DNA from: Elusimicrobiota bacterium
Lineage (GTDB): Bacteria > Elusimicrobiota > Elusimicrobia > F11
Assembly (NCBI GenBank): GCA_003140895.1
Contig: PLLH01000088.1
Coordinates: 1-41,064 of the forward strand
DNA: 41,064 nucleotides
Direction of reading: 5' to 3'
Positions 1-41,064 of this stretch are shown in pieces. Every line of letters starts with the position of its first letter. Positions within the stretch are counted from its first letter, which is position 1. The notes under the pieces were generated by a model. The model made no database searches, had not been told where the DNA came from, and was given only the letters and a program-made list of their open reading frames with translations. A program made the position numbers and the translations under genes.

Positions 1-377
1 CCGAAAATGATTTGTTCACAGGGTTCCATCCCGATCACTTTCCTGATGCACCAAGGAGAAACCCCGCCCAACAACACAGCGCCCCCGAAGATCCAAACCC
101 CAACGTTTAATAATTTCCGCTGGGGTTGATCAAAGAGCTCCCAAAGAAACACGAGAAATGAACAGGGAATAAGAATGCCGATCCAAGTAAGTCGTACGGC
201 CATTTCCGTTTGAACAATGAGCGCGAAGACCCAGGACAACGAATATAGCGCTGAAAATAGGCAGACGAGAGAGACGTCCCGATAAGTGCGGTTGGTTTTC
301 CGGAGGGGGTGAGTCCAAACAAGAAGAAGGATGTTCCAGACGGCGGCGAGAATATGAAGGGAGATTCTATAGGCCAT
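1..377 (-). CDS. 7TM-type sensor histidine kinase, N-terminal part only (cut by window edge)
   Basis: An open frame runs from an ATG at 377 off the left edge, encoding about 125 residues beginning MAYRISLHILAAVW. It is absent from the ORF track because it has no stop inside the window. The protein is hydrophobic, with about four predicted membrane spans. It aligns without gaps to the first 127 residues of the histidine kinase at 4324-5679, at roughly 60% identity by eye, sharing stretches such as DVSLVC, FSALYS, WNILLL and SPWCIR. By homology it should be a membrane sensor followed by a HisKA/HATPase core outside the window, but the kinase domain itself is not seen. It starts 48 nt after the stop of the upstream small exported protein, so it may share its transcript. 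The start is chosen because the paralogue aligns at the same residue; no clear Shine-Dalgarno is visible. Confidence 0.8.
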   Translation of the reverse strand, partial: MAYRISLHILAAVWNILLLVWTHPLRKTNRTYRDVSLVCLFSALYSLSWVFALIVQTEMAVRLTWIGILIPCSFLVFLWELFDQPQRKLLNVGVWIFGGAVLLGGVSPWCIRKVIGMEPCEQIIF

Positions 378-425
378 AAGCCATGGGGTTAATCATTCCA
401 AGAATTCTAAACGTTCAAATGAAAA

Positions 426-905
426 TTACGGCGCGACTTCTTCGACGAGCTCGGGTTTGAATTTGGGTATATCAGCACGATCCGTAAGAAATGACGGGTT
501 GACTTCTTTATTTATGAACTTTTTGTTCTCTATTGAAACAAGATCGGCGTAAAAATAAATAAAAGCAGCATCCGAATTTCCTTCGAGCTTAACTCGTTTG
601 ATCTTAAATACACTGCCGGCAGGAGCGATACCCTCGACTATCACCGAATAATAACTAAAGGGAAATTTTTCTTTCATCTGTTCTTTATTTGGCAATTGAC
701 CTACTCCATACTGATCGAGGAGAAGGTCCTTTGTCCCCTGATATCGATAAATCAACAGATCGTTTTTAGTTTTATATTCCTTACCAATCATCGCTGAATA
801 GCTCGGATGCTGGCTTAAATCTCGATCAATGGACCTAGCCATTCCACTCAACACCACTGGGCACAGCCCTATCAGTATCCCTGTGGCAAATTTCTTGAAT
901 TCCAT
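426..905 (-). CDS. Small exported protein of unknown function
   Basis: About 159 residues. I take ATG 905 as the start because GAGGAGG lies just upstream; the ORF-track start at 929 adds eight residues and has no such site. The N-terminus (MEFKKFATGILIGLCPVVLSG) looks like a signal peptide. A cysteine sits in the hydrophobic core, but the lipobox is not canonical, so a lipoprotein assignment is doubtful. The mature part is polar, lysine-rich and ends in an acidic tail. I recognise no family. Its start lies inside the end of the 730-aa hydrolase-like gene (34-nt overlap), so the two are probably translationally coupled and may work together. Confidence 0.7.
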   Translation of the reverse strand: MEFKKFATGILIGLCPVVLSGMARSIDRDLSQHPSYSAMIGKEYKTKNDLLIYRYQGTKDLLLDQYGVGQLPNKEQMKEKFPFSYYSVIVEGIAPAGSVFKIKRVKLEGNSDAAFIYFYADLVSIENKKFINKEVNPSFLTDRADIPKFKPELVEEVAP

Positions 906-3064
906 TCTTGCCTCCTCTGCTCCAGCCAACTTTTTATGACAGCTTCATATTTATCAAATCCGTGAGCATCAAGCCCCCATTTTGCTCCCACATTTTGGCT
1001 CTTCACATCATCTTTCGAGAGCCGGCCCCAATTCCCGGGCAATAGGAGGTTGATCAATAAATTCAAACGATTCCCAAAAGCAGGAACGGGGTCCCCTTCA
1101 TTCCACACGTTTGTCGCATCTGCCAACCCCTCTGTTTTAGCATCAATTATCCATTCGGGACCCACGCCGAGATAATGAATTTTTGACTTCTCTTCTTTTG
1201 TCAGGAGAGAGAGTGCCTGATGAAAAATAGCTGTTCCTTGGCTGTGTGCCACCACATACACCTCCCCTCTTTCATTTATAGCGATTCGAAGCGCTTTTGC
1301 TGTCTGAATGGCCGGCTTATCTATGCTGCCAAGAAGTTCATAGCCGATGGCTTGAAAAAGATCCCTCACCATACCATGTGTGTTATTTCTAATTAAGGTC
1401 GATTCACTAATTTGGAAATATTTTTCCATTCTCTCACTTCTATCTCTTGCCAAACTGTCGATGGTCGTCATCCCAGGCAATGCCATTAACGCCGGCCCAG
1501 TCTTATCAAAGCGAACCTTGTTTGGCGTATCAAATTGATCCCCGGACATAATTCCCTGCGCAAACCCTACTGACAATCGTGTCCCCATCCACACTTGCTT
1601 GACTCCCGGGAGATCAAGCGCCACCCCAATCACCTGGCTGGGAATTTTGATGGCGTTTCGAATGAATCCAAAAACAAAGCTTTCTTGATTCTTGGCGGCT
1701 GGAATGGCGTCCGTATTCTTATTGTCCTGGCCCGACGGTGCTATCGACAATTTTTGGTAGGCCGCTTTGAGATCCGACAACGACATAAACCCCGGATCAG
1801 AAAAGCCGGCGGCGAGGAGGAATTTTTCGGGGGCGGTATCTCGGAGAGAGGTGAGGCTTTGGCGCATGGCTTTCACATCCGCCCATTTCCCCGTCACCAT
1901 GTACCACACATTCTTCAGGGCGTTCCCGACGGAGAAACGACTCTTGGAGGATTCGGCATCGGGAGCGGACACCTCCACCTTGATTTCCAAATCTTCTTTC
2001 CCAAAGAGCGCGGAGATATCTTTGGCGTCGCCAAATTGTTTTATGGCGATATCGCCGTTTCCCGTCACTTTCAGCGGCAATTCCGCCATGTCGGTGCCAT
2101 TAAAGCGGAAACTGCTCCGTGGGCCTACGAAAACAGGGACGGGAAGGTGATCTTTCAGGAGCGCGAAGGCTTGATCGGGATTTGTCCCCTCTTTGGGGTT
2201 CCACGTCACATTAACGGTCGGCGCTCCGGGGCTTTTGATTTGGCATTGCACGGACTTCACATTATTTCTGTCATCCCGCGGCGCCGTGACGGTGAAAGTG
2301 AGGTTTATTTTACCATCGGTGATGGTTCCGCTGTAGCCCGTCAAGTGTCTTTTGAGGGCCGAATCATACTTCATGGAATCGACGGAAAGGTTGATCTTTG
2401 AGTCGATGGGCTTTCCACTCTCCTCACGCGACGAAACCCGCCACGTCTCATCAAACCCGCTCACCAGCTCTTTGGACGGCGCGGGCGGCACCGTCACATC
2501 GGCATTCTTGCGCTCTTCGTTCGCGAAAAAGGTCTCAAAGCTCTCGTAAGAGGGGTTCTTCTCTCCGGCTTGATGGGTTCTCTCAATCTGAACAGAAGCC
2601 CCCTTCGAATCCCGATAGGTTTGCTTGAAGTCCGTCGGGGTGACGGAGCCGGGGGTATAGGTCATCTTCGATAAATCCATCGACACAACATCCGGCGCCG
2701 GGTTGCCGTCAAACGTAAACTGGATTTTCGCGCTGTACGCGGTGGCGAGCTTTAAATCGCTGTTGAAAGAATAATTTTCTTTCTGATACGTCCAGACGGA
2801 ATTGCCGATATCCCGAACGTCAAACTTCGGCAGGCGAAGCGTGTTGAGATCGATATTAAAATCAGGGATTAAGTTGAGGTTGAGTGACCGCGGGTTGAAA
2901 TAACTGGATTGAAAGTTGGCATCAGGCCGGCGGACGGTATCAGGAAGCGAGGTGTTGATGTTGGTCGGGCTATACGGATTGTCGTAATCGAATGCCTCAA
3001 GTGGAGGCAACTGAACCAATAAAATAATGAGGGCCAGCGCGAATCGAATAATGTTCCGAATCAT
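872..3064 (-). CDS. Exported protein with C-terminal alpha/beta-hydrolase (lipase-like) domain
   Basis: 730 residues. Residues 1-24 form a signal peptide (basic MIRN, hydrophobic core, cleavage near LEA-FDYD). Residues about 25-450 are rich in beta-type sequence and resemble no family I know. The C-terminal region carries a nucleophile-elbow motif, VVAHSQGTA (Ser about 608), followed by Asp in NEGDPVP (about 658) and His in DAHGF (about 701). The order and spacing fit a Ser-Asp-His hydrolase triad of the lipase/PGAP1-like type. The substrate is unknown. The gene overlaps the small exported gene downstream by 34 nt. Its ATG has no good Shine-Dalgarno but lies 6 nt after a TACAAT box, suggesting leaderless expression. 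It is flanked by two copies of a sensor kinase gene, which suggests an accessory insertion. Confidence 0.7.
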   Translation of the reverse strand: MIRNIIRFALALIILLVQLPPLEAFDYDNPYSPTNINTSLPDTVRRPDANFQSSYFNPRSLNLNLIPDFNIDLNTLRLPKFDVRDIGNSVWTYQKENYSFNSDLKLATAYSAKIQFTFDGNPAPDVVSMDLSKMTYTPGSVTPTDFKQTYRDSKGASVQIERTHQAGEKNPSYESFETFFANEERKNADVTVPPAPSKELVSGFDETWRVSSREESGKPIDSKINLSVDSMKYDSALKRHLTGYSGTITDGKINLTFTVTAPRDDRNNVKSVQCQIKSPGAPTVNVTWNPKEGTNPDQAFALLKDHLPVPVFVGPRSSFRFNGTDMAELPLKVTGNGDIAIKQFGDAKDISALFGKEDLEIKVEVSAPDAESSKSRFSVGNALKNVWYMVTGKWADVKAMRQSLTSLRDTAPEKFLLAAGFSDPGFMSLSDLKAAYQKLSIAPSGQDNKNTDAIPAAKNQESFVFGFIRNAIKIPSQVIGVALDLPGVKQVWMGTRLSVGFAQGIMSGDQFDTPNKVRFDKTGPALMALPGMTTIDSLARDRSERMEKYFQISESTLIRNNTHGMVRDLFQAIGYELLGSIDKPAIQTAKALRIAINERGEVYVVAHSQGTAIFHQALSLLTKEEKSKIHYLGVGPEWIIDAKTEGLADATNVWNEGDPVPAFGNRLNLLINLLLPGNWGRLSKDDVKSQNVGAKWGLDAHGFDKYEAVIKSWLEQRRQEWNSRNLPQGY

Positions 3065-3070
3065 GCGTGA

Positions 3071-3114
3071 ATTGTACTTCCCTCACCCCCCGTTGGGAAT
3101 AGTACTTTAGGGCA
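3071..3114 (-). promoter_or_regulatory. Promoter with conserved upstream element (copy 1)
   Basis: Reading the minus strand, TTCCCA (-35, 3094-3099) and TACAAT (-10, 3071-3076) are separated by exactly 17 bp. The -35 lies at the end of a 21-bp element, TGCCCTAAAGTACTATTCCC plus A (3094-3114), that recurs at 9345-9365 with one mismatch and the same 17-bp spacing. The -10 ends 6 nt before the ATG at 3064, so transcription would start at or beside the start codon. The inner TACTAT could instead act as a -10, but no -35 matches that reading. Confidence 0.55.
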
Positions 3115-3155
3115 TTTTTTTGAGCTGATTTGGAGAGGTGTTTTCCCCTCCCTAG

Positions 3156-3184
3156 CCCTCCCCACTGTTGAAACGTGGGGAGGG
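3156..3184. repeat. Perfect 10-bp inverted repeat (stem-loop) between divergent genes
   Basis: CCCTCCCCAC, a 9-nt loop, then GTGGGGAGGG. It sits in the 205-bp space between the divergent genes at 3064 and 3270, inside a pyrimidine-rich tract that gives alternative pairings. There is no T-run after the stem on either strand, so it is not a canonical terminator. It could be a dispersed intergenic palindrome or an mRNA leader structure for the plus-strand gene. Confidence 0.5.
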
Positions 3185-3269
3185 GAAAAAGGCACTTGTG
3201 ATTTTCCTTCGAAGAAGTTAACTTAGTGTTCCCCTTCAAATCGATTCCCTCAAAAAACGAGGTACACCT

Positions 3270-4301
3270 ATGGCTAAACGACGCGTCTCACTTCTTATCG
3301 GGCTCACGGCTTTTCTTCTGACCCAGGGGGCGTTAAACGCCGCTCCGAACACCATCCGCTTCCAGGGACGGCTGACGGACAATCAAGGGAACCCCATTGT
3401 GGGACCCGACGTGAAAGTCCGCTTTGGTCTTTACTCCGTTCTCACCGGGGGTTCCGCCGCCTGGGAAACGGCGACGGATCAAACCGTCACAACCAACGAG
3501 GCCGGGCTCTTCTCAACCGATATCGGCCCGTTGTCATCGGCCCTGTTCGTCGACAACGCGGCTCTCTACCTCCAGGTGTCCGTCAATGACGGGACGAGCT
3601 TTAAAACGCTCTCCCCGCGCCAAAAATTGTCCACCGTCCCCTATTCGTTTTACGCGGAGACGGTTCCAAACCACAGCATCTCCCCACTTCAGCTCCAGGA
3701 CAAATCGTTGACGGAAACCCAAATCGCGGATCATGCCATTGGGACCAATACGGTCAATGCGTCCATATCAAACTATTTGATTCCCACCGGCATGGTAGCG
3801 ATGTTCATGAAAGCCTGCCCCGACGGATGGGCGGCCGTCCCGGAATTAAACAATCGGTTCCCCATGGGGGTGGCCGACGCGGCTAACATCAAAGCCGGCG
3901 GCTCCAGCGTCATCAGCGGACTCACAACGGTCTCGTCCGGAACTCACAGCCATATGGTGGACGCCCACGCCCATTCAATTCCCTCATCAGCCATTGAACA
4001 CAAACACTTGACTCCTGCTGTCGCCTACTCTGGGACAGGCAATCTCTATGGGAGCGCCAAGAATCCGTTTGGCCTGGGCGGGGATGCCTCAACGTATGAC
4101 GTTGGAACTCACGCCGGGGTATTCACCCCCCAGCCCAATTTGGTTTTTGAAAAGACAAGTGGCATAACGGATTACACCATCGGGAACACAGGGCCGGCTT
4201 CATCTAAAACAGATGTGGCGGATAACCACACTCACACGGTGGCCTCCGATGGAAGCTGGTCGCCGCCGTATTACGGGGTGATGTACTGCGCGAAGGAATA
4301 G
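3270..4301 (+). CDS. Exported protein with phage tail-collar-like C-terminal domain
   Basis: 343 residues with a signal peptide (1-24, cut after LNA). Residues 27-130 contain the FQGRLTDNQGNP-type domain that opens many exported surface proteins in candidate phyla. Residues about 170-343 look like a tail-collar/short-fibre receptor domain: IPTGMVAMFM...CPDGWA, NNRFPMG, and a terminal YYGVMYCAK. Four HxH motifs occur (H226/H228, H233/H235, H244/H246, H320/H322); in T4-type short tail fibres such motifs bind metal ions within an interlaced trimer. I infer a trimeric surface or extracellular protein, possibly adhesive. It stands alone on the plus strand among minus-strand genes and converges on the kinase gene with only 22 nt between, with no phage genes nearby. 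GAGGT precedes the ATG. Confidence 0.7.
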   Translation: MAKRRVSLLIGLTAFLLTQGALNAAPNTIRFQGRLTDNQGNPIVGPDVKVRFGLYSVLTGGSAAWETATDQTVTTNEAGLFSTDIGPLSSALFVDNAALYLQVSVNDGTSFKTLSPRQKLSTVPYSFYAETVPNHSISPLQLQDKSLTETQIADHAIGTNTVNASISNYLIPTGMVAMFMKACPDGWAAVPELNNRFPMGVADAANIKAGGSSVISGLTTVSSGTHSHMVDAHAHSIPSSAIEHKHLTPAVAYSGTGNLYGSAKNPFGLGGDASTYDVGTHAGVFTPQPNLVFEKTSGITDYTIGNTGPASSKTDVADNHTHTVASDGSWSPPYYGVMYCAKE

Positions 4302-4323
4302 CGGTTTTCGGAGACGAGGAGTT

Positions 4324-5679
4324 CTAGTTTTTCGGGAGCGTAAAAATAAACGTTGAGCCGTGGCCTTCGCCTTCTGACTTGACCCAAATTTCCCCACCGT
4401 GGGCTTCCACCCAGCCTTTAGCGATGGCGAGGCCGAGACCGGTCCCTTTGAAACCGCTGGTTTTTTGTTGGACATGGAAGAAACTGGAGAAGACGTGGGC
4501 CACGTGTTCCGACGCGATGCCGGCCCCGTCATCCCTCACAGAAACGATGACACCCTCCCCGCTCTGCTGAATCATCACGTCCACATCCCCGCCGGGAGCG
4601 AACTTAATGGCGTTGGAGAGAAGGTTCGCCATCACCTGTTGAATTTTCCCTTCGTCGCAGTGAGCTATCACAGGCTCACCGATAATTTTGATCGCTGTCT
4701 TTTGCTGGTCCGCCATGGGGCGCAGCAATTCAAGTGAGCGCGTCGTCAATTCGACGAGATCCACATCTTGTTTCTTCAGTTTCAGCACGGACTGCTGAAT
4801 GGCCGCCAAATCCAGAAGCTCATCCACAAACTCGCCCAGCCTGTCCGCGTTTTTCCGCACCATCTCCAGATAGTCCACCTTCTTCGTTTTGTTCTTTTCA
4901 TCGTCGGCGATTAAATCCGCGAAGATATCCACCGCGGACTGAATGGCGAAGAGCGGCGACTTAAACTCGTGTGTCACGTGATTAATGAACTCTTTCTTCA
5001 TGGCATCCAACTCCGATAACTGGCGGTTGCGGTCTTCCTGCTCCCGATACACATGCCACACCGCGAGCGTGGTCCAAATGACGGAGCTGTAGGACGACAT
5101 ATCCAAGTATTTATACTCTCCAAACAAAGGAAAGAGCGAGGCCGTCAAAAGACCGCAGACGCTGTACGAAAAACCCCCGATAATAAAAAAGGCATATCTT
5201 CGCTTTTGATCCCGTTTTTCTGAGAAAAAATACTTCAAAAATATCCAGAGGATCGCAATCAACAGGAGGCCGACACCGGCCCTCAAATAAGGTTCCAAGG
5301 GGCCGAATATGGATTTCACCTCCGGGGAAAACAGGATGATATGCCTAATACACCAGGGTGAAAACCCGCCCAGCATCAAAGCGACTCCGAAAATCCAAAT
5401 CCCCGCATTTAAAATTTTATTCTGAGGTTGGCCAGAGAACTCCAAAAGGAAGACAAGGAATGCGGTGGGAATTAGAGTCCCGACCCAGGAAAGACGTATG
5501 GCTGTTTCTGATTCAAAAATCAGCCCGAACACCCAACAAACTGAATAAAGCGCTGAGAAAAAACAAACGAGAGAGACGTCCTGATAAGAGCGATTGGATT
5601 TTCGGAGAGAGGTGGTCCAAATGAGAAGAAGGATGTTCCAGACGGCGGCGAGGATGTGCAGGGAAATTCTATACGCCAC
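4324..5679 (-). CDS. Membrane sensor histidine kinase (7TM-type N-terminus, HisKA, HATPase)
   Basis: About 451 residues. Residues 1-215 hold about seven hydrophobic spans. A HisKA dimerisation helix follows with phosphoacceptor His near 237 (NHVTHEFKSPL). The ATP-binding domain shows an N box (MANLLSNAIKFAP), G1 (DDGAGIA), F box (FSSFF) and G2 (GTGLGLAIAKG), so the catalytic core is intact. The track start is GTG 5685; I prefer GTG 5679 because the residues then match the start of the paralogue at 1-377. The gene overlaps the end of the upstream 7TM-GAF gene by 11 nt. It is the last gene of the regulator-FadL-7TM/GAF-kinase operon, so its likely partner is the response regulator at 8492-9175. 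The signal is unknown; a lipid or aromatic ligand taken up by the FadL porin is an inference. Confidence 0.9.
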   Translation of the reverse strand: MAYRISLHILAAVWNILLLIWTTSLRKSNRSYQDVSLVCFFSALYSVCWVFGLIFESETAIRLSWVGTLIPTAFLVFLLEFSGQPQNKILNAGIWIFGVALMLGGFSPWCIRHIILFSPEVKSIFGPLEPYLRAGVGLLLIAILWIFLKYFFSEKRDQKRRYAFFIIGGFSYSVCGLLTASLFPLFGEYKYLDMSSYSSVIWTTLAVWHVYREQEDRNRQLSELDAMKKEFINHVTHEFKSPLFAIQSAVDIFADLIADDEKNKTKKVDYLEMVRKNADRLGEFVDELLDLAAIQQSVLKLKKQDVDLVELTTRSLELLRPMADQQKTAIKIIGEPVIAHCDEGKIQQVMANLLSNAIKFAPGGDVDVMIQQSGEGVIVSVRDDGAGIASEHVAHVFSSFFHVQQKTSGFKGTGLGLAIAKGWVEAHGGEIWVKSEGEGHGSTFIFTLPKN

Positions 5680-7129
5680 GAGCACCCAATTCCAGCTTTC
5701 CGTCGGTCATCATGATTTTGGAAACGGCGCCGGCCACCTTCTCGGAAACGTGGGAAAGAAGCTTTCGGTCTTCGGCGGTAAAGGCGCCGTTGTTTTTCTT
5801 AGGGCCCAACACGATAAACCCCACCAGCTGTTCTTTGAGCATAAGAGGGGCCGCGACAGAGGCCCCCAGCCATCGCAGGGTCCGCCGAATTTTTAAAAAC
5901 GTCGTTCGCTCGCCGGGGAAAGCGCGGTTCCCCAAGGCGGCCAACTCGTCATCCAGCACGATCCCGAACCGGAACAGCCGCCGCTCCGATTCCAGGGTCT
6001 TCACCAGAAAATCGTCCCGGCCGATCGATTCGTTCAAACTCGTGAGGATCTGACTATCAAACAAACTGGCCGGAACGGGCTGGAATTTGGCCTGCGCCTG
6101 GTTCCAAAAAACAAACCCCGCGTGATCCACCCCCCACATGTTTTTAAACAGGTCGATCAACCCCGAGGCGACGGCTTCGATGTTGACCGACTTATCGATG
6201 GCCTGGTCAATCCCTGTGATCACGGATTCAAAATCCGGACTTTTGAATATAAACCGATCGACGAAGACGTTGATGCGTTTTCGGATGGGGTTAAAGAAAA
6301 AAACGGCGACGCACGCCGCCAGGATGGTGAGGATCCCCGAGTTGATGAACAGAAACCGGCTCACAACCCGATCGATTAAAAGAACCGCCGAGCTGAACAG
6401 GGACAAAATAATCAGAAACGTGACGCTGTAAGCCAGTCCCCAACGAACCACCAAATCCAGATCCAGAAGCCGGTAACGGACCACGGCAAAGGCCACCATG
6501 GCGACATAGACCGAAATGAGAAGCACCAACGCGGAAGGAACCGGAACCTGATAGAGCAAGAGAGCAAAGGCCCCCACCCCCAGATACGCGACGGAGCAGG
6601 AGAGGATCATGAATCGAATTTGACCGCGCCGGAGGCCTTCGGAGAAACGGCTGCCGCGGGCCAGCCAAAAAATCCCATAGAAAAAAGAGGCGCTCCATAA
6701 CACGAGTCCGGAGATAAAAAGCGGCTTGGGCGCGGGCCAAAACCCGAGCCCGGGGCGAAGCTCCACCCCCGCCGTCAGAAACGAATTCCAATCCAGGAAC
6801 AGAAGGACCGCGCTCAACACCACCACCGCGTAAAACTCGCTCCGCCGCTTCCTGAAAATATCCAGGAACGTGAAAACGAAATAGAGAAACAACACGCCCA
6901 GGAGGGTGACGGAGAAGAAAAGGAATTTGAGCCAGAGAGACGCCAGGACGGCGTTCGGCGCCAGCTGCCAGAGAAGGGTGACCAGGCAGGTGAGCGCGAT
7001 GCCGACGTTAAAAAGCGCGTAGCTGCGGTTTTGTTTGTTGTGAGAATGGGGATTGATGCGTAGGACGAGGCCCACCAAGGCCAGGCTGGAAATACAATTA
7101 ATCAACGATGCGACGGTTAGCAATTCCAT
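5669..7129 (-). CDS. Membrane sensor protein: 7TM-type region plus GAF domain, no kinase domain
   Basis: 486 residues. The N-terminal 290 residues contain many hydrophobic spans, including the short motif RYRLLDLDLVVRWGL typical of N-terminal membrane modules of histidine kinases. Residues about 300-475 look like a GAF domain (AIDKSVNIEAVASGLIDLF near its start, GFIVLGPKKN, FTAEDRKLLSHVSEKVAGAV near its end). The protein then stops: there is no HisKA or HATPase core, although the kinase gene follows at once with an 11-nt overlap. I infer that it is a sensor subunit that works with that kinase, either as a split-sensor complex or as a second input. The start ATG (MELLTVASLI) lies 44 nt after the FadL gene stop. 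Confidence 0.8.
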   Translation of the reverse strand: MELLTVASLINCISSLALVGLVLRINPHSHNKQNRSYALFNVGIALTCLVTLLWQLAPNAVLASLWLKFLFFSVTLLGVLFLYFVFTFLDIFRKRRSEFYAVVVLSAVLLFLDWNSFLTAGVELRPGLGFWPAPKPLFISGLVLWSASFFYGIFWLARGSRFSEGLRRGQIRFMILSCSVAYLGVGAFALLLYQVPVPSALVLLISVYVAMVAFAVVRYRLLDLDLVVRWGLAYSVTFLIILSLFSSAVLLIDRVVSRFLFINSGILTILAACVAVFFFNPIRKRINVFVDRFIFKSPDFESVITGIDQAIDKSVNIEAVASGLIDLFKNMWGVDHAGFVFWNQAQAKFQPVPASLFDSQILTSLNESIGRDDFLVKTLESERRLFRFGIVLDDELAALGNRAFPGERTTFLKIRRTLRWLGASVAAPLMLKEQLVGFIVLGPKKNNGAFTAEDRKLLSHVSEKVAGAVSKIMMTDGKLELGARGV

Positions 7130-7173
7130 TTCGTTACTTTATTTTAAGAACGAGGCTTCCGCAACCGGATAAA

Positions 7174-8478
7174 TCAGAAGAAATACCGGGCGCTGACGCT
7201 CACGATATGAACCTGTCCTTTGTAGGTTCCGCTGATGTCCCCCGCGGGGCCGGCGTTCGCCTGTCCGATCTTATTATTGATGGTGGTTCTCCGCATGAAG
7301 ATCGGATTATAAACGGCGTCCACCCCCCAATTCCCATTCCGGTAATTGGGCCCGACCGAAATCCCGAACCGGTCCATATCCGGGATGGACGGCGAAAACG
7401 TCTGCTCCGGATACACCGCCGGCTCATAACACAACCCGCCGTTCAAGGCCCAGCGCTCATTGAGTTTGTATTTCCCCGCCACCGACACGCTCCACCCGTC
7501 CTTCCAATCCAGTGGAACGGGCTTTCCGGCGATCGCTTGTTGAGTGGCCGTGGCGTCCGGCAACACGATGGTCAATTGTTTATTGGCCGCCCAATGGAAC
7601 CACGCCGCGTTGGCGAAAAAACTCCACTTCACGTTTGGATCAAACCGGTATCCGATTTGAACATTCGCCGGATAAAACAAATCAGTCCGGGCCTTCGTTT
7701 TAAAATTGGTTCCGCCGAAGCCGTTGGGGCCGGCGCTGGCTCCGGACAATCCCGTGAGCTCCACCTGCCCTTCGATTTTGGTTTTCACTTCGCTGTGAAA
7801 CGTCACCCCCACGTGATGTTTGGGAGTGGGGCTCACAAGAACCCCGGCGTGATAGCCCCATCCATCGCCGTCTCCGTCCATTTTGGAGTTACCGTCAGGA
7901 AGTCCTGCAGGGGAACCTCCGAGTCCAACGTTCACGGCATCAACCGATACTTTTTTCTGAAGCGTGGCTTTATACGTGGAAAAGTAATCAACGCCGGCGC
8001 CGACGGCGAAACGCTCGGACGGCCGGTAGGACACGGCGGGCGTCACGTCCATCATGCGTATGTCCGATGTGGTCGCCACGTAGCGAACGGAGCTGGTGTC
8101 ACCCCACGACGTCTGAAGGCCGTACGGACTCACCACGCCCAAACCGAAACCGATCTTCCCGCCCATAAATTGTTTTGTGAAATAACCGTTCGGAACCACC
8201 ACGTCGGTGGTGTCCATTTTGGCGGCGCTGGCTCCCTCGCGCTTCACCCGGTAATCAATCAGAGACACGCCAACGGAGGCGGATTGATTCCCGATGTCGC
8301 CCAACATCGCCGGCATGAGATACACGCTGCAGGCATCCCCTTTAACCAAAAGGGAGCCTGCCAAGCCCAAGTTTTCCGCTGATAGTATTTCCGTTCCAAG
8401 ACCGGCGCTCCCCAGTCCAAACGACGTTCCCCTCAATAAAGCGAAAGCCAACAACGAGACGATTAGATTCTTTTTCAC
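7174..8478 (-). CDS. FadL/TodX-family outer-membrane transport protein
   Basis: 434 residues. A signal peptide (1-21, MKKNLIVSLLAFALLRGTSFG) precedes a mature sequence with the family's early pattern: GSAGLGTE, a segment of small residues (ENLGLAGSLLVKGDACSVYLMPA) and repeated amphipathic strands such as GKIGFGLGVVSPYGLQTSWGD. The C-terminus (VSVSARYFF) ends in phenylalanine, as expected for the beta-barrel assembly signal. FadL-type channels carry long-chain fatty acids or other hydrophobic compounds across the outer membrane; the substrate here is unknown. It follows the response-regulator gene after 13 nt and precedes the sensor genes, so porin and signalling proteins are probably co-expressed. 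Confidence 0.87.
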   Translation of the reverse strand: MKKNLIVSLLAFALLRGTSFGLGSAGLGTEILSAENLGLAGSLLVKGDACSVYLMPAMLGDIGNQSASVGVSLIDYRVKREGASAAKMDTTDVVVPNGYFTKQFMGGKIGFGLGVVSPYGLQTSWGDTSSVRYVATTSDIRMMDVTPAVSYRPSERFAVGAGVDYFSTYKATLQKKVSVDAVNVGLGGSPAGLPDGNSKMDGDGDGWGYHAGVLVSPTPKHHVGVTFHSEVKTKIEGQVELTGLSGASAGPNGFGGTNFKTKARTDLFYPANVQIGYRFDPNVKWSFFANAAWFHWAANKQLTIVLPDATATQQAIAGKPVPLDWKDGWSVSVAGKYKLNERWALNGGLCYEPAVYPEQTFSPSIPDMDRFGISVGPNYRNGNWGVDAVYNPIFMRRTTINNKIGQANAGPAGDISGTYKGQVHIVSVSARYFF

Positions 8479-8491
8479 GCATCCCCCTCCC

Positions 8492-9175
8492 TTAATCTTC
8501 CGGGTCGAAGCGATAGCCGACCCCTTTCAAGCTGTGAACCCACGTGCTTAACGGACCCAATTTCCGGCGGACTTGATCCACATGCACGTCAATGGTGCGA
8601 GTGGACCCCGTGAACTCGACGCCCCACACCGCCTCGGACATGGATCCGCGCGTCACCACGCATCCTTTTTTCACGATGAAATAAGCCAGGAGTTCGAACT
8701 CTTTGGGCGTGAGCGCGATGGGCTTGTTGTGAACGGTGGCCGAATAGCGGGCGTAATCCAACACGAGCGGGCCCAGCATAAACCGCCGCTCGGACGGATC
8801 CGGATGAAAACGCCGGAGCACCGCCTTGATCCGCGCCAAGAATTCCCCTTTCCGGAACGGCTTTGGAATATAGTCGTCGGCGCCCAACTCAAACCCGACC
8901 ACGATATCCGGCTCGTCCGATTTCACGCTCACCATAATAATAGGAATGTGCTTGGTCCGGGGGTCCCCCTTTAATTCACGGCAAACTTCGCGGCCGTCCA
9001 TATTGGGGAGGCGAATGTCTAAGAGAAGAAGGTCGGGTGGGTTGGCTCTGATTTTTTTGAGGGCGGCGACGGGATCGGTTTCCGTCACAACCATGTAGCC
9101 TTCGGATTGGAGAAGATCGGAAGCGATCTTCAGCATATCCGGTTCATCATCAAGGGCAAAGATTCGTATATTCAA
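8492..9175 (-). CDS. OmpR/PhoB-family response regulator
   Basis: 227 residues. The receiver domain (1-120) has the acidic pair D9-D10, phosphoacceptor D53 in LLLLDIRLPNMDG, S83 in the Thr/Ser position and K105 in PKPF, so it looks functional. The C-terminal winged helix (130-227) shows the family pattern ALTPKEFELLAYF, then TIDVHVDQVRRKLG and KGVGYRF. It binds DNA after phosphorylation, most likely by the kinase at 4324-5679. The start codon is TTG, preceded by AGGAGA at good spacing. It opens a four-gene operon ahead of the FadL gene. The palindrome at 9219-9249 and two promoters lie directly upstream, so autoregulation is plausible. Confidence 0.93.
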   Translation of the reverse strand: MNIRIFALDDEPDMLKIASDLLQSEGYMVVTETDPVAALKKIRANPPDLLLLDIRLPNMDGREVCRELKGDPRTKHIPIIMVSVKSDEPDIVVGFELGADDYIPKPFRKGEFLARIKAVLRRFHPDPSERRFMLGPLVLDYARYSATVHNKPIALTPKEFELLAYFIVKKGCVVTRGSMSEAVWGVEFTGSTRTIDVHVDQVRRKLGPLSTWVHSLKGVGYRFDPED

Positions 9176-9218
9176 TCGCGTTCTCCTAGGGGAAAAAGAA
9201 CTGGTTGCTCTTTCCGAA

Positions 9219-9249
9219 TTTAACTCACGAATAATTCAAAAGAGTTAAA
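9219..9249. promoter_or_regulatory. Palindromic operator-like site upstream of the response regulator
   Basis: TTTAACTC, 15 nt, GAGTTAAA: an 8-bp perfect inverted repeat. It lies just downstream of the -10 of promoter P2 and about 45 nt ahead of the TTG start. This is where a repressor or autoregulator would block transcription. It could also fold as a weak leader hairpin. Which protein binds is unknown. Confidence 0.45.
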
Positions 9250-9259
9250 ACGCGCAATC

Positions 9260-9288
9260 ATTGTGCCTTATCGACGGGAAAAAGTCAA
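9260..9288 (-). promoter_or_regulatory. Sigma70-like promoter P2 of the regulator-FadL-sensor operon
   Basis: On the minus strand, TTGACT (9283-9288), a 17-bp spacer, then CACAAT (9260-9265). The -35 matches consensus at five of six positions. Its predicted start near 9253 places the 9219-9249 palindrome at the beginning of the transcript. Confidence 0.45.
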
Positions 9289-9321
9289 AAAATCCGCCGC
9301 TTGAGCGTTTCAAATCGGTTT

Positions 9322-9365
9322 ATTGTATCGGATTGCTCACCAGGTGGGAATAGTACTTTCGGGCA
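9322..9365 (-). promoter_or_regulatory. Promoter P1 with conserved upstream element (copy 2)
   Basis: On the minus strand, TTCCCA (9345-9350), a 17-bp spacer, then TACAAT (9322-9327). The -35 is embedded in the 21-bp element at 9345-9365 that matches 3094-3114 at 20 of 21 positions. The spacer sequences of the two copies differ almost completely, so the element and the -10 appear to be the conserved parts. Here it would give a leader of about 140 nt before the response-regulator TTG. Confidence 0.5.
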
Positions 9366-9386
9366 AAAAAGCGGAGACCTGATGAG

Positions 9387-9959
9387 CTACTGAAAGGAAA
9401 GTGTCTTGGCTTCCTGGCGGAACGCCTCGAAAGCGTCGGGATTAAAGGCGGAGAAGAGGATCATTTTCATTTTGGTGTTTTTCCGTTGGAAGTATTTCGA
9501 GATGTCTTCCAACATTTCTCTCGCGATGAGGGGATAGGGAGGCTGAGCCTTGGGACACCCCAGAACGGGGAAGGCGAGGGTCTGAAGCCGCAGGAATTCC
9601 GCGTAGCGAATGGCCCGGTCGACCCCTTCGCGAATGAAAATTCGCGTTTTATCAAAGTCCTTCTCACCCAATAAAACCGTCAGGAAGAGATATTTGACGT
9701 GGAGGTTTCCGCCGGGGAGAACGACGACCTTGCCGAACGGCTCGGGAAACATGGGGCGATGATGATGAATGTCTTTTCCGGCGGCCTGGCTGATCACGCG
9801 CGCCACACCGGAGCAGAAATCCAGATTTTGGTCTACCGGGCATACCAGCGCGTCGGCTTGAAGGGCGTTGACGTCTCCATGGTGGACGGTGAGTTTTCGA
9901 TCACCGAAAGAAAGGCTCAAGGAATGAGGGTCTTCGGACAAACGAACCGGATGAGGCAC
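9387..9959 (-). CDS. Macrodomain-like protein with a divergent active loop
   Basis: About 190 residues from GTG 9959, which is preceded by TTAGGAGG. The 277-aa ORF in the track runs back through the PilZ gene and is too long. The pattern is that of a macrodomain: a start strand KLTVHHGDV (Asp 29), ADALVCPVDQNLDFCSGVARVI where family members read VNAANxxLxxGGGVxxAI, a later alternating strand region TLAFPVLGC and a C-terminal helix. The catalytic Asn pair is replaced (CPVD), so hydrolysis of ADP-ribosyl groups is doubtful; it may only bind ADP-ribose-like ligands. It follows the PilZ gene by 16 nt, forming a two-gene unit. The family assignment is by motif only. Confidence 0.7.
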   Translation of the reverse strand: MPHPVRLSEDPHSLSLSFGDRKLTVHHGDVNALQADALVCPVDQNLDFCSGVARVISQAAGKDIHHHRPMFPEPFGKVVVLPGGNLHVKYLFLTVLLGEKDFDKTRIFIREGVDRAIRYAEFLRLQTLAFPVLGCPKAQPPYPLIAREMLEDISKYFQRKNTKMKMILFSAFNPDAFEAFRQEAKTLSFQ

Positions 9960-9975
9960 GTGGGCACCTCCTAAC

Positions 9976-10434
9976 TTAAGCGATCGATGGTTTTTTAACG
10001 TGTTTGAGTTTGGCCGGCTTTTCGCAAAGATCCCAATTGGCGCAGCCGTGGAAACAAATGGTTTGGGACTCGTTCCGGATTCGCTCTTCGCATTCCCAGT
10101 GGGCCTCTCCCATATGAGTGAGTTGTTTTTGATGATCCGGGTCGATCTTCGTAAATTGGATTCCAACAACGGAGGTGTGTTCTTTCGGACGGTTCCAGAC
10201 AATATTGCCTTCCACTTCAAAACGGTCGAGGCCGGGCAGATGCATATTGAGCTTCAGGCTTGGAGTGCCTTTGATGGCTTCCATGAGAACCAAGTCCATG
10301 CCGCCGGCGGACAAATTGGTGATGACACCGGGAACTTGCCGTGAATGAAAATGGGAATCGATCATCGTCAGTTCAATGGGTTCGGCCATGTCCTTAAGAA
10401 CCGGAAGGCGTTTATGCTTTCTTCGCTCGTTCAT
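9976..10434 (-). CDS. PilZ-domain protein with C-terminal cysteine cluster
   Basis: About 152 residues from ATG 10434, chosen because GGAGGAG sits just upstream; the track start at 10494 lacks one. The two c-di-GMP-binding motifs are present: RRKHKR (RxxxR, residues 4-8) and NLSAGG (D/NxSxxG, about residue 40). The core ends near VGIQFTKI. A tail follows with four cysteines (ECEER, ICFHGC, WDLCEKP) in the pattern C-x14-C-x3-C-x5-C, which could bind a metal; that is not a standard part of PilZ proteins. Role: probable c-di-GMP receptor in the cytoplasm, co-transcribed with the macrodomain gene. Its target is unknown. Confidence 0.87.
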   Translation of the reverse strand: MNERRKHKRLPVLKDMAEPIELTMIDSHFHSRQVPGVITNLSAGGMDLVLMEAIKGTPSLKLNMHLPGLDRFEVEGNIVWNRPKEHTSVVGIQFTKIDPDHQKQLTHMGEAHWECEERIRNESQTICFHGCANWDLCEKPAKLKHVKKPSIA

Positions 10435-10461
10435 GAATCTCCTCCGCTTAAAATTTCCGAC

Positions 10462-10504
10462 GACAACGGTTGTCACAATACCACATCTCGCCAACGTCTC
10501 GCAA
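10462..10504 (-). promoter_or_regulatory. Candidate promoter and 13-bp palindrome upstream of the PilZ gene
   Basis: On the minus strand, TTGCGA (10499-10504), an 18-bp spacer, then TATTGT (10475-10480). Directly after the -10 is GACAACCGTTGTC (10462-10474), a palindrome with 6-bp arms around one base. This overlaps the expected transcription start and suggests an operator for a dimeric regulator. Both promoter hexamers are only moderate matches. Confidence 0.35.
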
Positions 10505-10516
10505 GAAAAAGCCCCG

Positions 10517-11806
10517 TTACACGCATTCGCCGTGGAGTTCGCGAGAGTGGGTTCCCGTGATCTTCACCTTCACGATTTGACCGCATTTTAAATGCTGATT
10601 TTTAATCCGGGCCCGCCAAGCCCCCCTCGTTTTCCCTCGAAAAAGGCCCTCCCCTTTGTCGTCTTCAATCAGCACTTCTTGAACGGAATGAAGCAGAGCG
10701 CGCGCTTTTTCGGTCCCTTTCTTATTGGTGAGATCCAACAGGGCGTTCAGACGGTCTTGTTTCACGTGGGTGGGAACGTCATCGGCCTCTTGCGCGGACG
10801 CGGTTCCGGGCCGGGGCGAATAGCCGAAACAGTAGGCGGAATCAAAATCCGCTTCTTCAATAAGGCTCATCGTCTCACGAAAATCGTCCTCCGTTTCTCC
10901 CGGATACCCCGCGATCAAATCCGTCGAAATGACAATCGATGGAATAAGCTCGCGCAACCGGCGCAGGCTCGCCAAGAATGAGTCGCGCGTGTAACTGCGC
11001 TTCATGGCTTTTAAAATTTTGCTGGAGCCGGATTGGACGGGAAGATGGATGGCTTCGCACACCCTGGAGCTCTCGGCCATGGCCTGGATCAGCCTCTCGG
11101 TCATGTAATAAGGATGCGGACTCGTAAACCGGATTCGTTCAAGGCCGGGAATGGCGTTCACGTCTCGGAGCAAGTCAGAAAAATCATAGCCGCCCCGGGG
11201 CGGCAGGGACGGTTTATAAGAATTGACCGTCTGCCCCAAAAGCCAAATCTCTTTGGCGCCGGCGTCCACGCGCCTCTTTACTTCAGAGAGAATATCCGGC
11301 ACCGGGCGATACGACTCCCGTCCCCGGACAGACGGAACGATACAATAGGAGCAATTGTAATTGCATCCTCGCATGATCGTCACGCCCTGGCTCACGGGAG
11401 AAAGAGTCGATACGCTCTGCTCCGAGGGAATCAAAGCGTCCATGTTCTGTTTTGATGAGAGGACCTCATCCAGCCGCGCGGAAAATTGGTCGATCTCCTT
11501 GGCTCCCACAAAAAGATCCACGTGAGGGAAGCGTTTCTCCCATTTTCCCTTGGAGTGTTCCACCGCGCACCCCGCCACGATAATCAAACGGGACGGGTTC
11601 GCGTCCTTCCACTCTTCCAGGCTGCCGATATAGGAGGAGGCTTTGTGCTCCGCCATATCTCGAACCGTGCAGGTGTTGACGAGCGCCGCGTCCGCTGAAT
11701 CGAGATCGGCCACTTCTTGAAACCCGCGCGCTTTAAGGTGGGCCCCCATCTCGTCGGAATCAGCGACGTTCATCTGGCATCCAAAGGTTTTTGAAAAGTA
11801 TTTCAC
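10517..11806 (-). CDS. miaB: tRNA-2-methylthio-N6-dimethylallyladenosine synthase (MiaB-type methylthiotransferase)
   Basis: 429 residues from GTG 11806; the 15 extra residues of the track ORF are unlike MiaB and lie across a promoter. Domains: N-terminal UPF0004 (FSKTFGCQMNVADSDEMG, with further Cys in VNTCTVRD and VAGCAVEH, binding one Fe-S cluster), radical SAM (GCNYNCSYCIVPSVRGRE, the CxxxCxxC cluster), then a C-terminal TRAM domain (IEDDKGEGLFRGKTRG). The sequence is closer to MiaB than to RimO or MtaB because of the FGCQMN start and VRGRE motif. It adds a methylthio group to i6A37 in tRNAs reading UNN codons. The GTG lies 7 nt after a perfect TATAAT with no Shine-Dalgarno, so the mRNA may be leaderless. 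The PilZ gene follows after 82 nt. Confidence 0.9.
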   Translation of the reverse strand: MKYFSKTFGCQMNVADSDEMGAHLKARGFQEVADLDSADAALVNTCTVRDMAEHKASSYIGSLEEWKDANPSRLIIVAGCAVEHSKGKWEKRFPHVDLFVGAKEIDQFSARLDEVLSSKQNMDALIPSEQSVSTLSPVSQGVTIMRGCNYNCSYCIVPSVRGRESYRPVPDILSEVKRRVDAGAKEIWLLGQTVNSYKPSLPPRGGYDFSDLLRDVNAIPGLERIRFTSPHPYYMTERLIQAMAESSRVCEAIHLPVQSGSSKILKAMKRSYTRDSFLASLRRLRELIPSIVISTDLIAGYPGETEDDFRETMSLIEEADFDSAYCFGYSPRPGTASAQEADDVPTHVKQDRLNALLDLTNKKGTEKARALLHSVQEVLIEDDKGEGLFRGKTRGAWRARIKNQHLKCGQIVKVKITGTHSRELHGECV

Positions 11807-11819
11807 GTCGAGGATTATA
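11804..11819 (-). promoter_or_regulatory. Leaderless-type promoter of miaB
   Basis: TATAAT (11814-11819) ends 7 nt before the GTG start of miaB (TATAATCCTCGACGTG). A transcript starting at the normal distance from this -10 would begin at the start codon. There is no convincing -35. The same -10 and 7-nt spacing recur at 15106-15121. Confidence 0.55.
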
Positions 11820-11828
11820 CTACTTGGG

Positions 11829-12623
11829 CTAAAAATGGTGTTTCGTGGCACTTGAATCGCGGTGGTATTGCCCGAATTCCTTCATCTGGAGGACTTCCTC
11901 CCCGGGGAAAATAGTGCCTTCGACACAAACCCTTTTTCCGGAGTCATCAAGACTGCAGGCTCCGCAAACGCCGAAGCCACACTTCATCTGGCGTTCCAAA
12001 CTAATATAAGAACGGACTTTTGAATCCCGGCAAAGCTCCGCCACCTTTTTCTCCATCCGCTCGGGGCCGCAAACATAGACAGAATCAACCTTCTGATTTT
12101 TGAGGATGCGGGCCAGCGCATCGGCGGTCGTGCCGCGTTCGCCGAACGAGCCGTCATCTGTCGTATAAATGGCGCCCAGCCCAAGCGTTGCCACACGCTT
12201 TCGGTAAAGGAGTTGAGCCTCTGTTTTTGCGCCGATAATCATGGTGGCGGTCAATTTTTGCGAAAGAGCTTCTTCCGCCAGAAGCATGAGCGAAGCCGTT
12301 CCGTAACCGCCTCCCACCAGGACGACTGTTTTCCCTTCAAGTTGAAAAGCATTTCCGTAAGGGCCCAACACGCCGAGAAGATCCCCTTCTTTAAGCTCAC
12401 ATACTTTCTTAGACCAAGGGCCGACGGCGCAAACAGTAACACCGATATGATCTTTGGTCTGATAGGAAATCCCGACGGGTTTGGCGTCAATACCGGGAAG
12501 CCAGATCATGCAAAATTGTCCGGGTTTGGCCTTGAGTTGGCAGGGAAGTAAAAAACTCTTTATCCCGTTAGCTTCCTCGATCACCTGGGAAATTCGAACC
12601 GTGATGGGCAATTCAAACTTCAT
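11829..12623 (-). CDS. pyrK: Dihydroorotate dehydrogenase B electron-transfer subunit
   Basis: 264 residues. It has the ferredoxin-reductase layout: an FAD-binding barrel (1-100), an NAD-binding region with GGGYGTA near 105 and VYVCGPERM near 190, and a C-terminal [2Fe-2S] site with four cysteines (MKCGFGVCGACSLDD...RVCVEG, C215, C220, C223, C233). PyrK passes electrons from dihydroorotate oxidation in PyrD to NAD+. The usual RPxS flavin motif reads KPVGIS here, a mild departure. The start overlaps the end of pyrD by 11 nt, which fits the known PyrD-PyrK heterotetramer. The pair sits away from the pyrimidine cluster at 26-31 kb, which has its own class 2 enzyme. Confidence 0.92.
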   Translation of the reverse strand: MKFELPITVRISQVIEEANGIKSFLLPCQLKAKPGQFCMIWLPGIDAKPVGISYQTKDHIGVTVCAVGPWSKKVCELKEGDLLGVLGPYGNAFQLEGKTVVLVGGGYGTASLMLLAEEALSQKLTATMIIGAKTEAQLLYRKRVATLGLGAIYTTDDGSFGERGTTADALARILKNQKVDSVYVCGPERMEKKVAELCRDSKVRSYISLERQMKCGFGVCGACSLDDSGKRVCVEGTIFPGEEVLQMKEFGQYHRDSSATKHHF

Positions 12624-13530
12624 GGGCTGCTCCTCGAATCTCTTTTAAGGACTTGATGTTTTCCGTGTCCATGAAGGCCTGCATCTCCTGGCAGACTTGT
12701 CGAAAGACGGTGATACCCCGGTCGTAGACGCCGGATCCGATGCCGACCGCGGTGGCGCCGGCCATGATCATTTCAATGGCATCTTGTCCCGTGGCAACGC
12801 CGCCTGTCCCAATGATGGGAATCTTCACGGCCTGGGCGATTTCATAAACGCACCGGACCGCGATGGGCCGAAGGGCGCGGCCGCTGATGCCCCCGATCTT
12901 TCCGCCCAGAATCGGTTTCCGACTGACAATATCGATAATCATTCCGGGGCCCGCCGTATTGACCGCGGTAATGGCGTCGGCCCCCGCCGCTTCGGCCGCT
13001 TTGGCCAGATCCACAAGTCCCATGACGTTGGGTGATAATTTAACAAACACAGGGACACGAGACCTGTCTTTGACAAGGCGAGTGACGGCCTCCGTCTTTT
13101 CCGGGGTGCTCAAGCCCGCCATGGTTCCGTAGCCCGGTGTATGGGGACAGGAGAGAACCACCTCGAGTGCAGAAAAGTTTAACGCGGCCGCTTTCTCGGC
13201 CAAAATCTTATAGTCATCCTCATTGCGGCCGGTGATACTGCCAATCACAGGGACCCCGACCGATGTGAGATCAGAAAATTCGTCCCCCACATTGTCTATC
13301 CCTGGATTGGAGTAGCCCACCGAATTAATCATGCCCCCTGGATAGGTCAAAATAATGGGCGCGGGATGTCCTTTTCTCACCTCGATTGACAGTGATTTGA
13401 TCGTCACAGCACCGGCCCCCCCCTGGGCCGCGAGGGTTAGAGAAGCTCGACTGATACCGACAATGCCTGAGGCAAGAATCGTCGGATTTGGAAGCTTCAT
13501 TCCGCATAGTGTGATACTGAGTTCAGACAT
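12613..13530 (-). CDS. pyrD: Dihydroorotate dehydrogenase, class 1B catalytic subunit
   Basis: 305 residues, the usual length of class 1B enzymes. It has the TIM-barrel FMN site with the class 1 catalytic cysteine (LSCPHTPGYG, C128), KSLS for the flavin lysine, NTAGPGM, and the phosphate-binding GTGGVATGQDA. It oxidises dihydroorotate to orotate using NAD+ through PyrK. GGGAG precedes the ATG, and a good sigma70 promoter lies at 13571-13599. pyrK overlaps by 11 nt. Anaerobes and facultative bacteria often use this class. Here it coexists with a class 2 enzyme at 27650-28753. A catabolic pyrimidine role cannot be excluded, but the pyrK overlap argues for class 1B. Confidence 0.94.
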   Translation of the reverse strand: MSELSITLCGMKLPNPTILASGIVGISRASLTLAAQGGAGAVTIKSLSIEVRKGHPAPIILTYPGGMINSVGYSNPGIDNVGDEFSDLTSVGVPVIGSITGRNEDDYKILAEKAAALNFSALEVVLSCPHTPGYGTMAGLSTPEKTEAVTRLVKDRSRVPVFVKLSPNVMGLVDLAKAAEAAGADAITAVNTAGPGMIIDIVSRKPILGGKIGGISGRALRPIAVRCVYEIAQAVKIPIIGTGGVATGQDAIEMIMAGATAVGIGSGVYDRGITVFRQVCQEMQAFMDTENIKSLKEIRGAAHEV

Positions 13531-13570
13531 TATGTCTCCCGGGTTTTTGGCTCACTGACCTGCACGGTTC

Positions 13571-13599
13571 ATTAAAATAAATAGAGATGGAGGGGTCAA
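13571..13599 (-). promoter_or_regulatory. Sigma70-like promoter of pyrD-pyrK
   Basis: On the minus strand, TTGACC (13594-13599), a 17-bp spacer, then TTTAAT (13571-13576). Each hexamer matches consensus at five of six positions. The predicted start lies about 35 nt ahead of the pyrD ATG, which has its own Shine-Dalgarno. Confidence 0.65.
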
Positions 13600-13638
13600 A
13601 TCAGATTGAAAGCCACGCAAGTGAGTGGTTTGTTCTCA

Positions 13639-15108
13639 TCATTTCAACGCGTCTTCCATCCGCTGGGCGTTCTTGCTCACGCTCTCATAATCGGGGAATT
13701 TTTTTACGAGCGCCTTCATTTTTTCAAATCCTTCCTGTCTGCGTCCCGCGTCCCAGAGAGCCAGAGCATACCCGTTTTGATAATCGGGACTCTCCGGATA
13801 GAGCGCAGGGAGAGGCTCCATCACGAGAACGGCCTCCTCCGCACGGCCGCTCTGCATAAGAATAATCCCCAGCCGGTAGCTGGCAAAGCCGCGTGGCCCC
13901 TCCCGAACGGTCACTCGATAATTCTTTTCATCGGACCCGCGCAGATCGACATTGAGATGAACGAGAGTTATCCAGAAGAGGATCCCAAAAATAAAAAAGC
14001 CTTTTGACGCCCACCGCAGAAAGGGACGGGGATGATTCCATAATCGAGCGAGCATCGCCGCCATTGGCAGGAAAAGGACGGGAGAAGACATAAAAATCCA
14101 TTTATCCATCATGACCTGGTTGAGCATCATGGCCGGGATCCGCGTGGCGAAAGTAAAAACAAACCACCCCAGGCAAAACAGGATAACGGTCCTGTGTCGG
14201 GGAATGAACAAAAGCCCCGCCAAAAAGACTCCCAGAACAGCCAGATAAACCGGCCAGAAATGGGAGAGATGAAAGATCGGCGGCCACGTCTCGAGGCCCA
14301 GAGGCACATACAGCACCCGGAGATAGTGGAAGACGATCCTAGGAAGTGCGAGAAAAAGAAACGGCAGGGTTTGGGTCCCCAGGGATTCAGGCATATGGGG
14401 AACAACGCGGGACCTCAAGACGAGAAAGGCGCCGACCGCAGGCAGCATCCACAACAATTGAAGATAATTTTCCCTCAAGCGCTTCTGAAGAAACAGGCAT
14501 AGGAGGAAAAGTCCCGGAAGAACGATGTTGCTTTCTTTTGAAAACAACGCCGGAAACGAGAGGAGGAGCGCCGGCCAACCCCGGTTTTTTAAACAGAGGA
14601 GGAGCGTGGCCAGAAGGAAAAAATTGGCCATCGATTCACCTCCCGTGGCGGCCATAAGATCATCGACGATAACGGGGTTTACGGCGAACAGGCTCGCGAC
14701 GATAAAAGAGACCAGAGGCTCAAATCCCAAGAGAGAAAAGAGGACGAAGATCATTATCGCGTTGGAGAGATGGAACAGAAGGGACACGACATGATATCCC
14801 AGCGGACGCTGGTCCCAAAAAAAATGCTCGACGCGGACCATCAGAGATAAAACCGGGCGGTAATAATATGTGCCGGTTTCCTTATGGACCACTTCCGTCA
14901 AATCGCTCTTAAGTCCCTTCCAATGCAAGCCAGGGTCGCGCTCCGTCGCCCGGATGAGAAAGGGATCGTCGATCATAAAACCAACGCGCAACGTCGGCCA
15001 AAACGCGGTGACTCCGAGAGCAAGGATGAGAACCAGTTTCCGGTAATGAAGGGAAATGAAGCCGCCGACGTTCACGGGCAAGCCGAAGGTATTGATGTTG
15101 TATTCCAC
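13639..15108 (-). CDS. Multi-pass membrane protein, GT-C glycosyltransferase-like, with C-terminal TPRs
   Basis: 489 residues. About ten hydrophobic spans occupy residues 23-390. The first extracytoplasmic loop carries an Asp pair (FMIDDPFL, D47-D48) followed by YYRPVL, the pattern of TMTC/PMT-like GT-C transferases that use lipid-linked sugars. Residues about 395-489 form two TPR-like helices pairs (FASYRLGIILMQSGRAEEAV and later YALALWDAGRRQEGFEKM). I infer a glycosyltransferase acting on exported proteins or lipids; the donor and acceptor are unknown. The GTG start lies 7 nt after TATAAT, suggesting a leaderless mRNA. It is divergent from amtB and ends 108 nt before pyrD. Confidence 0.75.
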   Translation of the reverse strand: MEYNINTFGLPVNVGGFISLHYRKLVLILALGVTAFWPTLRVGFMIDDPFLIRATERDPGLHWKGLKSDLTEVVHKETGTYYYRPVLSLMVRVEHFFWDQRPLGYHVVSLLFHLSNAIMIFVLFSLLGFEPLVSFIVASLFAVNPVIVDDLMAATGGESMANFFLLATLLLCLKNRGWPALLLSFPALFSKESNIVLPGLFLLCLFLQKRLRENYLQLLWMLPAVGAFLVLRSRVVPHMPESLGTQTLPFLFLALPRIVFHYLRVLYVPLGLETWPPIFHLSHFWPVYLAVLGVFLAGLLFIPRHRTVILFCLGWFVFTFATRIPAMMLNQVMMDKWIFMSSPVLFLPMAAMLARLWNHPRPFLRWASKGFFIFGILFWITLVHLNVDLRGSDEKNYRVTVREGPRGFASYRLGIILMQSGRAEEAVLVMEPLPALYPESPDYQNGYALALWDAGRRQEGFEKMKALVKKFPDYESVSKNAQRMEDALK

Positions 15109-15124
15109 GCCGGGAATTATACCA
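15106..15124 (-). promoter_or_regulatory. Leaderless-type extended -10 promoter
   Basis: TGGTATAAT (15116-15124 on the minus strand) is an extended -10 with a perfect TATAAT. Seven nucleotides separate it from the GTG at 15108. The preceding CAAG is shared with the miaB promoter (CAAGTAGTATAATCC against CAAGTGGTATAATTC). No -35 match is seen, as is usual for extended -10 promoters. Confidence 0.55.
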
Positions 15125-15201
15125 CTTGCCCAAAGAAGACTTTCTCGGCGATTAAATGGGGCTTGACGTTGGCGCGCTTAATGTGGAAGTATCCGGTCGG
15201 C

Positions 15202-15219
15202 TTGGCACGGTGATGTGCT
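15202..15219 (+). promoter_or_regulatory. Possible sigma54-like site upstream of amtB (weak)
   Basis: TTGGCACGGTGATGTGCT resembles a -24/-12 promoter (TGGCAC...TTGCT), which is expected for nitrogen-regulated amtB-glnK operons. The GG and GC elements are 11 bp apart instead of 10 and the -12 box is imperfect, so function is uncertain. The rest of the 198-bp divergent spacer shows no better plus-strand promoter. Confidence 0.22.
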
Positions 15220-15306
15220 CAGTGGGACCCTCGACGGTGTCGTCAGGTGGTCCTTCAATTCTTCCCGTCAATGAAACCGACGGGCCATAACAAAGGAGTC
15301 ATCACC

Positions 15307-16635
15307 ATGCGTCGCCGCGTGTGCCGCTTTATTGCTTTTTTATTGTCATTGCCGTTTGTCCTCTCACTTCTCTCCCGTCCCTGTTTTGCCGATTCGGCTT
15401 CCCGAATTGACTCAGGGGACACGTCCTGGATCCTCATCAGTTCCGCCCTCGTATTCTTCATGATGCCGGGACTGGCCTTCTTTTACGGAGGTCTCGTCCG
15501 AAAAAAGAACGTTCTCTCCATTCTCATGCAATGTTTCGTGACCATCTGCCTGATCACGCTCCAGTGGGTCCTGTTCGGCTACAGCCTCTCCTTCGGGCCC
15601 GATGTGAAAGGCCTGATCGGAAACCTCTCCTGGGCCGGGCTCCACGGCGTGGGGCTCGACCCCTTCCCGGCGTATGCCGCCACCGTTCCCCACCAGGCGT
15701 TCATGATTTACATGGCGATGTTCGCCATCATCACGCCGGCGCTCATTTTAGGCGCCTTCGCGGAACGAATGCGGTTCAGCGCCTTCTGTCTCTTTATGGT
15801 CCTGTGGTCGACGATCGTCTACGATCCGGTGGCGCATTGGATATGGGGCTTGGGTGGTTTCCTTCGCCAAGCCGGCACGCTTGATTTCGCCGGAGGAATC
15901 GTCGTTCACGTGAACGCGGGGGTGGCGGCCCTGGCCACGGCGCTCTATTTGGGGAAACGGCAAGGCTTTCCTTCTCGCATCTCCCCGCCGCACAACCTTC
16001 CTCTGGCCGTGCTGGGCGCGGGCATGCTCTGGTTCGGCTGGTTTGGGTTTAACGCGGGAAGCGCGCTCTGTTCAGGCGCCCTGGCCGTGAACGCGTTTGT
16101 CGTCACGCACGTGGCCGGCGCGGCCGCCGGTCTGACATGGGGACTTCTTGATTGGGTTTTTAACGAACGGCCGACGGTCCTCGGCATGATCACGGGAGCG
16201 GTGGGCGGCCTGGCCGCCGTGACACCGGCTTCCGGCTACGTCAATATCTGGGGGGCGCTGGCCATCGGCGTCGGCGCCTCATTCGTGTGCTACTGGGCCG
16301 TCGTGTTCGTCAAAGCGAAATTCGCTTATGACGACTCACTGGACGTCTTCGGCGTTCACGGAGTGGGTGGAATCTGGGGCTCCATCGCGGTTGGATTGTT
16401 CGCGACCAAGGTGGTGAACGGAGCCGGCGCGAACGGCCTATTCTATGGAAACCCGGCGCAACTCCCCATACAACTGAAAGCCACCGCGATCACCGCTGCC
16501 TATTCTTTGACCGTCACCTTCGCGCTCTTGTGGCTGGTGGATCACGCGGTTGGGCTTCGCGTCTCGGAACATGAAGAACGGATCGGGCTCGACCTGGCGC
16601 ACCACCGCGAAGTCGGCTACACCGTGTTGGACTAA
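15307..16635 (+). CDS. amtB: Ammonium transporter
   Basis: 442 residues from ATG 15307, chosen because AAAGGAG lies at good spacing; the track start at 15247 has none. A signal peptide (MRRRVCRFIAFLLSLPFVLSLL...FADS) precedes eleven membrane spans, as in the Amt family. Family motifs: SALVFFMMPGLAFFYGGLVRKKNV, YDPVAHWIWG, the first pore histidine in HVNAGVAALA and the second in FGVHGVGGIWG. AmtB forms an inner-membrane trimer conducting ammonium/ammonia under nitrogen limitation. Its partner PII protein is encoded 14 nt downstream. Confidence 0.96.
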   Translation: MRRRVCRFIAFLLSLPFVLSLLSRPCFADSASRIDSGDTSWILISSALVFFMMPGLAFFYGGLVRKKNVLSILMQCFVTICLITLQWVLFGYSLSFGPDVKGLIGNLSWAGLHGVGLDPFPAYAATVPHQAFMIYMAMFAIITPALILGAFAERMRFSAFCLFMVLWSTIVYDPVAHWIWGLGGFLRQAGTLDFAGGIVVHVNAGVAALATALYLGKRQGFPSRISPPHNLPLAVLGAGMLWFGWFGFNAGSALCSGALAVNAFVVTHVAGAAAGLTWGLLDWVFNERPTVLGMITGAVGGLAAVTPASGYVNIWGALAIGVGASFVCYWAVVFVKAKFAYDDSLDVFGVHGVGGIWGSIAVGLFATKVVNGAGANGLFYGNPAQLPIQLKATAITAAYSLTVTFALLWLVDHAVGLRVSEHEERIGLDLAHHREVGYTVLD

Positions 16636-16649
16636 TAAGGAGACCCTTT

Positions 16650-16991
16650 ATGAAATACATTGTCGCTGTTATTCAGCCGGACCGGGTGCAAGAAGTGTTA
16701 CAAATTCTCGCGGAGAAAGAAATTCATTTGGTGACGGTGTCCCAGGTAATGGGACGCGGACGCCAAAAAGGAATTGCCGAGGTGTACCGAAGCCATAAGG
16801 AAGTGGGCAGCTTGCTCAAAAAAGTGAAACTTGAGATCGCTGTGAACGATGAATTCGCCAGTCAAACCGTCGAGGCCATTACAGAGGGAGCCCGCACGGG
16901 GCACATCGGGGATGGAAAAATATTCGTGATGAATATGGAGGATTGTTACCGCATTCGAACAGGAGAAACCGGACCTGTCGCCATCGGCTAG
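16650..16991 (+). CDS. glnK: PII nitrogen-regulatory protein (GlnK/GlnB), T-loop lacks Tyr51
   Basis: 113 residues, colinear with E. coli GlnB/GlnK. Present: Q39-K40-G41 in GRGRQKG, Y46 and R47 (EVYR), K58, the B-loop TGHIGDGKIFV and the C-loop RIRTGE, so ATP/ADP and 2-oxoglutarate binding look possible. The T-loop then reads SHKEVGS where most PII proteins read GAEYxVD: position 51, the uridylylated tyrosine in proteobacteria, is glutamate. Canonical GlnD control therefore cannot occur at that residue. It is co-transcribed with amtB, and as in other amtB-glnK pairs should block the channel when nitrogen is plentiful. AAGGAG precedes the ATG. Confidence 0.95.
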   Translation: MKYIVAVIQPDRVQEVLQILAEKEIHLVTVSQVMGRGRQKGIAEVYRSHKEVGSLLKKVKLEIAVNDEFASQTVEAITEGARTGHIGDGKIFVMNMEDCYRIRTGETGPVAIG

Positions 16992-17020
16992 GATAGCCGT
17001 CGGCTAGAATAGCCATCGGC
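16981..17020. repeat. Tandem 16-bp repeat across the glnK stop codon
   Basis: Two and a half units: CCATCGGCTAGGATAG, CCGTCGGCTAGAATAG, CCATCGGC. The first unit contains the glnK TAG stop and the second repeats it out of frame. A small hairpin (AGCGC-AAA-GCGCT, 17022-17034) follows, just before the convergent gene ends at 17033. It looks like replication slippage. Confidence 0.7.
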
Positions 17021-17032
17021 GAGCGCAAAGCG

Positions 17033-18412
17033 CTACAAACTTTCTTTCAAGTCGGAAAAGAACACCAACCCGCGTTCGAGTTTGGCATTGTACGCCCGTT
17101 GGATGTCTTTCCAGGAGTAATCAACCCCCTTAACAGCTTGCCGGACGACGTGCCGCTCCTCCAGAGCCGCGCGGCTCGACCGCAACTCAGAGACGCCAAT
17201 CAAATTTCCCCAATCATCTTTAAGTTGAATCCCGTAATACGGATCCAATATAATCCATCTCCTCGTTGACGGGTCCAGATATTCGATGAATTGATGAACG
17301 CTATCTCCCGTTTCCTGATCCTGGCAATGAATTTCGCGGGTCGCGATGCCGACCATTTCACACACTTCCGATAACGCCAGAGAAGCGCATTGACAATAGC
17401 GATTCTGGACGGATTGAAGATCCTGACGCATGAAACCACAAAAATAATAGGGCATGTCATTTTGAAATTTCCGAACGATGTTCGCTCGGCGCTCTCCATC
17501 CGGAAGAGTCAACGTCTCATTAACAAATTGAGCCAGCTTTAGGACACGGGAGTGAACCGAACCCGTCTTCCCTGCATGAAGGCCGGCGGACGCCAGAATA
17601 TAGTCCCTGAAAAGATTTCTCTCATTAGAAATGGCTGGCACCTTTCCCGTTTCAATCATCGTCGCGGCATCGTAACGGACATCCGTGTCCTCCGAAAAGC
17701 CGAACGAAAGCCACAGACTCACCGCTTCATAGTCATCCGAGTCAAACGTGACGTCGAGCTGTTTTCTGAACCCATTCGTTGGATGCTGCGTCAGATGGTA
17801 CCCCAGAACGGGGCCGGAAAACGGTAGAAATAGAAGTCGATGGCCTATGGCCGAAAGACCCGTATCAAAAAAAGAAGGCAACCACTGCAATTTAGGATGA
17901 GGGTGTAACGGATAACTCGACAAAATAAGGGTAATAAATGTTTTCCCCCGGATGAAAAGAGAAGCGATTTTGGTCCCCAAAAGGGTTTGTTTCAACCGGA
18001 AGACAATAAATCCAATCCGATCTTTCTTTCGCCCTGTTATCACAAGCCCCTTATATCCATTCTTTCCATCGCTGATCATGACGTGAACGCTGGCTCTGTA
18101 GCGCGTGTGCGGCTTCACAGGAATCGTCTGATAAATAATAGGCCGAAACCCTTCCAACGAAATCCCCTGAACGGAGGCTCGGCCCGAAAAGGAGAGATCG
18201 CTCAAACGCACCGATCCCTTCGGATAGGGATAGAGAAGGCGCCAATAAGAAGGAGACCCGCTCTCGTCCCACTCTTCAAAATCACCGTTTTTCACGAGCG
18301 GCGTGGAATCCGGAGAATGAAATAACGGCGTTTGCTGCGCCCGAAGACAATCAACGCGCGCGCAAAACAAAAGAAAGAAGGTGGAAAAAATAAAAAAGCG
18401 TGAACGATTCAT
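17033..18412 (-). CDS. Exported protein with lectin-like and transglutaminase-like domains
   Basis: About 459 residues from ATG 18412; in-frame ATGs at 18421 and 18445 are possible. A signal peptide (MNRSRFFIFSTFFLLFCARVDC) is followed by a carbohydrate-binding-like opening, LVKNGDFEEW...YWRLLYPYPKGSV, typical of CBM4/9-type jelly rolls. The C-terminal third resembles transglutaminase-like Cys proteases: Cys in RYCQCASLAL (about 342), His in DSVHQFIEYLD (about 373) and Asp in WIILDPYYG (about 390). I infer an exported enzyme or binding protein acting on the cell surface or exopolysaccharide. It has an extended -10 (TGATAAAAT, near 18454-18462) upstream but a poor -35. It converges on amtB-glnK. 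Confidence 0.7.
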   Translation of the reverse strand: MNRSRFFIFSTFFLLFCARVDCLRAQQTPLFHSPDSTPLVKNGDFEEWDESGSPSYWRLLYPYPKGSVRLSDLSFSGRASVQGISLEGFRPIIYQTIPVKPHTRYRASVHVMISDGKNGYKGLVITGRKKDRIGFIVFRLKQTLLGTKIASLFIRGKTFITLILSSYPLHPHPKLQWLPSFFDTGLSAIGHRLLFLPFSGPVLGYHLTQHPTNGFRKQLDVTFDSDDYEAVSLWLSFGFSEDTDVRYDAATMIETGKVPAISNERNLFRDYILASAGLHAGKTGSVHSRVLKLAQFVNETLTLPDGERRANIVRKFQNDMPYYFCGFMRQDLQSVQNRYCQCASLALSEVCEMVGIATREIHCQDQETGDSVHQFIEYLDPSTRRWIILDPYYGIQLKDDWGNLIGVSELRSSRAALEERHVVRQAVKGVDYSWKDIQRAYNAKLERGLVFFSDLKESL

Positions 18413-18539
18413 CGTTGGCATCGAATGGGAAAAGGTACAAGACAATGTAAGCTATTTTATCACGGAAAGCGGTAAACGAAACGCACAAGAGCCCCAGCCT
18501 TCGCGGGGTGTGGAAGAGAATAAAATGGGACGGGCGCGT

Positions 18540-20120
18540 CTAAGACGCGGCGATCGGCAAAAGAACATGAAAAAGCGTGCCCTTCCCCACTTCGCTCTCA
18601 AAAAATATTTTTCCAGCGCTGCTCCTGACAATTTCATACGCCAGGGACAATCCAAGCCCAGGCCCGTGTCCCACTTCTTTTGTCGTAAAAAACGGGTTGA
18701 ACACCTGAGAACGAATGTCTTCCGGGATCCCCTTTCCCGTGTCTTGGATTTGAATCTCAACATAGGAACGCCCTTCCACCACCAGCTTGGTCCGGACCGT
18801 CAACGTGCCCCCTTTGGACATCGCATCAATCGCGTTATTGGCCAGATGAAGGATCACTTGCTGGATTTGGTTCCGATTGACAAGCACGTTCGGCAGTTCC
18901 CCCATTTCCTTCACCATCGCGATATCTCTCACCTTCGTTTGAGTGGTAATAAACGACAAGGCTTCCTCGATCGCCACGTTTAAATCGATCAGCGCCTTTT
19001 CCTGCTTTCCGGAACGCATAAAAACCAACAGGTTCTGGACCAATTGCTTGCATTTGACCGCTTCGCTTTCAATAAATTTAAGCGCGGATTCCAACGGATG
19101 GCCCGGCGACATATCCCGGAGCGCCCCTTGAGAAAAACCAATAATAATCCCAATCGGGTTATTTATTTCGTGCGCGATACCGGACACCAAGTGGCCCAGC
19201 GCCGCCATTTTCTCAGACTGAATCAACTGGGTCTGCGTGTTGCGTAACCCTTCGTTGGCTTTTCGCAATTCTTCTTCGAGTTGTCGATGGGCGCTGATAT
19301 CCCGAATCGATTCAATAGCTCCAATCCGTTTTCCAGTGGAATCAAATAGAGGCCCAGCCTGCCCCCAAGCGTAAAAACCTTTCCGGTCCCCTGAGGACGG
19401 CACATAGTTCTCCCCCACGACGACATTTTTGCTTTTAATGGCGGCGGAGTACTTTTGGTTTAATTCCTCCGCGGGGACGTCAATCAAATCGATCAGGATC
19501 GGCCTTCGACTACCATAGAAAACCATCGAATAGTAATAATCCCCTTTGCCCACTATATTCTCAGCTTTAACGCCGGTCATTTCCTCAATCGCTTTATTCC
19601 AAGCGATGACTGTTCCACTGTTGTCGATAACAAACGTCGCATCGGGGAGGAAATTAATGATATTGGACAAACGCTCCGAATATTCCCGGAGAGCCATCTC
19701 GGTTCTTTTGTGAACCGTCACATCGGAGATGACACCGATCATCCCCGCCACCTTCCCTTCGCCATCCACAAACGTGGCCTTATTGAAGACCACTTCCCGC
19801 ATCTCATTTTCTTCATGGTTGCACCCCTTCCATGGGTAAGACTGGGTGCCGGGATTTCGAAACAGTTCGTTGTCCTTGTCAGAGCAGGGGCCGGCGATCT
19901 CTTTGGGCGCCATGTCAAAGACGGTCCTTCCTAAAATCTCCTCTTTTGTTTTCCTGACAAACTTTTCATAGGAGCCGTTCACGTTCAGATACCGGCCTTG
20001 GGTGTCTTTGACATAGACAGGGATGGGAATCGTTTCGATGAGGGTCTCAAAAAAGGAAAGAGGGTGGTGAGCTGTTGGAGAAGGCGGCTCCTCCTTGCCT
20101 CCACTTTGTTCTATGGCCAT
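18540..20120 (-). CDS. PAS-PAS sensor histidine kinase, soluble
   Basis: 526 residues without membrane spans. Two PAS domains (about 22-138 and 148-280; IPIPVYVKDTQGRYLNVN and FLPDATFVIDNSGTVIAWN) precede a coiled coil, a HisKA helix with phosphoacceptor H317 (GIAHEINNPIG) and a HATPase core (LANNAIDAM, DTGKGIP, FNPFFTTK, GLGLSLAYEI). The core resembles the NtrB/AtoS-like group. The first PAS contains the motif YPWKGCNHEE, but no cofactor can be assigned. There is no response-regulator gene beside it, so it is an orphan here; the nearby amtB-glnK might hint at nitrogen control, but that is speculation. GGGGGAG precedes the ATG, and a TATAAT lies about 60 nt upstream. Confidence 0.92.
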   Translation of the reverse strand: MAIEQSGGKEEPPSPTAHHPLSFFETLIETIPIPVYVKDTQGRYLNVNGSYEKFVRKTKEEILGRTVFDMAPKEIAGPCSDKDNELFRNPGTQSYPWKGCNHEENEMREVVFNKATFVDGEGKVAGMIGVISDVTVHKRTEMALREYSERLSNIINFLPDATFVIDNSGTVIAWNKAIEEMTGVKAENIVGKGDYYYSMVFYGSRRPILIDLIDVPAEELNQKYSAAIKSKNVVVGENYVPSSGDRKGFYAWGQAGPLFDSTGKRIGAIESIRDISAHRQLEEELRKANEGLRNTQTQLIQSEKMAALGHLVSGIAHEINNPIGIIIGFSQGALRDMSPGHPLESALKFIESEAVKCKQLVQNLLVFMRSGKQEKALIDLNVAIEEALSFITTQTKVRDIAMVKEMGELPNVLVNRNQIQQVILHLANNAIDAMSKGGTLTVRTKLVVEGRSYVEIQIQDTGKGIPEDIRSQVFNPFFTTKEVGHGPGLGLSLAYEIVRSSAGKIFFESEVGKGTLFHVLLPIAAS

Positions 20121-20165
20121 GGCTCCCCCTTTTCAAACACATAAGAACGTTAGCAATTAGAACCG

Positions 20166-20190
20166 AAAAAATCCAAAAAGGATTATAAAA
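20166..20190 (-). terminator. Weak terminator-like hairpin after the superoperon, overlapping a TATAAT box
   Basis: On the minus strand, AATCC-TTTTT-GGATT is followed by more T residues (ATTTTTTCGG). The stem is only 5 bp and AT-rich. The same bases contain TATAAT (20182-20187), a possible -10 for the PAS kinase gene, without a good -35. The 121-bp spacer shows no other signal. Confidence 0.25.
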
Positions 20191-20241
20191 AAGGAAAACG
20201 AACAATTCGATCGAAAGAAGGAGGGAAAATGAGGAAGGGGC

Positions 20242-20775
20242 TTATGACTTGAAGGTGACGTATTTCTTTTCTTTTTTATCCCAGTTGATGAACCACCCGC
20301 CTTTGTGGTATTTGCCTTTGGAAAGCTTCGTATCGACAAAACTGATGTAATCGTCTTTAAAGCCGTTCACCTCGCCGAGCCGGAAGGTTTCGAATTCCCC
20401 GGACTTCTTCCCTCCGTTCAGAATCACGAGTTCAACAATGGGCCCCCAATGGGTCTGCCCCGTTGCCAACAGCAAGGCGTAATCCTTTTTTTTATCCTCA
20501 TTAAAGTCTCCCCAGGCGACGGCGGGATGAATCCCGATCAGGCGGCCGTAATAATACGCCAGCATCTCAGGAGAAAATTCAGCGTCGGAAGGAATCCGGT
20601 AACCGGGGAATTCTTTATCGAGATATCTTTCCACCTCTGCCGGAAGGACGACGATGTGGCCTTTATCGGTCTCTTTGATGGCTGGATTCTTGCCCCGACC
20701 GGCCAGAGCCATGGGAACAAGAGCCAAACCGGTCAACACCAGGATGAGAGAGCAAAGGAGACGTCGCGTATTCAT
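20242..20775 (-). CDS. Small exported protein of unknown function
   Basis: 177 residues from ATG 20775; the longer track ORF overlaps transketolase. A signal peptide (MNTRRLLCSLILVLTGLALVPMALA) precedes a soluble domain with an FG-GAP/calcium-loop-like stretch, WGDFNEDKKKDYALLL, and many Trp, Tyr and Lys near the C-terminus. I recognise no family beyond that resemblance. Its ATG lies 4 nt after the transketolase stop with AGGTGA as a possible ribosome site, so it is the last gene of the nucleotide superoperon. Nothing seen ties an exported protein to that pathway. Confidence 0.75.
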   Translation of the reverse strand: MNTRRLLCSLILVLTGLALVPMALAGRGKNPAIKETDKGHIVVLPAEVERYLDKEFPGYRIPSDAEFSPEMLAYYYGRLIGIHPAVAWGDFNEDKKKDYALLLATGQTHWGPIVELVILNGGKKSGEFETFRLGEVNGFKDDYISFVDTKLSKGKYHKGGWFINWDKKEKKYVTFKS

Positions 20776-20779
20776 AAAA

Positions 20780-22780
20780 TCACCTATTAAGAAGCGCTTT
20801 GGTTTTCGCCACAATATTATCAATCGTGAACCCAAATTTCTCCATCAGCACGTTGGTGGGAGCGGAGGCGCCGAAGGTCGTCATCCCGATCACGACCCCA
20901 TCCCATCCGACGTAGCGATCCCATCCGAATGAAGAGAGGGCTTCAATCGACACGCGGGCTTTGATTGCTGGCGGCAAAACGGCGTCTTTATAGCTTTGAG
21001 GTTGCGCTTCAAAGAGCTCCCATGACGGCATGGACACGACGCGCGACTCGATTCCTTCCGCGCTCAATTTCTCCTGGGCTTTGAGCGCCAACGACACCTC
21101 AGAGCCCGTCGCGATCAAAATCACGTTGGGAGGGTTCGACTTGGCCTCCGATAGAACATAGGCGCCTTTCTCAACCGATCCTAACTTGGGATATCGGGAG
21201 GGGCTTAAAACCGGAAGCGCCTGGCGGGAGAGAATAAGCGCCACAGGTCCCGTTTTGTGCCGGAGAGCCACCTTCCAGGCCGCCGCCGTTTCATGAGCGT
21301 CCGCGGGACGCAACACCAGGATGTTCGGCATCGCTCTCAAATGAGCCACCTGTTCGATCGGCTGATGCGTGGGACCGTCTTCGCCAAGGCCGATGGTATC
21401 GTGCGTGAAAATGTAAATCGCGCGGGTTTTACTCAGCGCCGCGATCCGGATGGCCCCTTTCATGTAATCGGAAAAGATCAAGAACGTCCCGCCGAAGGGA
21501 ATGAGCCGTTCCGTCAACGCCAATCCGTTCAGGACGGCCCCCATCGCGTGTTCCCGAACCCCAAAATAAATGTTCCGTCCCGCTTGCGTCTTGGAAAACG
21601 GCGGCGACCCCTTAATCATGGTGTTATTGGACCCCGCCAGGTCGGCGGATCCGCCGATCAGTTCCGGCAAAATCGGAGCCAAGGCGTTGATGATGTGGCC
21701 GGAGGCCACCCTTGTCGCCATCTTTTCTTCTTTGGAGAAATCCGGCATCTTCTTCTCCCAATCCGGAGGAAGCTCACCCGCTTCAAGCCGCTTCCACAAA
21801 TGAAACGCGTCCGGGTTTTTCCCGGCCCAGGCGTCAAACCGGGCCTGCCACTCCGACTCCCACCGTTTCCCGTTTTCCGCGACAACTTTAAAGTGGTCCG
21901 ACACGTCGGAGGGGACAAGGAAGGCGGGCTCCAGCGGCCAGCCTAAATTTTTCTTGGTCAACTTGACTTCTTCTTCTCCGAGCGGCGCCCCATGAGACTC
22001 CGATGAATCCGCTTTGTTCGGGCTGCCAAACCCGATGTGAGTATCCAAAATGATAAGCGATGGTTTCGACACCTCCGCTTTGGCAACGCGAAGCGCATTG
22101 GCGATCGCTTTGATGTCGTTCCCATCGGACACGCGCTGGACATGCCAGTGATAGGCCTTGTACCGCGCCTCCACGTCCTCCGTCAAGGAAAGATCCGTGT
22201 GCCCATCGATGGTGACGCGGTTGCAATCATAAACGAACACGAGAGACCCCAACCCCAGATGGCCGGCCAAGGACGCCGCTTCGGAGGAGATTCCCTCCAT
22301 CATATCGCCGTCCGAGGCGATGCCGTACATCGTGTAATCGAGAAGCGGTTTCTCTTTCGGCGTGAACAAGCTGTTCAAATATCGTTGCGCGATGGCCATC
22401 CCCACCGCCGTTGAAATCCCCTGGCCAAGCGGCCCTGTCGTCGTTTCAACACCGGGCGTTTCTCTAAATTCAGGATGCCCCGGCGTCTTGCTCCCCCACT
22501 GGCGGAAGTTTTTAAGATCATCAAGCGACACGTCATACCCGCTCAAGTAAAGGGAGGCGTACAGAAGCATCGAGGCATGCCCGGCGGAAAGAATAAAGCG
22601 GTCCCGGTTGGCCCAGGATGGGTTCTTTGGATTGTGCTTGAGAATCTCTCGAAAAAGCGTGTACGCCACCGGCGCCAGGCCCATTGGAGCCCCCGGATGT
22701 CCGGATTTCGCTTTTTCGACCGCGTCCACGGCCAAAAATCGAATCGTATTAATGGCGAGTTGAGAAATATCTGGAGTCAA
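20780..22780 (-). CDS. tkt: Transketolase
   Basis: 666 residues, full length. Thiamine diphosphate motif: SDGDMMEGISSEAASLAGHLGLG; N-terminal signature RFLAVDAVEKAKSGHPGAPMG with the catalytic-site histidine; pyrimidine domain with GVREHAMGAVLNGLAL and FTHDTIGLGEDGPTHQP. The enzyme transfers two-carbon units in the non-oxidative pentose phosphate pathway, linking fructose-6-P and glyceraldehyde-3-P to ribose-5-P. Its place at the end of a purine-pyrimidine operon fits a role in feeding PRPP synthesis; PRPP synthase itself is not in the window. The start is TTG with AAGGAGGAG upstream, 24 nt after the MBL-hydrolase stop. Confidence 0.97.
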   Translation of the reverse strand: MTPDISQLAINTIRFLAVDAVEKAKSGHPGAPMGLAPVAYTLFREILKHNPKNPSWANRDRFILSAGHASMLLYASLYLSGYDVSLDDLKNFRQWGSKTPGHPEFRETPGVETTTGPLGQGISTAVGMAIAQRYLNSLFTPKEKPLLDYTMYGIASDGDMMEGISSEAASLAGHLGLGSLVFVYDCNRVTIDGHTDLSLTEDVEARYKAYHWHVQRVSDGNDIKAIANALRVAKAEVSKPSLIILDTHIGFGSPNKADSSESHGAPLGEEEVKLTKKNLGWPLEPAFLVPSDVSDHFKVVAENGKRWESEWQARFDAWAGKNPDAFHLWKRLEAGELPPDWEKKMPDFSKEEKMATRVASGHIINALAPILPELIGGSADLAGSNNTMIKGSPPFSKTQAGRNIYFGVREHAMGAVLNGLALTERLIPFGGTFLIFSDYMKGAIRIAALSKTRAIYIFTHDTIGLGEDGPTHQPIEQVAHLRAMPNILVLRPADAHETAAAWKVALRHKTGPVALILSRQALPVLSPSRYPKLGSVEKGAYVLSEAKSNPPNVILIATGSEVSLALKAQEKLSAEGIESRVVSMPSWELFEAQPQSYKDAVLPPAIKARVSIEALSSFGWDRYVGWDGVVIGMTTFGASAPTNVLMEKFGFTIDNIVAKTKALLNR

Positions 22781-22804
22781 AACTCCTCCTTTAAATGGGC
22801 CCGC

Positions 22805-23455
22805 TTAAAGCGGCCCGAACGCGTTTATAAATTCGCTGGCTTTTTTCATATGAAGATAGGGATTCATCCGAATCTCCTCTTCAAGAGGCCTTTGCAACAC
22901 CTCGTCGTAATCATGCCCGGGACATACCACGAGAGAACCCGGCAGCGCCGCAATCTTCTGAAGGCTCTTAAACAGAAGGCCCGCGTCTCCTCCGGGGATA
23001 TCGGTCCGTCCGCATCCGCCGATAAACAACGTATCGCCTGTCAGCAGGTGTTGATCAACCGAGAGGCACAGAGACCCCGGCGCGTGCCCGGGAGTGTGAT
23101 AAAACGTGATTGTATTCTCCCCCGCCAGCAATGTCTCTCCGTCGCGTACTTCTTTTACATTTTTCCGAAGGGGAGAGACAATCCCATTTCCCGACTGAGA
23201 AAACGCGATTTCATCCGGGTGAGCCACCACCGGAATATCGAACCGCTCGAGGAGCGCATCCACCGCGTTGGCGTGGTCGTAATGCGAATGCGTCAAAATG
23301 AGACCCGAGAGCTGGTGCCCGTCCGTTGTCCCTCTCTCTATGATTTTTTCCGGGTCCCACGCGGGGTCCACCACCCATGTCGTCTTCGTCTTGGGGTCCT
23401 TCAGAAGATAACACACATTCTGCATGGGCCCGATGGGAAGCCTCTCGACAATCAC
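22805..23455 (-). CDS. MBL-fold metallohydrolase (glyoxalase II / persulfide dioxygenase-like)
   Basis: 216 residues. The metal-binding motif THSHYDHAN (H56, H58, D60, H61) is followed by HTPGHAPGS (H124), GDTLF (D141) and PGHDYD (H181), a complete dinuclear site. GGCGRTDIPGGDAG is typical of the YcbL/ETHE1 branch. It could be a hydroxyacylglutathione hydrolase type II, a sulfur-related enzyme or a general thioesterase; the sequence alone does not decide. The start is GTG in a GTGA overlap with purB, so it is co-translated with purine genes, though no nucleotide function is known for this family. Confidence 0.9.
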   Translation of the reverse strand: MIVERLPIGPMQNVCYLLKDPKTKTTWVVDPAWDPEKIIERGTTDGHQLSGLILTHSHYDHANAVDALLERFDIPVVAHPDEIAFSQSGNGIVSPLRKNVKEVRDGETLLAGENTITFYHTPGHAPGSLCLSVDQHLLTGDTLFIGGCGRTDIPGGDAGLLFKSLQKIAALPGSLVVCPGHDYDEVLQRPLEEEIRMNPYLHMKKASEFINAFGPL

Positions 23456-24744
23456 ACGCCGACCCGTTTAAACAGCGTCTTCACGTGTCTCAAGTGGCTT
23501 GAGGTATCAAAACATTTCTTAAGATCAGCGCGCGAAATGAGCTTCGTCATCTTTTTGTCCCGTTCAATCAAGCGCCGGAAGGATTTGTGATGAAGCCAGG
23601 CGTCCAACGCGTGACGCTGAACCATCTCGTACCCTTTCTGGCGATCCAATCCTTTTTTAACGAGCGCCAGCATGATTTTCTCCGAAGCCAAAAACTCCTC
23701 TGTTTTCATGAGGTTGGCTTTCATGCGCTCCGGATAAACCTGAAGGTTTTGAATCATGTCCGTGAGGCGGGCCAACGCGTAATCAACCAAGATCGTCGTG
23801 TCCGGCAAAATGACCCGTTCGACGGAGGAATGAGAAATATCCCGCTCGTGCCAAAGCGCGATATTTTCAAGCGCGGCCATGGCGTTGGAGCGAATCAGAC
23901 GGGCCAACCCGCAGATATTTTCAGATCCAATGGGGTTGCGTTTGTGCGGCATGGCGCTCGATCCTTTTTGGCCCTTTGTGAACGGCTCTTCCACCTCCAG
24001 GACTTCCGTCCTCTGAAGATGCCGGATCTCCGTCCCGATCCGCTCCATCATGCCTCCGATCAAAGCCATGACCGTCATGAATTCAGCGTGGCGATCGCGC
24101 GGGATGACCTGGGTGGCCAAAGGCTCGGGCGTGAGCCCCAGCTTCTCGCACACATACGCCTCCACATCCGGATCGTTATGAGCAAACGTTCCCACGGCCC
24201 CCGACAGTTTCCCGACGGACACGCTGGAGCGGGCTTGCCTTAGCCGCTTGGCGTTTCGAAACGCTTCTGAAAGCCAGCCGGCCACTTTGATTCCAAAAGT
24301 AATCGGTTCCGCGTGCACGCCGTGGGAGCGCCCCACCATCGGATCGTTCTGGTGCCGCTTCGCCAATCCGCGAAGGGCCGCGATCAATTCACTCAGTGTT
24401 TTCTGTAGAAGCGCTCCCGCTTCTTTCAATTGAACGCCCAGGGAGGTATCCAACACATCGCTGGAGGTGAGCCCCATATGGAGATATCGCGCTTCCGGGC
24501 CAATCGTTTCTTCCAATTGAGTCAAGAAGGCGATCACATCGTGTTTCACGGTTTTCTCGATCACCAAAATCCGATCCACGTCAATACGCCCCTTGGTTCG
24601 GATGACGGCAATGGCCTCTTTGGGAACCTTCCCTTTTTTGGCCAAGGCTTCCGCCGCCAAAACCTCCACCTCAAACCAAATCCGGTACCGGTTTTCATCG
24701 GCCCATAGGGCGTTCATGTCGGGGCGAGAATAGCGAAGAATCAT
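23452..24744 (-). CDS. purB: Adenylosuccinate lyase
   Basis: 430 residues, the length of Bacillus-type PurB. The fumarase/aspartase superfamily signature GSSAMPHKRNPIGSEN is intact, with the catalytic histidine regions MGLTSSDVLDT and VGRSHGVHAEP. PurB cleaves SAICAR to AICAR in IMP synthesis and adenylosuccinate to AMP, releasing fumarate each time. AGGAGATAACC precedes the ATG, 9 nt after purN. The next gene overlaps by 4 nt. Confidence 0.97.
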   Translation of the reverse strand: MILRYSRPDMNALWADENRYRIWFEVEVLAAEALAKKGKVPKEAIAVIRTKGRIDVDRILVIEKTVKHDVIAFLTQLEETIGPEARYLHMGLTSSDVLDTSLGVQLKEAGALLQKTLSELIAALRGLAKRHQNDPMVGRSHGVHAEPITFGIKVAGWLSEAFRNAKRLRQARSSVSVGKLSGAVGTFAHNDPDVEAYVCEKLGLTPEPLATQVIPRDRHAEFMTVMALIGGMMERIGTEIRHLQRTEVLEVEEPFTKGQKGSSAMPHKRNPIGSENICGLARLIRSNAMAALENIALWHERDISHSSVERVILPDTTILVDYALARLTDMIQNLQVYPERMKANLMKTEEFLASEKIMLALVKKGLDRQKGYEMVQRHALDAWLHHKSFRRLIERDKKMTKLISRADLKKCFDTSSHLRHVKTLFKRVGV

Positions 24745-24753
24745 GGTTATCTC

Positions 24754-25404
24754 CTAAGACGGTTCCGTTACAGGAGGAACCGTGTCCAAATTCAGCGCGC
24801 CTGAACAAATTTTCTTAACAATGGAAACATACAGGTCGTGCTCTTTCGGATAAATTTTTTCCGCCAAGGACTCCGGGGTTTCATCGGGGCTCACCAAGAC
24901 TTTGGCTTGACCCAGAATCGGGCCATGATCAAACTGCTCGTCAACGAGGTGAACCGTGCATCCGGATTCTTTTTCTTTGGCCGTGATCACCGCCTCATGG
25001 ACGTGATGACCGAACATGCCTTTCCCCCCGTATTTCGGGAGTAGCGCCGGATGAATATTAATGATCCGATTGGGGAAGGCTCGGATGAGACTCGGCTCAA
25101 TCTTCATCATGTACCCGGCGAGGCAAATAAGGTCGATGTTCCGCTCTTTGAGCGCCTTCGCTATTTTGAAGCCGAGTTCGGTTCGGCTCGACTTCTGATC
25201 GGGTTCAAAGATGAGCGTCTCGATGTTCTCGTTTCGGGCCCGCGTCAGCGCGAACGCGTACTTCACGTTTGAAACAACGGCGGCGATTTCCCCTTTGATG
25301 TCTCCCGATTTGCAGTGATCAACAAGAGCCTGGAGATTGGTTCCGTTTCCGGAAACAAAAACCGCGATGCGGCATTTATTTGTCGGCGGTTGTAAGGATG
25401 ACAT
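24754..25404 (-). CDS. purN: Phosphoribosylglycinamide formyltransferase (10-formyl-THF dependent)
   Basis: 216 residues from ATG 25404; the track start at 25431 is further inside purM and less likely. Motifs: VFVSGNGTNLQAL (phosphate binding, N of GNGTN), ICLAGYMMKI, NIHPALLPKYGGKGMFG with the catalytic N-x-H pair, and GCTVHLVDEQFDHGPIL with the catalytic Asp. It formylates GAR to FGAR. The start overlaps the end of purM by 29 nt. No formate-dependent purT is present in the window. Confidence 0.95.
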   Translation of the reverse strand: MSSLQPPTNKCRIAVFVSGNGTNLQALVDHCKSGDIKGEIAAVVSNVKYAFALTRARNENIETLIFEPDQKSSRTELGFKIAKALKERNIDLICLAGYMMKIEPSLIRAFPNRIINIHPALLPKYGGKGMFGHHVHEAVITAKEKESGCTVHLVDEQFDHGPILGQAKVLVSPDETPESLAEKIYPKEHDLYVSIVKKICSGALNLDTVPPVTEPS

Positions 25405-26359
25405 CCCTGTGTCCCTTTTCAATAATTCCAATCACTCGAGACCCCGGAAGCATGCGCTGCGCGGTCTTGACGTCCTTCGGCGACAGGACGGCGACCATCC
25501 CAATCCCCATGTTGAACGTCCGAAACATTTCCTCATCCTTGATGCGGCCTCGTTTTTGGATCTCCTTAAAAACAGGCGGAATCGTCCAAGATCCGCGAAA
25601 CACCTTTGCCCGCACGCGCGGCCCCAGAATCCGGGGAATATTGTCGTAGAACCCGCCGCCCGTGATATGAACCAGCCCCCGCAGCCCAAATTTCTTTCCC
25701 TTGTTTAATTTTTCGATCACGCGAAGAACAGGACGGACATAAAGCCGCGTTGGCGTAAGAAGCACATCCGCCCATTTCTTCCATTCGGCCGCTCTAAACA
25801 CCTTTCGAACCAGCGAATAGCCGTTCGAATGAAGGCCCGAGGAAGGAAGGCCCAATAAAATATCGCCGGGTTTGACCGTGTCTTTCGGGTGAAGCATTTT
25901 TTTCTTATCAACGACGCCGGTGGCGAAGCCCGCCAGATCATATTCCCCGGGCTTATAGAACCCCGGCATCTCCGCCGTCTCCCCTCCCAACAACTCGCAA
26001 TCCGATTCCCGGCAGGCTTTGACGATCCCGCGGACCACTTTTTCCGCCAACGAGACGTCCAGTCGGCCGCAGGCGAAATAATCCAAAAAGAATAGAGGGC
26101 GACCGCCGGAACAAATCAAATCGTTCACGTTCATTCCCACGAGATCGTAACCGATGGTGTCGTGCCGGTTGAGCTTCTGGGCGATCGCCAATTTGGTCCC
26201 CACCCCGTCCGTGCAGCCAATGAGCACCGGCTCTTTGATGCCCTTGGGAAGATTCATTCCATCGGAAAACCCTCCGATCCGGGGCGCCATCTTTTTAATC
26301 CGGCGAACCAATTCATTTCCAGCGTCGATGTCGACGCCCGCTTTCTTATAAGTAATCAT
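25376..26359 (-). CDS. purM: Phosphoribosylformylglycinamidine cyclo-ligase (AIR synthetase)
   Basis: 327 residues. Start MITYKKAGVDIDAGN; ATP-site loop VLIGCTDGVGTKLAIA; GYDLVGMNVNDLICSGGRPLFFLDY and GGETAEMPGFY are family signatures. It closes the imidazole ring of FGAM to give AIR. The start is in an ATGA overlap with pyrE and the end overlaps purN, placing a purine gene directly between pyrimidine and purine blocks. The junction carries a run of seven A residues. Confidence 0.97.
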   Translation of the reverse strand: MITYKKAGVDIDAGNELVRRIKKMAPRIGGFSDGMNLPKGIKEPVLIGCTDGVGTKLAIAQKLNRHDTIGYDLVGMNVNDLICSGGRPLFFLDYFACGRLDVSLAEKVVRGIVKACRESDCELLGGETAEMPGFYKPGEYDLAGFATGVVDKKKMLHPKDTVKPGDILLGLPSSGLHSNGYSLVRKVFRAAEWKKWADVLLTPTRLYVRPVLRVIEKLNKGKKFGLRGLVHITGGGFYDNIPRILGPRVRAKVFRGSWTIPPVFKEIQKRGRIKDEEMFRTFNMGIGMVAVLSPKDVKTAQRMLPGSRVIGIIEKGHRDVILTTADK

Positions 26360-26949
26360 TTTTTTCTTGATCCTGGCTTAACGGCAGGAACTCCTTTTTT
26401 GCATAGAGTACAATCGGATGACGCCCACGAATGAACGCTGAGAGACAAGAGCGCCTCCACCGGCACCTTCCAGGGAAACAGTTGGACCCCGTCTTTGCCG
26501 GAACGGTTCACAATCGCTCCGATCCCGGCGATAACGCCCCCCGCCTCCAAAACCAACTTGGCCACTTCTCCGGTTGAAAGCCCTGTTGTGATCACATCTT
26601 CGACAATTAAAACGTTCTCGCCCTTCTCGATCTGAAACCCCCGGCGGAGCACGGGCTTCCCCACGTCGTCTTTCTCGGAAAAGATCGCGCGGCATTTCTT
26701 GGCGCGCGCCACTTCATGGCCGATAATCAAGCCGCCCAACGCCGGCGAGAGCACCGCGTCCACCGGCGTGGAGAATTTCGCGCTCAGCGCTTTCCCCAAC
26801 ATCTCCGCGAGATCGGGTTTTTGAAGAAGAAGCGCCGATTGCATGTAGCGGTCGCTATGAAGCCCGGAAGACAAAACAAAATGACCCTCCAGGAGGGCCT
26901 CATTTTTTCTGAACAAATCAATCAGTGAGTCGGCGGTCAGTTCGTTCAT
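26356..26949 (-). CDS. pyrE: Orotate phosphoribosyltransferase
   Basis: 197 residues from ATG 26949, 11 nt after the pyrF stop; the track start at 26988 lies inside pyrF. The PRPP-binding motif VLIVEDVITTGLSTGEV is intact, with FVLSSGLHSDRYMQ and LSPALGGLIIGHEVA typical of PyrE. It joins orotate to PRPP to form OMP. The C-terminal end is basic (KPGSRKK) with a CTLC pair nearby. No strong Shine-Dalgarno is seen, so re-initiation after pyrF is likely. Confidence 0.95.
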   Translation of the reverse strand: MNELTADSLIDLFRKNEALLEGHFVLSSGLHSDRYMQSALLLQKPDLAEMLGKALSAKFSTPVDAVLSPALGGLIIGHEVARAKKCRAIFSEKDDVGKPVLRRGFQIEKGENVLIVEDVITTGLSTGEVAKLVLEAGGVIAGIGAIVNRSGKDGVQLFPWKVPVEALLSLSVHSWASSDCTLCKKGVPAVKPGSRKK

Positions 26950-26960
26950 GGCTGTCGGCG

Positions 26961-27653
26961 TTAGTGGATACTGTCCTTTTTGCTCCAATCGCGCATCATC
27001 TTGGCGGCGAAAAGAGCGGGGTCGTCGCTTTCAATAATCGGACGTCCCACGACGATAAAATTGGCTCCGGCCGAGCGGGCGTGCTGAGGGGTGGCAATCC
27101 GAACTTGATCTCCCAAGGAATCGTCCGGTAGGCGAATACCCGGGGTAATGATCGTCATCTGGGGCCCCAAAAGTTTTCGTAAATTGGCGGTTTCCCCGAC
27201 GGAGGCCACCACGCCGTCAATACCGGCTCCTTTGGCGATGGTCGCCAAACGAACGGCTTGTTCCAGCGGCGACGGCGGAAACCCCAGACTCAACAAATCA
27301 TGCTCGGACAAACTGGTGAGCACCGTGACGCCCCAGAGTTTCGGCCTCGGTTTGGCTTGCGACGCCATTCGAAGGGCATTTTCTCCCGCGGAGATGTGAA
27401 CCGTGGCGCTGAAGACGCCGCATTTGGGTGCTTCTTTCACCGAGCGGGCCACCGTGGAGGGGATATCGTGAAATTTTAAATCCAGAAAGACTTTCCGGCG
27501 GGCGGAGGTAATCTTCTTGATAATGGAGGGGCCGTACCGAAGAATAAGCCCCGGCCCGACCTTGTAGATATCCACAAATTTCTTTGTGGCGCGAATGAGG
27601 GCCAGCGCCTCTTTCTCCGTCTCAACATCCAACGCGACGATCAATGGTTTCAT
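26961..27653 (-). CDS. pyrF: Orotidine-5'-phosphate decarboxylase
   Basis: 230 residues, type 1. Motifs: IVALDVETEKEAL at the start, the catalytic Asp-Lys-Asp set FLDLKFHDIPSTV, VTVLTS, and the phosphate-binding end ITPGIRLPDD...NFIVVGRPIIESDDP. It converts OMP to UMP. The start is in an ATGA overlap with class 2 pyrD. Confidence 0.97.
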   Translation of the reverse strand: MKPLIVALDVETEKEALALIRATKKFVDIYKVGPGLILRYGPSIIKKITSARRKVFLDLKFHDIPSTVARSVKEAPKCGVFSATVHISAGENALRMASQAKPRPKLWGVTVLTSLSEHDLLSLGFPPSPLEQAVRLATIAKGAGIDGVVASVGETANLRKLLGPQMTIITPGIRLPDDSLGDQVRIATPQHARSAGANFIVVGRPIIESDDPALFAAKMMRDWSKKDSIH

Positions 27654-28753
27654 AATGATTGCGCCCCCACAGCCTCTTGAATTTTTTTAAATCCATCCCG
27701 TTCCATCAATTTAAGAATCCCGCGATTGATGGCCGGCACGAGCCCCGGCCCCTCATAAATCCAGCCGGTGTACACCTGAACGAGCGACGCTCCCAACTGA
27801 ATCTTTTCATAGGCGTCTTCCGCGCTAAAAACGCCTCCGACGCCGATAATGGGAACCACGCCTTTCGTCAATTGATAAAGCTTACGTATAACATAATTTG
27901 ACTTCTTTTTAAGGGGTTTTCCGCTGAGTCCCCCCTCGCCCTTGCTGCGCGAATGTTTCAAATGCGAATGATCCACCGTGGTGTTGGTGGCGATGAGCCC
28001 GATCCCCTTTTCCACGGCGATCCGCGCCATCTCATACAGGGTTTCATCGTCGTTATCCGGAGACACCTTGACGAACACCATTTTGGGAGGCTGCCCGGCT
28101 TTTTCCGAGAGGGCCCGGTTTCGCTCCATCACCCGGCCCACGATCTGCTCCAGGGGCTTCACCGCCTGAAGCGCCCGCAAATTCGGCGTATTGGGAGAAC
28201 TGACATTGAGCGAAATAAAATCGGCGTACGGGAAAACATAATCGAACGACGTCATATAGTCGTCCACCGCTTCGTCCAGCGGCGTCTGACGCCCCTTCCC
28301 GATATTGACGCCCATCGGGACAAAGCTCAGTCTTTTGTCACGGCTTTTCAACTTTTCCGCTGCCGCTTTAATCCCGGGATTGCTAAAACCAGACCGGTTT
28401 AAAATCGCCCCTTCTTTTGGGTAGCGGAAGAGCCGCGGCTTTTCCTGACCTTCCTGTTTGAGCGGCGTGAACGTTCCCAACTCAAAAAATCCGAAACCCA
28501 GCGACGGCAGCACGTGGATCAAATCGGCGTCTTTGTCGAACCCGGCCGCCAACCCCACCGGATTCGGGCATTCCAAAGACCGGATGGACACGGCCAGCCT
28601 CGAATCTTTGACTTCAAACATTCCTCTAAGCCATTCCAGAGCCCACGGTATTTTCTCAACTTGCTTCAACGACAAGACAGCGCCGTTATGCACCATCTCA
28701 GCGTTGAATCGAAACAACAAAGGGCGGAGTGAGTTCTTATAAAGGGCTTGGAT
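27650..28753 (-). CDS. pyrD: Dihydroorotate dehydrogenase (quinone), class 2; start codon unclear
   Basis: About 367 residues. Class 2 features: an N-terminal membrane-associating helix ([21 protein letters not shown], aligning with MYYP...ALFQLDPERAH of E. coli PyrD), AAGFDKDAD, GTFTPLKQEGQEKPRLFR, NRSGFSNPG and the catalytic Ser in NVSSPNTPNLR. The quinone-linked enzyme oxidises dihydroorotate to orotate. The track ORF extends to 28936 through pyrC and is too long. Homology places the start near 28744-28753, where no ATG, GTG or TTG exists in frame; ATC 28753 or CTG 28765 are possible, or TTG 28720 with loss of the helix. The gene overlaps pyrC by about 17 nt and pyrF by 4. Confidence 0.9.
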   Translation of the reverse strand: MQALYKNSLRPLLFRFNAEMVHNGAVLSLKQVEKIPWALEWLRGMFEVKDSRLAVSIRSLECPNPVGLAAGFDKDADLIHVLPSLGFGFFELGTFTPLKQEGQEKPRLFRYPKEGAILNRSGFSNPGIKAAAEKLKSRDKRLSFVPMGVNIGKGRQTPLDEAVDDYMTSFDYVFPYADFISLNVSSPNTPNLRALQAVKPLEQIVGRVMERNRALSEKAGQPPKMVFVKVSPDNDDETLYEMARIAVEKGIGLIATNTTVDHSHLKHSRSKGEGGLSGKPLKKKSNYVIRKLYQLTKGVVPIIGVGGVFSAEDAYEKIQLGASLVQVYTGWIYEGPGLVPAINRGILKLMERDGFKKIQEAVGAQSL

Positions 28754-30074
28754 GAGGTTTGGCAGACGCAGCGCTCCGTTCGTAGACTGTTTGTCCCCCG
28801 ACCAGCGTCCGTTCAACCACGCCGTTAAGCTGCCACCCGAGAAAGGGTGAGTTCTGGCTGCGGCTGACGAAGTGAGTGAAGGTTTGTTTCGCTTCCGGAT
28901 CAAAGATGACGATGTCGGCGTTGGACCCCGGCTCAAGCGTTCCGGCCGGCAAATTAAACAAACGCGCCGGGAGATCCGACATTCGCAAAATCATTTCCGA
29001 CAACGTGAGATACCCGGGCTTCACCAGCTCCGTGATTATGAGCGGAAGCATGGTTTCAAGACCGATGAGACCAAAGGGAGCGTTGCTGAATTCCTGGAGC
29101 TTCTCGGATTGGGTATGAGGCGCATGATCCGACGCCACGCAATCAAGCACGCCTTCTTTTAATCCCTTTCGAAGGGCTGTGACATCCTCCATCGTCCGAA
29201 GAGGCGGGTTCACTTTGGCGTTGGATTTGTACTCTTGAACCGCCTCCTCCGTCAAAATCAAATGATGCGGCGTGACATCCGCCGTCACATGAAGACCCTT
29301 GGCCTTCGCCTGGCGAATGAGCTCCACCGATTCTTTGACGGACATATGCGTCAGATGCAGGCGTCCGCCCGTGAGTTCCGCCAACGCGATATTCCGGGCC
29401 ACCATGGTGTACTCGGCCTGACGAGGAATACCGGCCAAACCCAGACGGGTGGCCAAAGCGCCATCGTTCATGACGCCGTCCCCCATAAGATTCACGTCTT
29501 CGCAATGGTCCATGACGATCAAATTAAAGGTTTTCGTGTATTCAAGCGCTCGCCGGAACAGTTGCGAGTTCATGACTTCGGACCCGTCGTCCGTGATGGC
29601 CACGCACCCCACGCTCGCCATGGCGCCAATCTCCGACAATTCTTGTCCCAAGCGGCCTTTGCTGATGGTTCCCGTTGGATACACGCGCACCATGCCTTCT
29701 TGAGCGGCTCGAGAAATCACGAATTGAATGTCCGCCACGTTGTCCATCGGGGGATTCGTGTTCGGCATGGACACAACCGACGTCACGCCTCCCGCCGCCG
29801 CCGCCCGCGTTCCCGTGGCGATCGTTTCTTTGGCTTCTCCGCCGGGCTCCCTTAAATGGACATGAACATCGACAAGCCCGGGCGCCACCACGCTATTCGT
29901 CGCGTCCAGAGTCGGCGTGTTGGCCGGCGTATCCAAATGATGCCCGATGGAAAGGACCTTTCCGTTTTCAATAAGAATATTCGTGACTTGATCCAAATTT
30001 TGCCGCGGATCAATGACGCGCCCGCCTTTAATGAGAAGGCGTCCGCGATGAGGATTTTTAATCACGGGAATCAT
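28737..30074 (-). CDS. pyrC: Dihydroorotase, class I
   Basis: 445 residues. Amidohydrolase metal motifs: [11 protein letters not shown] (two His), MDHCED, LTHMS, and ASDHAPHT with the catalytic Asp; NTNPPMDN marks the substrate region. Class I length and sequence match the enzymes encoded in Gram-positive and many other bacterial pyr operons, not the short E. coli type. It cyclises carbamoyl-aspartate to dihydroorotate. The start is in an ATGA overlap with pyrB, matching the common functional pairing of PyrB and PyrC. Confidence 0.97.
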
Positions 30075-31075
30075 GAGAGTTTCTCGCTTTGTGTCAACGT
30101 TTGTTCAGCGGTGGCGCCGCCGTCCAACAGCGGATGCCCCGTCAGCCAATAGAGAACCGACATCCGGATGGCGATCCCGTTTGTGACCTGGTCTAAAACC
30201 ACGCTTTGATGAGAATCCGCCACTTCCGAGGTAATCTCCACGCCCCGGTTCATGGGGCCCGGATGAAGGACGATGCAATCGCGTTTCGCCAGCGCCAAAC
30301 GCGACAGGTTGAGGCCGAAAAGTTCCGCGTATTCGCGAATGGACGGCATCAGATTCTCTTTCTGACGTTCCACCTGAAGCCGAAGCACGTTGATGACGTC
30401 GGCGTCTTTCACCGCTTCATCCACGTGGCTCGTGATCGTCACGTGAGAGCCAAAAATTTCTTTTAGTCCCGGCGGAATGAGCGTTTCCGGAGCGCACACC
30501 GTCACGTGAGCTCCCAATTTCGTCAACACCCACAAATTGGAGCGCGCCACGCGGGAATGCGCCACGTCTCCCAAAATCGCGACTTTAAGGCCGTCGATCT
30601 TTCCCTTTTTTTCAATAATCGTGAACGCGTCCAACAGCCCCTGCGTCGGATGCTCGTGCGACCCGTCACCGGCGTTGATCACCCGGGCTTTGACTTCCCT
30701 GGCCACCAAGTGCGGGGCGCCCGAGGCCGAGTGACGCAGAACGATGTAATCCACTTTCATCGCGTCCAGCGTTTTGGCGGTGTCGATCAGGGATTCCCCT
30801 TTCTGAACGGAACTGGTGGAAGCCGCGATGTTCAAGGTGTCGGCCGAGAGACGTTTGGCGGCCAGCTCAAAGGACGTCCGCGTGCGCGTGGACGGCTCAA
30901 AAAACACGAGCGCCACGGTTTTCCCGCGAAGCGCCGGCGCTTTTTTCACCGACCGGGTAAAAAGTTGTTTCATCGGCTTCGCCTGATCGAGCAATTCTTC
31001 TATCTGAGCTCTCGACAAATATTCGAGCCCCAACAGATCCTTAAGCCGCGCCGTGTCTTTTTTCATGGGATCCAT
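30071..31075 (-). CDS. pyrB: Aspartate carbamoyltransferase, catalytic subunit
   Basis: 334 residues. Carbamoyl-phosphate site [15 protein letters not shown], the SSVQKGES loop, [26 protein letters not shown] and [11 protein letters not shown] are all intact. It makes carbamoyl-aspartate, the first committed UMP step. TGAGGAG precedes the ATG, 6 nt after pyrR. No pyrI regulatory subunit gene is seen. Confidence 0.97.
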
Positions 31076-31081
31076 TTCTCC

Positions 31082-31645
31082 TCACTCAACCGGATCATAA
31101 ACGACAATTTCATCTTTCCCGTCCAACTCTTCCAGATGCAAATTCACGGATTCCGTTCGTTTGGTGGTGATTTTGATCGGGGCGAAATGGGCCGCGATGG
31201 GAAGTTCGCGGTGCCCCCGGTCCACCAGCACGAACAGGGTGATGCTCTTGGGCCGGCCGAAATCGATCAGTTGATCCATCGCCGCCCGAACCGTCCGGCC
31301 CGTGAACAAAACGTCGTCCACCAAAACGATTTGCTTTCCGTTGATATCAAAATCCAGGTGGGTTTCGCCGATCACGGGGTTGATGCCGGCGGTGGAAAAA
31401 TCATCACGGTAAAGGGTGATATCCAGCGCTCCGACTGGAACGGAGAGATGATGTGTTTTAAGCGTGTGAGCGATGCGGTTGGCCAGGATGACCCCGCGGG
31501 ATTGAATTCCAATGAGCGCCACATCCGATTTCGAAAAATCGAATTCTTTCATCAAATTCGCCGTGAGCTCCGAGAGGGCCAAACTCACCTTCGAAGCGGG
31601 GAGAATTTCGCGAATATTAGGCGTTAGATTGGAGTTTTTCGGCAT
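31082..31645 (-). CDS. pyrR: PyrR: pyrimidine operon regulator / uracil phosphoribosyltransferase
   Basis: 187 residues. The PRPP motif IVLVDDVLFTGRTVRAAMD and the PyrR hallmark VDRGHRELPIAAHF are present, with LIGIQSRGVILANRI near the N-terminus. In Bacillus-type bacteria PyrR senses UMP and binds leader RNA to cause attenuation, and also has uracil phosphoribosyltransferase activity. Here it overlaps purE by 29 nt, so there is no leader between purE and pyrR in which a classical PyrR attenuator could lie. It may act on another site, upstream or within the operon, or mainly as an enzyme. The start could be a later in-frame codon. Confidence 0.93.
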   Translation of the reverse strand: MPKNSNLTPNIREILPASKVSLALSELTANLMKEFDFSKSDVALIGIQSRGVILANRIAHTLKTHHLSVPVGALDITLYRDDFSTAGINPVIGETHLDFDINGKQIVLVDDVLFTGRTVRAAMDQLIDFGRPKSITLFVLVDRGHRELPIAAHFAPIKITTKRTESVNLHLEELDGKDEIVVYDPVE

Positions 31646-32153
31646 CGTTTTGAATTTTGGAGCGTTGATCTTTTCTAAAGTTGAGAAGCCTTTCCGAGAG
31701 AGCCGGCCGGGATAACGCCAGAATCTCCACGGCCAGGACCCCCGCGTTCCGGGCTCCGGTTTTCCCCACCGCCATCGCCGCCACGGGAACGCCTCCCGGC
31801 ATCTGCGCGATGGACAAAAGAGAATCCAGACCCATCAGAACAGATTCGATGGGAACCCCGATAACGGGTTTTATGGTTTCAGCGGCAACAACGCCAGGAA
31901 GGGCGGCCGCGCCTCCCGCCGCCGCGATAAATACCTCGGTTCCCTTGGCTTCGCAGTCCCGAATAAATTTCCGGACCAAGTCCGGCGTCCTGTGCGCGGA
32001 GGCGACGGTCTTTTTATAGGTGATGGAGAATTTCGTTAAGACCGACTCCGTCTCTTCGAGGATCGGCGCGTCCGAAATGGACCCCATCACAATCCCGACG
32101 AGGATCGGCTCTTTCTTTCGGTTTTGTTTAGACGAGCGCTTGCTTTGCGTCAT
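31617..32153 (-). CDS. purE: N5-carboxyaminoimidazole ribonucleotide mutase
   Basis: 178 residues. GIVMGSISDAPILEE, TVASAHRTPD, AAGGAAALPGVVAAET, GVPI and SIAQMPGGVPVAAMAVG identify a class I PurE. It moves the carboxyl group of N5-CAIR to C4, giving CAIR. Class I enzymes normally need PurK to make N5-CAIR; no purK is in the window. The first 15 residues are basic (SKRSSKQNRKK) and extra compared with typical PurE, and come from the overlap with purD (26 nt). The end overlaps pyrR. Confidence 0.95.
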   Translation of the reverse strand: MTQSKRSSKQNRKKEPILVGIVMGSISDAPILEETESVLTKFSITYKKTVASAHRTPDLVRKFIRDCEAKGTEVFIAAAGGAAALPGVVAAETIKPVIGVPIESVLMGLDSLLSIAQMPGGVPVAAMAVGKTGARNAGVLAVEILALSRPALSERLLNFRKDQRSKIQNDAEKLQSNA

Positions 32154-33459
32154 GATGTTTGTTCATCCTTTTGTTTGCCAGGGCTTTGGCGGCGATGTCC
32201 GACCTGACATGAGCGTTCTTAAATTTAATCTTGTTCACGCCGTGATAAGCCTGTTGAACGGCGAGATCCAGCGTGGCCCCAAGCCCCGTCACACTGAGCA
32301 CGCGGCCCCCGGCGGTGACAATCTGATCCCCCGCCGCTTTCCTGGTCCCCGCGTGAAACACCAGAACTTGGGCCTCTTGCTCCACTCCCTCAAGGCCTGA
32401 TATCGGCACGCCTGTTTCAAACGTCCCCGGATAGCCGCCGGATGCCATCACAACGGTGCAGGCGGCCCCCGTTTTGATCTCCAAGCGGACATTTTTCAAC
32501 TCTTCTTGCGCTACCGCAAGGAAAGCTTCAAATAAATCGGACTCGACCAAGGGCAAGACGACCTGGGTTTCCGGGTCTCCGAGCCGCACATTAAATTCCA
32601 GCACCTGGGGACCTTTGTCCGTGAGCATGAGACCGAAGTAGATAATCCCCCGGTAAACGAACTTCTCGGCTTTGATCCCCCGAATAAAATTGTCCAAAAT
32701 CTCCCGCTCCACCACCGTTCGAACGGCCTCGGTGTAGAACGGGGTAGGAGCATAGGCTCCCATGCCGCCGGTGTTGGGGCCCTTGTCTCCGTCAAAAACC
32801 CGTTTATGATCCTGCGAGGCGGACAAGGGAAGAATCGTGGTCCCATCCGTGAGCGCCATGAGGCTCACTTCCGGCCCGCTCAGCGTTTCCTCAAGAACTA
32901 TTTTTTCGCCGGCGGCGCCGAACTTTTTCTCGTCCATGACCAATGCCACCGCTTTGAGAAGGTCCTCTTTGGACTCCGTCACGAAAACGCCTTTCCCGGC
33001 GGCCAGACCGTCCGCTTTCAAAACGCGGAAGGGGGCGCCGATGGGAGAATTGATGAAGGCCCGAGCCTCCGAGGCGCTCGTAAATTCTTTATACGCCGCC
33101 GTGGGAATCCCGTACTTCATCATGAAATTTTTGGCGAAGACTTTGCTCCCCTCCAATTGAGCGGCTTGTTTCCCGGCTCCCACCACACGGTGGCCTCTCA
33201 ATCGAAGATCGTCGGCCAAGCCGGCGACGAGAGGCGCCTCGGGCCCGATCACGGTGAGTTCAATTTTTTTCTCTTCAACGAATCGGATGACATCGGCGTG
33301 ATTTTTAACATCGAGGTTGACGAGAGTGGCCACCTTCGCGATGCCGGCGTTCCCCGGCGCGCAAAACACAAGGCCCACGCGCGGACTCAAGGAAATCGAT
33401 CTCGCGATGGCGTGCTCCCGCCCTCCGGATCCGATCACCAACACGGACGCTTTTGTCAT
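32128..33459 (-). CDS. purD: Phosphoribosylamine-glycine ligase (GAR synthetase)
   Basis: 443 residues. N-terminal VLVIGSGGREHAIA, VIGPEAPLVAGLAD, ATP-grasp region VLKADGLAAGKGVFVT, and GGMGAYAPTPF and FNVRLGDPETQVVLP near the metal site are family signatures. It joins phosphoribosylamine and glycine to form GAR with ATP. The start is in an ATGA overlap with purF. The C-terminal 15 residues are lysine- and histidine-rich and overlap purE. Confidence 0.97.
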   Translation of the reverse strand: MTKASVLVIGSGGREHAIARSISLSPRVGLVFCAPGNAGIAKVATLVNLDVKNHADVIRFVEEKKIELTVIGPEAPLVAGLADDLRLRGHRVVGAGKQAAQLEGSKVFAKNFMMKYGIPTAAYKEFTSASEARAFINSPIGAPFRVLKADGLAAGKGVFVTESKEDLLKAVALVMDEKKFGAAGEKIVLEETLSGPEVSLMALTDGTTILPLSASQDHKRVFDGDKGPNTGGMGAYAPTPFYTEAVRTVVEREILDNFIRGIKAEKFVYRGIIYFGLMLTDKGPQVLEFNVRLGDPETQVVLPLVESDLFEAFLAVAQEELKNVRLEIKTGAACTVVMASGGYPGTFETGVPISGLEGVEQEAQVLVFHAGTRKAAGDQIVTAGGRVLSVTGLGATLDLAVQQAYHGVNKIKFKNAHVRSDIAAKALANKRMNKHHDAKQALV

Positions 33460-34880
33460 GTATGTTTAAGAGCCTTTTCTAATTTGATGGGATAGCGACG
33501 GGTGAAACACGCGGTGCAGAAATCCTTGGTCTCCATGCCGGTCGAGTTCAGCATCCCTTGTTCGCTTAAATAAGCGAGGCTGTTCACTCCGAGATAGGCC
33601 CTGATTTTTTCGACGGGAAGATTGGCGGCGATGAGTTCCTTGCGAGTGGGGGTGTCGATGCCGTAAAAACAGGAGTCAATGATGGGAGGAGAACTGATTC
33701 GCATGTGCACCTCTCGAACTCCAACGCGTCTTAACATTCGGACCAACTTCCGGCTGGTGGTGCCGCGAACGATGGAATCGTCCACCAAAACGATATTTTT
33801 ATTGGCGAGAGCTTCCGTCACGGCATTGTACTTAATCTTGGCTCCAAAATCCCGGATGGACTGACGCGGTTCGATGAAGGTCCGCCCCACGTAATGGCTT
33901 CGAATGAGCCCCATGTCATAGCGAATGCCGGACTCCTCCGCGTATCCCATGGCCGCCACGCTTGCTGAATCGGGGATGGGGATCACCATATCGGTGCCGG
34001 GAGGCGGCGGGGCCTCTCTAGCGAGCTGCCGCCCCATTTCCCGGCGGATCTCGTAAACGTTGTGGCCGAAGATCTTGCTGTCCGGCCGTGAAAAGTAGAC
34101 ATATTCGAACACGCAATGCGCTTTCTGTTTGGTGGTTCGAATCGTATGCGATTCCAGGCCTTTGGCCGTGATATCAATCAGTTCCCCCGGCTCGACCTCT
34201 CGCACGTACCGGGCGCCGATCAAATCAAAGGCGCTCGTTTCGGAAGCCACGACCCACGTTTTCCCGATCCGGCCCAGGGAAAGCGGACGAACGCCATACG
34301 GGTCCCGAGCCGCCAAAATCCCCTTCTTCGTGATGAACACAAAGGAATACGCCCCTTCCAAACGCCGAAGCGCGTCCAAGAGCGGCCGCACAAAACCGGT
34401 CTCTTTGGATTTGGCGAAGAGATGTAGAACCACTTCGGTATCCGAGGTGGTTTGGAAAATGGCGCCCTGTTCTTCCAATTTTTTTCGAAGTTGGATGGCG
34501 TTGGTCAAATTCCCATTGTGCGCCACCGCGAGGCGTCCGTTCCCGGTGTTGGCGATGATCGGCTGGCAATTTTGAATTTTCGATCCGCCCGCCGTCGAAT
34601 ATCGGACATGGCCGATGGCATGGTTTCCGGTCAGTTGATCGAGGGTGGGTTTGTCAAAAATATCTCCCACCAGGCCCATGCTGATTTTGGAATGCATGCC
34701 GGACCCGTTTGAGGTGACGATGCCGGCAGCTTCCTGACCTCGGTGCTGGAGCGCGTAGAGAGAGAGATAAACGAGGCGGGCGGCGTCGGGACTGCCGAAC
34801 ACGGCGGAGACCCCGCACTCTTCGTGCATCTTGTCCGCCTTCGTACTGCCGAAAGGATTAACGAATGAAGGTTTTGGCAT
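33456..34880 (-). CDS. purF: Amidophosphoribosyltransferase (glutamine PRPP amidotransferase)
   Basis: 474 residues from ATG 34880, or 457 from ATG 34829 (MHEECGV). The N-terminal nucleophile Cys is in EECGVSAVFG; the longer start implies a propeptide of 21 residues that must be removed, against 4 for the shorter one. Bacillus-type enzymes also have a propeptide. Other motifs: LQHRGQEAAGIV, GHVRYSTAGG, the PRPP loop NIVLVDDSIVRGTTSRKL. Four cysteines near the C-terminal half (CFYGIDTPTRKELI, DFCTACFTRRYP) match the family that binds a [4Fe-4S] cluster. It makes phosphoribosylamine, the first committed purine step. It overlaps purQ (23 nt with the long start) and purD. Confidence 0.95.
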   Translation of the reverse strand: MPKPSFVNPFGSTKADKMHEECGVSAVFGSPDAARLVYLSLYALQHRGQEAAGIVTSNGSGMHSKISMGLVGDIFDKPTLDQLTGNHAIGHVRYSTAGGSKIQNCQPIIANTGNGRLAVAHNGNLTNAIQLRKKLEEQGAIFQTTSDTEVVLHLFAKSKETGFVRPLLDALRRLEGAYSFVFITKKGILAARDPYGVRPLSLGRIGKTWVVASETSAFDLIGARYVREVEPGELIDITAKGLESHTIRTTKQKAHCVFEYVYFSRPDSKIFGHNVYEIRREMGRQLAREAPPPPGTDMVIPIPDSASVAAMGYAEESGIRYDMGLIRSHYVGRTFIEPRQSIRDFGAKIKYNAVTEALANKNIVLVDDSIVRGTTSRKLVRMLRRVGVREVHMRISSPPIIDSCFYGIDTPTRKELIAANLPVEKIRAYLGVNSLAYLSEQGMLNSTGMETKDFCTACFTRRYPIKLEKALKHT

Positions 34881-35667
34881 AATCCACCACGCTCTTCCAG
34901 AATAGAAACCCGTCGCCGATGTCTTGGCCCACGTTTGATTTGAGGAGCGGCCAATTGGGATGCTGCTGACGCACCACAAACCGCTCCGGGTGAGGCATGA
35001 GTCCGATCACATTCCCGGCTTTGTTACAAATTCCAGCGATATTGTCCACCGAGCCGTTCGGGTTGTTCGACGCGTAACGAAACACGATTTGGCCGTTGGC
35101 TTTCAACTGGTCCAAGACGTTCGAACTCATCGTGATAAATTTCCCCTCTCCGTGAGCGATGGGAAGATCAAATTTTTTGGGAAGCGCCGTGAGCCAGTGG
35201 GCCGCCGATTTCTCGGCCTGAAGCGTCACCCATTCGCACTGGAACCGGCCGGAGTCATTTAGCGTTAACGTGACCCTTTGTTCATTATCCAAAGTTTCGA
35301 ACCCCGGAAGAAGCCCCGCCTTCACCAAAACTTGGAAACCGTTGCAGATACCCACGATCGGTTTTTTGGCTTCCACAAACCGTTCCAACTGATCCCTGAG
35401 CCGAAACCGGAGCTGATTGGCCAGCACCTTCCCGGCTGATATATCGTCCCCGTAGGAAAACCCGCCGGGAAACACCAACAACTGATAGGGATGAAGCCGC
35501 ACGCGGCCCATGAGCAACATGTTGATGTGAACCAAGTCCGACTCCGCGCCGGCCAGCGTCAGCGCGTGAAGGGTCTCCTGGTCGCAATTGGTTCCGGCCG
35601 CGCGGACCACAAGCGCCTTCACGGCGTAACTATTTCCATTGAATGACGTCAGATTCTTCATCATCAT
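34858..35667 (-). CDS. purQ: FGAM synthase glutaminase subunit
   Basis: 269 residues from ATG 35667, the last base of the purL stop (TAATG); two further ATGs follow at once. Class I glutaminase features: VVRAAGTNCDQET, FPGGFSYGDDISAGKV, nucleophile Cys in GICNGFQVL, and the His-Glu pair in GLMPHPERF. It releases ammonia for FGAR amidation in the PurLQS complex. It is slightly longer than Bacillus PurQ (about 227), mostly at the C-terminus. Confidence 0.96.
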   Translation of the reverse strand: MMMKNLTSFNGNSYAVKALVVRAAGTNCDQETLHALTLAGAESDLVHINMLLMGRVRLHPYQLLVFPGGFSYGDDISAGKVLANQLRFRLRDQLERFVEAKKPIVGICNGFQVLVKAGLLPGFETLDNEQRVTLTLNDSGRFQCEWVTLQAEKSAAHWLTALPKKFDLPIAHGEGKFITMSSNVLDQLKANGQIVFRYASNNPNGSVDNIAGICNKAGNVIGLMPHPERFVVRQQHPNWPLLKSNVGQDIGDGFLFWKSVVDYAKTFIR

Positions 35668-38123
35668 TACAGGCCTTTGAGGGTTCCTTTCCACGCGTTC
35701 TTCAATAACTCCACTTTCTCTTTAAAAAGCGTCTCGCCGTTACGGAACACAAACACCACCGGTTCCCGGACGGTTTCGCCGATCAACTGAACGCCACGCC
35801 CCCCCATGATGGTTTCAAATTCGCCTTTCCGGGTGGGTTCCACTTCAACCAAAAACCGCGACGGCGTTTCGGCAAATAAGAAGGGAACCGGATCTTGTGT
35901 GACGCCGGACAAATCCAGGCCGACGCCGACCTCGCCGCCAAAGGCCATCTCGGAGGCCGCCACCGCGAGCCCGCCTTCGGACAAATCGTGGCAGGCCAAC
36001 ACCAGACGGTACTTCATGGCCATTTGAAGTTTCTTATAGAGCGCTTTGGCGTTGACAAAATTAACGTCAGGGAATTTCCCGGAGGCCTCTCCCCACAACG
36101 ATGACACGAGAGACCCGGTGAGTTCCGTCCCGGTGTCCCCGATAAGATAAAGAAGGCTCTTTTGCGTCTTAAGTCCGGACGTCACGCATTGACGGACATC
36201 CTCCACAACGCCGATCGCGGACACAAGAAGCGTGGGCGGAATGGAATGCAAGTATCCGTCCGGCGATTTCCACGTGTTGTTAAAGCTGTCTTTCCCGGAA
36301 ATAAACGGCAGCTCATACGCCAGAGCCGCTTCAAGGCACCCCTCGGCGGCGCGGACCAGGCCGCCCAAATCACCGGCATTTTTGGAATCGCCCCAGCAGA
36401 AATTGTCCAGAATGGCCGCGTGAGTCAAGCCGCCGCCGACGGAAATCAAATTGCGGTAGGCTTCGTCCACCGCCACCTTGGCCATCACATACGGATCCCA
36501 CTTGCCCATCTCGGGATTAAGTCCATTGCTGACCGCGACGCCTTTCCATCCATTCAGTTTCGGACGAAACACACACGCGTCGGAGGGACCGTCATGGAAT
36601 ACCCCCATGAGCGGTTTGACGACGCTCCCGCCTTGAACCTCGTGATCGTATTGGCGGATGACGCTTTCTTTGCTGGCGATGATGGGATGCCGGAGCAGAG
36701 CCGTCCAAGTGCCGGCGATATCCGTCCGGCGCGTCTTCTCTCCCGAAGGCCCCGTGATGGTCACGCCCGCGTCCGACGTATACCGGGATTGATGTTCTTT
36801 CGCGTCCCAAACCGCGTTCAAATGAAGTTGAGGAAGGCCGTCGTGGAGAAAGGCCATGTCCAGATCCGCCACCACGTCCGCGTTGTACGTGAGACGCAGT
36901 TTCTTGTCATCGGTAAACCGCCCAATGGAGACCGCCTCCACGTCTTCCTGCGAGAAGAGCATGGACAACAAATTCCATTTTTCCGGCGGGACGGCGAGAA
37001 CCATCCGCTCCTGGGATTCAGAGACCCAAATCTCCCAGGCCTTGAGCCCTGGATATTTGAGCGGAACCGTGTCCAAAGCGACGTCGATCCCGGTGTCCTG
37101 GCCCAGTTCGCCGGCAGCGGAAGAAAGCCCGCCGGCGCCGCAATCGGTGATCGAGCGATAAAGCCCTTTGTCTCGCGCCACGAGAAGAACGTCCATCGTT
37201 TTCTTTTCCATGATGGCGTGTCCGATCTGAACCACATTCGAGGTGATTCCTTTTTCAAGAGGAGCGGACGAAAACGTGGCGCCGTGAATGCCGTCCCGGC
37301 CTGTGCGACCTCCCACCACAACAATCAAATCTCCCGCTTGGGCGTGTTTCGCGAGGGCTCTTATCGGCATAATCCCCACGGTGCCGCAAAACACAAGAGG
37401 GTTGCCGCCGTACCCGGCGTCAAAATAAACGGCGCCGTTCGCCGTGGGGATCCCCATCCGGTTTCCGTAATCCCGCACGCCGGAAATGACGCCCCTGGCG
37501 ATGCGCCGGGGAACAATGGCTCCGGCCGGCAAGTCTTTGGGCGACATATCCAAATTCCCGAAACAGAAGACGTCGGTGTTCAACACCGGTTTTCCGCCGA
37601 GGCCGCACCCCAAAATATCGCGGATCACGCCGCCGATTCCCGTTCCTGCGCCGCCGTAGGGTTCCAACGCCGAAGGATGGTTGTGCGTTTCAACTTTAAA
37701 CGAAACGCCGTCTTTCTCGTCAAAGGAAATCACGCCCGCGTTGTCTTTAAAAACGGAAAGGCACCATTGAGGCGACAGCGTTTCCGTGGCCTTCATGATG
37801 GTTTCTTTAAGGAGATTGGCGTATTCCTTCGTCCCGGAGTCCGTCAGCGGCCTCGTTCCGTACGCGTTGTCTTCCCGGTACGTATAAGCGGCGCGAAAGG
37901 TTTTGTGATTGCAATGCTCGCTCCACGTTTGGGCCAACGTCTCCAACTCCACGTCGGTGGGATCGCGCCCGATTTGAAGGAAATAATTCTGGATGACGCG
38001 CATTTCCTCCAGAGTCAACGAGAGAAGCCCGTCCTGGCTGATTTTTTGAAGCGCTTCAGCCCCGGCGTTCCGAAGGGGAACCGTCGACAGTGTTTTAGTT
38101 GGGTTTTCGGATGTCAATGTCAT
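35667..38123 (-). CDS. purL: FGAM synthase, synthetase subunit (small type)
   Basis: 818 residues. Small-type PurL, somewhat longer than the Bacillus enzyme (about 742), lacking a fused glutaminase. Signatures: LAQTWSEHCNHKTF with the catalytic His, FKVETHNHPSALEPYGGAGTG (substrate/metal), DCGAGGLSSAAGELG and HDLSEGGLAVAASEMAF. It amidates FGAR to FGAM with ATP and ammonia from PurQ, bridged by PurS. The ATG lies inside the end of purS (29-nt overlap), and purQ follows with a 1-nt overlap, so the three subunits are co-translated. Confidence 0.96.
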   Translation of the reverse strand: MTLTSENPTKTLSTVPLRNAGAEALQKISQDGLLSLTLEEMRVIQNYFLQIGRDPTDVELETLAQTWSEHCNHKTFRAAYTYREDNAYGTRPLTDSGTKEYANLLKETIMKATETLSPQWCLSVFKDNAGVISFDEKDGVSFKVETHNHPSALEPYGGAGTGIGGVIRDILGCGLGGKPVLNTDVFCFGNLDMSPKDLPAGAIVPRRIARGVISGVRDYGNRMGIPTANGAVYFDAGYGGNPLVFCGTVGIMPIRALAKHAQAGDLIVVVGGRTGRDGIHGATFSSAPLEKGITSNVVQIGHAIMEKKTMDVLLVARDKGLYRSITDCGAGGLSSAAGELGQDTGIDVALDTVPLKYPGLKAWEIWVSESQERMVLAVPPEKWNLLSMLFSQEDVEAVSIGRFTDDKKLRLTYNADVVADLDMAFLHDGLPQLHLNAVWDAKEHQSRYTSDAGVTITGPSGEKTRRTDIAGTWTALLRHPIIASKESVIRQYDHEVQGGSVVKPLMGVFHDGPSDACVFRPKLNGWKGVAVSNGLNPEMGKWDPYVMAKVAVDEAYRNLISVGGGLTHAAILDNFCWGDSKNAGDLGGLVRAAEGCLEAALAYELPFISGKDSFNNTWKSPDGYLHSIPPTLLVSAIGVVEDVRQCVTSGLKTQKSLLYLIGDTGTELTGSLVSSLWGEASGKFPDVNFVNAKALYKKLQMAMKYRLVLACHDLSEGGLAVAASEMAFGGEVGVGLDLSGVTQDPVPFLFAETPSRFLVEVEPTRKGEFETIMGGRGVQLIGETVREPVVFVFRNGETLFKEKVELLKNAWKGTLKGL

Positions 38124-38577
38124 GGATCAACTCATTGGCCAAGAATTTCTTAGCGAGGATTTTTAAATTTTTGGGGTCTTTGATCTTTGGAAATTGGTAC
38201 CGGTTCCCTGAGGACGCCCGGGCGGGCCCTTTAAGACCGAAATCTTTGAGCGCGGTTTCGACGGTTTCTCCAACGGGGTCGGTGACACCGGTTTTCGGCC
38301 ATACATCAACCACCCACTCCTTCACCTTACCTTTTTTGGCCTTGGCCGCGTCCGCCTGGACGGTAAATGTTTCAACCACGGGATCCACCAGGATCGTCTC
38401 GGCGATTTTCTCAAGCTGTTCGACGTTGAAATCCCCTTCCAACCGGTAAAGCCGGCACGTGGACACCGACGCGTTCGCCGCGGGCTCTCCCAGCTCAATG
38501 AGTTGAGACTGCACCTGGCGCGCCAAGGGGTCAAAGGCCGCTTTTTTGGGATGGATCTCTATGACGACTGGTTTCAT
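38095..38577 (-). CDS. purS: PurS-type protein made of two tandem PurS units
   Basis: 160 residues, twice the usual length of PurS (about 80). Both halves have the fold pattern: residues 1-74 with DPLARQVQSQLIELG and LVDPVVETFTVQ, and residues 87-160 with DPVGETVETALKDFG and LANELIHDIDIR. A lysine/alanine-rich linker (75-86) joins them. PurS forms a dimer that bridges PurL and PurQ; a fused pair would make that dimer within one chain. It lies directly between purC and purL, the normal PurS position, with a 4-nt overlap with purC. The two-unit reading is from visible sequence symmetry. Confidence 0.88.
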   Translation of the reverse strand: MKPVVIEIHPKKAAFDPLARQVQSQLIELGEPAANASVSTCRLYRLEGDFNVEQLEKIAETILVDPVVETFTVQADAAKAKKGKVKEWVVDVWPKTGVTDPVGETVETALKDFGLKGPARASSGNRYQFPKIKDPKNLKILAKKFLANELIHDIDIRKPN

Positions 38578-39467
38578 GATGGTGATTTAAACGTGGTGCC
38601 CGTGAGCCGCTCGAAGGCATCGATGTATTTGGCTCTCGTTTTTTCGACGATCAGGGGCGGAAGCGGCGGCACCGGAGGCTCCTTGGCCCATTTGATTTCC
38701 TCAAGATAATCGCGAACAAATTGTTTATCGAAGGAATCCTGCGAGCGCCCCTTTTGATAAATTTTGGCGTCCCAGAACCGGGACGAATCCGGCGTCAGCG
38801 CCTCGTCAATCAAAATCGGCTGCCCCCCAACCATGCCGAATTCAAATTTGGTGTCCGCCAGAATGATGCCTTTGGTTTCGGCCTCATCCCGCGCCGCTTT
38901 GTACAGCTCCAGGCTCTTCGCTCTCACGGTTTCGGCGAGCGGTTGGCCCAAACGAGCGGCGAATTCCTCAAACGTGATATTTTCATCGTGCTTGCCGCCT
39001 TCTTCTTTCGTTGTCGGCGTGAAGATAGGTTCCGGGAGTCGCTCGGATTCCAGAAGCCCTTTGGGAAGAGGAACGCCGCAGATGGATTGGGCCTTTTGAT
39101 ATTCCTTCCAGCCGGACCCGGCCAGATACCCGCGGACAATGCATTCGACGGGCAATTTCTCCGTTTTCTGCACCAGCATGGAGCGCCGGGCGAATTGCTG
39201 ACGGTAAGGCTTCACGTTCGCCGGATACCGGTTCACATCCGTCGTGATCAAGTGGTTCGCGATGACATGGGACAATTTTTTAAACCAAAATTCGGAGATT
39301 TCATTCAGCACAATCCCTTTGTCCGGTACCAGCGTCGGCAAAACGAAATCGAAAGCCGAGATGCGGTCGGTGGCCACCAGGAGCAAATGGTCGCCCAAAT
39401 CATAAACGTCCCGGACTTTACCTCTCCAGAGAAGCGGTAAATCAATTTTTTCTAAGGTCTTGGTCAT
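38574..39467 (-). CDS. purC: SAICAR synthetase
   Basis: 297 residues from ATG 39467, with AAGGAG upstream inside the 11-nt gap after guaA. The longer form (compare the yeast-type enzyme) is present: WRGKVRDVYDLGDHLLLVATDRISAFDF, VECIVRGYLAGSGWKEY, and LIDEALTPDSSRFW are family signatures. It joins CAIR and aspartate with ATP to form SAICAR, the substrate of PurB. Confidence 0.97.
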   Translation of the reverse strand: MTKTLEKIDLPLLWRGKVRDVYDLGDHLLLVATDRISAFDFVLPTLVPDKGIVLNEISEFWFKKLSHVIANHLITTDVNRYPANVKPYRQQFARRSMLVQKTEKLPVECIVRGYLAGSGWKEYQKAQSICGVPLPKGLLESERLPEPIFTPTTKEEGGKHDENITFEEFAARLGQPLAETVRAKSLELYKAARDEAETKGIILADTKFEFGMVGGQPILIDEALTPDSSRFWDAKIYQKGRSQDSFDKQFVRDYLEEIKWAKEPPVPPLPPLIVEKTRAKYIDAFERLTGTTFKSPS

Positions 39468-39478
39468 GGCCTCACTCC

Positions 39479-41005
39479 TTATTCCCACTCAATGGTGGCC
39501 GGCGGTTTTGACGAAATATCCAGCACCACGCGATTAATGCCTCTCACTTCGTTGATGATGCGGTTTGAAATTCGGGAGAGAACCGGACGCGGGATGTCCG
39601 CCCAATCCGCCGTCATGGCGTCTTGACTCGTCACAGCCCGCACGGCGACCGCGTTTTGATACGTGCGCTGGTCTCCCATGACGCCCACGGTTTTGACCGG
39701 GAGGAGAACCGCGAACGCCTGCCAGAGCCGCTCATATAGCCCCGCGGCGCGGATTTCCGATTCCACAATGGCGTCCGCTTCCTGCAAAAGGGCGACCCGG
39801 TCGGCGCTCACAGGCCCCAGGATCCGAACCGCCAGGCCCGGCCCCGGGAACGGATGCCGATCGATCATCTCTTTGGGAAGCCCCAATTCGCGCCCCAGCG
39901 CCCGCACTTCGTCTTTAAAAAGATATTTGAGAGGCTCAACCAATTTAAGCTTCATGCGCTTCGGAAGCCCGCCCACGTTGTGGTGCGTTTTGATCGTGGC
40001 GGACGGGCCTTTCACCGACACGCTCTCAATCACGTCGGGATACAAGGTTCCCTGCGCTAAAAACTTCACGTCTTTGATTTTTTTCGCTTCCGCGTCGAAC
40101 ACGCGGATAAATTCTTTTCCGATGATTTTCCGTTTCCGCTCGGGGTCGCTGACATTCTTCAGTTTCTTTAAAAACGCGGCGCCGGCGTCCACAACCCGAA
40201 GGTCATGTCCCAAAGATCCGTCAAAAATATTTTGAAGCCGTTCTTTTTCTCCCAAGCGAAGCACGCCATTGTCGACGAAAACGGCCGTGAGCTGGTGACC
40301 GATCGCCTTGTGAAGAAGAGCCGCCGCCACCGCCGAATCGACGCCGCCGGAAAGCCCCAGGATCACTTTTGAGTTGCCCACCTGTTCCCGGACGTCCCGG
40401 ATGGCTTCTTCCAGGAATGATTTCATGTTCCAGCTTGGCGTTTCTCCGCAGACCTTGAACATGAAATTCTTGAGCAGGGTCACGCCGTCCGGCGTGTGAT
40501 GAACTTCGGGATGAAACTGAACCCCGAAGAAATTTTTATGCGCGTGTCGAATGGCGGCGTGGGGGGCGTTTTCGGTCGTCGCCAACGTTTTAAACCCGGA
40601 GGGCATGCGCGTGGCGGCGTCCCCATGGCTCATCCACACCGGAAGGCGGCGCGGCATTCCGGCAAACACGGGATCATCGGTCGACACGTCCACCGTGGCC
40701 GGCCCGTATTCTCGTTTGGGCGCGCGACTCACCTCTCCCCCGAAATAGTCAATCAACACCTGAAGGCCGTAGCAGATCCCGAAGATCGGCAACCCCAGCT
40801 CGAAAATTTTCTTGTCGGGTTTGGGAGCCCCTTTTTCATACACACTCGACGGCCCTCCGGAGAGAATAATCCCTTTCGGATTCAGCTTTTGAATCACGGC
40901 AGCCGTTACGGAGAAAGGATGGATCTCGCAATACACCTGCGACTCACGCACCTTCCGGGCGATGAGTTGCGTGTATTGAGAACCGAAGTCGAGGATGATG
41001 ATCAT
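39479..41005 (-). CDS. guaA: GMP synthase (glutamine-hydrolysing)
   Basis: 508 residues. Glutaminase domain (1-190) with the nucleophile Cys in GICYGLQVL and the His-Glu pair in GVQFHPEVHHT; ATP-pyrophosphatase loop LGLSGGVDSAVAAALL; C-terminal dimer domain with HPFPGPGLAVRILG and the final PATIEWE. It converts XMP to GMP. It is the first complete gene of the superoperon in the window. The ATG lies directly after the stop of the cut gene upstream, so the operon begins beyond the right edge. Confidence 0.98.
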   Translation of the reverse strand: MIIILDFGSQYTQLIARKVRESQVYCEIHPFSVTAAVIQKLNPKGIILSGGPSSVYEKGAPKPDKKIFELGLPIFGICYGLQVLIDYFGGEVSRAPKREYGPATVDVSTDDPVFAGMPRRLPVWMSHGDAATRMPSGFKTLATTENAPHAAIRHAHKNFFGVQFHPEVHHTPDGVTLLKNFMFKVCGETPSWNMKSFLEEAIRDVREQVGNSKVILGLSGGVDSAVAAALLHKAIGHQLTAVFVDNGVLRLGEKERLQNIFDGSLGHDLRVVDAGAAFLKKLKNVSDPERKRKIIGKEFIRVFDAEAKKIKDVKFLAQGTLYPDVIESVSVKGPSATIKTHHNVGGLPKRMKLKLVEPLKYLFKDEVRALGRELGLPKEMIDRHPFPGPGLAVRILGPVSADRVALLQEADAIVESEIRAAGLYERLWQAFAVLLPVKTVGVMGDQRTYQNAVAVRAVTSQDAMTADWADIPRPVLSRISNRIINEVRGINRVVLDISSKPPATIEWE

Positions 41006-41064
41006 TTATTTTCCCATTCCGATTTTCTGCGCCTTCTGGAAGAGCTTCCCTTCGTTTTTAATTT
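41006..41064 (-). CDS. C-terminal end of an upstream gene (cut by window edge)
   Basis: One minus-strand frame is open from the edge to TAA 41006-41008, reading IKNEGKLFQKAQKIGMGK, and its stop abuts the guaA ATG. Direct abutment fits an operon gene. The product cannot be identified from 18 residues; it does not look like the usual C-terminus of GuaB. Confidence 0.5.
   Translation of the reverse strand, partial: IKNEGKLFQKAQKIGMGK

Follow-up and report, generated by a model that had tools for sequence, protein, structure and literature searches.

Do the promoter-like boxes that stand a few nucleotides 5' of start codons at this locus mark leaderless transcripts, and do they amount to separate cases? 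The window, meaning the whole 41,064-nt stretch of DNA that was analysed (contig PLLH01000088.1, assembly GCA_003140895.1) and to which all coordinates refer, contains three such starts, all on the minus strand. An earlier sequence-only reading had described their boxes, spacings and GTG or ATG codons, and all of these are borne out by the sequence. At miaB, the promoter and start proposed to be leaderless read TATAAT-CCTCGAC-GTG (11804..11819; box 11814-11819, start codon 11804-11806). Box and start codon occur a second time as TATAAT-TCCCGGC-GTG (15106..15121), before a gene for a membrane protein with TPR repeats, and this copy carries an extended -10 TG (TGG-TATAAT). The third, an independent proposed leaderless start, is TACAAT-TCACGC-ATG (3062..3076), with a -35-like TTCCCA at 17 nt. 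The first T of the box lies 13, 13 and 12 nt 5' of the start codon at miaB, the membrane gene and the 3064 gene, respectively. The match to a -35 box is poor at the first two (3/6 each) and fair at the 3064 gene (4/6). None of the three starts has a well-placed Shine-Dalgarno sequence, as the same reading had stated for miaB and the membrane gene.

The miaB start is fixed by homology. The TIGR01574 model aligns from residue 2 of the product that begins at 11806 (gene 10517..11806, minus strand; N-terminus VKYFSKTFGCQMNV), at profile position 1, and miaB relatives begin at the codon equivalent to this GTG. A longer frame to 11851 in the open reading frame list overlaps pyrK and is unneeded given the model match and the relatives' starts. 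The pyrK-like gene (11829..12623, minus strand; PF10418, PF00175) encodes a dihydroorotate dehydrogenase electron-transfer subunit and ends 22 nt 5' of the miaB GTG; pyrD, pyrK and miaB share a strand, where an 11-nt overlap is followed by this 22-nt gap. The minus strand also carries a macro-domain gene (PF01661, 9387-10220) downstream of miaB. The membrane protein gene (13639..15108, minus strand) encodes C-terminal TPR repeats and the N-terminus VEYNINTFGLPVNV, and its open frame contains no further start codon upstream of the 15108 GTG; the membrane-protein search of genome contigs returned no match. The 3064 gene (872..3064, minus strand) begins with the signal-peptide-like MIRNIIRFALALIIL and has no significant family, its sole match being a DUF900 alpha/beta-hydrolase at E 0.21.

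Counting the exact string TATAATN7RTG gives two occurrences in the window against 0.08 expected and 11 in the whole 2.53-Mb genome (54% G+C) against 10 for a reversed control. Taken alone, this string carries no signal, and the genome count is flat because it ignores reading frame and box degeneracy. A frame-aware test covered 1.87 Mb (~74%) of the genome, in which genes were called by in-frame hexamer scores free of any upstream signal. For candidate starts close to the onset of coding, we tallied -10-like hexamers by distance from the start, over all distances, and took 12-30 nt as background for the 5-9 nt counts. Among first-in-unit genes, a box 5-9 nt 5' of an in-frame ATG or GTG was found 36 times against 14.7 expected (Poisson P ~2e-6), whereas out-of-frame ATG/GTG codons in the same stretches gave a flat 8 against 8.7. 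Operon-internal genes yielded 12 such boxes against 4.5 expected. Under a looser box threshold the count became 62 against 37, a similar absolute excess, and the in-frame spacing peak fell at spacers of 6-9 nt.

The boxed starts share further features. A -35-like hexamer (at least 4/6 to TTGACA, 15-19 nt upstream) accompanies 20 of the 48, against a rate of 14.7% for the same hexamers in coding DNA (P 9e-6), and TTGA peaks at spacers of 16-18. An SD-like motif is present in just 5/48. Position -1 is a pyrimidine in 38/48 boxed and 484/818 unboxed starts (P 0.006), an excess that fits a transcription start at the A or G of the start codon. Between box and start codon, the 48 boxed starts are rich in C, which occupies position -5 in 54% and position -1 in 48%. 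A fixed -10 matrix was used in preference to expectation maximisation with a free matrix, which wandered off to Shine-Dalgarno or poly-A sequence and gained just as much likelihood on a control displaced by 45 nt upstream.

The excess corresponds to ~21-25 genes among 539 first-in-unit genes, or about 4-5%, which is probably a lower bound, since promoters with short leaders raise the background and some starts have been assigned to the wrong position. From these counts we infer that leaderless expression in this organism is real yet a minority phenomenon, at about 4-5% of first genes. The suggestion that it is common was therefore too strong, and the proposed rule for choosing starts, though it helps some genes, applies to that minority only.

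A comparison of the window's own genome with 59 relatives (60 genomes) extends the pattern to the class, which a MiaB tree did not place inside any named phylum and for which the window's assembly offers no 16S gene. TATAATN6-9ATGA outnumbered TATAATN14-17ATGA in 56/60 class genomes (1808 vs 959 summed, sign test P 9e-13), in counts that disregard reading frame and whose 14-17 spacing also includes ordinary short-leader promoters. Eight named genomes outside the class gave 296 vs 263 summed. Within the family, the counts were 12 vs 5 in the window's genome and a weak 48 vs 40 in three other members. One genome outside the class, a Paraburkholderia genome (G063, of L167), showed an unexpected excess of 13 vs 1.

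At miaB itself, the near-start box is repeated in the class, though not constant. It occurs 6-8 nt 5' of the start in 4 of 18 readable miaB starts of the class, including TATAAT-N6-ATG in two genomes (G032 and G008) and TATGAT-N8-ATG in a third (G028), all three from another family than the window's genome. A member of the same family (G002, L243) has a near-identical pyrK end, no TATAAT and an SD-like AAGGGA 5' of miaB; the miaB of another genome (G001) is without a strong box. The family thus seems to have seen a switch in the initiation signal of miaB. In the window's genome, miaB may be served by its own promoter as well as by read-through from pyrK.

Whether the window's boxes count as separate cases depends on how the miaB and membrane gene starts are related. 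Allowing up to three mismatches, AAGTNGTATAATNCNCGNCRTG matches just two sites in 2.53 Mb, the starts of these two genes; the shared CAAGT-GTATAAT context described earlier is thus real and unique to them. From CAAGT to codon 14, 45/63 positions are identical (71%, counted by hand), and every difference between CAAGT and GTG is a transition. In the 45 nt 3' of the GTG, with the box left out, 26/45 positions are identical without gaps and in frame, a value reached by 0/5000 shuffles. In the 60 nt 5' of the box, similarity between the two genes does not beat shuffles; a 95-bp duplication that took in the 3' end of pyrK was considered and trimmed to ~63 bp, as the part 5' of CAAGT did no better than shuffles. 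The resulting segments (CAAGT, box, GTG and ~14 codons) lie at 11764..11826 for miaB and 15066..15128 for the copy, both on the minus strand. Local alignment of the 3064 start with either of the other two is at chance level.

The similarity reaches the proteins as well: the membrane protein opens with VEYNINTFGLPVNV, which resembles a degenerate form of the MiaB start VKYFSKTFGCQMNV. Since VKYFSKTFGCQMNV is the conserved MiaB N-terminus, miaB would be the source of the copy. The first ~17 residues of the membrane protein are not common to its relatives. Alignments with these relatives, one of them a paralogue from the window's own genome (on C85), begin no earlier than about residue 10-36; the MiaB-like residues are absent from the relatives, which are only 27-35% identical. 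A close orthologue of the membrane gene displaying the site before copying was not found. The two TATAAT-N7-GTG starts are thus probably two copies of one DNA stretch, and the simplest account is that a short copying event likely took the miaB promoter, start codon and first codons to the membrane gene. Because the similarity runs on into coding sequence, miaB and the membrane gene count as one case, and what had been presented as three cases becomes two, one duplicated and one, the 3064 gene, independent. The leaderless interpretation itself has genome-wide support from the in-frame peak at 6-9 nt with its flat out-of-frame control, and class-wide support from the excess in the 60 genomes.

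Starting from the observed boxes, spacing peak, controls and sequence similarity, we can propose where transcription would start, how translation would begin and what may have been copied. A sigma70-type -10 box placed 6-9 nt ahead of the start codon would direct transcription from the ATG or GTG, or from within 1-2 bases of it, and ribosomes would initiate at the start codon that forms the 5' end of the transcript, with no Shine-Dalgarno sequence involved. The 3064 gene would be an ordinary member of the leaderless minority, and miaB would have its leaderless box inside the 22-nt gap after pyrK. An in-frame copy of box, start codon and first miaB codons would then have come to head the membrane/TPR gene, 3.3 kb upstream, and this gene would thereby have gained a ready-made promoter, a start and a short MiaB-derived N-terminus. 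We regard this combination, a leaderless minority like that of the class, a near-start box at miaB and a copy of the miaB 5' cassette at the membrane gene, as fairly probable. The more general proposition, that a leaderless promoter is a self-contained movable cassette of box, start and first codons, and that one copy of the miaB cassette, joined in frame to an unrelated membrane gene, gave that gene promoter, start and new N-terminus in a single step, seems to us evenly poised.

The boxes could be real promoters and yet be secondary or idle, if most translation of miaB and of the membrane gene took place on longer transcripts, either leadered or belonging to an operon, and in the case of miaB by reinitiation after pyrK. 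The close one-strand packing of pyrD, pyrK and miaB, the retention of the pyrK-miaB linkage without a box in the same-family genome G002 and the poor -35 matches all speak for this possibility, which we nevertheless consider unlikely, given that neither start has a Shine-Dalgarno sequence, that the genome-wide spacing peak depends on frame and that miaB boxes recur in other genera. Convergence of the two starts on a common promoter consensus, without copying, is a doubtful account. Both genes would need a TATAAT and a start codon, and similarity 5' of CAAGT is at chance level, but a consensus would hardly explain the lack of a third site within three mismatches, the transition-only differences or an identity that extends in frame past the start codon at a level above all 5000 shuffles. 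That the boxes are chance occurrences in a 54% G+C genome, as the unenriched exact string might suggest, is very improbable in view of the contrast between in-frame and out-of-frame spacing, the -35 and -1 signals and the class-wide spacing test.

The leaderless mechanism to which we attribute these starts is already known. Leaderless (TA-led) genes have a TANNNT/Pribnow-like signal about 10-12 bp upstream and no Shine-Dalgarno sequence, and they form a minority across many phyla (Zheng et al., 2011, PMC3160421); the boxed starts described here share both the box position and the lack of a Shine-Dalgarno sequence. Where such genes are found, their mean share is 4.2% in Firmicutes, 19.2% in Actinobacteria and 39.4% in Deinococcus-Thermus (PMC3160421, Table 2). 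Leaderless mRNAs of the latter two groups likewise have a -10 box 6-9 nt before ATG or GTG, but make up about 19-39% of genes (PMC3160421), compared with about 4-5% of first-in-unit genes here, as measured by excess boxes. Relative to the TA-led genes of that study, what is added here is the lineage of the window and, within it, a box and start codon that recur as a linked copy. A literature search on leaderless expression in Elusimicrobiota returned nothing on point. The present counts extend computational evidence for leaderless expression to a little-studied class whose start codons are prone to mis-annotation.

Of these additions, the more interesting is the probable copy of a promoter-start cassette. 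Genes can acquire promoters by local DNA duplication, in which a copied promoter is set before another gene. Since the promoter here is leaderless, the unit that was probably copied differs in also taking in the start codon and the first few codons. The miaB/membrane gene pair provides a testable example of a promoter and start copied as one unit and, if the account is true, movable leaderless cassettes could be a general route of expression recruitment in lineages with leaderless genes. The pair also serves as a warning that linked, duplicated motifs should not be counted as independent support.

Two divergent gene pairs elsewhere in the window's genome have both genes boxed at 7-9 nt, one at ~35750-35820 of contig C16 and one at ~3920-4025 of contig C49 (L060). 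This arrangement suggests leaderless promoters set back to back in a space of about 70-100 bp.

Follow-up and report, generated by a model that had tools for sequence, protein, structure and literature searches.

A GlnK-type PII protein with a lineage-standard glutamate at residue 51, encoded beside amtB in an Elusimicrobiota bacterium

The amtB-glnK locus

The window analysed here is a stretch of 41,064 nucleotides from an Elusimicrobiota bacterium (contig PLLH01000088.1), in which a gene for an ammonium transporter, amtB, is followed by a gene for a PII protein (Table 1). The gap between the amtB stop codon and the start of the PII gene is 14 nt, the PII gene has its own ribosome-binding site, and the gene after it (17033-18445) lies on the opposite strand. 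Judging from this spacing, amtB and glnK at 15247-16991 would be co-transcribed as one operon. Translation of amtB probably starts at an internal ATG near 15307 rather than at 15247.

Table 1. Features of the amtB-glnK locus, in window positions
Feature	Position	Strand	Evidence
amtB, ammonium transporter	15247..16635	+	TIGR00836 amt 473 bits, cut-off 343; PF00909 434 bits
Shine-Dalgarno-like AAGGAG	16637..16642	+	read from sequence; 7 nt upstream of PII ATG
glnK-type PII protein, 113 aa, Glu51	16650..16991	+	PF00543 full model, E 3.9e-26; alignment
Residue 9 (Gln) codon of PII gene	16674-16676	+	
T-loop region, residues Q39-K58, QKGIAEVYRSHKEVGSLLKK	16764..16823	+	translation, alignment
Glu51 codon of PII gene	16800-16802	+	within T-loop region

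The window protein is an ordinary GlnK-type PII, lineage-standard and presumably unmodified. First of all, the gene translates cleanly into a complete PII protein, which matches the P-II family model PF00543 at 91.8 bits (curated cut-off 25) over model positions 1-102 of 102 and a solved GlnK1 with an E-value of 6e-30. Second, it shows the linkage to amtB by which GlnK proteins are recognized. Third, the residues of the ATP/ADP and Mg site, taken from the list compiled for methanogen GlnKs (PMC8395244), are all present (T29, Q39, G41, K58, A64, G87, D88, K90, F92, R101 and R103), and the effector-site side chains listed in the same work are kept except at residue 9. Finally, the pair resembles E. 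coli GlnK-AmtB, with 39% identity, the same numbering through the T-loop and the plug residue Arg47, although the gene order is glnK-amtB in E. coli and amtB-glnK here.

Residue 51 and its distribution

The alignment of the window PII with E. coli GlnK is gap-free from residue 1 through the T-loop, and Q39, Y46, R47 and K58 all fall at their E. coli numbers. The T-loop reads YRSHKEVGSLL, with S48, H49 and K50 ahead of E51. Because this alignment has no gap, the residue at position 51 is Glu itself rather than a neighbour displaced by misalignment, and a shifted alignment that would bring another Tyr to this position is excluded. Translation and alignment thus bear out the reading in an earlier note on this DNA, that the numbering matches E. 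coli up to the T-loop and that Glu stands at 51. The protein therefore has Glu51 in place of the Tyr51 found in the T-loop of GlnD-modified PII proteins, and adenylylation of residue 51 is as impossible as uridylylation. The sole tyrosine of the T-loop is Y46, which is invariant in an alignment of 12 sequences.

Comparison with PII families, as the earlier note had proposed, places Glu51 as the standard state of a lineage. Relatives sharing 68-80% identity belong to Omnitrophota, Kiritimatiellota, Lentisphaerota, Verrucomicrobiota, Planctomycetota and Fibrobacterota. The nearest named one is an Omnitrophota MAG at 80%, a resemblance that, taken by itself, would make Omnitrophota the probable source of the window. 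Among 117 aligned PII sequences, the ones that combine His49 and Glu51 read YR[SG]H[KRV]E. Glu51 is present in 18 of 18 members of the clade formed by the window PII and 17 full-length relatives, which spans Omnitrophota, PVC phyla and Fibrobacterota and has SH-aLRT 97 in a tree built without the T-loop columns. Since the 18 group together even when residues 47-54 are deleted before tree building, a single origin of the motif suffices. A one-off mutation or a sequencing error as the source of Glu51 is excluded, as the residue is shared across the clade. These comparisons show that Glu51 is a fixed, inherited state of the lineage and no special adaptation of this genome. More widely, the 117 sequences, whose sampling is biased towards the query, carry Tyr at position 51 in 34 cases and Glu in 24; the rest have Val, Ile, Met, Leu, Arg, His, Gln or further residues, and this spread makes the lack of Tyr51 a common state among PII proteins. 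The viral GlnK proteins described in one publication retain Tyr51. When the SHKE loop is written as a degenerate DNA pattern, it matches in 16 of the 295 genomes searched in the phylum, a count that we do not use as a prevalence because only 11 of the matches lie on verified PII genes and a reversed control pattern matches as well.

The transporter gene follows the same distribution. An AmtB frame adjoins the PII gene in 17 of 17 clade relatives, as it does in the window, and the partner AmtBs (15 of them long enough for use) form one clade with SH-aLRT 99, so the amtB-PII pair of this clade has been inherited or transferred together. This bears on the proposal of Glu51 as a special, permanent mimic altering AmtB binding, which the earlier note had raised and which we find unsupported: Glu51 is lineage-standard, one of the two parts of a refuting condition named in that note, and always beside amtB, and E. 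coli GlnK deprived of Tyr51 still regulates AmtB (see below). An acidic residue does occupy the modification site, and it could in principle hold the protein in the uridylylated state permanently, so that AmtB is not bound and the PII serves another target or the channel is always open. However, the constant adjacency to amtB in all 17 relatives, together with the co-inheritance of the AmtB partners, makes abolished PII-AmtB binding hard to explain. Furthermore, a Lys or Arg at position 50 precedes Glu51 in nearly all clade members, thus balancing the net charge at 50-51, and UMP is much bulkier than a carboxylate. We consider such permanent mimicry highly improbable.

It is also conceivable that a regulatory modification sits on another T-loop residue (S48, H49 or S54) and replaces that of Tyr51, in the manner of Ser49 in some cyanobacteria. 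S48 and H49 are well conserved in the clade, and phosphorylation of Ser49 is known for Synechococcus PII (PMC4285133). On the other hand, two clade members have Gly at position 48 and no candidate modifying enzyme is linked to the locus, and we regard this substitution of sites as very unlikely.

GlnD searches and other PII genes of the genome

The search for a glnD gene that the earlier note had suggested returned none in the window's own genome, in 40 relatives or in 9 more genomes reached via related PII loci. The GlnD/GlnE domain PF08335, which was matched in E. coli, Caulobacter and Corynebacterium as controls, has no match in the own genome (2.53 Mb, 99.84% complete), and the full GlnD model TIGR01693 gives nothing over its cut-off in the 41 genomes comprising the own genome and its 40 relatives, or in the 9 others. 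No enzyme known to act on residue 51 thus came to light. Sub-threshold matches to TIGR01693 fall mostly in the middle of the model (the HD part, about 320-540), with no full nucleotidyltransferase half. The one in the own genome lies in an open frame of 484 aa, which, judged by eye, reads as CCA/poly(A)-polymerase-like, and a hidden GlnD there is rejected. The glnD gene that accompanies a GlnD-modified PII is thus absent from the genome. Since the genome lacks GlnD and residue 51 is Glu, there is no GlnD-type covalent layer, and the statement that uridylylation at residue 51 is impossible stands. This absence of GlnD-type control is nevertheless unremarkable; glnD occurs throughout Proteobacteria and Actinobacteria and elsewhere only sporadically (PMC4285133).

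The own genome contains further PII genes. A second amtB-glnK pair (L006:2329-4048, + strand, contig C106), whose amtB is interrupted by unresolved bases, encodes a PII that is one residue shorter ahead of the T-loop, reads YRGQKVIPN without Tyr51, and clusters with PII proteins of Bacteroidota and Kiritimatiellota. Elsewhere (G000:C11:53364-55642), a gene for an amino acid permease (L005:7365-9239, + strand) is directly followed by a free PII gene (L005:9101-9643, + strand). The permease, of 624 aa (AA_permease, PF00324), carries a fused C-terminal PII domain (PF00543, residues 512-618), and may be under built-in PII control. The same combination of fusion and free PII occurs in a same-class relative, G032 (L140:1628-3508 and 1133-1540, both - strand), and is absent from a further 59 genomes sampled in the phylum; a text search of the literature gave no paper describing such a fusion. 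It looks more unusual than the Glu51 finding.

Effector control of AmtB

We propose that the window protein is a GlnK-type PII that regulates the adjacent AmtB purely via effector binding, with no GlnD-type covalent layer, and consider this very probable. In a nitrogen-replete cell, the T-loops of ADP-bound PII, with Arg47 at the tip, would plug the AmtB pores; in a nitrogen-poor cell, MgATP and 2-oxoglutarate would bind, and the T-loops would refold and release AmtB. No covalent modification would be required for this cycle of binding and release. AmtB binding by the window PII and its response to effectors are expected from its family, and the protein is presumably not modified at residues other than 51. 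A caveat to the effector-only reading is that the genome assembly is in draft form, with 118 contigs.

A direct precedent comes from E. coli. GlnK Tyr51Ala binds and releases AmtB in vitro like the wild type, according to ADP, ATP and 2-oxoglutarate, and in vivo it is sequestered to the membrane upon ammonium shock, only faster (Radchenko and colleagues, PMC4274968). As this variant regulates AmtB, the standard effector mechanism is the most likely one for the window PII. Tyr51Ala is not Tyr51Glu, however, and a charged residue 51 could still tune AmtB affinity. GlnK-AmtB without modification is present in many organisms (PMC4285133), and the GlnKs of GlnD-less organisms (such as archaeal GlnKs and Thermus thermophilus PII) share with the window PII the fold, the effector site and the absence of GlnD-type modification. 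Thermus thermophilus PII also lacks Tyr51 (YRGTTVK). These proteins differ from the window PII in the sequence of the T-loop tip, which is fixed as SHKE here, whereas the E. coli system differs in having Tyr51 and GlnD.

Residue 9 calls for more care. A basic residue at this position is common in PII although not defining; E. coli GlnK has Lys there and many other PII proteins have Arg, whereas the window PII has Gln9, and in methanogen GlnK, Arg9 and Lys58 hold the 2-oxoglutarate carboxylate (PMC8395244). As Gln9 replaces the salt-bridging Lys or Arg of characterised PII proteins, sensing of 2-oxoglutarate by the window PII is only assumed. All clade members whose sequence reaches this position have Gln9, as do many amtB-linked PII proteins of PVC, Spirochaetota and Acidobacteriota; since Acidobacteriota and an Actinomyces pair Gln9 with Tyr51, the changes at residues 9 and 51 are separable. 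Gln9 bears on function, not on PII family membership. The SHKE T-loop and Gln9 could together mark an AmtB-specific PII subgroup with a non-classic effector logic, such as one that mainly senses ADP/ATP and responds weakly to 2-oxoglutarate, and with Lys50-Glu51 newly contacting the co-inherited AmtB; we regard this as unlikely.

Taken alone, the window PII changes no accepted idea. The amtB-glnK pair, co-inherited without a GlnD layer, is a clear added case that extends across several phyla, and it fits the idea that PII proteins are universally controlled through effector binding, with uridylylation as an extra.
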